Assembly: GCF_023078495.1 (NCBI RefSeq)
Contig: NZ_CP095742.1
Location: 3,100,001 to 3,164,000 of the forward strand
Length of the DNA: 64,000 nt
DNA from: Luteibacter aegosomatissinici
Lineage (GTDB): Bacteria; Pseudomonadota; Gammaproteobacteria; Xanthomonadales; Rhodanobacteraceae
Direction of reading: 5' to 3'
In this document: positions 1 to 64,000 of the stretch, one piece after another
How positions within the stretch are numbered: the stretch's first letter is position 1
How the letters are laid out: each line of letters opens with the position of its first letter
Notes under the pieces: generated by a model
Database searches by the model: none
The model's input: the letters and a program-made list of their open reading frames with translations, nothing else
What the model was told of the DNA's origin: nothing
Program-made: the position numbers and the translations under genes

Positions 1-3000
1 AGCCTGTGCCGCCTGATAGGCCGTCACCGCAGCATCGTAGGCGGGGTCGTCCGGCGTACCACCATCATCCGGCGGCGGATCGTTGAGCGTTGCGCCATCA
101 TTCGACTGGTAAAAGCCGTCGGTGATGCTCGCATTCAGATCCACATCGCCGGCCGCCCGCACGGTGAGGATCGGCGCTTCACCGTCATAACGGTATGCCA
201 GGTGGATCTTGCCATCGCTGCCGGTGACACCTGCACCGAGGTTCCAGTTGGTCACGACCCGAATATCGCCGCCGTTGGTGCCATCGGCGGGGTTCCGTAG
301 CTCGATGCCTGGACGGAGGTTGAGGTTGCCTATTCCGGCGAAGCGATCGCCGAAGGTAAAGCCCGGCTGCTGGACAAACCCCATCAAGGTGCCCGGCCCA
401 TTGGCCGCGTCGCCTCCGGCATAGCCGAAGAAGCCCGCGTGATCCGTGCTGATGGCATCCGGCGTGAAGTAGTAGCGGGTGAGGTAGTCGGCCTGCTGGG
501 CGAGGTCGGCAGGCGGCGGCAGCGCTGCACCCTTGTCGTCGGTCCAGGTGCCGGACACCATCGTCGTACCGTCGGCCTTGAACCAGCCGGCAGGGTCAAT
601 CACGCCATCAAAGTGCTTCGACGGATCCGTGAAGTCATCCTTCGTGCTCCACACCGCGTACGGCTCGATCGTGACATCGCGCGCACCCTTGATGGCGGCG
701 GGGTTATCGACCGTAATCGGCACATCCCCATCAGACAGCAGCGGCGCACGCATGCTCACCTTGCCGCCGGCAAAGGCGGTGTTCGCGCCACCCGACACAT
801 CGATCACCGCATCGGCGCCTATGTGGATGTAACCCGCGTCGGCACGCTGTACGACTTCGTAACCATACGTACCGTCAACCGTGCCGTCGGACGTACCCGT
901 CGTACCCAGCAGCACATCGCCGCCGCGCTGCTCCGGCGTCGTCACGTGCGCATCGAGCGTGCCGTTGATATCCACGCCCTGGCGGCCCCACACCTCGATG
1001 TGGCTGCCTGCCGGCGAACTGGCATCCACGATGCCGTCGATACGTGCCTTTCCACCGTTGGCGTACAGGTAAACCTTCTGCGCGGCGAGCGTATGGCCGG
1101 CCGAGAGCGCCAGATCGCCCTGCCCGCTGGTGATGTCGACGAGGCCGGTAGCACCACTGGTGGACGCCAGCGCCGCGAGCGCATCGAGGTCGAGCGCGCC
1201 ACCCGCACCGAGCGTGAGGTATCCACCACGGTATCCCGCCGCGGCATGGCCATCGAACGATCCACCCAGTGCGAGGTTTCCGCCAGCGCCGGCGTTGAAT
1301 GCCCCGGCGTCGCCCGCCTGGCCCGCTCCGCCGTAGCGAATGGCCGCGCCCTGGTCGACGGCGATGTCACCGGTCGCGTTGAGGGTCAAGGTGCCACCCG
1401 GCGCATAGGCGGCTGTGTCGAAGAACTGCTTCGTCACCCCGGCGACGTCGAGCGTGGCGCCTTGCGCAACGTGGACACCGCCCTGGGTCGCATCGAGGGT
1501 CAGGCTCCCTGCGGCGGCGGTGAGATCCATGCTGTCGTCGATGGTAGACGCACGCAGGGTAAGCGAGCCGCCGAGGCCATCGCGCGTCAGCGCCGTGCCG
1601 TCCGCACCGTGCAACCGCATGGCGCCCGTCGTCGTCAGCGTGGTTGCCGTGCCGCCATCGACAACGAAGGCCGGCGCCGTGAGGTCCACGGAGGCACCGC
1701 CAAAGTCCACCCCGCCCTGTCCGGCCGTGGCGATGCCCGAGGATGCCGTGGCATCGAATGCGCCAAACCCACGAAGCGTCGCCGTGCCCTGGCCAAAGTC
1801 CAGCTCGGCGGTGTCGACTCGCAAGGTACCGCCGCCTGCAAGCGCGTTACCCGCCGCCGCACCCAGGAGATTGGCGAACGTGAACGTGCCCGCGTGGATG
1901 CCGATATCGTTACCGTCACCGACCAACGCGCCTGCGCTGAGCAACAGGCTATGGTCAACCGCGATATCCTGCGCACCGATGAAGTCGATATCGCCGCGGC
2001 TGCGCAGGATCACGCTATCCGCGCTCCGCCACTGCGCCAGCGTGGCCGCACCGATGGACAAGCTATTGTCAGGGGCCGCCGCGCCCACGCCGATAAAGGC
2101 GATGCGATTGGCCGTGGCATCAATGTTGTCGCCCGTCAGCAGCGCCTGGTCATCCACGCTTACGCGGCCCGTCGCATCCAGCGTCAGCGAATGGTCACCC
2201 AGCACGCTTGCACCGGCGCCGATGGCGAGCTGGCCAGCCGCGGTGGTGTCCGCAAGCCCATGGCGAACGATAGCCGCGGCCCCATGTTGCGACACACGCA
2301 GGAGCGCGCCATTGCCGTCGATCGCGGTGATCGGCTTACCGCTCACATCCGTGCCGGCGTCGCGGCCGAACACCAGGGGCTGGCTTGCCACCGGATTGCC
2401 GTCGCCGCGCGCCGCGAGCAGGCTGCCGCTTTCCAGGGTAATGCCATCACCCGCCCCGTTGGCGACCAGGACGATTTCCTGGCCGGCTAGCGGATGCGTG
2501 GCATCATTCGACAGCAGCAGGCTGTTCGCGGAGACATCGACATGGTCGCCATCCGTATCGCTGCGTCGTGTACCACCGATCAGCAAGCTACCGGCGCCCA
2601 GCGTGGTGAGCCCATCGGCGGAAATGCCGAGGTAGCCATCGCGTGCGGTTCCCTGGCTGCCCAGGATCTCGATCGCCTCGCCGGCGATATCCACCTGCGA
2701 GGTCCTCCCGCCCGTGGCCGGCGTCGCGTCCAGCGCGGCACCGAGGTCGAGGCGCTGTCCCGCACCGATCTGCAGGCGGCCGGCGTCGGCAGCGAGCGGG
2801 GGCGCCACGCCACCGTTTTTCGCCGCCACCGAAGTGAAGAACGTATCCGCGTCGGTCAGGCGGTATTGCGAGTACTGCTGCCACACCGGGGCGGACTGCA
2901 CCACGAACGTCGTCGTACGCGCGTCGTGGGCGCCGGTGAACGCGTCAGCGTAGTAGCCGCTGACGGCATAACCACCATCAGCAAAGGCGCTGGAACGGCC

Positions 3001-6000
3001 CAGTGCGATATCGCGCGAACCCGTGTCCTGGTAGATGCGCATCGCGCCAGGTACGTTTGCATACTGCGCCGGCAACAGGGTGTAGTAGCCGGCAGCAAGC
3101 CCCGGGACGCCGGAAAGGTAAACCTGCCGGCCCACGCCTGGCTGCGCTACGCCGTTGGCGTCCATCGCCAGATCGGTCGCGCCCACCTTCCCGTTGAAGC
3201 CCGGGATGATCGCGTAAACGGTAGCGCCGTTGGGCGCAGTGGTCAGCAAGTCGCGGGTGCCCCCGGTACCCGGCACAAACTCCGCCCCCTGCAGGTGGCC
3301 GCCGCCATCAAGGTCAATCGTCGCACCGCTATCGAGCGCTACCGCGTTGCCATGAATCTGGATCTGCTTGGCGGGCGGTGCCGTCACCGCGGGCGCTGCC
3401 GACACGCTGTTCACGGCGTAACGCCAGTCCACGCCATCGATGGTGTTGCCATACGGCACCGTCAACCCATCGAGCGAGACGGAAGTAACGCTGCCGGGCG
3501 CAAGGTGTACCGACTGGGTGTTCGCCAGCACCGGGAGGCCCGTGGCAAGTCCAAAGGTCATCGCGTCGGTGGCGGGATCCGCGGTGCCCAGCACGAGGGT
3601 ACCGGATGGGACGCGGATCACGCCTTGCTGTTCGATGTGATTGGCACTCACCAACAGTGCCCCACCTGCGGAAAGCGGTGTGGCGGCGGTCTCGCCCGAG
3701 GGACGGAACGTGATCGTGGTCTCGCGCGCCTGCCCGTCCGCATCCGGAAGACCCGACGCATTCGCATTGATCGCGAACTTATAGGCGCTGGATGGGTACA
3801 CCTGGCCGGCAGTGAAGGCAAGATCGCCCGTGGAGAACAACATGCCAGGTGCCACCGTGGACGATTGGCCCGGCGCGGCAAGGACCGCCGGCAGGGTGAA
3901 GCGCAAGTCATCCGCGGCATTGAAGCTGGCCTGGCGCCACGCCTGCAGGTTAATCATGCCTCCCATGTCGATGGCGGAGGCGTTGACATCGAGGATGCCA
4001 TCACCTGCCACCGCAACAGGATTGGCGGAGGCGCCCGTGATGTGCACATAAGGCGCACTGATGCTGACGTGTCCCGCGCCCTGGACATACCCCGAAGGAA
4101 TGTCGGTACTCGTGGCATCCGCCCGCAGCGCCGTGATGCCCGACGCGTTGATGATCACCTGGCGATCGAGCTGAAGATTCACGTCGCCAGCGAACGCAAG
4201 CGGTGCTACCGCCTGCTGGCCCACATTCGGACCGGCGGTCATGCCAAGCTGCAGGGTCGAAATGCCTGATCCGTTCAGCACATCGGCGGCGAAGGCGAGC
4301 GTGCCGTCGGCCGTGCCGTCGGTGCCATCGAACGCCTTGGCGAAATCGGGTTTGTCCAGATACGCCTGGCGAACGAGGATGCCCTTCGTCTTGATGGCGG
4401 CGAAGGGATCGTCCGTATGCATGGCAACGATCTGCAACGTACCGCCTTCGGCGCTGGCGGAACCAGCCTCGCCGAGTAACGTGGCGCCAACGTACAGGCC
4501 GGCCGATGCGCCGAACACGATGCTTCCCGCGTCGCTCCATACGGCCGTGGGCGCCACATCCTGGGTGATGCCATTGAGGCGACGCGACGCTTCCGGTAGT
4601 TCGAAGGTATCCGCAGCGCCGGAGACATCCAGGCGTGCGCCGTCATCAGCCACGATGAAGGTGCTGTCCGCACCGGTGAGGCTGATCGAGCCGCCGGAAA
4701 GCACATCACCCGTGCGGGGTACGATGCGCCCGCCCGCCGAACTCACCGGTGCCGCACGCGTGTCGATAAGCGATACACCACTCGCGTCGAGCACGGCATC
4801 CTTACCTATCCAGATGCGCGCGGTCGCGCCCTGCAGCGCATCCGGCTGCACGGTCGACATGTCGATGCTGCCGCCGCGAGCGCTAATGCTTCCTTCGGCT
4901 TCAATATTCCTTAGAGCGGACAGCGACACCACACCACCAGCATCGACATCGACGGAAGCGCCGTCACCGATCCGAACCGAGCCGGTCACGCCGTCAAAGG
5001 CCACCGGCGTTGGCTTCTGGCCCGGCGACGCGAACAATGTATTCCAGTTCAGGTACTCACCGGCCTGGATTGAAAGACCCGGCGCGTCGTCTGCAGTCGT
5101 GCCACGCGTGGCCCAGCGTTGCCAATCGTCCAGCACGCCCACGCCCACGACATCCGTCGAGGCCGACAGGTCCGCACCGCTACCCAACGCGCGGAGACCA
5201 TTCAGGTCCGCCAGCATGTTCTCGGGGCGTACGAGCACGCGCGTGCCATCCGCGACAGTAACGTCAGTCAGCGAATCGAGGTTATACCGGGTGAAACCCT
5301 GCTCACTAAAGAACGCAGGCGAGAGCCACAGGCCACTGGGCACGGTCAGTTCGCTCGCGTCACCCCCTATCAGGATCTCACTAGTTCTGAGGGCGAGCGT
5401 GCCGCCTCCGGAGAAGCCCCGACTACGGATGGTGCCGCCCATGTCGATGTACCCGCTATCCAGGCGCGCGGGAGCGGCCACGCTTCTGCCGAACAACTGG
5501 TCGATATCGTGATCATCGTAGGTCAGCAACGACACATCACCGCCGCGCCCGGCGGGCATGCCGTGATCAAGCATCACGTCGCCGCGGGTGTCCACATAAC
5601 CACCCCCCGACACGTCGATCACGCTTCCTGGTGCGAGCACGATCGCGCCCGTCCGATCCACGCCGTCGATTTGCAACTGGCGGGTGGTCAGGTTGACCTG
5701 GCCGGCGTTGATCCAACGGGCGCCCACCTTATGCTCTGCATCGGCGCCCGTATCGTTAACCCACATGCCCCGTACATCAAGGAGCGCCCCGTCATATAGC
5801 GTAATGTTCGAATCCTGCGGTGCGGACTCGCTCGGCTGCCCCGGCGTTGCTGCGATGCCGCTCACGGTCACCGCGATGGCTCCTGAGGGCGCCTCGATAG
5901 TGCCATGGATGTCCACCCGCGCCGCCCGCAGGGAGACACTGCCACCGGGCTGCACGACAAGATGCGTGCCCGCCGCCTCGTCGATGACCGAGGTCGCGGT

Positions 6001-8379
6001 GAGGTCCAGTGAGCTGAAGCCTGCCTTGCCTAGCGTATCGGCACTGACCACCATCCAGCCGGCATCCTGTCCCGCGGCGACATCCAGATCGCTCCAGAGC
6101 GTATCGCGACCGAACTCCGGGAGCAGTGAATCAAGGGTCCGCGACGATTGCCGAATCCGCAGCCCTGGATTCAACCCACCACCGATGGATGCAGGCGTCG
6201 TGTCGAAGATGAAGGCACCGCCATCCGGCTGCGTACCATCGCCGGTCTGGCGCGTGCCCGGCGTGGCCTGTGCCGAGATATCCCCATCCAGGGCCAAGCC
6301 CTCGCTCGCACGGATGGTCATGGTGCCCGCATCAGCACCCTTGACGAAACCTTCTTCGTAGCGACGGCTTCCGCCCAGCAGCGGCGAGTTGTATGTCTGA
6401 CTCACGCCCCAGCGAGCGTGTGAACTCGTGAACTGCCCGGCAAAGCCGACGTAGTTCACATCAGGATCTGCCGACGCGATGTCATGGATGAGGCCGTCTG
6501 CACCGAGCAGATTGGGCGTAGTGATCCATCCCGACTGATACGCCAGGTAGCCACCATCCAGCGCCATTCGCGAACCGGAGCGCGCGATCACATCCCTGCC
6601 GTCCAGTGTGATGGAGCCGCCTTGGGTGAGCATCTGCGAAATGTCGCGCGGCATGTTTTCCACGTAACCCGCTGCGTTGAGGATCGGGCTACCGATCCAG
6701 TCCAGCCCGTCGGCGCGCGTCCCCGATACCGTACTGTCGAGCTGCACATTCTTCTGCGTGTAGAGAAAGCTATTGCGCAGCAACGGCGAATCGGCGAGTT
6801 CGTTCTGGCCAATACGTGGAATGCTGACCAGCAACGCCGACATCGGCAATTCGATATTGGCCAGGCCGGACACATCGATCGTGGAACCTGAGTCCAGGTA
6901 GACACGCCCCTCATTGGCCGGCGGGTTGGCCCCGCCAAGGCCGATGGCCGTCAACGAAACCTTCCCACCCGGAACCTCGATGAGCGAGCCACCATCCATG
7001 GTGATGGAGGACCCCACGACGGTGACGCTGCCAGGCACGAACACTTTATCCGCAGCGGCGGATGACGTTGTCGTAGCCCCGTCCTTCTCTGGAAGCACAG
7101 CGGTGACCGAGCCGGCGCCGAATTCGACCGGACCGTAGCGCCCTGCACTGCTGCCGCGAATCGTCACGTTACCCGGGCGGCTGATGCTGGTCGACGCCAC
7201 AACGACGCCGTCCTGCGCAACGTGCGGCCCGAACAGTGTGATCGACCCGCGCCGGGCCTGGATCAGGCCGGTATTATCAATGCCGTGGCTGGTGTCGTCT
7301 GGCTGGCTATCTGAAGCAGGGACCAGGCTCAGGCTACCGTCGCTGGAGTTGGACGAAATCTTCCGATCAGACGCCAGGAACACCTGGCCATCATCGGCCA
7401 CGATCGCACCGCGATTCACCACGTTCGGTGCAGCGATGAGCACGAAGCCGTCAGCGCCGCTCGTTACAGAAGCCCCCTTCTCCACCACGACGTCGCCAAC
7501 CGTGGGCGCGGTCGTATCGGTGATGAAAACCGCGCCATTGACGCGGGCCGGGTCCGAAATACCCGAACTGAGGAACACACTGTTACTCGTCTTCAGGTCA
7601 TTCGAGAACAGGTTCATCGAGCTGGCGAGCAACGAGCGCGTGTTCACCTGCGCGCCCTGGCCGAAGATCACGCCATTGCGGTTGAGCACGTAGACCGTAC
7701 CCTCGGCCTTCATCGCGCCGAGGATCTGGCTCGGCTTCGCGGAAGGATCGTTGACGCGGTTCAGCGCGATCCAGTCGTTACCACCGCCGGACTGGTTGCC
7801 CGCGCTCTGGTTGAAGTACAACGTCGTATCGCGGCCCACGTTGAAGCTATCCCAGGTGAGGATGGCCTTTTTCGCGGTCTGCCTGACCTCTACCGTGTGC
7901 TTGCCGCCAGCCACCGTGTCCTTCGGTGCGAGCGCGTTCTGCCACAACGTGGGGTCGGCCGCGATGCCGGCCGCGGGTTTCAGTGCACCGTCGCCCAGGC
8001 CGTTGGGTACCGTGGAAACCAGTTGCGCCGCTGCAGCCTGCGCATCCTTCTGCTGCTGCATCTGCGCGGCGAGCGCTGCCGCCGCGTTGTTGAGGTTGGT
8101 TATCGACTGCTGCACACGCTGTTGCAGCAACGCGCTCCCTGGCGTGTAGCTGACCACATTCCCGGCACTGCCTCCCTGCTGTGAGGGCGCCGTCGCCGCC
8201 TGTTGTTGTTTCGCGGCAAACCAGGCCTGGCTAAACGCCGGTGGTGTAGCCGCGTGCGCGGCGCCACCGCCAAAGAGCGCCGCCAGAATGAGCTGGCACA
8301 TGGCGCGGCGGCGCAAGGTCGGCCGTGGCGTGGGTGCCGGGCGGCGCGTGGTGTTGGCAGGCTGGTGGCGAACGATCAT
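1..8379 (-). CDS. Filamentous-haemagglutinin-like TpsA exoprotein (partial, C-terminus outside window)
   Basis: This is the giant secreted partner of the two-partner secretion system encoded upstream. The reading frame is open without a stop from an ATG at 8379 to position 1, at least 2793 codons. It begins with an extended basic N-region, a hydrophobic segment (about residues 28-40) and an AHA-A signal-peptidase site. Residues ~130-260 look like the haemagglutination (TPS) secretion domain: 'WDSFNVG', 'NQSAGNQSGGG', 'ALNRV' and an NRNGVIFGQGA stretch in the place of the usual NPNGI motif. The rest is low-complexity beta-helix sequence dense in 'DVSG', 'GGxI' and 'ISAP'-type repeats, as in FHA proteins. 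It is the last visible gene of a leftward operon, 20 bp after the 166-aa gene, with only a weak GAGG before the ATG. Expected location is the cell surface or medium. The ligand and any toxin C-terminus cannot be seen. Confidence 0.93.
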   Translation of the reverse strand, partial: MIVRHQPANTTRRPAPTPRPTLRRRAMCQLILAALFGGGAAHAATPPAFSQAWFAAKQQQAATAPSQQGGSAGNVVSYTPGSALLQQRVQQSITNLNNAAAALAAQMQQQKDAQAAAAQLVSTVPNGLGDGALKPAAGIAADPTLWQNALAPKDTVAGGKHTVEVRQTAKKAILTWDSFNVGRDTTLYFNQSAGNQSGGGNDWIALNRVNDPSAKPSQILGAMKAEGTVYVLNRNGVIFGQGAQVNTRSLLASSMNLFSNDLKTSNSVFLSSGISDPARVNGAVFITDTTAPTVGDVVVEKGASVTSGADGFVLIAAPNVVNRGAIVADDGQVFLASDRKISSNSSDGSLSLVPASDSQPDDTSHGIDNTGLIQARRGSITLFGPHVAQDGVVVASTSISRPGNVTIRGSSAGRYGPVEFGAGSVTAVLPEKDGATTTSSAAADKVFVPGSVTVVGSSITMDGGSLIEVPGGKVSLTAIGLGGANPPANEGRVYLDSGSTIDVSGLANIELPMSALLVSIPRIGQNELADSPLLRNSFLYTQKNVQLDSTVSGTRADGLDWIGSPILNAAGYVENMPRDISQMLTQGGSITLDGRDVIARSGSRMALDGGYLAYQSGWITTPNLLGADGLIHDIASADPDVNYVGFAGQFTSSHARWGVSQTYNSPLLGGSRRYEEGFVKGADAGTMTIRASEGLALDGDISAQATPGTRQTGDGTQPDGGAFIFDTTPASIGGGLNPGLRIRQSSRTLDSLLPEFGRDTLWSDLDVAAGQDAGWMVVSADTLGKAGFSSLDLTATSVIDEAAGTHLVVQPGGSVSLRAARVDIHGTIEAPSGAIAVTVSGIAATPGQPSESAPQDSNITLYDGALLDVRGMWVNDTGADAEHKVGARWINAGQVNLTTRQLQIDGVDRTGAIVLAPGSVIDVSGGGYVDTRGDVMLDHGMPAGRGGDVSLLTYDDHDIDQLFGRSVAAPARLDSGYIDMGGTIRSRGFSGGGTLALRTSEILIGGDASELTVPSGLWLSPAFFSEQGFTRYNLDSLTDVTVADGTRVLVRPENMLADLNGLRALGSGADLSASTDVVGVGVLDDWQRWATRGTTADDAPGLSIQAGEYLNWNTLFASPGQKPTPVAFDGVTGSVRIGDGASVDVDAGGVVSLSALRNIEAEGSISARGGSIDMSTVQPDALQGATARIWIGKDAVLDASGVSLIDTRAAPVSSAGGRIVPRTGDVLSGGSISLTGADSTFIVADDGARLDVSGAADTFELPEASRRLNGITQDVAPTAVWSDAGSIVFGASAGLYVGATLLGEAGSASAEGGTLQIVAMHTDDPFAAIKTKGILVRQAYLDKPDFAKAFDGTDGTADGTLAFAADVLNGSGISTLQLGMTAGPNVGQQAVAPLAFAGDVNLQLDRQVIINASGITALRADATSTDIPSGYVQGAGHVSISAPYVHITGASANPVAVAGDGILDVNASAIDMGGMINLQAWRQASFNAADDLRFTLPAVLAAPGQSSTVAPGMLFSTGDLAFTAGQVYPSSAYKFAINANASGLPDADGQARETTITFRPSGETAATPLSAGGALLVSANHIEQQGVIRVPSGTLVLGTADPATDAMTFGLATGLPVLANTQSVHLAPGSVTSVSLDGLTVPYGNTIDGVDWRYAVNSVSAAPAVTAPPAKQIQIHGNAVALDSGATIDLDGGGHLQGAEFVPGTGGTRDLLTTAPNGATVYAIIPGFNGKVGATDLAMDANGVAQPGVGRQVYLSGVPGLAAGYYTLLPAQYANVPGAMRIYQDTGSRDIALGRSSAFADGGYAVSGYYADAFTGAHDARTTTFVVQSAPVWQQYSQYRLTDADTFFTSVAAKNGGVAPPLAADAGRLQIGAGQRLDLGAALDATPATGGRTSQVDIAGEAIEILGSQGTARDGYLGISADGLTTLGAGSLLIGGTRRSDTDGDHVDVSANSLLLSNDATHPLAGQEIVLVANGAGDGITLESGSLLAARGDGNPVASQPLVFGRDAGTDVSGKPITAIDGNGALLRVSQHGAAAIVRHGLADTTAAGQLAIGAGASVLGDHSLTLDATGRVSVDDQALLTGDNIDATANRIAFIGVGAAAPDNSLSIGAATLAQWRSADSVILRSRGDIDFIGAQDIAVDHSLLLSAGALVGDGNDIGIHAGTFTFANLLGAAAGNALAGGGTLRVDTAELDFGQGTATLRGFGAFDATASSGIATAGQGGVDFGGASVDLTAPAFVVDGGTATTLTTTGAMRLHGADGTALTRDGLGGSLTLRASTIDDSMDLTAAAGSLTLDATQGGVHVAQGATLDVAGVTKQFFDTAAYAPGGTLTLNATGDIAVDQGAAIRYGGAGQAGDAGAFNAGAGGNLALGGSFDGHAAAGYRGGYLTLGAGGALDLDALAALASTSGATGLVDITSGQGDLALSAGHTLAAQKVYLYANGGKARIDGIVDASSPAGSHIEVWGRQGVDINGTLDAHVTTPEQRGGDVLLGTTGTSDGTVDGTYGYEVVQRADAGYIHIGADAVIDVSGGANTAFAGGKVSMRAPLLSDGDVPITVDNPAAIKGARDVTIEPYAVWSTKDDFTDPSKHFDGVIDPAGWFKADGTTMVSGTWTDDKGAALPPPADLAQQADYLTRYYFTPDAISTDHAGFFGYAGGDAANGPGTLMGFVQQPGFTFGDRFAGIGNLNLRPGIELRNPADGTNGGDIRVVTNWNLGAGVTGSDGKIHLAYRYDGEAPILTVRAAGDVDLNASITDGFYQSNDGATLNDPPPDDGGTPDDPAYDAAVTAYQAAQA

Positions 8380-8399
8380 GGCAGGCCTCGTGGAGCGCG

Positions 8400-8900
8400 T
8401 TATGGCTGGGCGTCGGTTGACGGAGCGATTCCGCCCGTGAAATCGCTGGTCATCGACGCCACTTCATCGTGGATGTCGGGCAGGTGGGCGAGCTCCGTGA
8501 GCTCCCCCACGCTGAGTTCGCGCAATACGGCGCGTATAGCTAGCCGGCGGCCATCGTGCAGCCAGGCGTTAAGCACGGCGGCGAGCGCGCGCAGCGTGGC
8601 GTGCTCGCTATCATCGGCCGACGGTTTACGGTGGCGCAGGCTGTCTTCCACGGCGTAACGCACACGCGCGCCAAGGAACGCCGAAGATTCACCCAGTAGC
8701 TGTTCGAGCGCCGAACGCGGCACGCGCTCGAGCAGGATGTCGGCCGCTTTGGCCTGCCGCGCCGTGTACAACTGGCGCAGCATTTCCGCGAGGGCATGCA
8801 GGCTGCTCATGCGCGCCTCTGTGAGGGGACTTCCCTGTCCATGGCGGTATCCTCTGTCGTCCATGGCGACCCTCCGCGGGGCTGACTTATCCTTGATCAT
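8400..8900 (-). CDS. Unknown 166-aa protein of the exoprotein operon
   Basis: I do not recognise the family. The protein is mostly alpha-helical and Leu/Ala/Arg-rich, has no signal peptide or membrane segment, and ends in a short acidic/Ser-Thr tail. Its start overlaps the stop of the coiled-coil gene by 4 bp (ATGA) and its stop is 20 bp before the exoprotein start, so it is almost certainly translated with them. An internal Met (about residue 31, before SSLHALAEM) is a possible alternative start. The position suggests a cytoplasmic accessory for the large exoprotein, for example a chaperone or an expression regulator, but that is inference from neighbourhood only. Confidence 0.75.
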   Translation of the reverse strand: MIKDKSAPRRVAMDDRGYRHGQGSPLTEARMSSLHALAEMLRQLYTARQAKAADILLERVPRSALEQLLGESSAFLGARVRYAVEDSLRHRKPSADDSEHATLRALAAVLNAWLHDGRRLAIRAVLRELSVGELTELAHLPDIHDEVASMTSDFTGGIAPSTDAQP

Positions 8901-9523
8901 GGGTTGGCGCTGGCCTGGCCGGCGCGTGGATCAAAGCGCTGGTCGTACAACCGGTCGCCAAACGACTGTGCCGCCGCCTCCAGCTTCACCCGCGATTTCG
9001 CGGCGAAGGGTTGGCGCGAGGCCAGCACGTCACCTACATCAAGATTCTCGTAGGCCGCAATGACCTCCTGGCCCACGCGGTACATCTGGACATTGCGGGC
9101 CGTGCAGGCATCCACCTGGCCATTGGCGGCATCCAGTGCCTTGGTCAGTCGCGCTCGCTCCGTTTCGGCCGTGCGCAACGCCACCGCCGCCGAATCCGCA
9201 TCGGCCCTGCCCTTCTGCGCGGCCGTCTCGGCCGCCTCACGGCGCTGCTTCTCGGCCGCGAGCGCGCGGCTATTGTCGGGGGAAACCGTGCTGCCTTTCT
9301 TCGACTCGGCGCGCGCCGCTTCCGCGTCGGCCTTTGCGGCGTCGCGCTCCTTTTCCAGCTGGGCCTTCTCGGCCGCCCAACTGGCTTGTTGCGCCTGCAG
9401 ATCCTGCAGCTGCGTGCGCGTCTCGCGCAGCTGGTCACGGATCCGGCTTTCCAGGCTGGCCTGCTGCGCAAACACGGCAGGCGCGGCTGCGAGCAGAGCG
9501 ATGGCCATCAGCGAGCGTTTCAT
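8897..9523 (-). CDS. Periplasmic coiled-coil accessory protein
   Basis: A 208-aa protein with a clear signal peptide (MKRSLMAIALLAAAPAVFAQ, cleavage after AFA) followed by a heptad-rich coiled coil over roughly residues 25-140, full of Ala, Glu, Lys and Arg with 'AEKxxxExxRDAAKAD'-type repeats. A globular tail of about 60 residues contains a Cys (DACTARN). It lies between the porin gene and the 166-aa gene with 4-bp coupling downstream. No enzymatic motif is visible. By location it could bridge inner- and outer-membrane parts of the secretion apparatus. I can only support 'exported coiled-coil protein'. Confidence 0.8.
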   Translation of the reverse strand: MKRSLMAIALLAAAPAVFAQQASLESRIRDQLRETRTQLQDLQAQQASWAAEKAQLEKERDAAKADAEAARAESKKGSTVSPDNSRALAAEKQRREAAETAAQKGRADADSAAVALRTAETERARLTKALDAANGQVDACTARNVQMYRVGQEVIAAYENLDVGDVLASRQPFAAKSRVKLEAAAQSFGDRLYDQRFDPRAGQASANP

Positions 9524-9532
9524 ATCGCCTCC

Positions 9533-11287
9533 TTAGAACCGGGCATTCATTTCAAGCTGGAACACGTCGATCGAGAGCGGCGGGCCAAACACTTCCTTCG
9601 CGTTGAAGTAGCGCAGGCTCAACCATGAGTACTTCGAGATGCTGTAGCTGCCGCCCAGGATGAAACCCTTGGCGTTGGTGCCACCGAGGTGGAAATCCGG
9701 ATCGTTCAGGCCATCCAGCGTGGCGTCGGGCTGCAGGTACTTGTAGGCAAGGCTCACGTTCCAGTCGCCAGCCGCATGCGGGTCCGGATTACCCAGGGTG
9801 GCGCGGAACATCCAGCCCACCGGGCCGCTCTTGTAGGTGGACTCAGAAACATCGCCCGCACCGAAGTTGTTAACCAGGCGGTTGATGCCGACGTCGTCGC
9901 GGAACGCATCCCTGCGGTGGTAGGCCATGTTGCGGATGTAATCGCCTTCCAGGCGCAGCGGCGTATCCGCCACGTTCATGTCCAGGCGAGTGGTGGCATT
10001 AGCCACGTGGTAGTCGTACACCAGGCCGACGAACTGCGGCTGCGCGTAGCTGCTGGGCGAGTTCGGGTCGGGGATGATGTCGCGCAGAAGGAACAGCGAG
10101 TTGCCCTTCTGCATGAAGGTCGGGCGCGTGGCATCCGTGCTGCAATAGGTCACGCCCAGGTAAATCGGGCACGGATCGGAAAGCTGGCCTTGCATGTGAT
10201 CGAAGCGGTAATACGCCAGGGCGAACTTCCACTCCGCGTCATCGGCAAACTTCCACGAAGCACCGACCTGGGCACCCGTCATCCACTTGTCGCGGCTGGC
10301 GTTCTTGGTGCCCGCCTGCGACGGGAAGTCGTCGGACTGGTATTCAATCGGGAACATGCCTACCGTGGCGAAGGTCTTCACCTCGTCACTTGCTGCGACA
10401 TCGAAGTGGCTGGCGATACCATCGAAGTTCAGGTCGTCGGCATAAACGAGGTTGGTGCTGAGGAAGGGGTTCGGCATACGGCCGCCGGTGACCTTCACCC
10501 ATTCGGCCGGACTCCATGCCAGCCAGGCCTGGTCGAGCCACACGTTCTTCTTGCCCAGGCCACCACCGAGGTTCTGCGTGGTGGATACAGGGTTGTTGTC
10601 GTTGCCGGTGCCCAGGCGGATGCCGGCGGTCACGCCATCACCCAGGTTCACGTTGACGCCTAGCCGTGCGCGGATACGCAGCGAGTTGGTGCGGTTTTCC
10701 AGCGTATTGAGCTGCGGCGGCGGCACCACGCCGTTGAGGTCGTACGGGCCGTTGCGGTTGAGCGCGGCGAAATCGACCACCTGCGCGGCATTGCCCTTGT
10801 CGTAGTAGTGGAACTCGTCGCGCACGCGCATATCGCCCGTCCACTCGATCCTGTCCAGCCACTCGGGCAGCTTGCCGGGCTCGGCCCAATGTTCGCTCTT
10901 CGCCTGCGCCACCACTTCCTGGCGCAGCTCATCCTTGATCTGGTTGCGCACGACTTCTGGCACGTAGGTCACCCGCACCTGCCCCGGCGTGGCCGGTGCG
11001 GCATTGGCGGTGCCGGCCGCCTTCTGCGCCGCGGCCGCATCGGCGTTGGCCTGGGCGATCAGGCCATCGGCATCGGCCTGGGTCAGCACGCCGCGCTTCA
11101 CCAGCAAGCGGACCAGGTTGATCGTGGCGTTGTCCGACGGTGCGGACTGGGCGTGCGCGCCTCCGGCGCAAATGGCCAAACCGATGGCGGCGGCCAGCAG
11201 GGCGCGCGTGGGTCGCTGGCGTGCCTTTCCGATGGTCATGCGGGATCTCCGGGAAACAAGGGGCTTGGATGAGGTAGCGAGGTTCAT
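9533..11287 (-). CDS. Putative porin (Porin_5-like outer-membrane beta-barrel)
   Basis: A 584-aa outer-membrane protein. After a signal sequence ending GGAHAQS it has a short helical, Ala-rich stretch (about residues 55-110) and then a long barrel region opening with 'EWTGDMRVRDEFHYYDK', typical of the 'putative porin' family that accompanies TonB/ExbBD-linked exoprotein loci. It ends in an aromatic-rich strand with C-terminal Phe (ARF), the usual barrel-assembly signal. The first Met (11287) overlaps the tonB stop by 4 bp. A second possible start (MTIGKARQRP) lies 48 nt downstream and would give a more conventional signal peptide. It probably works with the TpsB transporter or supplies an additional outer-membrane path; the substrate is unknown. 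Confidence 0.85.
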   Translation of the reverse strand: MNLATSSKPLVSRRSRMTIGKARQRPTRALLAAAIGLAICAGGAHAQSAPSDNATINLVRLLVKRGVLTQADADGLIAQANADAAAAQKAAGTANAAPATPGQVRVTYVPEVVRNQIKDELRQEVVAQAKSEHWAEPGKLPEWLDRIEWTGDMRVRDEFHYYDKGNAAQVVDFAALNRNGPYDLNGVVPPPQLNTLENRTNSLRIRARLGVNVNLGDGVTAGIRLGTGNDNNPVSTTQNLGGGLGKKNVWLDQAWLAWSPAEWVKVTGGRMPNPFLSTNLVYADDLNFDGIASHFDVAASDEVKTFATVGMFPIEYQSDDFPSQAGTKNASRDKWMTGAQVGASWKFADDAEWKFALAYYRFDHMQGQLSDPCPIYLGVTYCSTDATRPTFMQKGNSLFLLRDIIPDPNSPSSYAQPQFVGLVYDYHVANATTRLDMNVADTPLRLEGDYIRNMAYHRRDAFRDDVGINRLVNNFGAGDVSESTYKSGPVGWMFRATLGNPDPHAAGDWNVSLAYKYLQPDATLDGLNDPDFHLGGTNAKGFILGGSYSISKYSWLSLRYFNAKEVFGPPLSIDVFQLEMNARF

Positions 11288-11964
11288 GCGGGGCGTTTCC
11301 CGCGAATGGACACGCGGAGGGGGAAATGCAGTGACGAAGGCGGCGCGACATCGATACGGGGCATCGCGCGCAGCGCTTCGATCAGTGCTTCATCGGTTTG
11401 CGGGTTGCCGCTGGATTGCGAGAGCTCGGCGCGGACCAGGCGGCCATCGGCATCCAGCCACACATCGGCGTGCACATCGAACGACAGGCGGTTGACCTTG
11501 TCGTTGCGCTGGATGGCCTGCTGGATCGCATAGCCGAGGTACTGGTCGTAGCTGCCGGTACCGGTGCCGTTGCCGCCACCGGAGCCGACCATGCCGCCAC
11601 CCGTGCCCGCGCCGATGTTGAAGCTATCGCTGCCGGCCTGGGCATCGGTATTCATCGTCACGGCCTTGGCCACATCGTTACTGGGCTTGGGCGCATCCAC
11701 CGGCTTTTGCGGCTGATCGAGCGGCTTCTCCTCCACCGGCTTGATCTTCTCTTCGGTTTTGGTCGGCTCCGGCGGCTTTTCCTTCGGCGGCGGCGGGGGC
11801 GACGGCAACGGTGTAATCGTCGCGACGCGCGGCGCCTCGCGGCGCACGCCGACCGTGCTGGCCGCGAAATGCCAGATCAGCGCGACGAGGCCGAGGAACA
11901 CCACCGCGCCAACGGCGGGGCCGAGCCAGCGGCGTGGTGGGCGGCGTGGTTCAAAAACGTCCAC
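11284..11964 (-). CDS. tonB: TonB-family energy transducer
   Basis: A 226-aa protein with classic TonB layout: short cytoplasmic N-terminus, one membrane anchor at about residues 14-31 (GPAVGAVVFLGLVALIW), then a Pro/Lys/Glu-rich periplasm-spanning segment (residues ~48-95, 'PSPPPPPKEKPPEPTK'). A Gly-rich linker and a C-terminal TonB domain (residues ~135-225) follow, with 'LDADGRLVRAELSQSSGNP' and 'ALRAMP'. It sits directly after exbD (4-bp gap) and is coupled to the porin gene by ATGA. It would transmit proton-motive force from the dedicated ExbB-fusion/ExbD channel to an outer-membrane partner of this locus, most likely the porin, the TpsB protein or the STN protein. Confidence 0.9.
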   Translation of the reverse strand: MDVFEPRRPPRRWLGPAVGAVVFLGLVALIWHFAASTVGVRREAPRVATITPLPSPPPPPKEKPPEPTKTEEKIKPVEEKPLDQPQKPVDAPKPSNDVAKAVTMNTDAQAGSDSFNIGAGTGGGMVGSGGGNGTGTGSYDQYLGYAIQQAIQRNDKVNRLSFDVHADVWLDADGRLVRAELSQSSGNPQTDEALIEALRAMPRIDVAPPSSLHFPLRVSIRGKRPA

Positions 11965-11968
11965 GCCA

Positions 11969-12376
11969 TTAACCCTTCGGCGCCTTGCCGGTCACGAGGC
12001 CCACCTGCGGCAGATCTACCCTGCGTAGCAGGTCCAGGATGTCCATCACCTTCTGGTATTGCACGGTGGAATCGCCCTTCACCACCACCGGGAAATCCGG
12101 CGTCAGTGCTTTCAGCGAACGCAGGCGCTGCTCCAGTTCGGCCAGGGTCACCGGATACGCATCGAGGTACACCTGGCCGGTGTCGGAGATGGTGATGGCC
12201 TTGGTCTGCGGTTTGGCCATGCTCACCGCGGCCGATGCCTTGGGCAGGTTCACCTTGATGCCCTGCACCGACGCGGTCGTCATGATGATGAAGATGACGA
12301 GCAGCACGTACGCCAGATCGAGCATCGGCGTGATGTTGATGTCGTCATACGGCTTGTCGTCGTCCTGGGCGCGCAT
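11969..12376 (-). CDS. exbD: ExbD/TolR-family biopolymer transport protein
   Basis: A 135-aa protein with N-terminal 'DDINITPMLDLAYVLLVIFII', the ExbD/TolR transmembrane helix carrying the proton-carrying Asp (in PMLD), followed by the small periplasmic domain. It lies 12 bp downstream of the ExbB-fusion gene and 4 bp upstream of tonB, so the three form a complete Ton motor. Length matches ordinary ExbD proteins. It is dedicated to this locus rather than general iron uptake, judging from the operon. Confidence 0.93.
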   Translation of the reverse strand: MRAQDDDKPYDDINITPMLDLAYVLLVIFIIMTTASVQGIKVNLPKASAAVSMAKPQTKAITISDTGQVYLDAYPVTLAELEQRLRSLKALTPDFPVVVKGDSTVQYQKVMDILDLLRRVDLPQVGLVTGKAPKG

Positions 12377-12388
12377 GGCGGCGTGTCC

Positions 12389-14173
12389 TTACGCGGCGAC
12401 CGCGGCGGGAGCCACGGTGCGCTGCTGCTCGGCCAGGCGGGTCACGAACTCATCCACGAACACCTGCATGTTGGCAGTGACGTTCTTGTTGCGGATGAGC
12501 AGGTAGTTGTAGCCAAACAGCGCCGGGATGGCGACGAACAGGCCGGCCACGGTGGCGAGCAGCGCGGCGGCGATACCCGGGGCGATGGCGTTGACGTTCA
12601 CGTCGCCGGCCGCCGCGATCGCCGCGAACGTGATCATGACGCCGACCACGGTACCGAGCAGGCCAAGGAACGGGCCGCCGGAGATGGCGATGGTGAGCAT
12701 CACCATCGATTTGGCCAGTCGCTGGTTTTCACGCACCATCGTGGAATCCATGGTGGCGCGGATGGCTTCGATCGATTCCGGGGCGATATGGTCATGACCG
12801 TCCGCGTCGCGGCGGTTCCACACTTCACCGGCACCCACCTTGTAGAGGCGGTAGAGCGAGGCATCACCGAGGCGCGCGGCGGCCGGGTCACGCGAGAGAG
12901 CAAGGATGTTGCGGCCCTGCTTGCGGAACGCATCGAGGAACTCATCGTTGGCGCGGCTCACGCGGTTCACGTACGAAGCGCGCTGCCACATCACGACCCA
13001 CGAGATCACGGCCATGACGAGCAGGATGCCGATCACGACCCAGGCGTCCGCCGTCACCGACTTCACGATGATCCCGAAGTAGCCGAAGCCGACACCGGCC
13101 TGCTTCTCGTCCGTGCCGTAGGCCACCAACTTCGATTCCGCACCCTGCGCCTGTGCATCGACGGCGATCAGCGCGGCGGGGCGTGCCACGCGGGAAATGC
13201 GAACTTCATCCATGAGGCCCGCGAACGCCGTACCGGCGTTCGGCGCATCGGCGCTATCGCTTCCGAGCGTGGCTTCCGTGTTCAGCGCTGGCAGTGCGGC
13301 GGCGAGCGTTGCATACGGCTTGCCATCCACGAAGAGCTGGATATTGCCATCGGCGGCGGTCACGGCCACGTGTGCCCACGCGGCGGCCTTCAGCGGCTCA
13401 CCCGGCGTGCTGGCGGGAGCGGCATCGCCCTCGCCTACCTGCACGAACGGCGCACCGTTCTGCAGGCCGATGATCAGTTCTTGCGTGCCCTGGCGGCGAG
13501 CGTACAGCGTGACACGCCCATCGCTCACCGCATCCGGCTTCACCCACGCACTGAACGTAAACGCACCGCCCTGGGCCAGGGCCATCGATACCGCACCCGG
13601 GATCCTGAGGCCTTGCTTGCCATCGAAGCGGGCGGCCTTGCCAATGATACCGTCCACGGTGGCAACGCTGCCCGCCGCGTTGTTGGCGTAGGCCGTGGCA
13701 TCGCGCGGGGCGCTACCCGCGGCGTCTTCAAAATGGTAGACCGCGGCGTAGTCGGCATCGAACGTGGCCGCACCCTTGTCGCCACCCTGCGCCTTCGGGT
13801 TGCCGTAGTACATCCACACCTGCTGCTGCGCATCGGCGCCCAGCTGCGGCACATCCACCCAGACCAGGGCCACGCCCAGCACCGGATCGAAGCTCTCGAC
13901 CTGGTAGTTCAGCGGCGTCTTGTCATCGGCGGCGACGAAACGGATGTCGTTACCGGATTCCGAAACGCCATCGAACGTGAAGTTGCCTGAGTGCAGACGA
14001 ATCAGCATGGGCACACGGCCCACGGCCGTCGATACATTGCCGCCCTTGGCGGTGGTATCGAGGGTGATGGCCTTGCGGTAGGCAAAATCCTGGTTCCACC
14101 ACGACGCATCGGCGGCATGGGCAGCCGGCGCAAGGCCGATCAACATGGAGGCGAGGAACAGAAGTCGTTTCAC
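12389..14173 (-). CDS. DUF2341-LamG-ExbB fusion: proton channel with exported lectin-like domains
   Basis: A 594-aa fusion. A cleavable signal peptide (MKRLLFLASMLIGLAPAAHA) leads into a DUF2341 domain (about residues 25-135, beginning WWNQDFAYRKAI). A LamG/concanavalin-like beta-sandwich follows (about 140-335, with 'AVYHFEDAAGS', 'FTFSAWVKPD' and 'LFVDGKPY'). The C-terminal part (about 370-590) is a MotA/TolQ/ExbB channel with three membrane segments and the 'GPFLGLLGTVVGVM' signature. Ordinary ExbB lacks the exported half. Fusions of this kind are known in databases next to TonB/ExbD, but the job of the sandwich domain is not established. It could sense or hold a glycan or the exoprotein near the motor. 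The start is 34 bp after the TpsB stop. Confidence 0.92.
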   Translation of the reverse strand: MKRLLFLASMLIGLAPAAHAADASWWNQDFAYRKAITLDTTAKGGNVSTAVGRVPMLIRLHSGNFTFDGVSESGNDIRFVAADDKTPLNYQVESFDPVLGVALVWVDVPQLGADAQQQVWMYYGNPKAQGGDKGAATFDADYAAVYHFEDAAGSAPRDATAYANNAAGSVATVDGIIGKAARFDGKQGLRIPGAVSMALAQGGAFTFSAWVKPDAVSDGRVTLYARRQGTQELIIGLQNGAPFVQVGEGDAAPASTPGEPLKAAAWAHVAVTAADGNIQLFVDGKPYATLAAALPALNTEATLGSDSADAPNAGTAFAGLMDEVRISRVARPAALIAVDAQAQGAESKLVAYGTDEKQAGVGFGYFGIIVKSVTADAWVVIGILLVMAVISWVVMWQRASYVNRVSRANDEFLDAFRKQGRNILALSRDPAAARLGDASLYRLYKVGAGEVWNRRDADGHDHIAPESIEAIRATMDSTMVRENQRLAKSMVMLTIAISGGPFLGLLGTVVGVMITFAAIAAAGDVNVNAIAPGIAAALLATVAGLFVAIPALFGYNYLLIRNKNVTANMQVFVDEFVTRLAEQQRTVAPAAVAA

Positions 14174-14207
14174 GGTGGTACCCCTGGGTGGTTGCCCTAG
14201 CGCCCGG

Positions 14208-15815
14208 TCAGAGCTCGGCCTTGAGAGAAAAATGAATACGGGTGTCGTGGGCCTTCGTGGCCTGCCCGTCGTTGAGCGGGTAAGCGATCTCGAAGGCGCC
14301 GGTGGCGATGTTGAACAGCTGGAAGCGCGTGCCTACGCCCACGCTGGATAGGTCGTAGGTCTTCACCGTGCGGCTGCCGGCATCCGGGTTGTTCGCATCG
14401 ATGAGCTGCGGTAGTGCGTTCATCAGCTGCAGGTGCGCGCCATCGGCAAACGCGAGGAAGCGCCAGTCGTTCACCCAGCCACCGATGTGCGAGCCGATCG
14501 ACGGCGTACGCAGTTCCATGGATCCGATGACGCCGTGGTCGGCCGTCTCTTCGGCCTCAAGGTAGCCGCGCACCGTGCTCTCGCCGCCGGCGGCGAACTG
14601 TTCGCTGGATACGAGCGATGACGTGGAGAGCTGCAGCGCTAGGCGGCCGACCAGGCTCCAGCCATTGTCGAAGTTGCGGGTGTGCCCGCCTTCGGCCTTG
14701 ACGTAGAAGAAGTTCTGCCGCGCCTTGTAGCGCTGGTTATCGAACTCCGCAGCGCTGCTGCCGCCCGCGCGGAAGCCAGCGACGCCACCGAGCGACATGG
14801 TGCTCAGCGACTTTTCGCCGACGCGCTGCCCCTGGTAGGTCACGCTCACCGGGATGTACGTGATGGGCGCCTTCGAGGTGTCCTCGCCCAGTACAAGGTT
14901 CTGGTCGAAGTGCTTGCGGGTGACGCCAAGCGAGAGCGATTGCGAGTACTCGCCATGGGTAGGCAGGTTGCGCACGAAGGTGAAACCGAACGCATTGCCC
15001 TTGCCCAGCACGGTAGTGCCGCCCACGGCGTTGGCGTTGCTGTTGGACTTGTAGCCGGAGGCCAGCATGCTCCAGTCGGTGTTGAACGGCACGAGGTACG
15101 AGCCGGCCCACACTTCCGAGCTGTTACGGTCCTGCGGTGCGACGATATAGGTGAGCGAGGCCGCGTGGCCCTGCTGGAACAGGTTGTCATCACGGATGCT
15201 GGCGACGGTGCGCAGTTCCGGCGTGTTCACGCTGTGGTCGTTGTTGACTTCCAGGCTGGCGGTGACCGGCTTGTTGTCATTGACCTTCAGGGTGACATCC
15301 ATCGTGTTGGGCAGCTTGCCCGGGGTGAGCACCGGAACCACCTGCGCACCAGCGCGGCGGTTCACATCGGTGAGCTGCTGCTGCGCCGCGCTGAAGTTCG
15401 GCACGTCGCCTTCGGTCAGGGCCGGTACGCCCTCGCGAATCTCCTTGGGCGAACGGTATATCGCGCCTTCCACGCGCACGCGCCCGATGGTGTTCTCCGT
15501 GACCTGCAGGCGGATCACGCCTTCCTTCACCTGCTGCGGCGGGATATCCACCACTACCGACTGGAAGCCGTGCGCCTGGTACACCTTCTGCAATGCATCG
15601 CGCGCGCCACTTACATCATTCATCGATTTGCCGGGACCCAGGAACGGGTACACCGCGGTTTCGATATCGAGGGCTTGCAGCGTGGTGTTGCCGTCGACGA
15701 CGTATTCGTTCACATCGAACGACTGCGGCGCATCCTGCGCGGTGGCATGGGCGGTAAGCCCCAACGCGATGGCGGTGGCCAGGGCCAACACCCGCGGGTT
15801 TGCGGCACGCTTCAT
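14208..15815 (-). CDS. TpsB/FhaC-family two-partner secretion transporter (ShlB/HecB type)
   Basis: A 535-aa outer-membrane Omp85-superfamily transporter predicted to export the large exoprotein. From the ATG at 15815 it has a signal peptide ending 'GLTAHATAQ' and POTRA domains (about residues 30-185, with 'DISGARDALQKVYQAHG'-like sequence and 'GVIRLQVTENTIGRVRVEG'). A 16-strand barrel follows, containing the TpsB signature region ('FNTDWSMLASGYKS'; 'GGESTVRGY' for the conserved VRGY/F motif of the constriction loop) and a C-terminal strand ending in Leu. An upstream in-frame ATG (15899) exists, but the signal peptide fits only the 15815 start. It is preceded by a 135-bp gap holding a candidate ECF promoter, so it may head its own transcription unit. 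Confidence 0.93.
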   Translation of the reverse strand: MKRAANPRVLALATAIALGLTAHATAQDAPQSFDVNEYVVDGNTTLQALDIETAVYPFLGPGKSMNDVSGARDALQKVYQAHGFQSVVVDIPPQQVKEGVIRLQVTENTIGRVRVEGAIYRSPKEIREGVPALTEGDVPNFSAAQQQLTDVNRRAGAQVVPVLTPGKLPNTMDVTLKVNDNKPVTASLEVNNDHSVNTPELRTVASIRDDNLFQQGHAASLTYIVAPQDRNSSEVWAGSYLVPFNTDWSMLASGYKSNSNANAVGGTTVLGKGNAFGFTFVRNLPTHGEYSQSLSLGVTRKHFDQNLVLGEDTSKAPITYIPVSVTYQGQRVGEKSLSTMSLGGVAGFRAGGSSAAEFDNQRYKARQNFFYVKAEGGHTRNFDNGWSLVGRLALQLSTSSLVSSEQFAAGGESTVRGYLEAEETADHGVIGSMELRTPSIGSHIGGWVNDWRFLAFADGAHLQLMNALPQLIDANNPDAGSRTVKTYDLSSVGVGTRFQLFNIATGAFEIAYPLNDGQATKAHDTRIHFSLKAEL

Positions 15816-15874
15816 GCGTTCACCCGAAATGCTCGTGTACCCACGCGGACTTTCCCCTGTGTTCCGTTTGCCCC

Positions 15875-15907
15875 TTAGACGCGTGGGCTGGGGTGGCACT
15901 GAACCGG
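15875..15907 (-). promoter_or_regulatory. Candidate ECF-sigma promoter upstream of tpsB
   Basis: On the minus strand this reads CCGGTTCAG followed 17 nt later by CGTCTAA, an ECF-like -35/-10 arrangement, 60 nt before the tpsB ATG and inside the only sizeable gap of the operon. The same bipartite pattern with identical spacing occurs at 18203-18235 ahead of a small secreted-protein gene. I infer recognition by the FecI-type sigma factor encoded just upstream; this rests on sequence similarity and position only. Confidence 0.5.
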
Positions 15908-15950
15908 TGTCACGAAAAATTCATGCGGCCCCGCATGGCCCGCGCGCCGC

Positions 15951-16919
15951 CTAGCTCAAAAGCACCCAGCCACCGGGCAAATGCGTGGCATGCGCGCCAT
16001 AGGCATCCTCGATCAGCGTGGCTACCTCACCCATCTGATCCAGCGTGAAACGCGCATGGACGCGGCGCTCGCCTAAGGTGCGGTCGGTGATGACGATGCG
16101 CCCTGGCCGGTAGCGATTGATATCCGCCACGACATCGGCCAGTGGCTGGTTGTCATAGATAAGCACGCGATCGCGCCACGCAAGTGCGGTATCAAGATTC
16201 ACCGCCACGGGTGCGCCTATGCCGCTGTCGTCGAACGCCACCTGCTGCGATGGCTTCACGGGCACATTGGCGCCCGCACGGTTGATCACCGTCTGGCCAC
16301 CCAGGCAGGTCACGGTGGCGGTCGCATCCGCGCAACGCACGGCGAACGAGGCACCCGGTGACGAGAACAGCCGCCCATCGGCCACCTCGACCACGAACGG
16401 CTCCTTGCGGGCCGCATCAATCCTTACCACGGCCTCGCCCTGGCGCAGGTGCATGCCGGTCACCGTGCCGCCTTGCTCGCGTACGGCAATATCGGTATCG
16501 GTGTTCATTTCCAGCGACACGCCGGGCGCGATGGAAAGCGTCTTCTGCTGGCCTACCCGGGTACGCAGGGTACGGCCATCGGGCGTGGAGCCCTGGCCGA
16601 ACACATCGCTGCGTACCATGAGCAAGCCCGCCACCGATGCCGCCAGCGCGCCGCCAATGAACGCGCGGCGTGACATGCGCACATCGTGCCGTGCCCTGGC
16701 CCGGCCGCGCGTTCGCTGCTCGTGCTCACGCAGGGCGGCGGCGGGCCCAAGCGCCTCCCACAGGGCACGCGCCCGTGCGAATGCCAGGGCGTGCTCCTGG
16801 CTTTCGGCGCACCAGCGGCGAAAAGCCTCGCCATCCTCGCGGGTAGCGGTGCCTGAGGTGAGGTGGACCAGCCAGGCGTGCGCGTGGCTGTCGCTGTCAT
16901 GGCGGTGTAAGGGTTCCAT
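15951..16919 (-). CDS. FecR-family anti-sigma regulator with twin-arginine motif
   Basis: About 322 aa. The N-terminal ~80 residues form the cytoplasmic sigma-binding FecR domain ('WLVHLTSGTATREDGEAFRRW', DUF4880-like, ending in an Arg-rich stretch). Next come 'SRRAFIGGALAAS' (RR at residues 84-85), a good Tat signal plus membrane segment, then the periplasmic FecR beta domain ('VSLEMNTDTDIAV') and a C-terminal STN-like region ('QPLADVVADINRYRPGRIVI'). The chosen ATG (16919) lies 5 nt after the sigma stop; a TTG at 16928 would overlap that stop. By family it holds the sigma factor inactive until the STN protein signals. Confidence 0.9.
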   Translation of the reverse strand: MEPLHRHDSDSHAHAWLVHLTSGTATREDGEAFRRWCAESQEHALAFARARALWEALGPAAALREHEQRTRGRARARHDVRMSRRAFIGGALAASVAGLLMVRSDVFGQGSTPDGRTLRTRVGQQKTLSIAPGVSLEMNTDTDIAVREQGGTVTGMHLRQGEAVVRIDAARKEPFVVEVADGRLFSSPGASFAVRCADATATVTCLGGQTVINRAGANVPVKPSQQVAFDDSGIGAPVAVNLDTALAWRDRVLIYDNQPLADVVADINRYRPGRIVITDRTLGERRVHARFTLDQMGEVATLIEDAYGAHATHLPGGWVLLS

Positions 16920-16924
16920 AACCG

Positions 16925-17467
16925 TCAAGACGTTTCCCGCGCCCCGGGACCGAACCGCTGGAACACTCGACGCCCCGTTTTCGTGGCACAGGTCTCAAGG
17001 GCCTTCTTCAGTTCCTTGCCCACCATGCGCACGGAGATGCCGTGGTGGGCCGCGATATCGGCCTGCGGAAGCTCATCCACGCGCGCGGCGATCAGGATGT
17101 CCCGCTGCCGCCGGGTCAGGGCATCCAGCGCCACGCTGAGCGCAGCGATGTCCTGCTGGGCCGTCAGCACGATGGAGGGCTCCACCACATCATCCACGGC
17201 GTGCAGTAATTCATCGACCTCCTCCCCGGTTAGCAGGCGGCCCTGCGCACGGTGATGGTCGGCGGCCATGTTAAGCGCCATGCGGAACAGGTAACTCGTG
17301 GGGTGCGTAGCATGGCCCTCGGGCATGGCCAGCTTTTCCACGCGCAGGTAGGTCTCCTGCATGACATCGTCGGCGAGGTCATCCGAGCGCAGCCGGCGGC
17401 GCAGGCGGCGGCGGAAATCCTCGTAATTGGCGAGGAACAGGCCCAGGAGCGATGCATCACCGTTCAT
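16925..17467 (-). CDS. FecI-type ECF RNA polymerase sigma factor
   Basis: A 180-aa ECF sigma factor. Region 2 has 'SDDLADDVMQETYLRVEKL' and 'SYLFRMALNMAADHHR'; region 4 has 'ALTRRQRDILIAARVDELP' and a helix-turn-helix 'ADIAAHHGISVRMVGKELKKAL'. The ATG at 17467 overlaps the stop of the STN gene (ATGA), which decides it over an in-frame GTG at 17479. With the STN protein upstream and FecR downstream it forms a complete cell-surface-signalling module. Likely targets are the two bipartite motifs at 15875-15907 and 18203-18235. Confidence 0.93.
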   Translation of the reverse strand: MNGDASLLGLFLANYEDFRRRLRRRLRSDDLADDVMQETYLRVEKLAMPEGHATHPTSYLFRMALNMAADHHRAQGRLLTGEEVDELLHAVDDVVEPSIVLTAQQDIAALSVALDALTRRQRDILIAARVDELPQADIAAHHGISVRMVGKELKKALETCATKTGRRVFQRFGPGARETS

Positions 17468-18153
17468 GCCGCCCCGCACGCGTCGATACGCGAGGGCGCG
17501 AGCAACACAGTAAATGGGCTGGCGGCGGCGAGGCGTGCCGGCACGCGGGCGCGGCGTATGGCACCCACGACGCGGGCATCGCGCTCGCCATCATCGGAAG
17601 GGGCCAGCGCGACCACATCAGCGACGTGACCACTCGCATCGATCCAAATTTGCAGCGCAAGACGGAAACTGCCTGGGCGAGTATCCCTGCGCACGCATAG
17701 CACCTGCTCAACAGCACGCTGCAATTCGGCAGCATCGTTTTCGGCAAGCTCGGGAGTGGCGGGTGGTGGCGCGCCCACGAGTTCCGTGGCATCCGCCGGT
17801 GTGGCATTAACCGTGAACGCGTTCATCGAACTGAAATGCGCGTTGAGGCCGGTGCCGACCAGCAGAATGCGTAGTCCATCGCGCGGGCTCGCATCACCAT
17901 GCAGGCCTGGCGAGTCGCGACCAGCCACCAGTGCATCATCGAAAAGCACCGCAATACCCGTGGTTTCGCTGAACGCGCGCAATGCGCCGGCCAGCGGCTG
18001 GGCATCGATATCAAAGCGCGTCGGTCCATGCGTAATCCCTGGCGTGGTATCCCCTCCCCATGGCGCCGCCTGCACCGTGCCAAAGCACAGCACACAGGCC
18101 AGTAGCGCGAGGACACAACGTGTCACGATCGGTCCTCGGGCAAGCCAACGCAT
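17464..18153 (-). CDS. STN-domain signalling protein with TonB-like C-terminus (VreA-like, no barrel)
   Basis: About 229 aa from the ATG at 18153; a GTG at 18195 is also in frame. A signal peptide (…VLALLACVLCFGTVQA) precedes an STN domain (about residues 45-115: 'FDIDAQPLAGALRAFSETTG', 'DALVAG', 'GLRILLVGTGL'). A linker and a C-terminal TonB_C-like fold follow ('ALQIWIDASGHVADVVAL', 'DARVVGAIRRARVPARL'). There is no plug or beta-barrel, so it is not a TonB-dependent receptor. In P. aeruginosa the PUMA3 component VreA has a comparable receptor-less design. It probably relays a periplasmic or outer-membrane signal to FecR. It is the first gene of the operon and is coupled to the sigma gene by ATGA. 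Confidence 0.85.
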   Translation of the reverse strand: MRWLARGPIVTRCVLALLACVLCFGTVQAAPWGGDTTPGITHGPTRFDIDAQPLAGALRAFSETTGIAVLFDDALVAGRDSPGLHGDASPRDGLRILLVGTGLNAHFSSMNAFTVNATPADATELVGAPPPATPELAENDAAELQRAVEQVLCVRRDTRPGSFRLALQIWIDASGHVADVVALAPSDDGERDARVVGAIRRARVPARLAAASPFTVLLAPSRIDACGAA

Positions 18154-18202
18154 CACAGGGTTATCGGGCGCAAGGCTAGGTAGCGCACATGACACAAAGG
18201 CG

Positions 18203-18235
18203 CCGGTTCAGTGACAAGGTTGATGACGCGGCCAT
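18203..18235 (+). promoter_or_regulatory. Candidate ECF-sigma promoter for the small secreted-protein gene
   Basis: The plus strand carries CCGGTTCAGTGACA, then ACGCGGCCAT. Relative to the tpsB motif at 15875-15907, the first 11 bases are identical and the ACGCG block falls at exactly the same offset. It lies 74 nt before the start of the 18309 gene and points towards it. The region also separates that gene from the divergent STN-sigma-FecR operon. Confidence 0.45.
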
Positions 18236-18308
18236 GACAGCCGTGACGTGCTTCCTCTTTCGCGTCATACCGTGGTATCCAACGCGCCGAGGCCTATGGG
18301 GAAGGTAT

Positions 18309-18659
18309 ATGTGGATTCGGCAAAGTTGTCTTTTGCTTGTCAGTTTGTCCGCTGCGGCGAGCGTGCATTCGCAATCCGTGGTGGATCTTCCCGGTGTCCA
18401 TGCCCAGGCGAATACCTCTTGCGTGGAGCCCGCGCTCACCGGTAGCGCCGCCCTCTCCTACACCTGCCTCAACCAGGCACTGGCCACGGGGACACCGATG
18501 CCTTCGCCGCTGGATGCCAACGACGTGCGCAACGTACCGAGCAACAAGCTTGGCCTCTACAACGCCGCTGCGCTCGGCCACCGCATGAGCACGAACCTGG
18601 GGCAAAGCGTGCAACCGTACCGGCCACCCGCTCCGACCTACCCCTCACCTGTCCACTAA
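18309..18659 (+). CDS. Small secreted protein divergent from the signalling operon
   Basis: A 116-aa protein of unrecognised family. The ATG at 18309 follows GGGGAAGG at good spacing and opens a signal peptide (MWIRQSCLLLVSLSAAASVHSQ). The mature part has two Cys (SCVEP and YTCLN, about 18 residues apart, possibly a disulphide). It also has a 'NKLGLYNAAALGHRMSTNLG' helix and a Pro-rich C-terminus (QPYRPPAPTYPSPVH). It is transcribed away from the STN gene and has the same candidate promoter as tpsB, which suggests it belongs to the secretion system, perhaps as a periplasmic ligand or extracellular cofactor. That role is inference. Confidence 0.7.
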   Translation: MWIRQSCLLLVSLSAAASVHSQSVVDLPGVHAQANTSCVEPALTGSAALSYTCLNQALATGTPMPSPLDANDVRNVPSNKLGLYNAAALGHRMSTNLGQSVQPYRPPAPTYPSPVH

Positions 18660-18660
18660 A

Positions 18661-18676
18661 CGTCGCTCCTACAGGG
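18661..18676 (-). repeat. Single degenerate 'TGTAGGAGCG' repeat remnant
   Basis: The minus strand reads CCTGTAGGAGCGACG, the head of the dispersed repeat family seen at 41.8, 44.0, 51.2, 55.0 and 56.3 kb. The TAG in it is used as the stop codon of the RND gene. Confidence 0.4.
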
Positions 18677-21600
18677 ATGGCGACGAGGAAAGCTGCCCTT
18701 TTGCCAGGCGGCGTTCGCGCCGAAGCGCCTTTGCCGCCCGCCGATCGTGCTGCCACAGATAGATTGCCGGCGTACTTAGCAAGGTAAGCAGCTGCGACAC
18801 GAGCAACCCGCCGAGGATGGCGATGCCCAGCGGCACGCGCATTTCCGACCCGACGCCAAACCCGATCGCCAACGGCAGCGCGGCTCCCATGGCGGCGAGC
18901 GTAGTCATTGTGATGGGCCTGAAACGCACCAGTGCCGCCTCGCGGATCGCATCGACCGGCGACATGCCCCGCTCCCGCTCCGCCACCAAGGCGAAGTCCA
19001 CCATCATGATGGCGTTCTTCTTCACGATGCCGATCAGCATCAACACCGCGATCACCGACATGAGCGTGAGTGGCGTCTGCGTCACGAACATGGCGAGGTA
19101 AGCCCCCATACCGGCTGCGGGCAGTGTGGAAAGGATGGTGAGTGGGTGGAGGAGGCTCTCGTACAGGATGCCCAGCAGGACATACATGATGACGATCACC
19201 GCCATCAACATAAGCATGGCGCCGACCACGGCTTCGATCAGTTTCTGGTTTGAACCCGAATAGTCGTTCTGCACACCAGGCGGGAGCCGGGCGTGGGCGA
19301 CCAGGTCATCGACGATGCGCATCCCCTGCACCTGGTTCACGCCGGGGGCCAGGTTGTAGCTGATCGACGACGATTCCAGCTGGTTGTAGTGGCTGATGCC
19401 GGTAGGCGTGATCGCTGGGGCGATGCTCGCAACGGCGGAAAGCGGCAACATGGCGCCCTTGTCGCTGCGCAGGTACGTAGTGAGGAGCGCGCCGGGCTGC
19501 AGCGCTTCGGCGCCCGACGCCGTGAGCACGATCTTGTAGGTGTTCGTTTCCGAATAAATGTTCGCAATCTGGCGCTGGCCGAACGCGCTGTACAGGGCCT
19601 CGTCCACCGCAGCCATGCTCACCCCGAGGCGGGCTGCGGCATCGCGATCGACTGTTACTGCCTGCTCCTTGCCGATCGCGTCGAAGCTGGTGCCCACGTC
19701 TCGTACCTGTGGCAACGTGCGCATGCGCCGCGCCAGCGCCAGCGTCGTGTCCTGCAAACCCTGCCCGGATGAACTGGTGAGCTGCACCTGGTATTGGGCG
19801 CCACCGGAGCGTGTATCGCCACTACCGCCAAAGAACTGTACCGGCGACATCACCACGGTAACGTCGCTGAGGCCCTTGAAGCGGCTGGCCAGCCGTTTGA
19901 TAACGTCGCCTACCTTTACCCTGCGCTGAGCGGGCGGCTTCAAATCGACGTAGAACGAGGCGGTGCTCCCCACGGCACCCCCGGGGCCGTTCCCACCTCC
20001 AAGTATCGCGGTGACATCGGCCACCGCAGTGTCCGCGAGCAGCGTTTCGGCGACAGCGCGACTACGTTCGGCCAGCCGCTCAGGGGATACATTGGCATCC
20101 GTGCGCAGGGTCGCCTGCAGCATGCCCAGGTCTTCATCGGGCATGATCCCGCCGCCTGCCGTCGCAGCCACCACCACGGCCAGCGCAGCGGTCAACACGA
20201 TCAGGAGCACGGGTTGCCAGCGCATGACGCGGCGGTGGCGCATGGCCCACGCGAGCATTCGCTCGTAGTGGCGGAGAACGCGCTCGTCCCACCGCGCCAG
20301 CATCGCCGCCCAGCCTGACTCACCGCCCCGTGGCTGGTGCCGCAAGTACCGTCCGCACAAGGCCGGCGTGATGGTCAGGGACACCGCTGCGCTAACCACA
20401 ATCGCGACCACCAGCGTCACTGAAAACTCGTGGACCAGCGATACAAAGATGTTATGGCCGAATACCATGGGTGCGAAGACAGCGATCAATGACAGCGTGA
20501 TCGAGACGACCGTGAAGCCGATGTCACGCGTACCGACCAGGGCCGCATCCAACGGCGCCATATCCATTTCCATATGTCGCACGATGTTCTCAATGACCAC
20601 GATCGCGTCATCGACCACGAACCCGATGGCGAGCACGAGCGCTACAAGGGAGAGCGTGTTGAGCGTATAGCCAAGGAGGTACATGGCAACGAATGCGCCT
20701 GCGAGCGAGAGTGGCACGCTCGCCATCGCGATAAGCGTGGGCCCCCACCTGCGAAGGAACAGCAGCATGACCCCGGCCACCATGAGCACACTGACGCCCA
20801 GCGTAAGCTCCACTTCATGCAAGGCCGTTTTCGTCGACTGGGTCAGGTCAAAGATGGGAGTGATGCGCGTATCGGCCGGCAACAGGCCGCGCAGCGCCGG
20901 CAGGCGCGATCGTATGGCATCGGCCGTCGCGACGGCATTGGCCTCGGCGCGCTTGCTTACCTGTAAGACGACACTGCGCTGGCCGTTAAACCATGCCTTC
21001 TGATGAAGGTCCTCCTGCCCGCTGCTGATCGAGGCGACATCGGCCAGCCGCACCGGCGTGCCATGGCGCACGGCGACGATGGATTGGGCGAACGCGGCGG
21101 GATCTCGCAGCGAGTCATTGGCGAGCACCGTCATCTGCGAGGCGCTCGTGCCGATCGTGCCGAGTGCAGAGGTCACGTTGGCGGCGATGAGCGCGTTGCT
21201 GATGTCATTCGCGGTTATGCCTTTGGCTGCCAATGCCAGGCTATCCAGCTCCACCCGGACAGCGTGGGGCGATCCACCCGACACCGTGACATTCGCCACC
21301 CCGTCCACTTGCGCGATGGCGGGCTTGGCAAGGCTGTCCGCCAGGTCAAAGAGACGATCGGGCGGCACGCTATCGGAGCTCAGCGTGATCAACAGCACGG
21401 GCAGTTGGGACGTATCGAACTTGAAATACTGTGGCGGCGCGGGCATGCCCGGCGGAAGGTCGGTGGCCGCACTATTGATGGCCATCTGCACATCGCGTGC
21501 CGCGGCATCGGTATCGGTTCCGAACTCAAACAGCAGCTGCACCTGCGCCGACCCCGCATCGGCGATGCCCGCCATCTGCCTGATGCCCGGAATACGCCCC

Positions 21601-21815
21601 AGATGGCGCTCAAGCGGTGCCATGACCGTGTTGGCCATCGTATCGGCATTGGCTCCAGGCACCTGGGCGAACACCACGACAGCGGGAAATTCGACATTCG
21701 GCAACGCCGCGACGCCGAGTTGCAGGTAGGCCCAGAGTCCCGCCAGCACCAACCCGATGCCGAGCAGCGAAGCGCCCGCCGGACGCTTGATCAGAGGTGC
21801 GAATACATTCATCAC
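18669..21815 (-). CDS. RND-family efflux pump inner-membrane permease (HAE-1/MdtB-C-like)
   Basis: A 1048-aa permease of the AcrB/MdtC superfamily, full length. An N-terminal membrane helix (FAPLIKRPAGASLLGIGLVL) is followed by the first porter domain and the TM2-6 block. TM4 contains 'LAIGFVVDDAIVVIEN' with the paired Asp of the proton relay. The second porter domain and a C-terminal TM block ('LIGIVKKNAIMMVDFAL') complete it. The start has two adjacent Mets. No membrane-fusion protein or outer-membrane factor gene adjoins it, unusual for this family, so it must borrow partners encoded elsewhere. Substrate is unknown; drugs or bile-like amphiphiles are typical for the clade. Confidence 0.92.
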   Translation of the reverse strand: MMNVFAPLIKRPAGASLLGIGLVLAGLWAYLQLGVAALPNVEFPAVVVFAQVPGANADTMANTVMAPLERHLGRIPGIRQMAGIADAGSAQVQLLFEFGTDTDAAARDVQMAINSAATDLPPGMPAPPQYFKFDTSQLPVLLITLSSDSVPPDRLFDLADSLAKPAIAQVDGVANVTVSGGSPHAVRVELDSLALAAKGITANDISNALIAANVTSALGTIGTSASQMTVLANDSLRDPAAFAQSIVAVRHGTPVRLADVASISSGQEDLHQKAWFNGQRSVVLQVSKRAEANAVATADAIRSRLPALRGLLPADTRITPIFDLTQSTKTALHEVELTLGVSVLMVAGVMLLFLRRWGPTLIAMASVPLSLAGAFVAMYLLGYTLNTLSLVALVLAIGFVVDDAIVVIENIVRHMEMDMAPLDAALVGTRDIGFTVVSITLSLIAVFAPMVFGHNIFVSLVHEFSVTLVVAIVVSAAVSLTITPALCGRYLRHQPRGGESGWAAMLARWDERVLRHYERMLAWAMRHRRVMRWQPVLLIVLTAALAVVVAATAGGGIMPDEDLGMLQATLRTDANVSPERLAERSRAVAETLLADTAVADVTAILGGGNGPGGAVGSTASFYVDLKPPAQRRVKVGDVIKRLASRFKGLSDVTVVMSPVQFFGGSGDTRSGGAQYQVQLTSSSGQGLQDTTLALARRMRTLPQVRDVGTSFDAIGKEQAVTVDRDAAARLGVSMAAVDEALYSAFGQRQIANIYSETNTYKIVLTASGAEALQPGALLTTYLRSDKGAMLPLSAVASIAPAITPTGISHYNQLESSSISYNLAPGVNQVQGMRIVDDLVAHARLPPGVQNDYSGSNQKLIEAVVGAMLMLMAVIVIMYVLLGILYESLLHPLTILSTLPAAGMGAYLAMFVTQTPLTLMSVIAVLMLIGIVKKNAIMMVDFALVAERERGMSPVDAIREAALVRFRPITMTTLAAMGAALPLAIGFGVGSEMRVPLGIAILGGLLVSQLLTLLSTPAIYLWQHDRRAAKALRRERRLAKGQLSSSPSL

Positions 21816-21878
21816 TGCCCTGAAACTCCCTTTCAGCCACCCAGGGGCCGACCTTATAACGGGAGCGCCACATGGAAG

Positions 21879-21908
21879 CGTGCCATTGGTTGGCTGACCA
21901 ATGGCACG
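21879..21908. terminator. Perfect 11-bp hairpin between gspD and the RND gene
   Basis: CGTGCCATTGG and CCAATGGCACG flank an 8-nt loop just after the gspD stop. There is no U-tract on either strand, so it may be an attenuating or mRNA-protecting hairpin rather than a standard intrinsic terminator. Confidence 0.4.
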
Positions 21909-21925
21909 GTCTGGAGGGGGGAGTA

Positions 21926-24283
21926 TTACTTCAGGGGAACGGTGACGGTGGGTTCGCCATTGCCGAGTCGCGCGGTGCCGGGCGCGGCGGTGCCCGGTGA
22001 GCCGGGACGGAACGGACGCAGCGATTCGAACTTCTGCTGGTATTCGTCGGTGACCTGCTTGGCTTCGTCGCCGTTAGTGATCACCTTCGGCGTGATCAAC
22101 ACGATCAGTTCCGTGCGGTTCTTGCCGCGCGTTGTGCTACCGAAAAGGCGCCCGAAGATGGGAATGCGGTTGAGGCCCGGCACGCCAGTGTCCGTCGTGT
22201 TATCGATCTGGCGGATAAGGCCACCCAGCAACACCGTCTGGCCGCTCTGCACCGCGACCTGCGTAGCCACTTCACGCTGCTGGATCGGGAAGTTGCCGGT
22301 GGTTGCATCCTTCTGCCCCGGCGCGCTCACGACCTGGTTGATGTTCATGTACACCAGGCCGCCCGGATTCACGCGTGGGCGAACGTTGAGGATCACGCCC
22401 GTGTCCTTGTACTCCACCTGGCCAATGGTGTTGTCGGTATTGGCGTTGGTGTTGATGTAGGTCTGCTGGATCGGGATCTGGTCACCGACCTGGATGTGCG
22501 CCTTCTGGTTGTTCAACACCACCAGCGACGGCGCCGAGAGCGTCTTCGTGTTGCCATTCTGCTCCATCGCATGCAGGGCGACGGCCAGGTTGTTGTTCAC
22601 GAACGAATAGAAGAACGAGTCGGTGGCGGGCGTGTAAACATTACCGGCATTGCCAATGGCCCACTGCTGCTTGTTGCCGGGCTGCCCCACCGAGCCATTC
22701 GTGCCGCCGACCAGGCCTTCCAGGTACCACTGCACGCCAAACTGGAAGTCACCCGTAAGGTTCACTTCCAGGATGCGCGTTTCGATCTGCACCTGCAGCG
22801 GAACGGTATCGAGGCGCTTGATGGCCTGTTCGATCTCGGCCCACTGCGACGGACGGCAGCGGATCATCAGCTGGTTGTTGGTATCGACGCTGGTGATGCG
22901 CACGCCATCGTCCGTAGTGATGCCACCGCTGTGCTGACGGCGACCGGAGGAATCGTCGTCGCCGAAGCCGCTGCTCCCCGAGGAGCCAGCGCCGAAGGAA
23001 CTGCCCGTGCCACTGGTGCCATTCGAGCCAAACGTGGAAAGGCCGCCATTGTTTGAGGTGTTGAGGTAGCCGGAGCTCGACGACGATGAGCTGTTACCGA
23101 ACGAACCCGTGGTGCTGCCCAGGCCCGAACCACCGCGATTGCCAAGATCGCTATCACCGCTGCTGCCCAGCGTGCCCGAGCTAAGCCCCGGGCCGACGCG
23201 GCCGCCGCGATCGCCGCCGCTGCTGCCCGAGCCGCCACCATAGATATCCGAGAGATAATCGGCCAGGTCGGAAGCCTGCACGTTACGCACGTCATAGACG
23301 AACAGCTGCGGCTCGTTGCCACCGCCACGATCGATGCGGTCGATCCAGCTCTTCACCTCTTCGAGGTACGTAGCATTCGGGCTGATCACCACCAGCGAAT
23401 TGGTGCGTTCGATCGGGATGAAACGGAGCATGCCGGCCATGGGCGTATTGCCCTTGTCGCCGAAGATGGAATCCAGCTTGGGGGTCAGGTCCTTCACTTC
23501 GGCGCGCTGCAGGCTGAAGACGCCCACGGACATGCCGCGCAGCCAATCCACGTCGAAAGTCTTGACGGTACGCGAGTAGTTATCCAGCTCACTCGCGGTA
23601 CCGGCCATGACGATCACGTTGCGCGTCGGGTCCGCCAACAGCGTGGCTTCGGGCCGCGCGAAGGGCTTGATCAGCTTCTGCATCTCGGTGGCCGAGATGA
23701 AGTGCAACGGGAACAGGCGGGCCTGCAGGCCGCCCGGCGGTGCCGTGGCGCCGATGCTCGGCACCACGTTGCCCGGCACGGCATCCTTGGAGGGCATCAC
23801 CACATAGCGGCCATTGGTGCGGACCAGCGCATTACCGGTCCACGACAGCAAGGTTTCAAGAATAGGCAGCGCCTGCTCGGCCGTCACCGGCTGCGAGGTG
23901 GAGAACGAGACGTTGCCCTGGACGCCCGGGACGATCGAATAGTTTTCGTGCAGCAGGTCACCCAGGATGGCTTTCACCACCGACTCGACCGGCTGGTTCT
24001 CAAAATTGAAGGTGACGGTGCCCTGCCCCTCGGCCACCGGCTTCGGTTCGGCCAGGCCCACGGGCTTGACGAACTCGCCCGTTCCCGTGGTGATCTGTGC
24101 GGGGGCGACGACGGCATTCTGCGGGCCAACCGGCGGGGCGATTACCGGGCGCGGCGCCGGCTTTTCGGTACCGGCCAGGGCTTCTCGCTGCAGTGCGCCA
24201 TCGTCTTTGGGTTGCGGTAGCGTGGTGCATCCGGCAAGCGCTACCGCCAGCGCCGTAACGCTGATCACGGGCTTTTTGAACAT
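21926..24283 (-). CDS. gspD: Type II secretion system secretin GspD (XpsD-like lipoprotein)
   Basis: A 785-aa outer-membrane secretin. A lipoprotein signal peptide with lipobox LAGC (Cys19) is followed by an N0 domain (about residues 85-165, 'VTFNFENQPVESVVKAILGD') and N1-N2 modules ('FPLHFISATEMQKLIKPF', 'VGVFSLQRAEVKDL'). A long Gly/Ser-rich insert covers residues ~350-460. The N3 and secretin domains follow ('IQVGDQIPIQQTY', 'NVRPRVNPGG', 'VLLGGLIRQ', 'NRIPIFGRLFG', 'ELIVLITPKVI'). Lipid-anchored GspD is the Xanthomonas XpsD style, allowing outer-membrane targeting without a separate pilotin. The other gsp genes are not here; the upstream neighbour is gnd, 185 bp away. Confidence 0.93.
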   Translation of the reverse strand: MFKKPVISVTALAVALAGCTTLPQPKDDGALQREALAGTEKPAPRPVIAPPVGPQNAVVAPAQITTGTGEFVKPVGLAEPKPVAEGQGTVTFNFENQPVESVVKAILGDLLHENYSIVPGVQGNVSFSTSQPVTAEQALPILETLLSWTGNALVRTNGRYVVMPSKDAVPGNVVPSIGATAPPGGLQARLFPLHFISATEMQKLIKPFARPEATLLADPTRNVIVMAGTASELDNYSRTVKTFDVDWLRGMSVGVFSLQRAEVKDLTPKLDSIFGDKGNTPMAGMLRFIPIERTNSLVVISPNATYLEEVKSWIDRIDRGGGNEPQLFVYDVRNVQASDLADYLSDIYGGGSGSSGGDRGGRVGPGLSSGTLGSSGDSDLGNRGGSGLGSTTGSFGNSSSSSSSGYLNTSNNGGLSTFGSNGTSGTGSSFGAGSSGSSGFGDDDSSGRRQHSGGITTDDGVRITSVDTNNQLMIRCRPSQWAEIEQAIKRLDTVPLQVQIETRILEVNLTGDFQFGVQWYLEGLVGGTNGSVGQPGNKQQWAIGNAGNVYTPATDSFFYSFVNNNLAVALHAMEQNGNTKTLSAPSLVVLNNQKAHIQVGDQIPIQQTYINTNANTDNTIGQVEYKDTGVILNVRPRVNPGGLVYMNINQVVSAPGQKDATTGNFPIQQREVATQVAVQSGQTVLLGGLIRQIDNTTDTGVPGLNRIPIFGRLFGSTTRGKNRTELIVLITPKVITNGDEAKQVTDEYQQKFESLRPFRPGSPGTAAPGTARLGNGEPTVTVPLK

Positions 24284-24468
24284 GGAACAACGTACTCCCT
24301 CGTTGGACTCGGTGGCCGTTACCCCTCGGGCGGCCGCCTCGTTAGAGGCCCAACTCTATAGGGAGGTTCCCTTCCAGCGCTAGCGTGTCATTGCAAAACT
24401 CGACTGGCGCACATTAACGGCACGCCGGAATGAGGTCCGGCGCGCCATTCGGGGCGATGCGGGCCTGT

Positions 24469-25884
24469 TCAGTCAGCGGCCCACTCGGCGTGGAAACTGC
24501 CTTTTTCGTCAATCCGCTCGAACGTGTGGGCACCAAAGAAATCGCGCTGTGCCTGAATGAGATTGGCAGGAAGTACCTCGGCGCGGTAGCTGTCGTAATA
24601 AGCAATAGCCGCCGAGAAACCCGGTACCGGCACCCCCATCCGCACGGCCTCGGCCACCACCTCGCGCAAGGCGCCCTGGTAACCCTGGACGATATCGCGG
24701 AAATACGGATCCAGCAGGAGGTTCTTCAGCTTCGGATCGTGCTGGTAGGCATCGGTGATCTTCTGGAGAAAACGGGCGCGGATAATGCAGCCGGCGCGGA
24801 AGATCTTAGCGATCTCACCGTAATGAAGATCCCAGTGATTCTCCTCCGATGCCGCACGCAGCTGGGCGAAGCCCTGAGCATAGGAAATGAGCTTGCTCAT
24901 ATACAGCGCCTTGCGCACGGCCTCGATAAAGGCCTTGCGGTCGCCGCTGAATTTGCCGGCCCCGGGGCCCTTCAATTGTTTGCTGGCCTCCATGCGCTCA
25001 TCCTTCATGGAGGACAGCACGCGGGCAAAGACCGATTCGGTGATGAGCGTGAGCGGCACGCCCAGGTCCAGTGCGCTCTGGCTGGTCCACTTGCCCGTGC
25101 CCTTCTGCGCGGCGCGGTCCAGGATCACATCGACCAGCATCTTGCCCGTCTTCTCATCCTTGCGGCGGAAGATTTTCGCCGTGATATCGATCAGGAAGCT
25201 GTCGAGTTCGCCCTTGTTCCATTCATCGTAAACCGCGGCCAGTTCTTCATTGGAAAGCCCCACCACGTGCTTCAGCACCGCATAGCTTTCGGCAATGAGC
25301 TGCATATCGCCGTATTCGATGCCGTTATGCACCATCTTAACGTAGTGCCCGGCGCCGTCCGGGCCGATGTACGTAACGCAGGGCTCGCCATCGGGGGCCT
25401 TCGCAGCAATTTCCGTGAGAATCGGGGCCACCAGGTCATACGCATCGCGCGGGCCGCCCGGCATGATCGACGGGCCCTTGAGTGCACCTTCCTCGCCGCC
25501 GGAAACACCGGTGCCGATAAAATGCAGCCCGTCCTTTGCCAGTTCTTCGCCACGGCGCACGGTGTCCTTGTAATAGGTATTACCGCCGTCAATCACGATA
25601 TCGCCCTTATCCAGCAGGGGGCGCAATTCCTCGATCACCGCATCGGTGCCCTTGCCCGCCTGCACCATCAACAGGATCCGCCGGGGCTTCTCCAGCGAAT
25701 CGACGAAGGCCTGCAGGGTATCGGTGGGAATGAGCTTCTTGCCCTTGCTCTCTTCCATCACCTCATCGGTGCGGGACTTGGTACGGTTATAGATGGAAAC
25801 CGCGTGGCCGCGGCTTTCGATATTCCAGGCCAGGTTGCGGCCCATCACGGCCATGCCGATCACGCCAATCTTCTGCTTGCTCAC
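24469..25884 (-). CDS. gnd: 6-phosphogluconate dehydrogenase, decarboxylating
   Basis: A 471-aa cytosolic enzyme of the oxidative pentose-phosphate pathway (6-phosphogluconate + NADP+ to ribulose-5-phosphate + CO2 + NADPH). The N-terminal Rossmann motif is '[16 protein letters not shown]' with 'NRTKSR' after the second strand, favouring NADP. The signature '[21 protein letters not shown]' region and '[16 protein letters not shown]' (catalytic Lys and substrate-binding residues) are present. The length is that of the long, E. coli-type enzyme. It stands alone, divergent from scoA across about 200 bp. Confidence 0.97.
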
Positions 25885-26088
25885 GGGTCACTCCGACGAA
25901 GCCAACGGAAAGGGTCGAGGATAGATGCGCCGATGCCATCGCGATTGGCGAAATTCGCGCGAGATTCGCCGCATTGCAGCATCACTTCTCCCAAGCATGC
26001 CCGGGAAAACGGCGACGGAACGTGATGGCGGTCGGCTATCATGGCCGGCGAACCGGCGGCCGGCCCGCCATGAAGGAAACAGGTACGC

Positions 26089-26808
26089 ATGAACCAGGTG
26101 ACGTCGCACAAGCGCGACAAGCGTGTGGCCAATGCCCACGAGGCGCTGAAAGGTCTGGTGGCCGATGGGCAGATCATCGCCGTCGGCGGTTTCGGCCTTT
26201 GTGGCATCCCCGAGCTGCTGATCGAAGCGCTGCGGGACTCGGGCGTGAAGCAGCTCACCGCCGTGTCCAACAACGCTGGTATCGATGGGGTGGGCCTGGG
26301 CCTGCTGCTGGAAACCCGGCAGATCCGCAAGATGGTCTCGTCCTACGTGGGTGAGAACAAGGAATTCGAGCGCCAGTTCCTGGCCGGCGAGCTGGAGGTG
26401 GAATTCACCCCGCAGGGCACCCTGGCCGAGAAGCTGCGCGCCGGCGGCGCCGGCATCCCGGCCTTCTTCACCCGCACGGGCTACGGCACCCAGGTGGCCG
26501 AAGGCAAGGAGACCCGCGAGTTCGACGGGCAGATGTACGTGATGGAGCGCTCCATCGTGGCCGACGTGGCCCTGGTGAAGGCGTGGAAGGCCGATCCGTC
26601 GGGCAACCTGGTGTTCCGCAAGACCGCGCGCAACTTCAACCCGATGGTCGCCACGGCCGGCAAGGTCTGCGTGGCCGAGGTGGAAATCATGGTGGAGGTG
26701 GGCGAGCTCGATCCGGACCAGATCCACACGCCGGGCATCTACGTCGACCGCATCGTGCACAACCCCGCGCCATCCAAGCGCATTGAACAGCGCACCGTGC
26801 GCGCCTGA
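26089..26808 (+). CDS. scoA: 3-oxoacid CoA-transferase subunit A
   Basis: A 239-aa alpha subunit of a family I CoA transferase that moves CoA from succinyl-CoA to a 3-oxoacid such as acetoacetate. It has the CoA-binding Gly-rich loop ('[20 protein letters not shown]') and the '[24 protein letters not shown]' region typical of ScoA/AtoD. It is followed 10 bp later by subunit B with an AGGAG ribosome site at its stop (TGAGGAGATC). The pair likely serves ketone-body or branched aromatic catabolism. A PcaI-type 3-oxoadipate role cannot be excluded. Confidence 0.93.
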
Positions 26809-26818
26809 GGAGATCATC

Positions 26819-27454
26819 ATGGCCTGGACCCGCGAACAAATGGCGCAGCGCGCCGCCAAGGAACTCTCCGACGGCGATTATGTGAACCTCGGCATTGGCC
26901 TGCCCACGTTGGTGGCCAACCACCTGCCTGAGGGTGTGGATGTGTGGCTGCAATCCGAAAACGGCCTGCTCGGCATCGGCCCCTTCCCCACCGAGGATGA
27001 AGTGGACGCCGACCTGATCAACGCAGGCAAGCAGACCGTCACCGCGCGCAAGGGCGCGGCGTTTTTCTCCAGCGCGGATTCGTTCGCGATGATTCGTGGC
27101 GGCCACATCGATATTTCGATCCTTGGCGCCATGCAGGTCACCTGCGAAGGTGACATCGCGAACTGGATGGTGCCCGGCAAGATGGTGAAGGGCATGGGTG
27201 GCGCGATGGACCTGGTGGCTGGCGTGAAGCGCGTCGTGGTCGTCATGGAACACACCGCGAAGGATGGCGGCCACAAGATCCTGAAGGAATGCACCCTGCC
27301 CCTCACCGGCAAGGGCGTGGTCGATCGCATCATCACCGAGCTGGGCGTGTTCGATGTGACCCCGGGCGGCCTGGAGCTGATCGAGCTGGCACCGGATGTG
27401 GATGTGGCCAAGCTGCGCGACGCTACGGGTTGCGAGTTCACATCGAAGGTATAA
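26819..27454 (+). CDS. scoB: 3-oxoacid CoA-transferase subunit B
   Basis: A 211-aa beta subunit. It contains '[18 protein letters not shown]' and the catalytic-Glu motif '[10 protein letters not shown]' that forms the glutamyl-CoA thioester. The ATG at 26819 follows GAGGAGATCATC; an in-frame start 36 nt upstream would overlap scoA and lacks a ribosome site. A strong intrinsic terminator lies immediately after, so scoAB is a two-gene operon. Confidence 0.94.
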
Positions 27455-27458
27455 AAGA

Positions 27459-27486
27459 AAAGCCCCGGTCTCACGACCGGGGCTTT
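27459..27486 (+). terminator. Intrinsic terminator of scoAB
   Basis: Perfect 12-bp stem AAAGCCCCGGTC / GACCGGGGCTTT with a TCAC tetraloop, 5 bp after the scoB stop. The A-rich and T-rich flanks make it usable on both strands. Confidence 0.9.
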
Positions 27487-27632
27487 CAGAATAAAGTCGC
27501 TCCGCAGAGGGCGCCTCAGTGTGGGCCTCGGGGGGGGAGGTAGGCCAAAACACCGGGTATAGCGCCAGTACGGAGCGAGGGCCACTACCGACCCAGGGGG
27601 AGGGGTTGGTGGTAGGGCGAGACAAATAATAG

Positions 27633-27646
27633 ATTTCCTAGGAAAT
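27633..27646. promoter_or_regulatory. Palindrome ATTTCCTAGGAAAT in the lysR upstream region
   Basis: A 14-bp perfect palindrome lies 46 bp before the LysR start, in an AT-rich island (27620-27691). The preceding 27487-27610 is G-rich and shows no gene. It could be an operator, for example for the LysR itself, but it lacks the usual T-N11-A form. Confidence 0.35.
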
Positions 27647-27691
27647 GTTCGCCAATATATCTTTCAGCGATCACTTATATGAAATTCAACT

Positions 27692-28606
27692 ATGTTTGAC
27701 CTGCGCCAGCTGCGCTACTTCGTCGAGGTAGCGGAAACCCTGAGCTTCACCCAGGCAGCGCAGCGCCTGCACATTTCGCAGCCCCCACTTTCCCAGCAAA
27801 TACAGGCGCTTGAGGCCGATCTCGGCGTTCGCCTGCTCGACCGTAACCGGCGCCGCGTGGCCCTGACCGAGCCCGGCAGGATCTTCCTGATCGAGGCCAA
27901 GGCGATCCTCGCACGCGCCGAGGCCGCGCGAACCGTGGTGGCGGAAGCCGCGGCCGGGTTCACGGGCAACCTCAAGCTGGCCTACGCGCTCTCCATTTCT
28001 TTCCACCGGGCGCTGCCCGAGACCCTTATCCGCTTCTCGCATGCGGCGGCAGGCGTCAGCCTCCACCTGGTCGAGATGCCGACCAATGCCCAATACGACG
28101 CGCTGCTTAGCGGCCAGATCGATGTGGGCCTGCTCCGCGCACCGCCGGAGGGCGTCGCCAACGCGCGCCAGCTGAAGATGGAAGTGATCGACCAGGAGCC
28201 CCTGGTGCTTGCCCTGCCCGCCAGCCACCGCCTGGCCAGGCAACCCTCGGTGACCATGGCCGACCTCGCTGGCGAGCGCTTCGTCGCACCGCCGCGGGCG
28301 TATGCTGCCACTCTCATTGATCGCCTTAACATGCTGGCAGGCAAGGCAAATTTCCGCCCGAATATCTATCAGGAAGCGCAGCAGATCCCCTCCCTGCTCC
28401 CCCTGGTCGCCGCAGGCATGGGCGTGGCGCTGGTCCCGGCGTCGCTCCGCGCGGTCACCCTGGACAAGGTGGCTTTCGTGACGATCGATGACCCGGAAGC
28501 GTGGATGTTGCTTGCAGTGGGCTGGCGGGCCGACAATACGTCCCCCGTGCTGGAGATCTTCCTGCGCACGGTGCGCGAGGCCCGGGCGAAGCTGGGCCTC
28601 GGCTGA
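27692..28606 (+). CDS. LysR-family transcriptional regulator
   Basis: A 304-aa LTTR. The N-terminal winged helix '[40 protein letters not shown]' (residues 2-41) is textbook. The effector domain runs from about residue 90. The style (FRQLRYF…, PPLSQQI) resembles the CatR/BenM/PcaQ branch that controls aromatic and CoA-ester catabolism, and it follows scoAB in the same direction, though separated by a terminator. A role in scoAB control is plausible but unproven. Confidence 0.92.
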
Positions 28607-28627
28607 AACGCGAGTTGATTCCGGCGC

Positions 28628-28656
28628 TTGCGTTATCCCAAGGGGATGGTTACAAT
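28628..28656 (+). promoter_or_regulatory. Sigma-70 promoter of rpmJ
   Basis: TTGCGT and TACAAT are separated by exactly 17 nt, 40 nt before the GTG start of rpmJ. Confidence 0.7.
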
Positions 28657-28695
28657 CCCGTTTTTCCCGTATCTCATTTGTATCAGGAGCTGGCC

Positions 28696-28821
28696 GTGAA
28701 GGTGCTTTCTTCTTTGAAGTCCGCGAAGTCGCGTCACCGTGACTGCAAAGTCGTTCGCCGTCGCGGCAAGGTGTTCGTGATCTGCAAGTCGAACCCGCGT
28801 TTCAAGGCCCGTCAGCGCTAA
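28696..28821 (+). CDS. rpmJ: 50S ribosomal protein L36, zinc-independent (YkgO-like) form
   Basis: 41 aa from a GTG at 28696, preceded by CAGGAGCTGGCC. The sequence runs '[19 protein letters not shown]' to '[14 protein letters not shown]'. Zinc-binding L36 has three Cys and one His. This one has only Cys17 and Cys30 and has the length and 'SLKSAKxRHxDC' form of the Cys-poor YkgO type. It has its own promoter and terminator, outside any ribosomal operon. Confidence 0.95.
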
Positions 28822-28845
28822 TTACAGCCGCGATGGGTTCTGCTT

Positions 28846-28872
28846 AAAAGGCCGCGCAAGCGGCCTTTTTTG
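28846..28872 (+). terminator. Intrinsic terminator of rpmJ
   Basis: AAAAGGCCGC-GCAA-GCGGCCTTTTTT hairpin with a run of six T, 24 bp after the rpmJ stop. It also lies beyond the 3' end of the opposing diguanylate cyclase gene. Confidence 0.9.
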
Positions 28873-28931
28873 TTGCCCGCTCGGCGGGGCCCAGCTTACG
28901 CCAGCGCGCCGAGGCACGGCGCATGAACCGC

Positions 28932-30731
28932 TTAGCCCGAGGCTGCGACCGGGTACGGCGAATCCGGGATGTCCCCGCTATCGCCCATGAACACGCAATT
29001 GCGACCGGAGCGCTTGGCGCGGTAAAGCGCGCCATCCGCCACCACCAGCAAACGGTGCAACTCAAAACCGCATTGCAACGTGGACGCCACCCCAAAGCTC
29101 GCGGTCACCAGCAACTCCGGCCGCGACGGCGTCGCCGACGTTGCCGAGATCGACAAACGCAGCTGCTCCGCACGCGCCCGCGCCTGCGCCGGACTGCAAT
29201 CGGGCAACAGCACCGCGAATTCCTCACCGCCCAGCCGGCCAAACACATCACATGCGTGCAACGCACGGCGGCACACATCCACCGCACGCTTCAACACCTC
29301 GTCGCCCACCGAGTGGCCCCAGGTATCGTTCACGTTCTTGAAGTGATCCAGGTCAAACAGGATCAGGCACGCCCCACGATCCGACCGCGCACCGTACGCA
29401 AGTACCCGCTCCGACTGCTCCACGAAATGCTCGCGGTTGCAGATGCCCGTCAGGCCATCCCGGCGCGCCATGCGCATGAAGCGCAATTGGGAACGGCGCA
29501 GGCGCAGCACCAGCGCCACGATACCGACCAGGCAAAGACCCAGCACGAAGATGTACAGGCGACCGGTTTCCACTTCCTTCTTGTCCAGCGCATTGGACAG
29601 CCGCAGGATCTCGTTCTTCTTGTTCAGGGCATCCACTTCGGCCTTGCGAGCCACCACCTGCTGATCGACGATCTGGAAGGCCAGGCTGCGTGCGCTGATA
29701 TCGTCCAGGTACGCCTTGTCCGCCGCCATATACTGTTCGTGGTAATTAAGCGCCGCCTGCGCATTGCCCAACCGCTGCTCCACTTCGTACAACACCTTGA
29801 AGCCGGTGCGCTTCGGGTCGGTGAACTCGTCACGCACCGAGCCCGCCACGGCGGAAAGGGCATAACGCCGCGCATTCGCCAGGTCATCCATGGCCAGGTA
29901 GGCGCTCGCCAGGCTCGCATCGAACTCTGCAAGCAGGGTTGCGTAGCTGGTATCGCGCAGGTCATCACGGTGCGGTTCAAGCAGGTCGATCGCGGCCCGC
30001 GGCTGGCCATGGCGGAGGTAGAACGACCCGATGTCGGCGCGCATGGTATCGGCGAACACCGTGTCACCCGCCTTGTCGCACGAGACAATGGCGCGCTGAT
30101 ATTCCGGGTCGATCGATACCAGCCGGTTCGCCTCGCTGCGGGCACGCAACAGGTGCTGCATACCCTTGCATTCGGTTTCATCTTCCGGCGGTTGATCCAC
30201 CATCTGCTTCGCATACGCTTCGGCCGCATCGAACTGCCCGGCCGAACTGAGCAACTGTGACGCCTCGCCCAGTGCGGCGAAGCGCGCCCGCGCATCACGA
30301 ATTGACGGCAGCAGCTCCTGCATCTGGTTGAGGCGGCGGAAGGCGTCCTCGTAACGGTGGGACACGCCGAACAGGTTGATCAAGGTGGCGAGTGCGCGGA
30401 CGCGCAACACCGCATCAGGCGACGTATCGGCCACGCTCTCCAACAGGCCGCGGCCCTTGTCGAAATCACCCACCCACGTCGCACGCCATCCCTCGAGGAA
30501 CGCGAGTTTCGTGGCGGTTGCCGCGTCCATTTGCGCCCGCATGGGGGCGGCATCCTGGAGCAAATGAGTGAAGCCGTCGAAATCGGCGTGCTTGACCTGG
30601 TCGGCGCGCTCCAGCATCTCGGCGGCCTGCGCAGGTGTCCTGGCCGCCTCTGCATGCGCGGCCGCCATACCCGCAACGGGTACGGCCAACAGGAACAATG
30701 CATGGCGGATCCAGCGGCTCACAGGCATCAA
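28932..30731 (-). CDS. Membrane diguanylate cyclase with periplasmic TPR-like sensor
   Basis: A 599-aa protein. A signal or anchor sequence (ALFLLAVPVAGMAAAHAEA) is followed by about 350 residues of helical-repeat (TPR-like) periplasmic sensor, a short coiled coil and a membrane helix near residues 393-415 (LYIFVLGLCLVGIVALVLRL). The GGDEF domain has 'DGLTGICNREHF', 'LFDLDHFKNVNDTWGH' and 'GRLGGEEFAVLLPD' (GGEEF at 501-505), so it should make c-di-GMP. The allosteric RxxD inhibitory site five residues before GGEEF reads HACD, so product inhibition at the I-site is not expected. The start overlaps the stop of the upstream 102-aa gene by 4 bp. Confidence 0.93.
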   Translation of the reverse strand: MMPVSRWIRHALFLLAVPVAGMAAAHAEAARTPAQAAEMLERADQVKHADFDGFTHLLQDAAPMRAQMDAATATKLAFLEGWRATWVGDFDKGRGLLESVADTSPDAVLRVRALATLINLFGVSHRYEDAFRRLNQMQELLPSIRDARARFAALGEASQLLSSAGQFDAAEAYAKQMVDQPPEDETECKGMQHLLRARSEANRLVSIDPEYQRAIVSCDKAGDTVFADTMRADIGSFYLRHGQPRAAIDLLEPHRDDLRDTSYATLLAEFDASLASAYLAMDDLANARRYALSAVAGSVRDEFTDPKRTGFKVLYEVEQRLGNAQAALNYHEQYMAADKAYLDDISARSLAFQIVDQQVVARKAEVDALNKKNEILRLSNALDKKEVETGRLYIFVLGLCLVGIVALVLRLRRSQLRFMRMARRDGLTGICNREHFVEQSERVLAYGARSDRGACLILFDLDHFKNVNDTWGHSVGDEVLKRAVDVCRRALHACDVFGRLGGEEFAVLLPDCSPAQARARAEQLRLSISATSATPSRPELLVTASFGVASTLQCGFELHRLLVVADGALYRAKRSGRNCVFMGDSGDIPDSPYPVAASG

Positions 30732-31036
30732 TGTCCCTTCCTTGGTGGAGCGTCGGGCCCCTTTTTCTTCAACGGCTCGGTACCGTCGTCGTCGTCCTCG
30801 CCGCCATCCTCATCCGGCGCCTCTTCCTCATCCGGACCCGGCATCTGGGTGGCGATAAACCGGGCGCCGCCAAGCAACGCGCGCAGCGCGCCCGCATCGC
30901 CGCCGGCAAGGGCCTCGCGCGTTGCTTCGTCATCAATCCCCAGCGCCGTGAGCAGCGCATCGCGATCAGCCGCGGGGCCCCATCGCAATGCCGCGTCCTG
31001 CCCGACGCGGGCGAGAAAGTCCATGACGTTTCCCAT
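30728..31036 (-). CDS. Small protein with acidic tail, co-translated with the diguanylate cyclase
   Basis: A 102-aa protein of unknown family. The N-terminal ~60 residues are helical with hydrophobic repeats ('VMDFLARVGQDAALRWG', 'DALLTALGIDDEATREALAGGDAGALRALLGG'), reminiscent of Nif11-like leader sequences. The rest is disordered: a dense Asp/Glu stretch (about residues 67-86) followed by a Lys/Pro/Arg tail. No signal peptide. It is coupled to the diguanylate cyclase by ATGA. I see no modification enzyme that would support a RiPP role; an acidic adaptor for the cyclase is equally possible. Confidence 0.7.
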   Translation of the reverse strand: MGNVMDFLARVGQDAALRWGPAADRDALLTALGIDDEATREALAGGDAGALRALLGGARFIATQMPGPDEEEAPDEDGGEDDDDGTEPLKKKGPDAPPRKGH

Positions 31037-31197
31037 CGCACCTGTCCGTTGGACCGGAGGCCTTGCCCCCGGCCCGCTTGGCTCGCCTCCCCTCGAGGCA
31101 AATCATGGCGCGATCATACCGCCCCGGGCTGCGGTGCAGTAGTAGGCCACCCGGCCGGGCCCAAAGGGTCGAGACCACGGTCACACCACCCGGGTGC

Positions 31198-31689
31198 TCA
31201 GGGCTCCAGAGCGACCGTGCAATCGATACCCTGGCGGGCCATCTTGGCGTACGGGCAGAGCCGCTCGGTACAACGCACCAGCTCCTCCGCGAGCGGCCGC
31301 GCGACACCGGGCAGGGCAATACGCACATCCGCCACGAGCGTGAACTGGCCGTCCACCGGGTCACGGCCGAACGTGACCCGGGCCTTCACGGCTGCATCCG
31401 GTATGGCAATCGAGGAACGCTCGGCGAGCAACGTAAGCGCGCCGTGGAAGCACGCGGCGAATCCCGCCGCGAACAGTTGCTCGGGATTCGTCCCACCACC
31501 AGGGCCACCGAGGGCCATGGGCAGGCGCAACGCGACATCCAGTTCGCCGTCGGAAGAACGTGCGATGCCCGATGCCCTCGCGTGGGCGGCAACACCACCT
31601 GTCACGGTGACATCTGCCGTATAGAGCGGCTGGAAGGCATCGCCGTGGTACCGGTCGAGGAAAGAAACGTGGGGCGCCCTGGGCTCCAT
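31198..31689 (-). CDS. ohr: Organic hydroperoxide resistance protein (Ohr/OsmC family)
   Basis: A 163-aa thiol peroxidase that reduces organic peroxides. The two redox Cys are in 'AACFHGALTLLAERS' and 'RCTERLCPYAKMARQG', the Ohr pattern. The N-terminal 'PLYTADVTVTGGVAAHARAS' fits Ohr rather than OsmC. The start at 31689 follows a strong GGGGAGG; an in-frame start 60 nt upstream would run into the neighbouring gene. It lies 17 bp after the NmrA-like reductase and is probably the last gene of the operon driven from the ECF41 promoter at 33.83 kb. Confidence 0.93.
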   Translation of the reverse strand: MEPRAPHVSFLDRYHGDAFQPLYTADVTVTGGVAAHARASGIARSSDGELDVALRLPMALGGPGGGTNPEQLFAAGFAACFHGALTLLAERSSIAIPDAAVKARVTFGRDPVDGQFTLVADVRIALPGVARPLAEELVRCTERLCPYAKMARQGIDCTVALEP

Positions 31690-31706
31690 GGCAACGCTAC
31701 CTCCCC

Positions 31707-32474
31707 TCAGGCTGCGCCGTGCGCGCCTGCGGATTGGGCGGCCAGCCACGCATCGAGACCCACCTTGCCCAGGTGCGCGCCTGGGCCAGGTAGCAGCGAA
31801 CCCCAGCTGATGACGCCCCCGAAATACGGTGCGCCGGGATCGCCTTTCACCTGGCGTGCGTCGCCCTTGGCGCGCAGATAGCGCCGCACGAGTTCGTCCA
31901 TGGGGAGGGCCTCTGGCCCAGCAATCTCGGTGAACCCGTTGATGGGCGGGGCCATGGCTGCGTCGGCGACGGCGGCGGCGACCTCCTCGGCGGCAATAGG
32001 CTGGATGCCTCCGGTCGATACGGAAATAGCCGGGCCCTGCCCCGCCTCGTTGGCGATACCGCCTGTGAATTCGAGGAACTGCGTGGCGCGCACGATGCTG
32101 TAGGGCACCCCCGCGTCACGAATGATCCCTTCCTGCGCATCCTTGGCCGCAAAGTAGGCGTTGCCCGGCTTGCGGTCGGTACCCACGATGGACAAGGCCA
32201 CGTGATGCGCCACGCCAGCCTTGCGCTCCGCCGCGGCGATGTTGTGCCCGGCGGTGGTAAAGAAATGCATCACGTCATCCGCGGCGAAGGATGGCGAGTT
32301 CGCCACATCCACCACGGTATGCACGCCCGCCATCGCGGCATCGAGCCCTTCCCCCGTAAGCGTATTCACACCAGTGGAAGGTGCCGCGGCCACCGCGTCG
32401 TGGCCGTGTTCACGCAGGCGCGCGACCACCTTGCTGCCGATAAGGCCGGTACCGCCGATAACAAGGATCTTCAT
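31707..32474 (-). CDS. NAD(P)-binding NmrA/atypical-SDR family protein
   Basis: A 255-aa Rossmann protein with 'KILVIGGTGLIGSKVVARL' at the N-terminus (GxxGxxG), a 'VHTVVDVANSPSF' strand and 'HHVALSIVGTDRKPGNAYFAAK'. The Tyr-x3-Lys pair of classical SDRs appears only as YFAAK. It belongs to the NmrA/TMR-like group, members of which act as oxidoreductases or redox sensors. ECF41 sigma factors are typically linked to a carboxymuconolactone decarboxylase, an oxidoreductase or an epimerase, so this gene fits the second slot of that circuit. Confidence 0.88.
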   Translation of the reverse strand: MKILVIGGTGLIGSKVVARLREHGHDAVAAAPSTGVNTLTGEGLDAAMAGVHTVVDVANSPSFAADDVMHFFTTAGHNIAAAERKAGVAHHVALSIVGTDRKPGNAYFAAKDAQEGIIRDAGVPYSIVRATQFLEFTGGIANEAGQGPAISVSTGGIQPIAAEEVAAAVADAAMAPPINGFTEIAGPEALPMDELVRRYLRAKGDARQVKGDPGAPYFGGVISWGSLLPGPGAHLGKVGLDAWLAAQSAGAHGAA

Positions 32475-32548
32475 GGCTATCTCCGAACGTCGCTTTGGAA
32501 GGGAAGGCTAGGCTCCCGGCCGGGGTGCGGGTAGACCCGCACACGTCC

Positions 32549-33556
32549 TCACCGTGTTGCCGCGGATGCACCAATGCGATTGTCGTCACCGCATTCAAAA
32601 TCGAGCGAGCGGATGGCTGCGATCATGTAATCCACGAACACGCGAATACGCGAGGGCAGTTGCTGGCGGCTCAGGTAGCACACGTAGTGCCCACGGTCTT
32701 CCGGGGCATGCTGGGGAAGGCATGCGACCAGGCGCCCCGCCTTCATGTGGTCACACACCTGGTAACCGGCAAGCTGCGCCAGCCCTTCCCCATCCAGGGC
32801 CGCCTGCAACACCAGGTCGGCATCGTTGAACGACAGCATGGAGGCCGGGCGCACTTTCTTGTCACGGCCATCCACGCGGAATTCCCAGTCGAACGTGCGC
32901 CCATTTGTCAGCCGGTAACCCAGGCATTCGTGCGCGGCAATGTCATCCAGCGAACGGGGCGCGGGGTACCGCGCCAGGTAGCCGGGCGAGGCACACAGGA
33001 ACATGCGCATCGGCACGATCTGCCGCGCGATCACCTGGCTATCCTCCATGCGGCCATTGCGGAAGGCGACATCCACATGATCGGTGATGAAATCCGCCGG
33101 GCGGTCATCCAGCAGCAGCTCCACGGCGACATCGGGGTAAGCGGCGCGGAAGCCATGAAGCAGCGGCGCCACCACCTTGCGGCCAAACCCGACCGCGGCA
33201 CTGATGCGCAGCCGCCCGCGCGGCGGGCCCTCACGCAGCTCACGCATGTCCTCCAGCGCCTGGGCGATTCGCTCGACGCCTGGCTGGCAGTTCTCGAAAA
33301 ACAACGAGCCCTCCGGCGTGAGCGACGTGCTGCGCGTGGTGCGTGAAAACAGCCGTGCACCGACCTGTTGCTCCAGCTTCTGCACGCTACGACTCACCGC
33401 GCTACGACCGATGCCAAGGCGATCGGCGGCACGTGCGAAGCTTCCTTCGTTGACGACCGCAATAAAGGCGATCACGCCGGCGTAACTGGCGGAGAAGCTC
33501 GAGGTGAGCGCATCGGCACCCACGCGGGCGGCTTGTGGGAAGGGCGTGACGTTCAT
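32549..33556 (-). CDS. LysR-family transcriptional regulator
   Basis: A 335-aa LTTR with an unusually long N-terminal extension (about 25 residues) before the winged helix 'AGVIAFIAVVNEGSFARAADRLGIGRSAVSRSVQKLEQ'. The effector-binding domain contains 'PRGRLRISAAVGFGRKVVAPLLHGF'. The ATG at 33556 overlaps the stop of the region-4 sigma fragment (ATGA), which selects this start over an upstream in-frame one. It probably controls redox or detoxification genes nearby. Confidence 0.9.
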   Translation of the reverse strand: MNVTPFPQAARVGADALTSSFSASYAGVIAFIAVVNEGSFARAADRLGIGRSAVSRSVQKLEQQVGARLFSRTTRSTSLTPEGSLFFENCQPGVERIAQALEDMRELREGPPRGRLRISAAVGFGRKVVAPLLHGFRAAYPDVAVELLLDDRPADFITDHVDVAFRNGRMEDSQVIARQIVPMRMFLCASPGYLARYPAPRSLDDIAAHECLGYRLTNGRTFDWEFRVDGRDKKVRPASMLSFNDADLVLQAALDGEGLAQLAGYQVCDHMKAGRLVACLPQHAPEDRGHYVCYLSRQQLPSRIRVFVDYMIAAIRSLDFECGDDNRIGASAATR

Positions 33557-33822
33557 GGCGTGTCTCCATGGGTGCCGGCGTGCAGGGCACGCAGGCGCGA
33601 TCGGGCGTCGTCGATCAGCTGGCGGCATGCCCGTCCATCGCGACCGAGCAAGGCGGCAACTTCATCAAGGGGCTTGCCAAGCACATCGCTCAGCAGGAAG
33701 GCGAGGCGAGGCAGCGGGGGCACCTGCTGCAGGGCCGCCTGGAACTCGGTCCAGACACGGTCGCACCCAACCTGGCTGTAGGCGTCTGCGATGGGCGACG
33801 GCATGGTGTCGTGGGTATCCAT
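33553..33822 (-). CDS. Region-4-only sigma-like protein under an ECF41 promoter
   Basis: 89 aa from the ATG at 33822 (in-frame alternatives at 33804 and 33864). Most of it aligns to region 4 of the ECF41 sigma encoded at 35027: 'FQAALQQVPPLPRLAFLLSD' against 'FLALLERLAPEARAAFLLRE', and 'GRDGRACRQLIDDARSRL' against 'GKSEAACRQLVHRAREQL'. The -35-recognition helix core ACRQL is the same. Region 2 (core binding and -10 reading) is absent. It is not a decayed fragment of a larger frame: it has its own promoter (CGTC lies 8 nt before the ATG) and is coupled to the LysR gene by ATGA. It could bind TGTCACA boxes without initiating, acting as a competitor or repressor; that is inference. Confidence 0.75.
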   Translation of the reverse strand: MDTHDTMPSPIADAYSQVGCDRVWTEFQAALQQVPPLPRLAFLLSDVLGKPLDEVAALLGRDGRACRQLIDDARSRLRALHAGTHGDTP

Positions 33823-33830
33823 GCCTATCA

Positions 33831-33857
33831 GACGAGGCAGCCCCCGGCGTTGTGACA
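33831..33857 (-). promoter_or_regulatory. ECF41-type promoter (leftward)
   Basis: The minus strand reads TGTCACA-N16-CGTC, an exact match to the published ECF41 consensus. CGTC ends 8 nt before the ATG of the region-4 protein, so the transcript would be leaderless or nearly so. The -35 box sits in the odd palindrome GTTGTGACAAC. Confidence 0.8.
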
Positions 33858-33985
33858 ACGGCATTGGTGCGTTCAACGCAACACCGTGCAGACGCCGTCG
33901 TGGCTACCGAACACGGGAAGCGGAGCCTAGCTTGTACCCGTCCCGGCACACCGGGCCCTCCCTTCCCTACCGCAAGGATCCACCC

Positions 33986-34468
33986 ATGAGCGACCGTCTC
34001 GATTACCAGCTGCAATCGCCCGAGTTCACCAGGAAGCTGGTCGAACTTTCGATGGCGCAGCGCAAGGGCAGCAGCATCGAGCCCGGCCTGAAGCACATGC
34101 TCGACCTGCGTGCCTCACAGATAAACGGCTGCGGCTTTTGCGTCGATATGCATGTCAAGGAAGCTATCGCTGGCGGCGAGCGCCAGCTGCGCCTGCACCA
34201 CGTGGCCATCTGGCGCGAATCGGACCAGTTCACCCCGCGCGAACGTGCCGCGCTGGCGTATACCGAAGCCCTGACCCACCTCAAACCGGAAGGCATCACG
34301 GACGAGCTCTACAAGACCGTACGCGAGCAGTTCTCGGAAAAGGAGCTCTCCGACCTGACCTTCGCAATCATGACCATCAACGCCTGGAATCGCGTCAACG
34401 TGGCGTTCCACACCGTGCCGGGCTCGCTGGATAAGGCCTACGGACTGGACAAGGTCGCCGTCGGCTGA
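33986..34468 (+). CDS. Carboxymuconolactone decarboxylase / AhpD-like protein
   Basis: A 160-aa CMD-family protein with the AhpD-type redox motif 'NGCGFCVDMHVKEA' (CxxC plus His), 'FTPRERAALAYTEALT' and 'NAWNRVNVAFH'. Members with CxxC act as alkylhydroperoxidases. ATG 33986 follows AAGGATCCACCC; longer in-frame starts cross the divergent promoter region and are unlikely. The cupin gene is 28 bp downstream. CMD genes are the commonest partners and targets of ECF41 sigma factors, although I find no exact ECF41 promoter directly upstream on this strand. Confidence 0.93.
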   Translation: MSDRLDYQLQSPEFTRKLVELSMAQRKGSSIEPGLKHMLDLRASQINGCGFCVDMHVKEAIAGGERQLRLHHVAIWRESDQFTPRERAALAYTEALTHLKPEGITDELYKTVREQFSEKELSDLTFAIMTINAWNRVNVAFHTVPGSLDKAYGLDKVAVG

Positions 34469-34495
34469 TCGCACCTACTTACTGAGGACGTGTCT

Positions 34496-34924
34496 ATGAA
34501 CGCCATCTACAAGATCGCCGCGTTGGGTTTGCTCGTTGCCACAGGCAGCGCGCTGGCACACGGTGACGAACATGCACCCACGACGGTGCAGCCGAAGGTC
34601 ACCCTGCTCAGCAACCACGACATGCCCGACGTGCCGGGCAAGGAAATCACCACCATTACCGTCGACTACCCACCGGGCGTGGTCGAGCACGTGCACCACC
34701 ACGACGCCAACGCCATCGTCTACGTGCTGGAAGGCAACATCATCGAAGGTGTGCAAGGCCAGCCGGAGCAACACCTGAAGGCCGGCGATACCTTCTACGA
34801 AGGCCCCAACGACACCCACACCATCGGCCGCAACGCCAGCCAGACCGAGCCTGCCCGGTTCGTGGTCTTCATCGTCCACGACAAGGGCAAGCCCATCGTG
34901 CTGCCGGGCGCCAAGGGTCGGTAA
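34496..34924 (+). CDS. Exported cupin-domain protein
   Basis: A 142-aa single-domain cupin with a signal peptide (NAIYKIAALGLLVATGSALA, cleaved before HGDEHAP). Cupin motif 1 is 'VVEHVHHHDANAIVYVLEG' (three metal-binding His plus a downstream acidic position); motif 2 is 'GPNDTHTIGRNAS'. The start ATG follows TGAGGACGTGTCT. It is co-directional with and 28 bp from the CMD gene. Periplasmic cupins in such loci often bind or inactivate small reactive metabolites, but no substrate can be named. Confidence 0.88.
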   Translation: MNAIYKIAALGLLVATGSALAHGDEHAPTTVQPKVTLLSNHDMPDVPGKEITTITVDYPPGVVEHVHHHDANAIVYVLEGNIIEGVQGQPEQHLKAGDTFYEGPNDTHTIGRNASQTEPARFVVFIVHDKGKPIVLPGAKGR

Positions 34925-34990
34925 GCGCTCCTGCGAGGCGCCGCTTCGGTCAAAAAGCGCAGGAACTTGCTGGACGGCCGTGCAGGCTCG

Positions 34991-35017
34991 TGTCACAACT
35001 CACAGGGCTGATACGTC
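34991..35017 (+). promoter_or_regulatory. ECF41-type promoter of the ECF41 sigma gene (autoregulatory)
   Basis: TGTCACA-N16-CGTC on the plus strand, exact consensus, with CGTC ending 9 nt before the sigma ATG. The geometry is almost the same as the leftward copy at 33831-33857. Confidence 0.82.
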
Positions 35018-35026
35018 TGGAGTGAC

Positions 35027-35917
35027 ATGAGCACCGCTACCGCCACCTTCACCGCCCTGCGCCCCCGGCTGCACGGCATTGCCTACCGCATGCTCGGCTC
35101 AGTGCCCGAGGCCGAGGATGTGGTGCAGGACGTGTGGCTGCGCTGGCACGGGGCGGATGCGGAGCGGATCGAGAACGCCGAGGCGTGGCTGGTGGCGGCC
35201 ACCACCCGCCGCGCCATCGACCAGTTGCGGGCGGCGCGGACCCGACGCGAGCACTATGTAGGCATCTGGCTCCCCGAGCCGGTGCTCACCGACGATAGCG
35301 CGACACCGGAAGACCTGCAGGAGCTGGCCAGCGATGTATCCGTGGCGTTCCTTGCCCTGCTCGAGCGCCTTGCCCCCGAGGCCCGCGCGGCGTTCCTCCT
35401 GCGTGAGGTGTTCGACGAGGATTACCCCGAGATCGCCCACGTACTGGGCAAGAGCGAGGCCGCCTGCCGGCAGCTCGTTCACCGTGCCAGGGAACAACTG
35501 CGCGACGAGCGGCCCCGGTTCGAGGTGAACCGGGCCCTGCATGCGGACCTGGTGCAACGCTTCGCCGGGGCCATGGCCAGTGGCGATTTCCGCGGCATGC
35601 GCGAGATCCTCGCACCGGATGCCGTGCTGATGGGCGACGGTGGCGGGTTTGTCTCCAGCTTCCCCAAGCCAATGGAAGGGGGTGTGCGCATCGCCCAGTT
35701 GCTTTACGCGCCCAGCATCCGCAACGACCGCGGCATGCGCGTGGAAGTCGCCAGCGTCAATGGCGAACTGGCGGTACTGCGCTACTTCGGTGGCGCACTG
35801 GAATCGGTACAGACCTTCGCAACCGAAGGCGGCCGGATCACGGCGATCCACGTACAACGCAATCCTGAGAAGCTGTCGCGCTTCGTCGCAGGCCAGGCAG
35901 GATTCAAGGCCGTATAA
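35027..35917 (+). CDS. ECF41 sigma factor with fused SnoaL-like domain
   Basis: A 296-aa SigJ-like ECF sigma. Region 2 is at about residues 8-75 ('LHGIAYRMLGSVPEAEDVVQDVWLRW') and region 4 at about 105-160 ('AFLLREVFDEDYPEIAHVLGK', 'ACRQLVHRAREQL'). A C-terminal NTF2/SnoaL-like domain at about 165-290 replaces a separate anti-sigma factor. The group hallmarks DGGG (204-207) and NP(D/E)KL (279-283) are both present. It has an ECF41 promoter immediately upstream, so positive autoregulation is expected. The inducer is not known for the group. Confidence 0.95.
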   Translation: MSTATATFTALRPRLHGIAYRMLGSVPEAEDVVQDVWLRWHGADAERIENAEAWLVAATTRRAIDQLRAARTRREHYVGIWLPEPVLTDDSATPEDLQELASDVSVAFLALLERLAPEARAAFLLREVFDEDYPEIAHVLGKSEAACRQLVHRAREQLRDERPRFEVNRALHADLVQRFAGAMASGDFRGMREILAPDAVLMGDGGGFVSSFPKPMEGGVRIAQLLYAPSIRNDRGMRVEVASVNGELAVLRYFGGALESVQTFATEGGRITAIHVQRNPEKLSRFVAGQAGFKAV

Positions 35918-35944
35918 AAGAAAGGGCCCCGAAGGGCCCTTTTA
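35918..35944. terminator. Bidirectional terminator between ECF41 and greA
   Basis: AAAGGGCCC-CGAA-GGGCCCTTTT hairpin with A and T flanks, placed between the convergent ECF41 and greA stops and able to serve both. Confidence 0.9.
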
Positions 35945-36423
35945 TCACTTGTAACGAACGCCCTTGATCTCGTACGTCTTCGTGCCGTTCGGCGCGTTGA
36001 AGTCGAACTCGTCGCCTTCGTTCTTGCCGATCAGCGCACGCGCGATCGGTGAACTCACGGCGATCAGGTTCTTCTTGATGTCCGCTTCCAGGTCACCCAC
36101 GATCTGGTAGGTCACCTCGGCATCGTTGTCCAGGTCGATCAGGTCCACGATGGCCCCGAACACGATGCGCGAGCCCACGGTGAGGCGCTCGGTATCGATG
36201 ATCTCGGAGTTGGAAAGCGCGGCCTCCAGCTCGTTGATCCGGCCCTCGTTGAAGCCGTGCATCTCGCGCGCAGCGTGGTACTCCGCGTTTTCCTTCAGAT
36301 CGCCGTGCGCACGGGCTTCAGCCACGGCCGCAACGATTTCCGGGCGCTTCACGCGCTTCAGGTATTCCAGTTCATCACGCAGGCGGTCGGCACCTACCGC
36401 GGTCATGGGAGGACGGGTTGCGC

Positions 36424-36427
<4 letters not shown>
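35945..36427 (-). CDS. greA: Transcript cleavage factor GreA
   Basis: A 160-aa factor that rescues backtracked RNA polymerase. The N-terminal coiled coil carries '[20 protein letters not shown]' with the acidic tip (DLKENAEY) that completes the cleavage site. The C-terminal FKBP-like domain follows ('[23 protein letters not shown]'). The start overlaps the carB stop (ATGA), as expected for a carAB-greA operon. Confidence 0.97.
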
Positions 36428-39651
<3,224 letters not shown>

Positions 39652-39702
39652 GGTTTTTCTCGCGAATCGAAGGCTGGATGGAAGGTGTGGGCGCGCGGCG
39701 GG

Positions 39703-40842
39703 TTACGCCTGCTTCGCCTTGTGCGCTTCCATCGCGGCAATGAACGTATCGAACAGGTAGCCGACGTCTTCCGGGCCGGGGCTCGCTTCCGGGTGGCCCT
39801 GGAAGCAGAACGCCGGGCGATCGGTGAGGGCAAAGCCCTGCAGCGAGCCGTCGAACAGCGAGGTATGGGTGACGCGCACGTTGGCCGGCAGCGTCGCCGG
39901 ATCCACGGCGAAGCCATGGTTCTGCGAGCTGATCAACACGCGGCCGGTGTCGTGGTCCTTCACCGGGTGGTTCGCGCCGTGGTGGCCAAACTTCATCTTC
40001 AGCGTCTTCGCGCCGATGGCCAGCGCCATGATCTGGTGGCCCAGGCAGATGCCGAACACCGGGATCTTCGTATCGAGGATGGTTTTCGTCGATTCGATGG
40101 CGTAGTCGCACGCGGCCGGATCGCCCGGGCCGTTGGCGAGGAAGATGCCATCCGGGTTCATCGCGAGCACCTCGGCCGCCGGCGTCTGTGCCGGAACCAC
40201 GGTGATATCGACGCCACGGCCGGCGAGCAGGCGCAGGATGTTCTGCTTCACGCCGTAGTCGTACGCCACCACGCGGAATTTCTTCGGCGCGTTGTAGAAG
40301 GCCTGCTTGTCGAGGTCGTAAACGCCCTCGTTCCACTGGTAGGTCTTCGTGGTGCTGACCACCTTGGCCAGATCCATGCCGTTGAGGCCCGGGAAGCCCT
40401 TGGCCTTGGCCACGGCGGCGTCGGCATCGATGGCGTCGCCCGCCACGATGCAGCCGTTCAGGGCGCCCTTCTCACGCAGGATGCGGGTGAGGCGGCGGGT
40501 ATCGATACCGGCGATAGCCACGACGTTGTGGCGTTCCAGGTAGTGCGGCAGCGGTTCCTGGCTACGCCAGTTGCTGGCCAGGCGCGGTACATCGCGCACG
40601 ATAAGGCCAGCCGCGTGCACGCGGTCGGCTTCGACGTCGACGTCGTTGGTGCCGGTGTTGCCGATGTGCGGGTACGTGAGGGTGACGATCTGCTGGTTGT
40701 ACGACGGGTCGGTCAGGATTTCCTGATAACCGGTCATGGCGGTGTTGAACACCACCTCACCAACGGTCTCACCGCGGGCACCGACCGCGTGGCCGTGAAA
40801 AACGCTGCCGTCTTCAAGAGCAAGCAGAGCAGGAGTACGCAT
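39703..40842 (-). CDS. carA: Carbamoyl-phosphate synthase small (glutaminase) subunit
   Basis: A 379-aa class I glutamine amidotransferase subunit. The N-terminal CarA domain ('[21 protein letters not shown]') is followed by the GATase domain with nucleophile Cys266 in '[13 protein letters not shown]' and the His/Glu pair in '[12 protein letters not shown]'. It is the first gene of carA-carB-greA. The 218 bp upstream, shared with the divergent oxygenase gene, should hold the promoter; I could not identify a clear control site in it. Confidence 0.98.
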
Positions 40843-41060
40843 GGGATGGCCGCCTTCGGGTGCAGCAAAGCCCGCAAGCCAGCTCAGTAGCGGCTCGTGG
40901 GCCTTGGGGATGGGAACGTTTGGGCGGGTAAGAATTGTAGGCGTGAAGAGGCCTTCTGTCCACCGGCTTAGACTGAACGATTACGTAGGATTACGTGCCT
41001 GATCACGCTTCTGGCACGATACAATTGCCATTAGTGGTACCTGACCGAGAATTGCCCGCC

Positions 41061-41744
41061 ATGCTGCTCGACCCCGCCCGCCTGGATCGTCCTGATACCG
41101 ACATCCGGCACGAGCCTTTCTCGTTCATGATCGCCCATGGCCAGTTGCCCGACGAAGCCCGCGGCGAGCTCGACCGCGACTTCCCGCAGTATTCCAGCGC
41201 CGGCTTCTTTCCCTACGACGCAGCCGATTGCGGCCCCTCGGTGAACGAACTGGTGGGGCAGATGACGTCGCGCGCCTTTTCTGCCGCGGTCGGGCGCCAT
41301 CTGGGCATCGAAGGCCTCGAGAGCTACCCCACCCTGGTTACGCTGTGCCGGCTGCTCAACCGCCGCCATGGCACGATCCACACCGATAGCAAATCGAAGA
41401 TCGCCACGGCGCTGATCTATCTGAACCCGATGTGGCCTGATACCAGCGATGGCTGCCTGCGGTTCCTGGCCTCGATCGACAACATCGATGACACGGTGGC
41501 GCCCGAACTGAAGCCGCTCTACGGCGAGTTCGCCGTGTTCCGCCGCGCCGAGAACTCCTTCCACGGCCACCTGCCCTACGAGGGCGAGCGCCGGGTGATC
41601 CAGGTCGCCTGGCTCACCTCGGAAGAGGAAAAGGCCCGCAAGACCAAGCGCGGCAAGTTCTCGCGGGCGTTCAAGAAGATCTTCGGCAAGCTCGACCGCA
41701 AGGTCGGCGCTGACCGCGACCGCAGCGCCTCGCACCGCGACTAA
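41061..41744 (+). CDS. 2-oxoglutarate/Fe(II)-dependent oxygenase family protein
   Basis: A 227-aa protein with the facial triad of 2OG oxygenases: HxD in 'HGTIHTDSKSKIATALIYLN' (about residues 107-120), a distal His in 'NSFHGHLPYEGE' and a following Arg ('ERRVIQVAWL'). A Lys/Arg-rich C-terminal tail (about 45 residues) is not part of the fold. The ATG at 41061 is preferred because earlier in-frame starts lie in the divergent carA promoter region. The substrate is unknown; related proteins modify small molecules or cell-envelope sugars. Confidence 0.8.
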   Translation: MLLDPARLDRPDTDIRHEPFSFMIAHGQLPDEARGELDRDFPQYSSAGFFPYDAADCGPSVNELVGQMTSRAFSAAVGRHLGIEGLESYPTLVTLCRLLNRRHGTIHTDSKSKIATALIYLNPMWPDTSDGCLRFLASIDNIDDTVAPELKPLYGEFAVFRRAENSFHGHLPYEGERRVIQVAWLTSEEEKARKTKRGKFSRAFKKIFGKLDRKVGADRDRSASHRD

Positions 41745-41755
41745 CCGCCCGCCGC

Positions 41756-41852
41756 GTAGGAGCCCACCCTGTGGGCGACATCTTTACGCGGCACGGGAAC
41801 AGGCCCCGAGGCTCTTTCGCGAAAACATATCGCCCACAGGGTGGGCTCCTAC
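41756..41852. repeat. Paired REP-like element (inverted arms)
   Basis: Arms GTAGGAGCCCACCCTGTGGG… (41756-41779) and its reverse complement (41830-41852) flank a 50-nt spacer, between the convergent oxygenase and antiporter genes. It can form a long hairpin. Other members: 43977-44064, 51233-51328, 54981-55004, 56312-56335. Confidence 0.85.
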
Positions 41853-41856
41853 CGGG

Positions 41857-41901
41857 GTGGTTGGCGGTCTAGTGGTTGGCGGTTTAGTGGCTGGCGGTTT
41901 A
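41857..41901. repeat. Three tandem 15-bp units overlapping the antiporter stop
   Basis: Units GTGGTTGGCGGTCTA, GTGGTTGGCGGTTTA and GTGGCTGGCGGTTTA. The last contains the antiporter stop, and on the minus strand each unit adds another in-frame stop (TAA, TAA, TAG). Confidence 0.8.
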
Positions 41902-42906
41902 GCGGGCGCCGAAGTACCAGGCGACAAACAGCGCGAATACGCCGTAAAGCGCCCCGATCGGCATCAGCCAGCGCGCCTCGACAGCGCCACGGCGGAACAT
42001 GGCCCACAGGGCGATCACCGCCACCATGGTGATCACGCCGGCCACGATCAGCGGCGTATCGAACAGCCACGGCGTGGCAAACAGCGCCAGCGAGCTGGGG
42101 ATGGTGGCCTGAATCATCATGGCCCCGGAGATATTGGCCAGCGCAAGCCGCTCCTTGCCCTGACGGACCCAGATCAGCGCGTTCACGGTTTCGGGCAGCT
42201 CCGTGGCCACCGGGCTCAGCACCAGCGCCACCAGGTGCGGCGAAAGGTGGAAGAACTCGCCGAAGGCCTCGAGCTGCCAGACGAACACCCGGGACGCGAT
42301 CGCGATCACGACGAGGGCCAGGCCGGTCTGGAGTAGCACCCACTTCATGGCCGGATCGGCGTCGCGCGGCCGGAACGACAGGGGTTCGAGCTCTTCCTCT
42401 TCCGGGGCTGAGCTGTCATCGCCGATCTCACGCCACACGTAGAGGCCATAGGCGAGCAGGAACAACACGCCCAGCCACGGCTTCCAGGCAAACGCAATGA
42501 GGCCAAGGCCGACCTTCACGATGAAGATGGCAAGAAACCAGGACTGGTCGCGGGCAAGACGCTGGTGATCGACGCGGACCCGGCTATCGCCGCGATTCAG
42601 GCGCTTGCGGCCTGCATATAAAGCAAAACCTACGACGGCGTAGGCGATCGTGGCCAGCACCAGTGGGCCACCGAGCGCGGCGCCGACGCCAATATCTCTC
42701 GCTTCAGGGGACTTGCCGAACATGACGGCGACAAAGGTGACCGCACTCTCGGGCAGCGCCGTGCCGAACGCGGCCAGCACCGTGCCGGTCGCGGTGGCAC
42801 CCAGGTTGAGCTTGCGCCCGAACCATTCAACGCCGTTTACGAAGTATTCGCAGGTGAAATAGATAGCCCCGGCGGAAACCAGGAACAGGAAGGTGGTCAG
42901 CAGCAT
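41899..42906 (-). CDS. Cation/proton antiporter of the CaCA (Na+/Ca2+ exchanger-like) family, probable Mn exporter
   Basis: A 335-aa inner-membrane protein with about ten helices in two inverted halves. The duplicated alpha-repeats show 'GTVLAAFGTALPESAVTFVAV' and 'SPVATELPETVNALIWVR', the acidic G-S/T-x-x-PE ion-binding motifs of CaCA exchangers. A cytoplasmic acidic loop ('DDSSAPEEEELEPL') separates the halves. Its 5' leader is a manganese-sensing yybP-ykoY riboswitch, so despite the calcium family name it most likely exports Mn2+ (or Mn2+ and Ca2+). It sits between dapB and carA, which are usually neighbours in Xanthomonadales. Confidence 0.92.
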   Translation of the reverse strand: MLLTTFLFLVSAGAIYFTCEYFVNGVEWFGRKLNLGATATGTVLAAFGTALPESAVTFVAVMFGKSPEARDIGVGAALGGPLVLATIAYAVVGFALYAGRKRLNRGDSRVRVDHQRLARDQSWFLAIFIVKVGLGLIAFAWKPWLGVLFLLAYGLYVWREIGDDSSAPEEEELEPLSFRPRDADPAMKWVLLQTGLALVVIAIASRVFVWQLEAFGEFFHLSPHLVALVLSPVATELPETVNALIWVRQGKERLALANISGAMMIQATIPSSLALFATPWLFDTPLIVAGVITMVAVIALWAMFRRGAVEARWLMPIGALYGVFALFVAWYFGAR

Positions 42907-42918
42907 GATTCAGGAACG

Positions 42919-42970
42919 GGCCGGGCGAGCGCACGAAAACCGATGGCACAACGACACCGCTCGCCCGGCC
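42919..42970 (-). promoter_or_regulatory. Riboswitch expression-platform hairpin
   Basis: GGCCGGGCGAGCG at the 3' side of the aptamer (42958-42970, minus strand) is perfectly complementary over 13 bp to CGCTCGCCCGGCC (42919-42931), which lies 12 nt before the ATG. Pairing would dismantle the aptamer's closing stem and place a strong hairpin next to the start codon, so the two structures should be mutually exclusive. Confidence 0.6.
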
Positions 42971-43113
42971 GGGTGAGCATGTCGATGGCCAAAGGTCTCG
43001 CCGGGCCGGCAGCGTGCTCTCCACACGCTACTGCCGTTCGCGCCATGGAGCCCGGGGGCTACCAAGTCTGTTGACGCGAACTCCTCAGGGGGAACGAGGA
43101 TGGCTACTCCCCA
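42958..43113 (-). promoter_or_regulatory. yybP-ykoY manganese riboswitch
   Basis: In the leader of the antiporter gene. Read on the minus strand it has the conserved 5' box GGGGAGTAGCC (43102-43112) and the second GGTAGCCCCCGGGC segment. It then has the highly conserved GAGACCTTTGGCC internal loop (about 42987-42999), followed by CGACATGCTCACC near the 3' end. These are the landmarks of the yybP-ykoY family, which binds Mn2+ and raises expression of exporters. Boundaries are approximate. Confidence 0.85.
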
Positions 43114-43145
43114 ATGACATCGCCGCGGATGTTAACACGGTTTCG

Positions 43146-43940
43146 TCAGACCTTCGCGGCGATCACGTCTTCGATGGTCCACGTGCCGGGGGCGCGCCCG
43201 GCGATCCAGGCCGCGGCCTCCAGGGCGCCGCGGGCGAAGATGCTGCGATCCGTGGCGCGGTGACCCAGCTCGATGCGCTCGCCCTGCCCCATGATCAAGG
43301 CCTGGTGCTCGCCGACGATGTCGCCGCCGCGAACCACGGCGAAGCCGATGGTGCCCAGTTCGCGAGCACCCGGCCGGCCTTCACGGGCGTAGACAGCCAC
43401 ATCCCCGAGCGCCACGTTACGACCGGCGGCTGCGGCATGACCGAGCGCCAGCGCAGTACCCGAAGGCGCATCTTCCTTGCGGTTGTGGTGGGCTTCGACG
43501 ATGTCGATATCCCAACCCGGCAGTGCGGCCGCCGCTTCACGCAACAGGCGCGAGAGCACGGCCACGCCCAGGCTGAAATTGGCCGCCCGCAGTACGGCGA
43601 TGCGTTCCGCCGCGTGCGCAAGGCGATCTTCCATCGCGGCATCGAGCCCGGTGGTGCCCGTCACCAGCGCCGCACCGGTGGCCTCGCACACATCCAGCGC
43701 GGCAGCGAGCCCTTCGGGACCACTGAAATCGATGACGACATCCACACCGCTGGGCTCATCCCAGCCGGTAAAGCGCAGCGCCGAGACATCACCGTAAGCG
43801 GCCTTACCCAGCCGCGCTGACTGCGCGGAAACCACCGCGCGGACCAGCTCGAAGCGTTCGTCATCACGCACGAGGTTGAGCAGCGCGAGGCCCATGCGGC
43901 CAGAGGCGCCGCTGATGGCGAGACGTACGGGGCGGGTCAT
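43146..43940 (-). CDS. dapB: 4-hydroxy-tetrahydrodipicolinate reductase
   Basis: A 264-aa enzyme of the lysine/diaminopimelate pathway. It has the N-terminal NAD(P) motif 'AISGASGRMGLALL', 'DFSGPEG', 'VTGTTGLD', and the catalytic signature 'EAHHNRKEDAPSGTAL' with the His-His and Lys residues of DapB. Its stop is about 30 bp before the riboswitch of the next gene. Immediately upstream is a REP element and dnaJ. Confidence 0.97.
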   Translation of the reverse strand: MTRPVRLAISGASGRMGLALLNLVRDDERFELVRAVVSAQSARLGKAAYGDVSALRFTGWDEPSGVDVVIDFSGPEGLAAALDVCEATGAALVTGTTGLDAAMEDRLAHAAERIAVLRAANFSLGVAVLSRLLREAAAALPGWDIDIVEAHHNRKEDAPSGTALALGHAAAAGRNVALGDVAVYAREGRPGARELGTIGFAVVRGGDIVGEHQALIMGQGERIELGHRATDRSIFARGALEAAAWIAGRAPGTWTIEDVIAAKV

Positions 43941-43976
43941 GGCGCGGCCTCAACAAAACGAAGACGGCCATCGTAA

Positions 43977-44064
43977 TGTAGGAGCGCACCTTGTGCGCGA
44001 CATCTTTTGCGACAACGCCCGGAATCCGGGGCGAAAGATGTCGCGCACAGGGTGCGCTTCTACA
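43977..44064. repeat. Paired REP-like element between dapB and dnaJ
   Basis: Arms TGTAGGAGCGCACCTTGTGC… and the near-complementary …GCACAGGGTGCGCTTCTACA, including the inner ACATCTTT/AAAGATGT, pair over about 30 nt around a GC-rich centre. It lies after the dnaJ stop, where it could stabilise the dnaK-dnaJ message. Confidence 0.85.
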
Positions 44065-44080
44065 GGGATGGGCAGGATGC

Positions 44081-45211
44081 TTAGGAGGTGACCTTGGACC
44101 AAAAGTCCTTCACGCCGTCCATGAAGCTGTTGGAGCGCGGCGTGTGCTTGGCAGCCTCTTCGCCAACGAAGGTCGCTTCCAGCTGCTGCAGGATCTCGCG
44201 CTGCTCCTTGGTCAGACGCACCGGGGTTTCGACCACGACCGTGCAGATGAGATCGCCCGTGCGGCCGCCGCGCACCGACTTGACGCCACGGCCGCGCAGG
44301 CGGATCTGCTGGCCCGTCTGCGTTTCCGGCGGGACGTTTACCGCGACTTCGCCATCCAGGGTCGGCACCATCAGCTCGGTGCCAAGCGCCGCCTGGGCGA
44401 AGCGGATGGGCATCTCGCAGTGGAGATCCGACCCATCGCGCTGGAAGATCTTGTGCTCGCGCACGCGTACTTCGACGTACAGGTCACCCGCAGGCGACCC
44501 CGCCGGGCCGGCTTCACCCTGGCCCGTGAGGCGGATGCGGTCGCCGTTATCGACGCCCGCGGGGATCTGCACCGAGAGCGTGCGCTCTTCCTCGAGGCGG
44601 CCTTCGCCATGGCACTTCTTGCAAGGCTTGTCGATCTTCTGGCCCGAGCCGTGGCACGTGGGGCATGCCTGCTGGATGGAGAAGATGCCGTTCTGCATGC
44701 GCACGCGACCGTGGCCGGCGCAGGTGGAACAGGTGGAAACCTTGCCGTCTTCCGAACCGGTGCCATTGCAGTGGTGGCAGTTGACCTGGGTGGGAATCTC
44801 GATCTTCTTCTCGACGCCGAACACGGCTTCCTCGAGATCGAGCTCCATGATGTAGCGCAAATCAGCGCCACGGCGTGCGCGCTGGCGACCACCGCCGCCG
44901 CCACCAAAGATGTCGCCAAAAATATCGCCGAAGATGTCGCCGACGTCGCCAAACCCGGCGCCACCGCCACGACCGAAGCCACCGCCCTCGAAGGCGGCAT
45001 GGCCGTACTGGTCGTACGCCGCGCGCTTCTGCGAGTCGGAGAGGACGTCGTACGCCTCCTTGGCTTCCTTGAATTTGTCGATCGCCTCCGGGTCATCCGG
45101 ATTGCGGTCAGGGTGGTACTTCATCGCGACGCGACGAAAAGTCTTTTTCAGATCGCCGTCGGTGACGGTACGTTCCACACCGAGGATTTCGTAGTAGTCG
45201 CGTTTGCTCAT
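44081..45211 (-). CDS. dnaJ: Hsp40 co-chaperone DnaJ
   Basis: A 376-aa type I J-protein. The J-domain (residues 3-70) has '[20 protein letters not shown]' and the HPD tripeptide in '[11 protein letters not shown]'. A Gly/Phe-rich segment follows (about 75-115). Next come the four CxxCxGxG zinc repeats ([32 protein letters not shown]) and the C-terminal substrate-binding domains. It stimulates DnaK ATPase. It is separated from dnaK by an inserted four-helix-bundle gene. Confidence 0.98.
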
Positions 45212-45222
45212 TTTGCCGTCAG

Positions 45223-45624
45223 TCAGCCGCTTGCGCGGCTTGTAAGTCGGCGGCTAGCCGCCTGTGAATCGTTAGTTTGGGTGCGGAGCTTCTTTACCAA
45301 GCCCCCCATGAGTCCGAAGATGCACTCAACTTCGGCAAGCAGGTCTCCAACCTTCGCCATTCCGAGACTTGCCAGCAACTGAAGCTGGGTCTCAAGCTCG
45401 CCCAGGGATCCCCGGGCGATCAGGACGAAGCGAAGTAGTTCACGCTGAGATCCCCTGCATGCGCCCTCGGCAATATTCGAAGGAATGCTCACCGCGCAGC
45501 GCCGGAGCTGGGAAGACAGCCCAAACCGCTCCTCAACCGGCAACCGCGAAGTCAACTCGTAGACCTTCTTCGCCAACTCCATCGTGCGCCGCCAAACCAA
45601 CAAATCGTGGTGCGGTCGAGACAT
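45223..45624 (-). CDS. Four-helix-bundle protein (23S rRNA IVS-encoded family) inserted between dnaK and dnaJ
   Basis: A 133-aa protein beginning '[25 protein letters not shown]', with '[24 protein letters not shown]', the signature of the S23/IVS four-helix-bundle family, and '[16 protein letters not shown]'. These genes often occur inside 23S rRNA intervening sequences or as stand-alone cargo; members form homopentamers and their function is unsettled. The start at 45624 follows a strong GAGGAGG, so it is probably expressed, and it lies co-directionally in the heat-shock operon, 11 bp before dnaJ. Confidence 0.9.
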
Positions 45625-45704
45625 CCTTGCCTCCTCAAAAGGATCGCGCGGCCGCAAAGGACCGCGCGATTCTACTGACTATTTACGCCTTCCGCTTCAC
45701 GGAC

Positions 45705-47630
45705 TTACTTCTTGTCGTCCTTGACTTCGGTGAACTCGGCGTCGACCACGTCATCCGGCTGGGCCGAACCGCCGCCCGGTGCCGACTGCTGCGCGGTATC
45801 CGACGCGCCGCCCGACTGGGCCGCGGCGTACAGCGACTGCGCCACCTGCTCGAGGTTGGCGATCTTCGACTCGATGGCCGACTTGTCGTCGCCATCCTTC
45901 GCCTTCTCCAGATCCGAGACGGCGCCATCGATGCTGGCGAGCTGCTCGGCCGGGATCTTGCCGCCGTGCTCCTTCAGCTGCGAACGGGTCTGGTGGACCA
46001 GCTGGTCTGCCTTGTTACGCACCTGCACGAGGTCGTGGAACTTCTTGTCTTCCTCGCGGTTGGCTTCGGCATCGGCCACCATGCGCTGGATCTCTTCGTC
46101 CGAGAGGCCCGAACCGGCCTTGATCTCGATCTTCTGCTCCTTGCCGGTGTCCTTGTCCTTGGCCGACACGTGCAGGATGCCGTTGGCATCGATATCGAAG
46201 GTGACTTCGATCTGCGGGGTGCCGCGCGGTGCCGAACGGATGCCGGACAGATCGAACTTGCCCAGCGACTTGTTGGCGTTGGCGCGCTCACGCTCGCCCT
46301 GCAGCACGTGCACGGTCACGGCGGTCTGGTTGTCGTCGGCCGTGGAGAACACCTGCGAGGCCTTGGTCGGCACCGTGGTGTTCTTCTCGATGAGCTTGGT
46401 CATGACACCGCCCATCGTTTCGATACCCAGCGAGAGCGGAGTGACGTCGAGCAGCAGCACGTCCTTCACCGAACCACCCAGCACGCCACCCTGGATGGCG
46501 GCGCCGACGGCGACGGCTTCATCCGGGTTGACGTCCTTGCGCGCTTCCTTGCCGAAGAAGTCCTTAACGGCTTCCTGGACCTTGGGCATACGGGTCTGGC
46601 CACCGACGAGGATGACCTCGTTGATATCCGAAACGCGCAGGCCGGCATCGTTCAGCGCGGTGCGGCACGGCTCGATGGTGCCCTTCACCAGGTCTTCCAC
46701 CAGCGACTCCAGCTTGGCGCGGGTCAGCTTGATGTTCAGATGCTTCGGGCCCGAGGCATCGGCGGTGACGTACGGGAGGTTCACGTCGGTCTGGTGGGCC
46801 GACGAAAGCTCGATCTTGGCGCGCTCAGCGGCATCCTTCAGGCGCTGCAGGGCGAGCTGATCCTGGCGCAGGTCGATGCCCTGCTCCTTCTTGAACTCTT
46901 CCACGAGGTAATCGATGACGCGGTTATCGAAATCTTCGCCGCCGAGGAAGGTGTTGCCGTTGGTGGCCAGCACTTCGAACTGCTTCTCGCCATCGACGTT
47001 GGCGATTTCGATGATCGAGACGTCGAACGTACCGCCACCCAGGTCGTACACGGCGATCTTGCGGTCGGCCGTGCCGGTCTTGTCGAGGCCATAAGCCAGG
47101 GCAGCCGCGGTCGGCTCGTTGATGATGCGCTTGACGTCGAGGCCGGCGATCTTGCCGGCATCCTTGGTGGCCTGGCGCTGGCTGTCGTTGAAGTACGCCG
47201 GCACGGTGATGACCGCTTCGGTAACCGACTCGCCAAGGAAATCCTCGGCGGTCTTCTTCATCTTCATCAGCACCTTCGAGGAGATTTCCTGCGGTGCCAT
47301 CTTCTTGCCATCAGCGGTCTGCACCCAGGCGTCGCCGTTATCGTGCGCGACGATGCCGTACGGGACCAGCTTGATGTCCTTCTGGACTTCCGCATCCGTG
47401 AACTTGCGGCCGATGAGGCGCTTCACGGCGTAGAAGGTGTTCTTGGCGTTGGTGACAGCCTGGCGCTTGGCCGGCGCACCCACGAGGACTTCGTTGTCCT
47501 TGGTGAACGCGACGATGGACGGCGTGGTGCGATCGCCTTCGGCGTTCTCGATGACGCGTGCCGTGGTGCCCTCCATCACAGCAACGCAGCTGTTGGTGGT
47601 ACCGAGGTCGATGCCGATGATCTTGGCCAT
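45705..47630 (-). CDS. dnaK: Hsp70 chaperone DnaK
   Basis: 641 aa. The ATPase domain runs from '[19 protein letters not shown]' with '[16 protein letters not shown]' and '[14 protein letters not shown]'. The linker/substrate domain has '[19 protein letters not shown]', and a helical lid ends in an Ala/Gly/Pro tail and '[14 protein letters not shown]', the conserved C-terminal EEVD-like tail of bacterial DnaK. The ATG at 47630 is chosen because Hsp70 begins [10 protein letters not shown]; in-frame upstream codons are in the intergenic region. It acts with GrpE and DnaJ. Confidence 0.99.
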
Positions 47631-47760
47631 AAAAGTTGCTCCGAATTTCAATGCGGCCCCCGCGGCCGCGACTGGTTTGGAAATGGGGTACGTGCCCCAT
47701 CGATTCAATATGTGGTGAGACTCCCTGGCGTGCCGCAAACGGCGCTGCGCAGGGCTTTGT

Positions 47761-48288
47761 TCAGTTGTCCTTGACGACCGCGACGAGCGCCGGGCGCAGC
47801 AGGCGATCGTTCAACACAAACCCCTTCTGGACTACCGCGACCACCGTGTTCGGCGCGTGCTCGGTGGAATCGACCGCGCTGATGGCCTGGTGGTGCTCCG
47901 GGTTGAACGGCTGGTGCAGCGGATCGACCAGGACCAGCCCGTTCGACGAGGTGACCTTTTCCAGCTGCTTCAGCGTCAGCTCGAGGCCTTCGCGCAGGGT
48001 CTTCGCATCGGCGTTTTCGTTGGCGAGGCCCAGGGCCACGCTGTCGTACACCGGCAGCAGGTCGCCCAGCAGCTTCTCGTTCGCAAAGCGGCGGGCCTGC
48101 TCCAGGTCTCGCTGCAGGCGGCGGCGCTGGTTTTCGATCTCCGCCCGCTCGCGCAGCACGGTCTCGCGCGCGCTGGCCAGTTCGGCCTCGACAACCGCCA
48201 GCTTGGCGGCCAGGGCGTCGAAATCGGCGTTGACGTTGCTCTCGCCGTCCTGTGCCGGATCCGTCGCGTGGGGATCGTGGTTCTGCAT
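47761..48288 (-). CDS. grpE: Nucleotide exchange factor GrpE
   Basis: A 175-aa dimer-forming co-chaperone of DnaK. The N-terminal long helix has '[23 protein letters not shown]', then '[12 protein letters not shown]', and the C-terminal beta-wing '[11 protein letters not shown] … [21 protein letters not shown]', the GrpE signature. It is second in hrcA-grpE-dnaK, 130 bp before dnaK. Confidence 0.97.
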
Positions 48289-48349
48289 GTTTACTCCAAA
48301 TGTAAGCCTGCGGCCCCCGTGAAGGGGCCGGACATTCGCGGGGATTACT

Positions 48350-48372
48350 AAACCCGCCTCCCGAGGCGGTTT
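48350..48372 (-). terminator. Hairpin at the hrcA stop (possible processing or attenuation site)
   Basis: AACCGCCTC / GAGGCGGGTT hairpin overlapping the hrcA stop codon. A second hairpin (CGGCCCC … GGGGCCG, 48311-48330) follows before grpE. Neither has a long U-tract, so partial termination or mRNA processing within the operon is more likely than a full stop. Confidence 0.5.
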
Positions 48373-49429
48373 ATGAGGTCGCCACGGCGCGATTCAAGGC
48401 GTCGCTGAGCAATCCGGCCGTGGCCTGCACCACCGGGATGACCCGCTCATATGCCATACGCGTCGGTCCAATAACTCCGATCGCGCCGAGCATGCGCCCA
48501 GGGGTCCCATAGGTGGCCGTGACGATGCTGCAGCCATCCAGGGCCGAAAAGCCCGATTCCTCGCCGATGAAGAGCCGAACGCCGGGCGCCTTGACGCAGT
48601 TTTCCATCAGCTGCAGCAGCTCACGCTTTTGCTGGAATGCATCAAACAGGTCGCGCAGGCGGTCGATATCAGCCAATTCGGAATAGCCCATCAGGTTGGT
48701 CTGGCCGCTCACCAGCACGTCGTCGGTATCTTCATCGCCGAACGAGGCCGTGGCCAGTTCCACGGCGCTGGCCAGCAGGCGGTTCAACTCACCGCCGGCC
48801 TCGCGCAGTTCCGCGGCCAGGTGGGCGCGGATATCGGCCAGGCGGAACCCGGCAAAATGGGCATTGAGGTAATTGGCAGCCTGCTCCAGTTCGCGGCCAT
48901 CAATGGGCCGGGAAAGCTGCACGACCCGGTTCTGCACCTGGTTATCCGAGAAAACGAGGATAACCAGCACCCTGGCATCGGGCAGGTTCACGAAATCGAT
49001 GTGGCGCAGGGGGAAATCGCCCTGGCGCGGCACGGTGACCACGCCGGCGAAGTGGGTCATCGCCGAAAGCAGGTGGGACACATTGCCCAGCAGGTCACGC
49101 GTGGTGGTCTGGTGGCCCGGCAGGCCGCCCTGCAGGCGCGCCATGTCGTCACGCGGCAGCGGCTTCAGCTCGAGCAGGCTATCGACGAACAGGCGCAGGC
49201 CACGCGGTGTAGGAATACGCCCCGCCGAGGTGTGGGGCGAAGCGACCAGGCCGGCCTCTTCCAGGTCCGCCATGATGTTACGGATGGTGGCTGGGCTTAC
49301 TTCCAGGCCAGAGGACTTCGCCAGGGTACGTGAGCCGACGGGCTCGCCGTCTGACAGGTACTGTGAGATCAGGGTACGCAACAGCCGCCGCGCGCGCGCA
49401 TCGATATCTTGGCCAGAGAACGGGTTCAT
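48371..49429 (-). CDS. hrcA: Heat-inducible transcription repressor HrcA
   Basis: 352 aa. The N-terminal winged helix has 'LLRTLISQYLSDGEPVGSRTLAKSSGLEVSPATIRNIMADLE', then 'GLVASPHTSAGRIPT', the strictly conserved HrcA motif, and the GAF-like and inserted dimerisation domains. It should repress via CIRCE elements; I see no canonical CIRCE (TTAGCACTC-N9-GAGTGCTAA) in the visible intergenic regions of this operon. It is divergent from recN. Confidence 0.96.
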   Translation of the reverse strand: MNPFSGQDIDARARRLLRTLISQYLSDGEPVGSRTLAKSSGLEVSPATIRNIMADLEEAGLVASPHTSAGRIPTPRGLRLFVDSLLELKPLPRDDMARLQGGLPGHQTTTRDLLGNVSHLLSAMTHFAGVVTVPRQGDFPLRHIDFVNLPDARVLVILVFSDNQVQNRVVQLSRPIDGRELEQAANYLNAHFAGFRLADIRAHLAAELREAGGELNRLLASAVELATASFGDEDTDDVLVSGQTNLMGYSELADIDRLRDLFDAFQQKRELLQLMENCVKAPGVRLFIGEESGFSALDGCSIVTATYGTPGRMLGAIGVIGPTRMAYERVIPVVQATAGLLSDALNRAVATS

Positions 49430-49466
49430 GCGCGTGGTGGGCTAAAGGGTCCGGTAACAGGCGCTA

Positions 49467-49496
49467 TCAATAAGGTCTGCGCGCCCGGCTTGCAAG
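49467..49496 (-). promoter_or_regulatory. Candidate heat-shock (sigma-32-like) promoter of hrcA
   Basis: On the minus strand CTTGCAA is followed 14 nt later by CCTTATTG, approximating the sigma-32 form CTTGAAA-N13-15-CCCCATNT. It lies about 38 nt before the hrcA ATG. Confidence 0.4.
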
Positions 49497-49561
49497 TCTC
49501 GGTTCCTGCGACGCGCCTGCCGCTACAATCGGCGTGATTCCATTCGCCACTTTCGGTGCCC

Positions 49562-51232
49562 ATGCTCACCTCGCTCTACGTCCGCCAGTTTGCCGTCGTT
49601 GAAGAAGCCGAGGTGGCCTTTGGCCCCGGGCTCACCGTGGTCAGCGGCGAAACCGGCGCGGGCAAGTCCCTGCTGGTGGATGCCTTGATGCTCCTGGCCG
49701 GTGCCCGCGCCGATAGCGGCATGGTGCGCGCCGGCAGCGACCGCGCCGAACTGGCCGCCGAGTTCGACCTAGCCGGCCTGCCGGAAGCCCTGGGGTGGCT
49801 GCGCCAGGAGGAGCTGGACGATGGCGAGACCTGCCAGCTGCGCCGCGTGATCCGCACCGAGGGCAGCTCCAAGGGCTGGATCAACGGCCGCCCGGCCAGC
49901 CTGGCGCAGATGTCCGCGCTGGCCGCCCTCATTGTCGAGATCCACGGCCAGCACGAACACCAGGCCCTGCTCTCGCGCCAGCACCAGATGGCCCTGCTCG
50001 ATGCCTTCGCCGGCAACGAGGAGGCCCAGGCGCGTGTGCGCGAGCTGGCGAAGGCCTGGCGGGATGCCGTGGCGAAGATTCGAACACTGTCAGGCGGCGA
50101 TGATCGCGAACACCAGATCGAACTGCTCGCCCACGAGCTGGAAGAGCTGGATCGCTGGGCCCTGGCCCCCGCCGCGCTCGAGGAGCTCGAAGCCCAGCAC
50201 CGCCGCCTCGCCAACGCCGGCCGCCTGGCCGAAGGCGCCAACGGCGTGGTGGAACTGCTGGATGGCGAAAGCGAATTCGCCATTGGCCGCGCCCTGCTCC
50301 GCGCCCATGCTGAACTCTCCCGCCTGGCCGAACTGGACGCCACGCTGGCACCCACGCTGGAACTGCTCGACAGCGCGCAGATCCAGGTCGGCGAAGCCGT
50401 GGATGGCCTGGGCCGTTACGCGCAGGACGTAGAGCTCGACCCCGAGCGCCTGGCCGAGGTGGATACCCACCTCACTCATCTACACGACCTGTCGCGCCGC
50501 TATCGCCTGCCGATCGAGGAGCTGACGGCGAAGGCCGAGGAACTGCGTGAGCGCCTTGCCGAACTGGAAGGTGCCGGCGATGCCCTTGAGCGCCTTGGCC
50601 GAGAGCGCGACCGCCTGCGTTCGGATTACGACACCGCAGCCGCGGCGCTCTCGAAGGCTCGCGCAGACGCGGCCGCCCGCCTCGGGTCATCCGTGGCCGC
50701 CTTGATGGGCGAGCTGGGCATGGCTGGCGGCCGTCTCGAAGTCGCGCTGGAGCCCGCCGAGGGCGACGATCCGGATCCGCAGGGTCGCGAGCGTTGCGAA
50801 CTCCTGGTCAGCGCCAACCCCGGCCAGCCGCCGCGCGCCCTGCGCAAGGTGGCCTCCGGTGGCGAACTGGCCCGCATCAGCCTTGCTATCGAAGTGGCCA
50901 CGCTGGGCAACGACAACATCGGCTGCATGATCTTCGACGAAGTGGATACCGGCATCGGCGGCGCGGTCGCCGAAGTGGTCGGCCAGAAACTGAGGGCGCT
51001 CGGCGAACGCGTGCAGGTGCTGTGCGTCACCCACCTGCCCCAGGTAGCCGCCCAAGGCCACAATCACCTGCAGGTGGCGAAAGAAAGCGATGGCGAATCC
51101 ACCCGCACCCGCATCCGTTCACTGGATGCGAACGGCCGCCGCGAGGAAATCTCGCGCATGCTCGGCGGCGTGGAAATTACGAAGGAAACCCGGGCCCACG
51201 CAAAGAAGATGCTCGACCGCGCCCAAGGCTGA
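49562..51232 (+). CDS. recN: DNA repair protein RecN
   Basis: A 556-aa SMC-like ATPase for double-strand-break repair. Walker A 'VVSGETGAGKSLLVDALMLL' is near residues 28-47, followed by long coiled-coil arms (about 160-370) rich in Glu/Leu/Arg. The C-terminal signature 'LRKVASGGELARISLAIEVA' and Walker B 'CMIFDEVDTGIGGAVAEVVG' complete it. Start at ATG 49562; a GTG two codons upstream is also possible. I see no clear LexA box in the divergent region with hrcA, though a -10-like TACAAT is at 49524-49529. Confidence 0.96.
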   Translation: MLTSLYVRQFAVVEEAEVAFGPGLTVVSGETGAGKSLLVDALMLLAGARADSGMVRAGSDRAELAAEFDLAGLPEALGWLRQEELDDGETCQLRRVIRTEGSSKGWINGRPASLAQMSALAALIVEIHGQHEHQALLSRQHQMALLDAFAGNEEAQARVRELAKAWRDAVAKIRTLSGGDDREHQIELLAHELEELDRWALAPAALEELEAQHRRLANAGRLAEGANGVVELLDGESEFAIGRALLRAHAELSRLAELDATLAPTLELLDSAQIQVGEAVDGLGRYAQDVELDPERLAEVDTHLTHLHDLSRRYRLPIEELTAKAEELRERLAELEGAGDALERLGRERDRLRSDYDTAAAALSKARADAAARLGSSVAALMGELGMAGGRLEVALEPAEGDDPDPQGRERCELLVSANPGQPPRALRKVASGGELARISLAIEVATLGNDNIGCMIFDEVDTGIGGAVAEVVGQKLRALGERVQVLCVTHLPQVAAQGHNHLQVAKESDGESTRTRIRSLDANGRREEISRMLGGVEITKETRAHAKKMLDRAQG

Positions 51233-51328
51233 TGTAGGAGCCCACCCTGTGGGCGACATCTCTCGCATCACCGGCTCAGGGCCCCGGCACTTTCGCAAAC
51301 ACGATCGCGCACAAGGGTGCGCTTCACC
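51233..51328. repeat. Mixed REP-like pair between convergent recN and response-regulator genes
   Basis: The left arm is of the 'GGAGCCCACCCTGTGGGC' subtype and the right arm of the 'GCGCACAAGGGTGCGC' subtype, so the two halves are not perfect complements. This suggests decay or assembly from two different repeat copies. Confidence 0.75.
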
Positions 51329-51356
51329 AGCTAATGAGTGATCCCGCACCCGGCCT

Positions 51357-51986
51357 TCAGGTGCGGATCAACCCGCGCTCCTGCGCCATCCGGTACAGAT
51401 CCAGTTCCGAACCTGCGTTTAGCTTGTTCATCACCGCGGCGCGGTGGATGTAGATGGTCTTCTGGCCAATGCCGAGCTCGGCCGCCACCTGCTTGGGGGC
51501 ACGGCCGGCCGCCAGCAGCAGGAACACCTCGCGCTCACGGGCGGTCAGGCGGCTGAAGGGGTCCAGATCCTGCGTGGAGCGGCTGGAACGGCGCTCACGC
51601 AGATCCGAGCTCAGGTACTGGTCGCCCGCCAGCACCGCACGAACAGCGGCCACCAGCTCTTCGGGCGCCACGCCCTTGGTCACGTACCCACGCGCGCCCC
51701 GGCGCATGGCTTCGGAAACGTACGGTTCGCCATCGTGCATGCTCAGCACGATGATGCGCATGCCCGGCTCGATGCTGCCCAGGTGCTCGATCAGCGGCAG
51801 GCCACTACCGTCGGGCAGGGAAAGATCCACCGCAACCAGATCGGGGCGGTGCTGGGTGACGGCATCGACCGCTTCGTCGGCATTCTTGGCTTCAGCGACC
51901 ACATCCAGGTCGGGTTCCAGCTGGATCAGCCGCTTGAAACCTTCACGGACGATGGCGTGGTCATCTACGAGGACGATTCTTGGCAT
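51357..51986 (-). CDS. NarL/UhpA-family response regulator
   Basis: A 209-aa regulator. The receiver domain has the acidic pocket (VDD at 7-9), phospho-acceptor Asp54 in 'VAVDLSLPDGSGLPL', 'LSMHDGEPYV' and Lys in 'YVTKGVAPEEL'. The LuxR-type HTH is 'LTAREREVFLLLAAGRAPKQVAAELGIGQKTIYIHRAAVMNKL'-like (about residues 145-190). It is divergent from the histidine kinase gene across 90 bp, so the two form a UhpB/UhpA-like pair. Confidence 0.93.
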   Translation of the reverse strand: MPRIVLVDDHAIVREGFKRLIQLEPDLDVVAEAKNADEAVDAVTQHRPDLVAVDLSLPDGSGLPLIEHLGSIEPGMRIIVLSMHDGEPYVSEAMRRGARGYVTKGVAPEELVAAVRAVLAGDQYLSSDLRERRSSRSTQDLDPFSRLTAREREVFLLLAAGRAPKQVAAELGIGQKTIYIHRAAVMNKLNAGSELDLYRMAQERGLIRT

Positions 51987-52076
51987 GGGGCAGAATGTAA
52001 CAGTACTCGCCCGAATGTGCGCATATGCCTGCGATCCGCGTCAGGACGCCACATCGGCCGTGTAACATTCACGCTC

Positions 52077-53696
52077 ATGCGCCTTCGCACCTTCTACCGC
52101 TTCGCCGGCCCCATCATTGCCATTGCCTATGCACTCGCCTGGGTGATGCTGTGGCCGACGGAGCAGCCGTACTGGGTGCTCCCGTTCGGCCTGCGCTTTG
52201 GTGCCCTACTACTTACCCGTTCGCGCGACTGGTTCTGGATCCTGGGCGCCGAGATCGCGGCAAGCGCGTTCTGCGAGTGGCGCAGCGGCTTGCCGATCGG
52301 TGGCGCGGGCTTTGTGCTGGGCGATACGCCCGAGCCGCTGATGGTGGCCGCGTGCCTGTGGCTGCTGCGCCGGGCCCACCTGCATGCCAGCCTGAACACC
52401 CCCGAGGATGTGGCGCGCCTGCTGCTCTCGGCCATGGTCACTGCCACCGTGGCCACGGCCGGCAATGCCGCGATGATGGCCTCCCTGCACCCCGCCGCCC
52501 CCGTGGAGATGCTGGGCACCACGTTCGGCAGTGACCTGCTCGGCAATTACCTGGGCGTACTACTGGTCGTTCCGGTGATGGTGCTGGTATTTCGCGAGCG
52601 ACCCACCCAGACCGCGCTGGCCGAACTCTTATTGGATGGCCTGCTGGTCATGCTGCCCTCGCTGGCGATCCTGGTCACCCTGGCCGAGTATTCGCCGCAG
52701 CCGCAGTTCGCCCGCGTGCTTTCGCTGGCCCCTGTGCTGTTCTTCGCGTTCCGCCACGGCTGGCGTGGCGCGGGCCTGGCCATGCTGATCACCAGCGTCG
52801 GCCTGAACGTCACCGAGGACATGATCGGCCGCGGCGCACCCACGGCCGCCGCCCACCTGTTCCTTGCCGTGGCCGGCACCGGCACCCTGATGCTGGGCGC
52901 TGCGACGGACGCGCTCCGCCGCAGCAGTGAACGCGTTGCCCAGCAAAACACCCATCTGGCCGCCGCCAACCAGCGCCTGGACCAGTTGGCCCGACAGTTG
53001 CGCGATGCCGCCCGCGGCAACCTGCAGGCCGAAGAGGACCTGCGCCGGCACATGGCTGCCGAACTGCACGACGAGCTAGGCCAGAACCTCACCGCCATCC
53101 AGACCCACCTGAAGCTGGCCCAGAACCGCCTGGGTAACGCGGGCATGGACGATATCGGCAGCGCCATCAACGGCATCCTGGGCCACATGCGCCGGGCCCT
53201 GCACAAGATGCTGGATAGCCTGCGACCCTCGGTGCTGGATGAGTTCGGCCTGCTACGCGCCCTGGACGAGGGCCCGATCCGGGACATGCTCACCGCGGCC
53301 GGTATCCACTATGTGACCGATCTGCGCGGGGAGCCCCGGCTGCTGGATGACGATACCCTGACCGCCATCTACCGCGTAGTCCAGGAGAGCGCCACCAACG
53401 TGGTGCGCCACTCCGGTGCAAAAGAGATGCGCCTGCGCCTGCGTATCGGCCTGCGCGACAGCGGCCCGGTGGCGGTCCTCGACATTCGTGACGACGGCCA
53501 CGGCCTGCCCTCCACCCCGCGCCCGGTTCGGACCGATGGCGGCGGCCGCGGGTTGCAGGGCATGAGCGACCGAATCACGGCCCTGGGGGGTGTTTTCCGC
53601 ATCGTTCCGGAGCCGGTCGGACTTCACCTGCGCGTGTTGCTTCGCAGCACAAGTATCGGAACTAGCATAGGAAATTTTCCAATAGCCGGTTCGTGA
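52077..53696 (+). CDS. MASE1-domain sensor histidine kinase (HisKA_3/UhpB type)
   Basis: A 539-aa inner-membrane kinase. About eight N-terminal helices form a MASE1 sensor (residues ~8-275, 'GGAGFVLGDTPEPLMVAACLW'). A short coiled coil (~285-320) leads to the HisKA_3 phosphorylation site 'HMAAELHDELGQNLTAIQTH' (His331). The HATPase domain has 'VVQESATNVVRHSGA', 'DIRDDGHGLPS' and 'GRGLQGMSDRITALGG'. The start at 52077 is chosen because the first helix follows it directly; upstream in-frame codons run across the regulator gene on the other strand. Confidence 0.92.
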   Translation: MRLRTFYRFAGPIIAIAYALAWVMLWPTEQPYWVLPFGLRFGALLLTRSRDWFWILGAEIAASAFCEWRSGLPIGGAGFVLGDTPEPLMVAACLWLLRRAHLHASLNTPEDVARLLLSAMVTATVATAGNAAMMASLHPAAPVEMLGTTFGSDLLGNYLGVLLVVPVMVLVFRERPTQTALAELLLDGLLVMLPSLAILVTLAEYSPQPQFARVLSLAPVLFFAFRHGWRGAGLAMLITSVGLNVTEDMIGRGAPTAAAHLFLAVAGTGTLMLGAATDALRRSSERVAQQNTHLAAANQRLDQLARQLRDAARGNLQAEEDLRRHMAAELHDELGQNLTAIQTHLKLAQNRLGNAGMDDIGSAINGILGHMRRALHKMLDSLRPSVLDEFGLLRALDEGPIRDMLTAAGIHYVTDLRGEPRLLDDDTLTAIYRVVQESATNVVRHSGAKEMRLRLRIGLRDSGPVAVLDIRDDGHGLPSTPRPVRTDGGGRGLQGMSDRITALGGVFRIVPEPVGLHLRVLLRSTSIGTSIGNFPIAGS

Positions 53697-53711
53697 ACGC
53701 TTCGTTACGAT

Positions 53712-53912
53712 TCTTCCATCGATGTGGGGGAGCCGCCGTCGAGAGACGGTGAGCCCGAGTCGATCGTGGGGACGATCGGCTCGAAGAGGCGACAGGATGT
53801 CAGCCTCGCCGGCGTCGGGTAGCGAACCGGGATTTGCGAGCAACTCGCGGTCCACGAACTACCCGGCAATGGATCAGCCGCCGGTGGACAGGAGTCCACC
53901 GGCGGCGTTTTT
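53712..53912 (+). ncRNA. Candidate structured GGA-rich small RNA
   Basis: There is no reading frame of interest here, but successive perfect hairpins are seen. CCGTC-GAGA-GACGG is at 53736-53749. A 12-bp stem with a GGGG loop is at 53756-53783. A stem capped by a GGA loop inside ACAGGATGT is at 53786-53807. GCGAG-CAA-CTCGC is at 53836-53848, enclosed by CGGGTAG/CTACCCG (53816-53822 with 53859-53865). Last is a 13-bp terminator stem with an AGGA loop and T-tract (53877-53912). Seven GGA trinucleotides occur. A TACGAT -10 lies at 53706-53711. Loop CAGGAUG matches the repeat of CsrB-type RNAs, so a CsrA/RsmA-titrating role is my favoured guess. It lies between the histidine kinase and fur. Confidence 0.55.
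53877..53912 (+). terminator. Intrinsic terminator of the candidate sRNA / histidine kinase
   Basis: GCCGCCGGTGGAC-AGGA-GTCCACCGGCGGC, a perfect 13-bp stem followed by GTTTTTATTT. It ends the candidate sRNA and any read-through from the kinase gene. Confidence 0.92.
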
Positions 53913-53925
53913 ATTTGCGCGACAC

Positions 53926-53955
53926 AAAAAAAGCCCCTCGATCGAGGGGCTTTTT
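53926..53955. terminator. Bidirectional terminator downstream of fur
   Basis: AAAAAAAGCCCCTCGATCGAGGGGCTTTTT, a perfect palindromic stem with A and T tracts. It ends fur on the minus strand and backs up the sRNA terminator on the plus strand. Confidence 0.93.
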
Positions 53956-53971
53956 CTTTTCAACCAATGCT

Positions 53972-54388
53972 TTAGCGGGATTTCTTCTTGGGCCTCACAT
54001 AAAGCACGAGGCTGTGTTCCTCGATGATGTACCCGTGCCGGTCAGCGATCTCATGCTGCAGGCGCTCGATCTCATCACTGGTGAACTCGATCACCTTTCC
54101 ACTGTCAATGTCGATCATGTGGTCATGGTGCTTGCCGCGGTCCAGCTCGTAGACGGCCTGGCCGCCTTCGAAGTTGTGCTTCATCACGATGCCAGCCTGC
54201 TCGAACTGGGTCAGCACCCGGTACACCGTGGCAAGCCCGATGTCCTCCTGGTGCGCTAGCAGGCGCTTGTAGATGTCTTCAGCCGTGAGGTGGCGCTCGT
54301 CCGCCTCTTCGAAGACCTGCAGGATCCGCATGCGCGGATGGGTGACTTTAAGGCCCGCCTTGCGGAGCTCTTGGGTTTCCTGGTCCAT
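53972..54388 (-). CDS. fur: Ferric uptake regulator Fur
   Basis: A 138-aa iron-responsive repressor. The winged helix contains 'LAHQEDIGLATVYRVLTQFEQAGIV'. The metal-binding dimer domain has 'GKHHDHMIDIDSGKVIEF' (HHDH). The second CxxC zinc motif typical of E. coli Fur is absent, as in many Xanthomonadales Fur. Divergent from bamE, as is usual in this order. Confidence 0.97.
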   Translation of the reverse strand: MDQETQELRKAGLKVTHPRMRILQVFEEADERHLTAEDIYKRLLAHQEDIGLATVYRVLTQFEQAGIVMKHNFEGGQAVYELDRGKHHDHMIDIDSGKVIEFTSDEIERLQHEIADRHGYIIEEHSLVLYVRPKKKSR

Positions 54389-54463
54389 GTCAGACCTCTT
54401 CTCGCGGTGCCGTCAGGCGCTTAGTGTATCATCGCTTGCTTCACGATCTGGACGTTACTACGC

Positions 54464-54934
54464 ATGCAAAAGCTGCTCATCCGCACGCTGGGTATGGCTC
54501 TCCTGGCAACCGCCTCCGCCGGTTGTGGCCTTGTCTATACCCCCGACGTGCAGCAGGGCAACCTGCTCGACAAGAAAAACGTCGACCAGCTGCAGCCCGG
54601 CATGACAAAGCGCCAGGTCCTGGTCCTGCTCGGCACCCCGTCGGTCATCTCCCCGTTCGATAACGACCGCTGGGACTACGTTTCCACGTTCTCGCACCGT
54701 GGCAAGCCGATGACCACGCGCACCCTCACCCTCACCTTCAATAACGACACGCTGGTGAAGACCGAGGGCGACTTCTTCAAGCAGGACGCGCAGCAGCTGC
54801 TGGAAGACTCCAAGAAGTACAAGTCCAACCCGATCGACGACGCCAAGGGTGACAAGAACACCAGCGCCAACGACAAGAAGGACGACGGCGGCATCTTCGG
54901 CGGCGGCTCCTCGAGCGACGACGACAAGAAGTAA
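54464..54934 (+). CDS. bamE: Outer-membrane assembly lipoprotein BamE (SmpA/OmlA)
   Basis: 156 aa. The lipoprotein signal has lipobox ASAGC (Cys21), then the compact BamE domain: 'NLLDKKNVDQLQPGMTKRQV', 'LLGTPSVISPFDNDRWDYV' and 'LTLTFNNDTLVK'. The C-terminal third (from about residue 105) is an extra disordered Lys/Asp/Gly/Ser-rich tail. It works in the BAM complex to fold outer-membrane beta-barrels. Confidence 0.95.
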   Translation: MQKLLIRTLGMALLATASAGCGLVYTPDVQQGNLLDKKNVDQLQPGMTKRQVLVLLGTPSVISPFDNDRWDYVSTFSHRGKPMTTRTLTLTFNNDTLVKTEGDFFKQDAQQLLEDSKKYKSNPIDDAKGDKNTSANDKKDDGGIFGGGSSSDDDKK

Positions 54935-54980
54935 GCCAGAAGCGGACCCGGCCGGGGCCAACCACCCCGGCCGCACCCCT

Positions 54981-55004
54981 GTAGGAGCGCGCTTGCGCGC
55001 GATC
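54981..55004 (+). repeat. Single REP-like element
   Basis: GTAGGAGCGCGCTTGCGCGC…, one short self-complementary arm between convergent bamE and rnfH, nearly identical to the copy at 56312-56335. Confidence 0.7.
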
Positions 55005-55026
55005 ACCCCCGCGAAAGCGCCAAACG

Positions 55027-55299
55027 CTACCGCGCCGCCCGCCGCCGACGCGCCTCCATCGGATCCAAAGTCAGGGCCCGATAAATCTCCACCCGATCCC
55101 CCTGCCCCAGCACCTGCCCCGGCTCCACCTTTTTTCCGAAGATACCCAGGCGCGCCTGATCAGGGCGGATGCCCGGCGGCAGCTGAGGCAAGGCCAGCCC
55201 TACGGCTTCCCATACCGTCGTGCCGACCGGCACCGCCAGGGCGACCACGGCCTGCCCCTCAGGCCCGGCGTAAGCGACTTCCACACCAAGGTCAGCCAT
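55027..55299 (-). CDS. rnfH: RnfH-family ubiquitin-like protein
   Basis: A 90-aa beta-grasp protein: '[21 protein letters not shown]', '[26 protein letters not shown]', and a basic tail '[10 protein letters not shown]'. The start overlaps the end of ratA by 8 bp, the common ratA-rnfH arrangement. The cellular role is not settled. Confidence 0.93.
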
Positions 55300-55720
55300 A
55301 CTGCCGGCGCGCCTCGTCGCAGAAATCGTCGACCATCTTGTTCGCGAGCTGCTGGAAACCCATCTTCAGCACGGAGCCGCCGAGCCCGGCATAGTCGAAA
55401 TCCAGCTCCAGGGCGATCTTGCAGCCCACGTCACCCAGGGCCTGGAAGGTAAACACCCCATCCAGCGAGCGGAACGGGCCCTCCACGAATTTCATGGTGA
55501 GCCTGGCCGGGCGCTCCATGGTGTTCCGGGTGGTGAAATTCTGCTTCATCCCGGCGAACTTGAGATCGAGCCGGGCCACCAGCACGTTGTCGTCCCGTTC
55601 GACGATCGTGGCGGTGTCACACCAGCCGAAGCGCTTTGGGTATGCTTCAACGTCATTGACCAGGTCGAACATCTGCGCGGGCGTGAACGGCACGATCGCA
55701 CTGCGGCGGATTTCAATCAC
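55292..55720 (-). CDS. ratA: RatA / coenzyme-Q-binding START-domain protein
   Basis: A 142-aa polyketide-cyclase/START-fold protein: '[30 protein letters not shown]', '[17 protein letters not shown]' and '[11 protein letters not shown]'. This family includes E. coli RatA and yeast Coq10. It was first reported as a toxin blocking 70S assembly, but a ubiquinone-binding role is the better supported general function. Divergent from smpB. Confidence 0.94.
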
Positions 55721-55801
55721 TGGATAGACCTCGTCTTGTTTTGCCGGCTCACGGACCCGCCGGCCTCGTATCAGGGACCGATTCGGAAGATTTTAGCGGA
55801 C

Positions 55802-56302
55802 ATGGCAAAAGCGAAGGCAAAGGACACGGAAAAAGAAGGCGGCGGCACCATCGCGCTGAACAAGCGCGCGCGCCACGAATACCACATCGACCAGCGCTTC
55901 GAATGCGGCATGGCGCTGCAGGGCTGGGAACTGAAATCGCTACGCGCCGGCCGTATCAACTTCGGCGAGGGCTGCTACGCCATCATCCAGGATGGTGAGG
56001 TATTCCTTGTGGGCGCCCAGATCCCGCCCCTGATCAGCGCCAGCACCCACGTGGTCGCCAACGACCGTCGCACCCGCAAGCTGCTGCTGCACCGCGAGGA
56101 GATCGACCGCCTGATCGGCGCCGTCGAGCGCAAGGGCTACACCCTGGTCCCCACCGCCCTGTACTGGAAGAACAACAAGGTAAAGTGCGAGATCGGCCTG
56201 GCCAAGGGCAAGCAGGAACATGACAAGCGCAACACCGACAAGGAACGCGAGTGGGCGATCGACAAGCAGCGCGTCATGCGCTCGCACAACCGCCTGGGGT
56301 GA
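55802..56302 (+). CDS. smpB: SsrA-binding protein SmpB
   Basis: A 166-aa tmRNA partner: '[35 protein letters not shown]', 'LVGAQIPPL' and the C-terminal tail '[17 protein letters not shown]' that enters the decoding centre. ATG 55802 starts 'AKAKAKD'; the upstream in-frame codon lies in the ratA promoter region. The tmRNA gene follows 145 bp downstream. Confidence 0.97.
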
Positions 56303-56311
56303 TGACCACCC

Positions 56312-56335
56312 TGTAGGAGCGCGCTTGCGCGCGAT
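56312..56335 (+). repeat. Single REP-like element after smpB
   Basis: TGTAGGAGCGCGCTTGCGCGCGATGG, matching the 54981 copy over 22 bp, between the smpB stop and the ssrA promoter. Confidence 0.7.
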
Positions 56336-56388
56336 GGCGCCTACCCCAACGTACGCCAACACTGACACACCAACAAGCCATTCGCCCA

Positions 56389-56417
56389 TTGTGACACCCT
56401 AGCCCCGGCCATATACT
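56389..56417 (+). promoter_or_regulatory. Sigma-70 promoter of ssrA
   Basis: TTGTGA and TATACT are separated by 17 nt, about 30 nt before the mature tmRNA 5' end. Confidence 0.7.
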
Positions 56418-56446
56418 GTGGGCTGTAGATACACCACGTTTTCCCC

Positions 56447-56839
56447 GGGGATGTTTTGGTTTCGACGGGGGTAGTGCGATCTACTGGTGCATGCCGAGGG
56501 GGCAGCTTTCCTCGTTAAACCAGCCGCAAAACATATAGTTGCCAATGACAACTACTACGGTGACAACTCGGTGGCTCTCGCCGCCTAAGCTGTCCGGCCC
56601 CTAAAAAAGGCCAAACCCCCGAACCGGTCTTGTGCTCATGCTCGCCGGTGTAGGGTCACTATCATGGGACCGCCGATAGCCTCTCCGCCTGTGGGGCTGA
56701 CGCCAGATTAATCAGGTATGTCCACCGGTGCGCTTAGCACGCCGTGCTGTCGGTGGACGAGACTTAACGGTGAGCTAAGCATGTAGATCTGGGGATTAAA
56801 CGCCTTCGGACGCGGGTTCGACTCCCGCCATCTCCACCA
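56447..56839 (+). ncRNA. ssrA: Transfer-messenger RNA (tmRNA)
   Basis: The 5' end GGGGATG pairs with CATCTCC before the encoded 3' CCA (56837-56839), forming the alanine-tRNA-like acceptor, with the T-arm GGGTTCGACTC. The tag frame resumes at 56541 and encodes ANDNYYGDNSVALAA followed by TAA at 56586-56588. Pseudoknot-forming segments follow. With SmpB it rescues stalled ribosomes and marks the nascent chains for proteolysis. Confidence 0.97.
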
Positions 56840-56849
56840 CTTCAGCAGC

Positions 56850-56884
56850 GGACCAACGATGAAACGTTGGTCCGTTTTGCTTTT
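56850..56884 (+). terminator. Intrinsic terminator of ssrA
   Basis: GGACCAACG-ATGAAA-CGTTGGTCC followed by GTTTTGCTTTT, starting 10 nt after the tmRNA CCA end. Confidence 0.88.
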
Positions 56885-56993
56885 GGGGATCCCGAAAACA
56901 CAGGCGCTCACGCGCGCTTATCACCCAAGCGCCACGTATCCGCGCACGGATCGCACGACGCGATGCGCCAACGCGCGCGGTGAATCACGAGGT

Positions 56994-57007
56994 CGCAATA
57001 TATTGCG
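56994..57007. promoter_or_regulatory. Palindrome CGCAATATATTGCG upstream of the TonB receptor
   Basis: A 14-bp perfect palindrome in the 370-bp non-coding stretch between ssrA and the receptor gene (56885-57254). The rest of that stretch is AT-richer than the window (TTTATATTTTATTACG around 57066) and holds no convincing gene, integrase or attachment repeat. It is a possible operator for the receptor. Confidence 0.35.
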
Positions 57008-57254
57008 TCAAACCCGACAAGACGCGGCTTTTCAAATAATCTTGTCACGCTGATTACTGCGCTCTTTATATTTTATTACGCAAGTTGTTATGCTGGCCTT
57101 CAGCTTGGTCGAGCCACTCGGCCAACGCTTCGCTGCCTGGGCGCTTAGGGGGCCCCAGGCAGATTCGACGTTTCAGGGGGATCTGACATGCGAGAACTAC
57201 GCCACCAGTCTGCCTGGAGTACGGCCCTTGCTTTGAATTCTGCATAAGGAACGC

Positions 57255-60083
<2,829 letters not shown>

Positions 60084-60105
60084 TTTTCGCGATGCAGGAA
60101 GGCGT

Positions 60106-60141
60106 AGGGGCTGGACGGACAGGGATGTCCCTTCAGCCCCT
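60106..60141. terminator. Hairpin between the TonB receptor and the small downstream gene
   Basis: AGGGGCTG (60106-60113) pairs with CAGCCCCT (60134-60141) and an inner GGAC/GTCC extends it. The U-tract is weak, so terminator function is uncertain. Confidence 0.4.
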
Positions 60142-60348
60142 TCGCGACGCAATCCCCCACCGCAGCGCCGCCACCTGCACCGCAGGCGCGACCCCGGCCT
60201 CATCCGCCGCCGTGCCGGACAACGGCACATCTTGCCCATCGCCCTCTACCTCGGCGACCCAGGCCACCTGGTGGTCAAAGGCGTCATAGCTGACTGTCGC
60301 CCTTCTGCGGCGACCACGCTCATCGGTGATATGCATCTGCATCTGCAC
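60133..60348 (-). CDS. Small hypothetical protein
   Basis: 71 aa if translation starts at the GTG at 60348, chosen because it follows GCAGGAGAGTTGCC. The sequence begins 'QMQMHITDERGRRRRATVS' and has a central 'DHQVAWVAEVEGDGQ'. No signal peptide or known domain. It could be a shadow of non-coding sequence; the ribosome site is the main support. Confidence 0.45.
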   Translation of the reverse strand: MQMQMHITDERGRRRRATVSYDAFDHQVAWVAEVEGDGQDVPLSGTAADEAGVAPAVQVAALRWGIASRRG

Positions 60349-60543
60349 GGCAACTCTCCTGCGAGAAGTCACAATGAAGGGGGCCGCGCCTGCTGAGGAG
60401 GCAGGCGCGGCCAGGTCGTCGTGACGGGGTGAGGTGCCACGGGACACCATGCAGGTTCGCAGGCGGCAGGTCACCGATGTGTGACCTGCCACCGCGAATG
60501 AAGCAAATGTGCCGTTTTGGGCTAACGATAGGCCCGCGAGGCG

Positions 60544-61746
60544 TTATTTGCTGATGCGATACATGACCGTGGCATGCGGCGCGAGCGTCACCTTGATCGC
60601 CCCATCGCCCTTGGCGTCGGTATGCGCCCAGAGATCCCGCACGGTATGGCTGCCACCTGGCTTCAGCCCAATCTCCGAAGGCGCCACCGAGACATCCTTG
60701 GCCGAATCCCCCTCGTTGAACACCGCCACCGCCTTACCGCCATCCTTAAGCGGCTTCACGATCACATGAATGCCATCGGCATCACGCACCTGATGCCCCT
60801 GCACGCCCAGCGGATCCTGGTCGATCGCGATCACATCCTTGTTCAGCAGGATCTGCAGCGCCTCCGGCTTGATCGTACGCAGGTCGGTGCCGATCAGCAG
60901 CGGCGAGGCCATGATCGACCACAGGCTGAAGTGGCTGCGGTACTCCACATCCGTCATACCGCCATTGCCCACTTCGAGCATGTCCGGATCGTTCCAGTGC
61001 CCAAGGCTGGCGTACTTATCGAGCACCACGTTTTCCTTGAAGATCTTCAGCATCGACGCATAGGTGTCGGTGATGTCGCCCGTGGTGCGCCACGACCCGG
61101 CACTGACCGGCGCCTTGCTCGCCCACAGCCAGGGCTTGTTCTCGCCCCACTCGCACATGCTGAAGAAAATCGGCCGGCCGCTGTTGCGAAGGGCGTTGGC
61201 CATGTCGGTGTAGCGCTTTTTCGCGTCGATCTTCTGGTTGTTGCAGTTGTCGTACTTCAGGTAATCCACGTGCCAGGAAGCGATGGTCTTCGCATCGTCC
61301 TTCTCATGGCCCAGGCCACCCGGGAAGCCGCGATCTTCCTGCAGCGGCTCGCAGGTGGAGGTACCCGCGCTGGAGTACACGCCAAATTTCAGCCCACGCT
61401 CGTGGATGTAATCGGCAAGCGCCGCAATCCCGCTCGGAAAGCGCTTCGGGTTGGGCGTCAGGTGCCCATCCTTGTCGCGCTGCCAGTTGGCCCAGCAGTC
61501 ATCCACGTTCACGTAGCGGTAGCCGGCATCCTTCAGCCCCAGGCTGATGAACTTGTCGGCGATGCCACGGATCATGGCTTCATCGAACTCGGCACGGCAA
61601 TGCGTGGAATTCCAGTTGTTGAAGCCCATCTGCGGCAGCAGGTCGGCTGTCTCGGCTGCCTGCGCAGGCGCGGTAGCGATGCCTGCCGCGCACATGAGCG
61701 TGCCAACAATGGCGCCCCGGAGGATGGTTGCCAGGTTATCCCGCAT
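60544..61746 (-). CDS. Secreted/periplasmic alpha-galactosidase, GH27
   Basis: A 400-aa enzyme with a signal peptide (…GTLMCAAGIATAPAQA). The catalytic barrel has 'MGFNNWNSTHC', 'YRYVNVDDCWANWQRD' and 'WHVDYLKYDNCN' with nucleophile Asp166. Asp224 in 'SWRTTGDITDTY' is the acid/base by alignment to human alpha-galactosidase A, and 'GHWNDPDMLEVGNGG' follows. A C-terminal beta-domain completes it. It releases terminal alpha-galactose from raffinose-type or galactomannan sugars. It lies 42 bp after the second receptor gene in the same direction. Confidence 0.95.
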   Translation of the reverse strand: MRDNLATILRGAIVGTLMCAAGIATAPAQAAETADLLPQMGFNNWNSTHCRAEFDEAMIRGIADKFISLGLKDAGYRYVNVDDCWANWQRDKDGHLTPNPKRFPSGIAALADYIHERGLKFGVYSSAGTSTCEPLQEDRGFPGGLGHEKDDAKTIASWHVDYLKYDNCNNQKIDAKKRYTDMANALRNSGRPIFFSMCEWGENKPWLWASKAPVSAGSWRTTGDITDTYASMLKIFKENVVLDKYASLGHWNDPDMLEVGNGGMTDVEYRSHFSLWSIMASPLLIGTDLRTIKPEALQILLNKDVIAIDQDPLGVQGHQVRDADGIHVIVKPLKDGGKAVAVFNEGDSAKDVSVAPSEIGLKPGGSHTVRDLWAHTDAKGDGAIKVTLAPHATVMYRISK

Positions 61747-61788
61747 CGCTATACCTCGTGCTGGTCGTGAGAAAGTTCGAGCCCATCA

Positions 61789-64000
61789 TCAGAACGTACC
61801 CCGCAAGCCCACCGTGTACACCGTGCCATCCGCTTCGGCGTACAGGAAGCGGTTGCGGTAGACCGAGTAGTCGTACAGGTGCTCGTGGGTCAGGTTGGTA
61901 CCCGACACAAAGGCCGAGAGATGCTTGTTGATCGCATAGCTCGCGCTCAGGTCCACCTGGCCGTAGGCGCTGCGCGTGGCCGGCTGGGCACCGCCGCCGT
62001 AGGAAATGCTCTCCAGGTACTTGCCACGCCAGTTGTACGCGACGCGGACCTGCACGGGGCCCTTCTCGTAGTACAGGCTGGCGTTGGCCGAATCGCCGAT
62101 ACCGGGAACCGCGAACTTGCCCGCTGTCGAGATGAGGCCCGGGCTCAGCGAGGTGCTGCTCTTCACATGCGTGTAGTTCAGCGCCATGCCCAGGCCATCG
62201 AACGGATCGGGCAGCAGGTTCTTGAACTGATAGTTGAAGGTCAGCTCTTCGCCGTAGATGTTCGACGAGTTCAGGTTGACCGGCTGGGTAAGCGACCAGG
62301 TCAGGGGCTGCCCGCTGTTCTGGTCGGTCAGGAACTGCACCGGCGTGCTCACCAGCGTGCTGAAGTTGCTGACCTTCTTGTAGAAGCCTTCCAGCGCGAG
62401 GTAGCTGGCGTCGTCGATGTACCACTCCAGGCCCATGTCGTAGTTCCGCGAGGAATACGGCTGGAGCTGTGGGTTACCGCGCGAGATGGTCAGCGAGTTC
62501 GGGCGCACGCCGTAGCTCGTGTTGTAGTAGAGGTTGCTGAGCTGCGGCGGGGTCAGGGTCTTCGAGAGCGAGAAGCGGTAGACCAGGTTATCCAGCAGGG
62601 TCCACTTGAAGTTCATCGACGGCAGCCACTTGTGGTAACCGCCCTGGGCCGACTGCGGAGCCAGCGGGCCGTAGGATACCTGGGCATTGCTGGTGTCGTT
62701 CGGGTCGACGTAGTACGTCACCGGCGGCTGGTTCACTGCGGTGGACGTCGAGACGACGTTGAGATACCGAACACCCACATCGAGCGCCCAGGGCATGTTC
62801 CACGCGTTGCCTTCGAAGATCGCCCTGGTGAAGAACGCCTTCTGGTTCTCGCCCACGTTGTTGTAGCTACCGGGGTTGGGGGCAGCATCCAGGGTCCCGC
62901 CGTTCGCTGCCAGGCCGGCAAGCAAGGCGTTGCGCTTGTCGTCCGGGAGCTGGTTGTACGCGGCCGGCGACGCCAGCCAGGCCAGGTAGGCACGCGGGTC
63001 GTACTGGATCCACTCGGACGGCGCGCCGGGCGACGACACGCCGTGGATCTTCGACGGCGCCTCGTAGACGTAGGCACCGACGGCTTCCGGCGGCACGTTG
63101 AGGGAGTAACCGCAGTAGGCGTTGCAGAGGATGCCGTTAGGCGTACCCCAGCTATCCGACTTCACCCACTGCTTGGTGTACTGGACGCCCGCTTGCAGCC
63201 GGGTGAGCACGCCGTCGTTGAAGGCCTTATCGAGCTTGAGCTGGTAGTTGTTGACCTTGTTGGTCACGTTGTTGCCCGAACCCGCATTACAGCAGTGCGC
63301 CGAAAGGTTCGACATGTCGGTGGTCGACAGGATGTTGGAATAGCTCGGCGGCTCGCTGTTGCCACCATTGGTCCAGGTGGGGTTGGTGCCGAAGTTCTTT
63401 GCACCAATCACCAGGAAGTAGCCGTTCGGGCTTTCCTTGTTCCACGCCTTGGAGCTGGAGACATCCAGGCTCAGCTTGGTGTCCTGGTCGATATCGAAAC
63501 CGAGGTTCAGGCCGTTCTGGTAGCTCTTTTCGTAGCTCGGCGCGTAGGACATGACGTAGTCGTTCGCCATGACGTTGGGGCCCTGGCTCTTGCGCACGAA
63601 GTTGAGTGCGGTGCCGTTCGGGTCCACCGTCATCGACTGGATATCGCCGGTGTTGCCGTACTCACCGAACTCATGCTCGAGCCCGTCCACCTTGTAGCTC
63701 GAGAACAAGGTATCGAACTGCACCGTCAGCTGGTCGATCGGCTTCCAGTCAATGGCACCGCTGACACCCTTGCGGGTACGCGTTTCGTCCAGCACGTTGG
63801 TCGCCAGGGTCTCCGGCACGGCAACGTTGGCATACGTCGGCGTGGTCTGGTTCGGGTCAACCGAGATGTTCTGCCCGGCATACCAGGAGTTGGCCTGGGT
63901 ATTGAGCTGGGTATCCTTCCGCTTGTAGTACGTGGCGTTGGCCATCCAGCCGAACGTGTGATCCGCATTCGTCCAGCCCAGCAGGCCGGAAGCCTTCGGC
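61789..64000 (-). CDS. TonB-dependent receptor (partial, N-terminus outside window)
   Basis: The open frame continues past the window edge, so the signal peptide and plug are not seen. The visible ~736 residues are beta-barrel: 'GAIDWKPIDQLTVQFDTLFSSYK', 'NYDMGLEWYIDDASYLALEGFYKKVSNF', 'LQAGVQYTKQWVKSD' and a C-terminal strand ending GTF with aromatic Phe. It resembles the large carbohydrate-type receptors of Xanthomonadales. With the GH27 enzyme directly downstream it likely imports galactosylated oligosaccharides. Confidence 0.93.
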   Translation of the reverse strand, partial: PKASGLLGWTNADHTFGWMANATYYKRKDTQLNTQANSWYAGQNISVDPNQTTPTYANVAVPETLATNVLDETRTRKGVSGAIDWKPIDQLTVQFDTLFSSYKVDGLEHEFGEYGNTGDIQSMTVDPNGTALNFVRKSQGPNVMANDYVMSYAPSYEKSYQNGLNLGFDIDQDTKLSLDVSSSKAWNKESPNGYFLVIGAKNFGTNPTWTNGGNSEPPSYSNILSTTDMSNLSAHCCNAGSGNNVTNKVNNYQLKLDKAFNDGVLTRLQAGVQYTKQWVKSDSWGTPNGILCNAYCGYSLNVPPEAVGAYVYEAPSKIHGVSSPGAPSEWIQYDPRAYLAWLASPAAYNQLPDDKRNALLAGLAANGGTLDAAPNPGSYNNVGENQKAFFTRAIFEGNAWNMPWALDVGVRYLNVVSTSTAVNQPPVTYYVDPNDTSNAQVSYGPLAPQSAQGGYHKWLPSMNFKWTLLDNLVYRFSLSKTLTPPQLSNLYYNTSYGVRPNSLTISRGNPQLQPYSSRNYDMGLEWYIDDASYLALEGFYKKVSNFSTLVSTPVQFLTDQNSGQPLTWSLTQPVNLNSSNIYGEELTFNYQFKNLLPDPFDGLGMALNYTHVKSSTSLSPGLISTAGKFAVPGIGDSANASLYYEKGPVQVRVAYNWRGKYLESISYGGGAQPATRSAYGQVDLSASYAINKHLSAFVSGTNLTHEHLYDYSVYRNRFLYAEADGTVYTVGLRGTF

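Follow-up and report, generated by a model that had tools for sequence, protein, structure and literature searches.

A stand-alone sigma4 domain behind an ECF41-type promoter, conserved beside the ECF41 gene in two families of one order

A fused C-terminal domain is described as controlling ECF41 sigma factors, whose tuning is poorly known, as far as the available text of PMC3426412 and PMC8999054 goes. The circuits described in the accessible part of Wecke et al. 2012 (PMC3426412) use the promoter consensus TGTCACA / CGTC with a spacer of 16 ± 1, often found ahead of ECF41 and its partner genes; the neighbours are of the CMD-oxidoreductase-epimerase type, with cupins at a few loci, and the targets given there are COE genes and ECF41, with no region-4-only member and no LysR. 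Two other systems involve sigma-like proteins or sigma fragments. PhyR of the PhyR/EcfG system, in the portions at hand of PMC8999054 and PMC8103513, resembles a sigma factor, but its DNA- and RNAP-facing surfaces are degenerate and it operates through protein contact; it carries a receiver domain and acts by sequestering the anti-sigma NepR. In SigO-RsoA of Bacillus subtilis, sigma regions reside on separate small proteins that complete each other, with a domain assignment that differs between the available passages of PMC8103513 and PMC10141391.

We analysed a window of 64,000 nt from Luteibacter aegosomatissinici (contig NZ_CP095742.1, positions 3,100,001 to 3,164,000). Open reading frames and profile matches confirmed the leftward operon order of the preliminary description, namely an 89-aa protein that we call the half-sigma, LysR, an NmrA-like protein and Ohr. 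Exact copies of TGTCACA-N16-CGTC precede both this operon and the ECF41 gene, also as claimed there. The features are:

31198..31689, minus strand: Ohr family peroxiredoxin (TIGR03561, 116.4 bits, cut-off 88.85)
31707..32474, minus strand: NmrA-like NAD(P)-binding protein (Pfam NAD_binding_10 and NmrA, above cut-offs)
32549..33556, minus strand: LysR-type regulator, second gene of the operon (Pfam HTH_1 and LysR_substrate)
33553..33822, minus strand: half-sigma gene, 89 aa, region 4 only, ATG at 33822 (Pfam Sigma70_r4_2 match)
33831..33857, minus strand: ECF41-type promoter of the half-sigma operon, TGTCACA-N16-CGTC, exact match
33863..33886, no strand assigned: conserved GTGTTG-N-CACCAAT element upstream of the half-sigma -35, possibly LysR-box-like
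33986..34468, plus strand: CMD/AhpD-like gene, divergent from the half-sigma (Pfam CMD, TIGR00778)
34496..34924, plus strand: cupin protein gene (Pfam Cupin_2)
34991..35017, plus strand: ECF41-type promoter of the ECF41 gene, TGTCACA-N16-CGTC, exact match, ATG 9 nt downstream
35027..35917, plus strand: ECF41 sigma factor, 296 aa, sigma2, sigma4 and C-terminal extension (TIGR02957, Pfam Sigma70_r2 and r4_2)

The locus resembles the described ECF41 circuits in its promoters, spacer and CMD/oxidoreductase/epimerase neighbours (CMD at 33986-34468 and NmrA-like at 31707-32474, by Pfam), and differs from them in its region-4-only and LysR genes. The CMD and cupin genes, absent from the preliminary description, lie on the plus strand between the two promoters. 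The ECF41 protein matched TIGR02957 over its length (residues 7-286, 367.2 bits, cut-off 323.25), and its Sigma70_r2 (52.6 bits) and Sigma70_r4_2 (55.2 bits) matches both exceeded the Pfam cut-offs. It therefore already has sigma2 and sigma4, unlike the mutually completing parts of SigO-RsoA. The full-length TIGR02957 and SigJ models extend as far as residue 285-286, and the matches of the C-terminal extension to SnoaL_2 (18.6 bits, cut-off 27) and DUF4440 (20.1, cut-off 25.2) both fell below threshold. The AF2 model of ECF41 was too poor for interface mapping (mean pLDDT 67).

That the half-sigma is homologous to region 4 alone was borne out. Sigma70_r4_2 matched residues 26-77 (36.8 bits, cut-off 25.7), the best NCBIfam match was the region-4 part of a SigJ-type model, and only region 4 models matched in Pfam and NCBIfam, with none for region 2. 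The neighbouring ECF41 was the only other good match to it in the genome (E 1e-7; next 0.29). Its AF2 model has a sigma4 fold (pLDDT 80.9), for which Foldseek ranked sigma factors or sigma4 domains highest (SigR4 and SigD4 at a TM by target of 0.84 and 0.91), none with E below 0.001 for so short a domain. The PhyR sigma-like model also passed its cut-off (28 bits, cut-off 27). No receiver domain matched in Pfam or NCBIfam, a difference from PhyR, and we saw no anti-sigma among the genes of the locus.

Within the window, the promoter motif with spacers of 14-18 occurred at 2 sites, compared with a mean of 0.24 in shuffled sequence, and 1 of 100 shuffles reached 2. An exact scan of the whole genome with a spacer of 16, as the preliminary description had suggested, gave 3 sites (reversed control pattern, 0): both locus sites were recovered, and the third, inside a 405-aa ORF, is probably a chance occurrence. 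We considered a larger ECF41 regulon and, as far as exact sites go, rejected it, since the sole extra site falls inside an ORF.

Conservation of the half-sigma in relatives and its co-occurrence with ECF41, both raised as checks in the preliminary description, were borne out. It lies beside ECF41 in 13 of the 23 genus genomes searched; six genus genomes had neither a half-sigma nor an ECF41 match, and also no ECF41 at E 1e-20. An order-level search, whose counts are lower bounds among the matches listed, yielded at least 11 loci in a second family, 10 of these 11 with ECF41 adjacent. The gene is also present at four Lysobacter/Stenotrophomonas loci, in one of them with its frame interrupted. 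The 13 genus loci and the 11 second-family loci from among the matches listed form the core set of 24 used below, in which ECF41 is adjacent in 23 (G351 is the exception). No half-sigma outside the order was seen among the matches listed from 369 class and 398 phylum genomes, which extend to E 1e-9 and 1e-8 and where a half inside a long frame would escape; every open frame among them was at least 191 aa. In a tree from which five ECF41 rows without the cutting motif were left out, and which carries a long-branch warning, the 24 halves grouped as a single clade that excludes the ECF41 rows. The copies thus appear to share one origin, and a recent duplication of the neighbouring ECF41 is disfavoured. 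We regard the anatomy of the locus and the distribution of the half-sigma as well supported.

The ORF caller began the half-sigma frame at a TTG (107 aa), and conservation favours the ATG at 33822 (89 aa). The half-sigma promoter, GT[C/A]ACA-N16-CG[T/A]C-N8-ATG, was present in 24/24 loci, and GTCAC[A/G]-N16-CGTC-N9-ATG preceded the ECF41 gene in 13/13 half-bearing genus loci. Because the half-sigma ATG stands exactly 8 nt past the -10 in all 24 loci, its mRNA is probably leaderless, and the constant distance means that leaderless translation from ECF41 promoters can be tested directly. The half-sigma stop and the LysR start share an ATGA in the window and in 17 of the 24 loci altogether; two others have a longer overlap, four a gap of 3-10 nt, and G345 no nearby stop. 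Pairwise dN/dS was 0.15-0.32 in 10 genus pairs, which indicates purifying selection. We rejected a chance ORF or artefact, and also a general pseudogene, because selection acts on this frame, the start position is fixed and synteny holds, despite losses at some loci. In L131 the frame opened by the ATG at N8 ends at a stop after 14 codons; the sigma4 domain is gone from G118 and G420, which have kept ECF41 and LysR and retain a short remnant ORF at the N8 start (7 and 30 codons). In a further 13 loci the ECF41 promoter stands before LysR and there is no half-sigma. With these 13 and the two remnants, the half-sigma is an accessory component.

The preliminary description proposed that the half-sigma, with a conserved ACRQL recognition-helix core, could occupy TGTCACA boxes and damp the autoregulatory loop, which makes it a competitor of the ECF41 holoenzyme. 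Across the 24 halves C (24/24) and R (23/24) of that core are conserved, but Q is found in only 7, the window copy among them. We took sigma4 DNA-contact positions of sigmaE and SigW from the available text of PMC6713349; the near-invariant ECF41 residues aligned to them are mostly gone in the halves. The equivalents of R126 (sigmaE R149), H152 (F175) and R153 (R176) are kept in 0/24, 1/24 and 1/24, with D/E at the H152 position in 17/24, and the window copy has DD where ECF41 has HR. At five Arg equivalents ECF41 has 3.85 K/R per protein and the halves 2.0; at three recognition-helix positions the acidic residues number 0 in ECF41 and 1.25 per protein in the halves. The sigma4 scaffold persists (equivalents of L112 23/24, L115 22/24, R120 24/24 and L124 23/24). 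Contact positions were not hit significantly harder than other positions in the halves (p=0.13), so some form of DNA binding may persist. Loss of several DNA-reading residues makes protein contact more likely than promoter blocking. On this sequence-based evidence box occupancy was not supported, and we consider such competition quite improbable, even with the sigma4 fold in the AF2 and Foldseek results, the R148 equivalent (sigmaE R171) kept in 23/24, the R/K155 equivalent (R178) being R in 19/24 and H in 5/24, and a window copy that keeps CRQL and a region-4 net charge of +2. That charge is shared by G117; in 11 of the 13 genus halves it is -2 to -6.

A sigma4 core kept while DNA-facing residues change would also suit an RNA polymerase beta-flap binder. 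With free sigma4 on the flap changing how the holoenzyme forms or which promoters are used, it would parallel phage sigma4-like or flap-binding proteins (AsiA/MotA, gp33), which are small and act at sigma4 or the beta-flap docking site. The half-sigma, compared with these, is a chromosomal sigma4 homologue inside the sigma's own presumed regulon, and a general polymerase binder would not usually be expressed from a narrow regulon only; we hold this explanation to be improbable.

We tentatively favour a sigma4 domain mimic that gives protein-level feedback on ECF41. We infer that ECF41 drives the half-sigma promoter and is the half-sigma's partner. ECF41 would switch on the operon, and its first product, the stand-alone sigma4 domain, would mimic ECF41 region 4 and contact proteins, not TGTCACA DNA. 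By docking on sigma4-facing surfaces (ECF41 sigma2, the linker or the SnoaL-like extension) it could adjust ECF41 activity in a feedback loop of either sign. Its translation probably begins on the transcription start site or right beside it and is coupled to LysR. In favour of this reading stand the conservation, purifying selection and single origin of the gene, a retained scaffold in which the equivalents of H152, R153 and R126 have gone and acidic residues have come in, and the match to the model of PhyR, a known sigma mimic. It is further supported by the promoter in 24/24 loci and the adjacent ECF41 in 23/24, by the lack of ECF41 at E 1e-20 in the six genus genomes with neither match, by an acidic residue in 21/24 halves at the equivalent, in our own alignment register, of SigW E157 (a sigma2-binding residue in the accessible text of PMC6713349), and by a Trp specific to the halves (21/24) at a position where Ser is invariant in ECF41. 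Against this reading count the p value at contact positions together with the kept R171 and R178 equivalents, the positive charge of the window copy and G117, the half-sigma of G351 without adjacent ECF41, and the loss of the domain in G118 and G420 and its absence from 13 loci.

The conserved regulon member consisting of a sigma4 domain alone is a concrete feedback candidate for ECF41, and a sigma-factor piece kept alone under selection while its DNA-reading residues change. More doubtful than the feedback itself is the full picture, in which a sigma4 domain split from an ECF41-type sigma stands free in two families of one order, is encoded in the regulon and translated from a leaderless transcript coupled to LysR, and as a mimic tunes ECF41 by contacting it and not promoter DNA. 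If true, control of a C-terminally extended ECF sigma would reach beyond its fused domain and promoter.

Since LysR lies directly downstream of the half-sigma in 24/24 loci, a role with LysR fits as well. As a leader ORF, the half-sigma would mainly serve to start translation where the ECF41 transcript is nearly leaderless and to pass ribosomes on to LysR; alternatively its product would work with LysR. In both cases the sigma4 fold would be inherited from an ancestral ECF41-type gene. The frequent ATGA overlap and the short ORFs that G118 and G420 keep after domain loss agree with this, but amino-acid sequence and sigma4 fold are constrained beyond a leader's needs and the 13 other loci run LysR from an ECF41 promoter without a sigma4-type ORF, so we judge it rather unlikely. 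The GTGTTG-N-CACCAAT motif was found in 19/28 half-sigma loci and 3/14 loci with no half, and also in G118.

The source genome is a single contig of 4.99 Mb, with the window at 3100001-3164000. Both exact consensus promoters claimed in the preliminary description were found there, one before the gene for an ECF41 sigma factor (35027-35917, plus strand) and one before that for an 89-aa protein (33553-33822, minus strand; hereafter the half-sigma), in divergent orientation:

33831-33857, minus strand: exact TGTCACA-N16-CGTC site upstream of the half-sigma gene
34991-35017, plus strand: exact TGTCACA-N16-CGTC site upstream of the ECF41 gene
Between the two promoters, both plus strand: a CMD/AhpD-like gene and a cupin gene

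A genome-wide scan for TGTCACA-N16-CGTC, suggested as a check, returned one extra exact copy, within a 405-aa ORF; a reversed control pattern had no copies in the whole genome. The product behind the plus-strand site is an ECF41 sigma factor of 296 aa (TIGR02957 match). As had been described, the 89-aa product consists of sigma region 4 only, and the leftward operon runs half-sigma, LysR, NmrA-like protein, Ohr. Judging from the consensus match, ECF41 probably drives both promoters.

The small gene is a real gene. Among eight equal-length pairs, pN/pS was 0.24-0.35 in the coding frame and at least 0.83 in non-coding frames, save for one pair with 11 differences, at 0.57 in frame +2, and for antisense frame -2 (0.32-0.74). 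It is constrained but faster-evolving than ECF41 region 4: across 10 close genus pairs, dN/dS was 0.15-0.32 for the whole half-sigma and 0.09-0.29 for its region 4, versus 0.03-0.08 for that of ECF41.

Co-occurrence with ECF41 in relatives, the subject of another suggested check, was borne out. Thirteen of 23 genus genomes, the source included, carry the half-sigma with an adjoining ECF41; three (G118, G120, G130) have ECF41 at the same locus without it, and G062 has a more distant ECF41 (45% identity). The other six gave no match, likewise in an ECF41 search at E 1e-20; among them is G123, only 80% complete. Searching 398 genomes of the order with a profile added at least 11 loci in a second family, bringing the total to at least 24. 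LysR lies downstream of the half-sigma in all 24, and ECF41 is adjacent in 23. The exception, G351 (locus L092), has the half-sigma-LysR operon with an intact ECF41-type promoter and no ECF41 gene alongside; the sole ECF41 match in that genome at E 1e-20 is 42% identical and on a different contig. Other members of the module vary: G117 and G213 lack CMD, G047 lacks both NmrA and Ohr, and Ohr gave no match at the G101 and G345 loci. Among the best 80 of the loci listed for named genomes carrying ECF41, four bear Lysobacter or Stenotrophomonas names (L128, L129, L131, L138); a profile detected a small half at three of these and nowhere else among the 80, and promoter-anchored reading revealed the half-sigma of L128. 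At L131 the profile detects the domain, yet the frame from the ATG 8 nt after the -10 meets a stop after 14 codons. Several Burkholderia-like loci among the 22 of these 80 with catalogued neighbours combine ECF41 with varying subsets of CMD, cupin, LysR, NmrA and Ohr, and have no small half. A literature search returned no paper title or abstract start on a region-4-only ECF41 partner; most subscription papers were outside its reach, so absence from print is not established.

The half-sigma is an optional extra. A LysR search, with matches in 40 of the 398 order genomes, yielded 22 further LysR loci; an ECF41-type promoter lies upstream of LysR in 14 and was not found at the other eight. One of the 14, G420, has a 30-codon ORF from the ATG 8 nt after the -10, similar by our own reading to both ends of the G300 half-sigma. 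At the remaining 13, some of which have more than one in-frame start, only about 70-90 nt separate the -10 from the likely LysR start, leaving no room for a sigma4 gene. In the genus genome G118, a 7-codon ORF starts at the equivalent ATG. G118 and G420 have lost the domain, leaving a short ORF at the conserved start. Leaders of LysR operons lacking the half-sigma (e.g. L101, L102, L103, L105, L106) carry GCCGG...CCGG-type stretches near the transcript start that could form a hairpin. The halves form a single clade (support 100/97), divided by family, in a tree of few columns with five ECF41 rows dropped and a long-branch warning. Their presence requires six changes on the LysR and ECF41 trees alike, which makes one origin with losses, or transfer, likely.

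GT[C/A]ACA-N16-CG[T/A]C-N8-ATG precedes the half-sigma in 24/24 loci; the -35 box begins with T in 18, reads TGTAACA in one, and three have CGAC as -10. CGAC occurs in both half-sigma and ECF41 promoters in G411 and G345, in the former only in G379 and in the latter only in G338, possibly reflecting drift in promoter specificity. In Wecke et al. (PMC3426412), mapped ECF41 target starts give a 22/23-nt untranslated leader, while for these genes Table 5 has 31 and 32 nt. Should the tabulated lengths be measured from the end of the -10, transcription would start 8-10 nt past it, and the half-sigma transcript would begin at or next to the ATG. ECF41 itself may also be translated from leaderless mRNA, since GTCAC[A/G]-N16-CGTC lies 9 nt before its ATG in all 13 half-bearing genus loci; such a promoter is close upstream in seven of the 10 second-family loci with ECF41 (not in G348, G213 or G300). 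By our reading, the half-sigma stop and the LysR start share an ATGA in 17 of 24 loci, and the overlap is longer in two (G213, G300); a 3-10 nt gap separates them in four, and G345 has no stop nearby. This strict adjacency keeps alive a reading of the half-sigma as a leader ORF or LysR partner, which we consider unlikely.

AF2 predicted a four-helix fold (pLDDT 80.9, pTM 0.61), whose best Foldseek matches were to sigma factors or to sigma4 domains (SigR4 with a TM by target of 0.84, SigD4 with 0.91), none with E <0.001. We aligned 24 halves with 26 ECF41 proteins (window ECF41 numbering, sigmaE equivalents in brackets), taking DNA contacts from the SigW paper (PMC6713349) in a register of our own assignment, supported by a SigE alignment. 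R148 (R171) is retained in 23 halves, and at position 155 (R178) 19 halves have R and five have H; Q149 (S172) is kept in seven, H152 (F175) in one (D/E in 17), R153 (R176) in one and R126 (R149) in none. A Trp specific to the half-sigma replaces ECF41's invariant S105 in 21. The charge change at contact positions is clear: K/R at the five Arg equivalents fall from 3.85 per ECF41 protein to 2.0 per half, and acidic residues at 149, 152 and 153 rise from 0 to 1.25. We tentatively prefer, as a candidate mechanism, protein-level mimicry. However, a rank test comparing contact positions with the rest was not significant (p=0.13), so the change is not limited to DNA contacts, and region 4 net charge is +2 in the window's own half-sigma and G117 (-2 to -6 in the other 11 genus halves; -1 to +1 in ECF41). 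Binding to the RNA polymerase flap seems improbable, and the original proposal, that the half-sigma occupies TGTCACA boxes in competition with ECF41 and damps the loop, less probable still; the remaining probability belongs to some other explanation.

A motif search placed one further element beside the half-sigma promoter:

33863-33886: GTGTTG-N-CACCAAT element upstream of the half-sigma -35 box

It was found in 19 of 28 half-sigma loci, three of 14 loci lacking the half-sigma, and G118, always 4-49 nt 5' of the -35 box. Lying between the divergent operons, this candidate resembles a LysR site of the T-N11-A type and might tie LysR to the CMD-cupin side. In G127, G089 and G122, where the element is shifted or did not turn up within the 75 nt covered, repeat-like stretches with CGGCTCC[CT]ACA lie close 5' of the half-sigma's -35 box.
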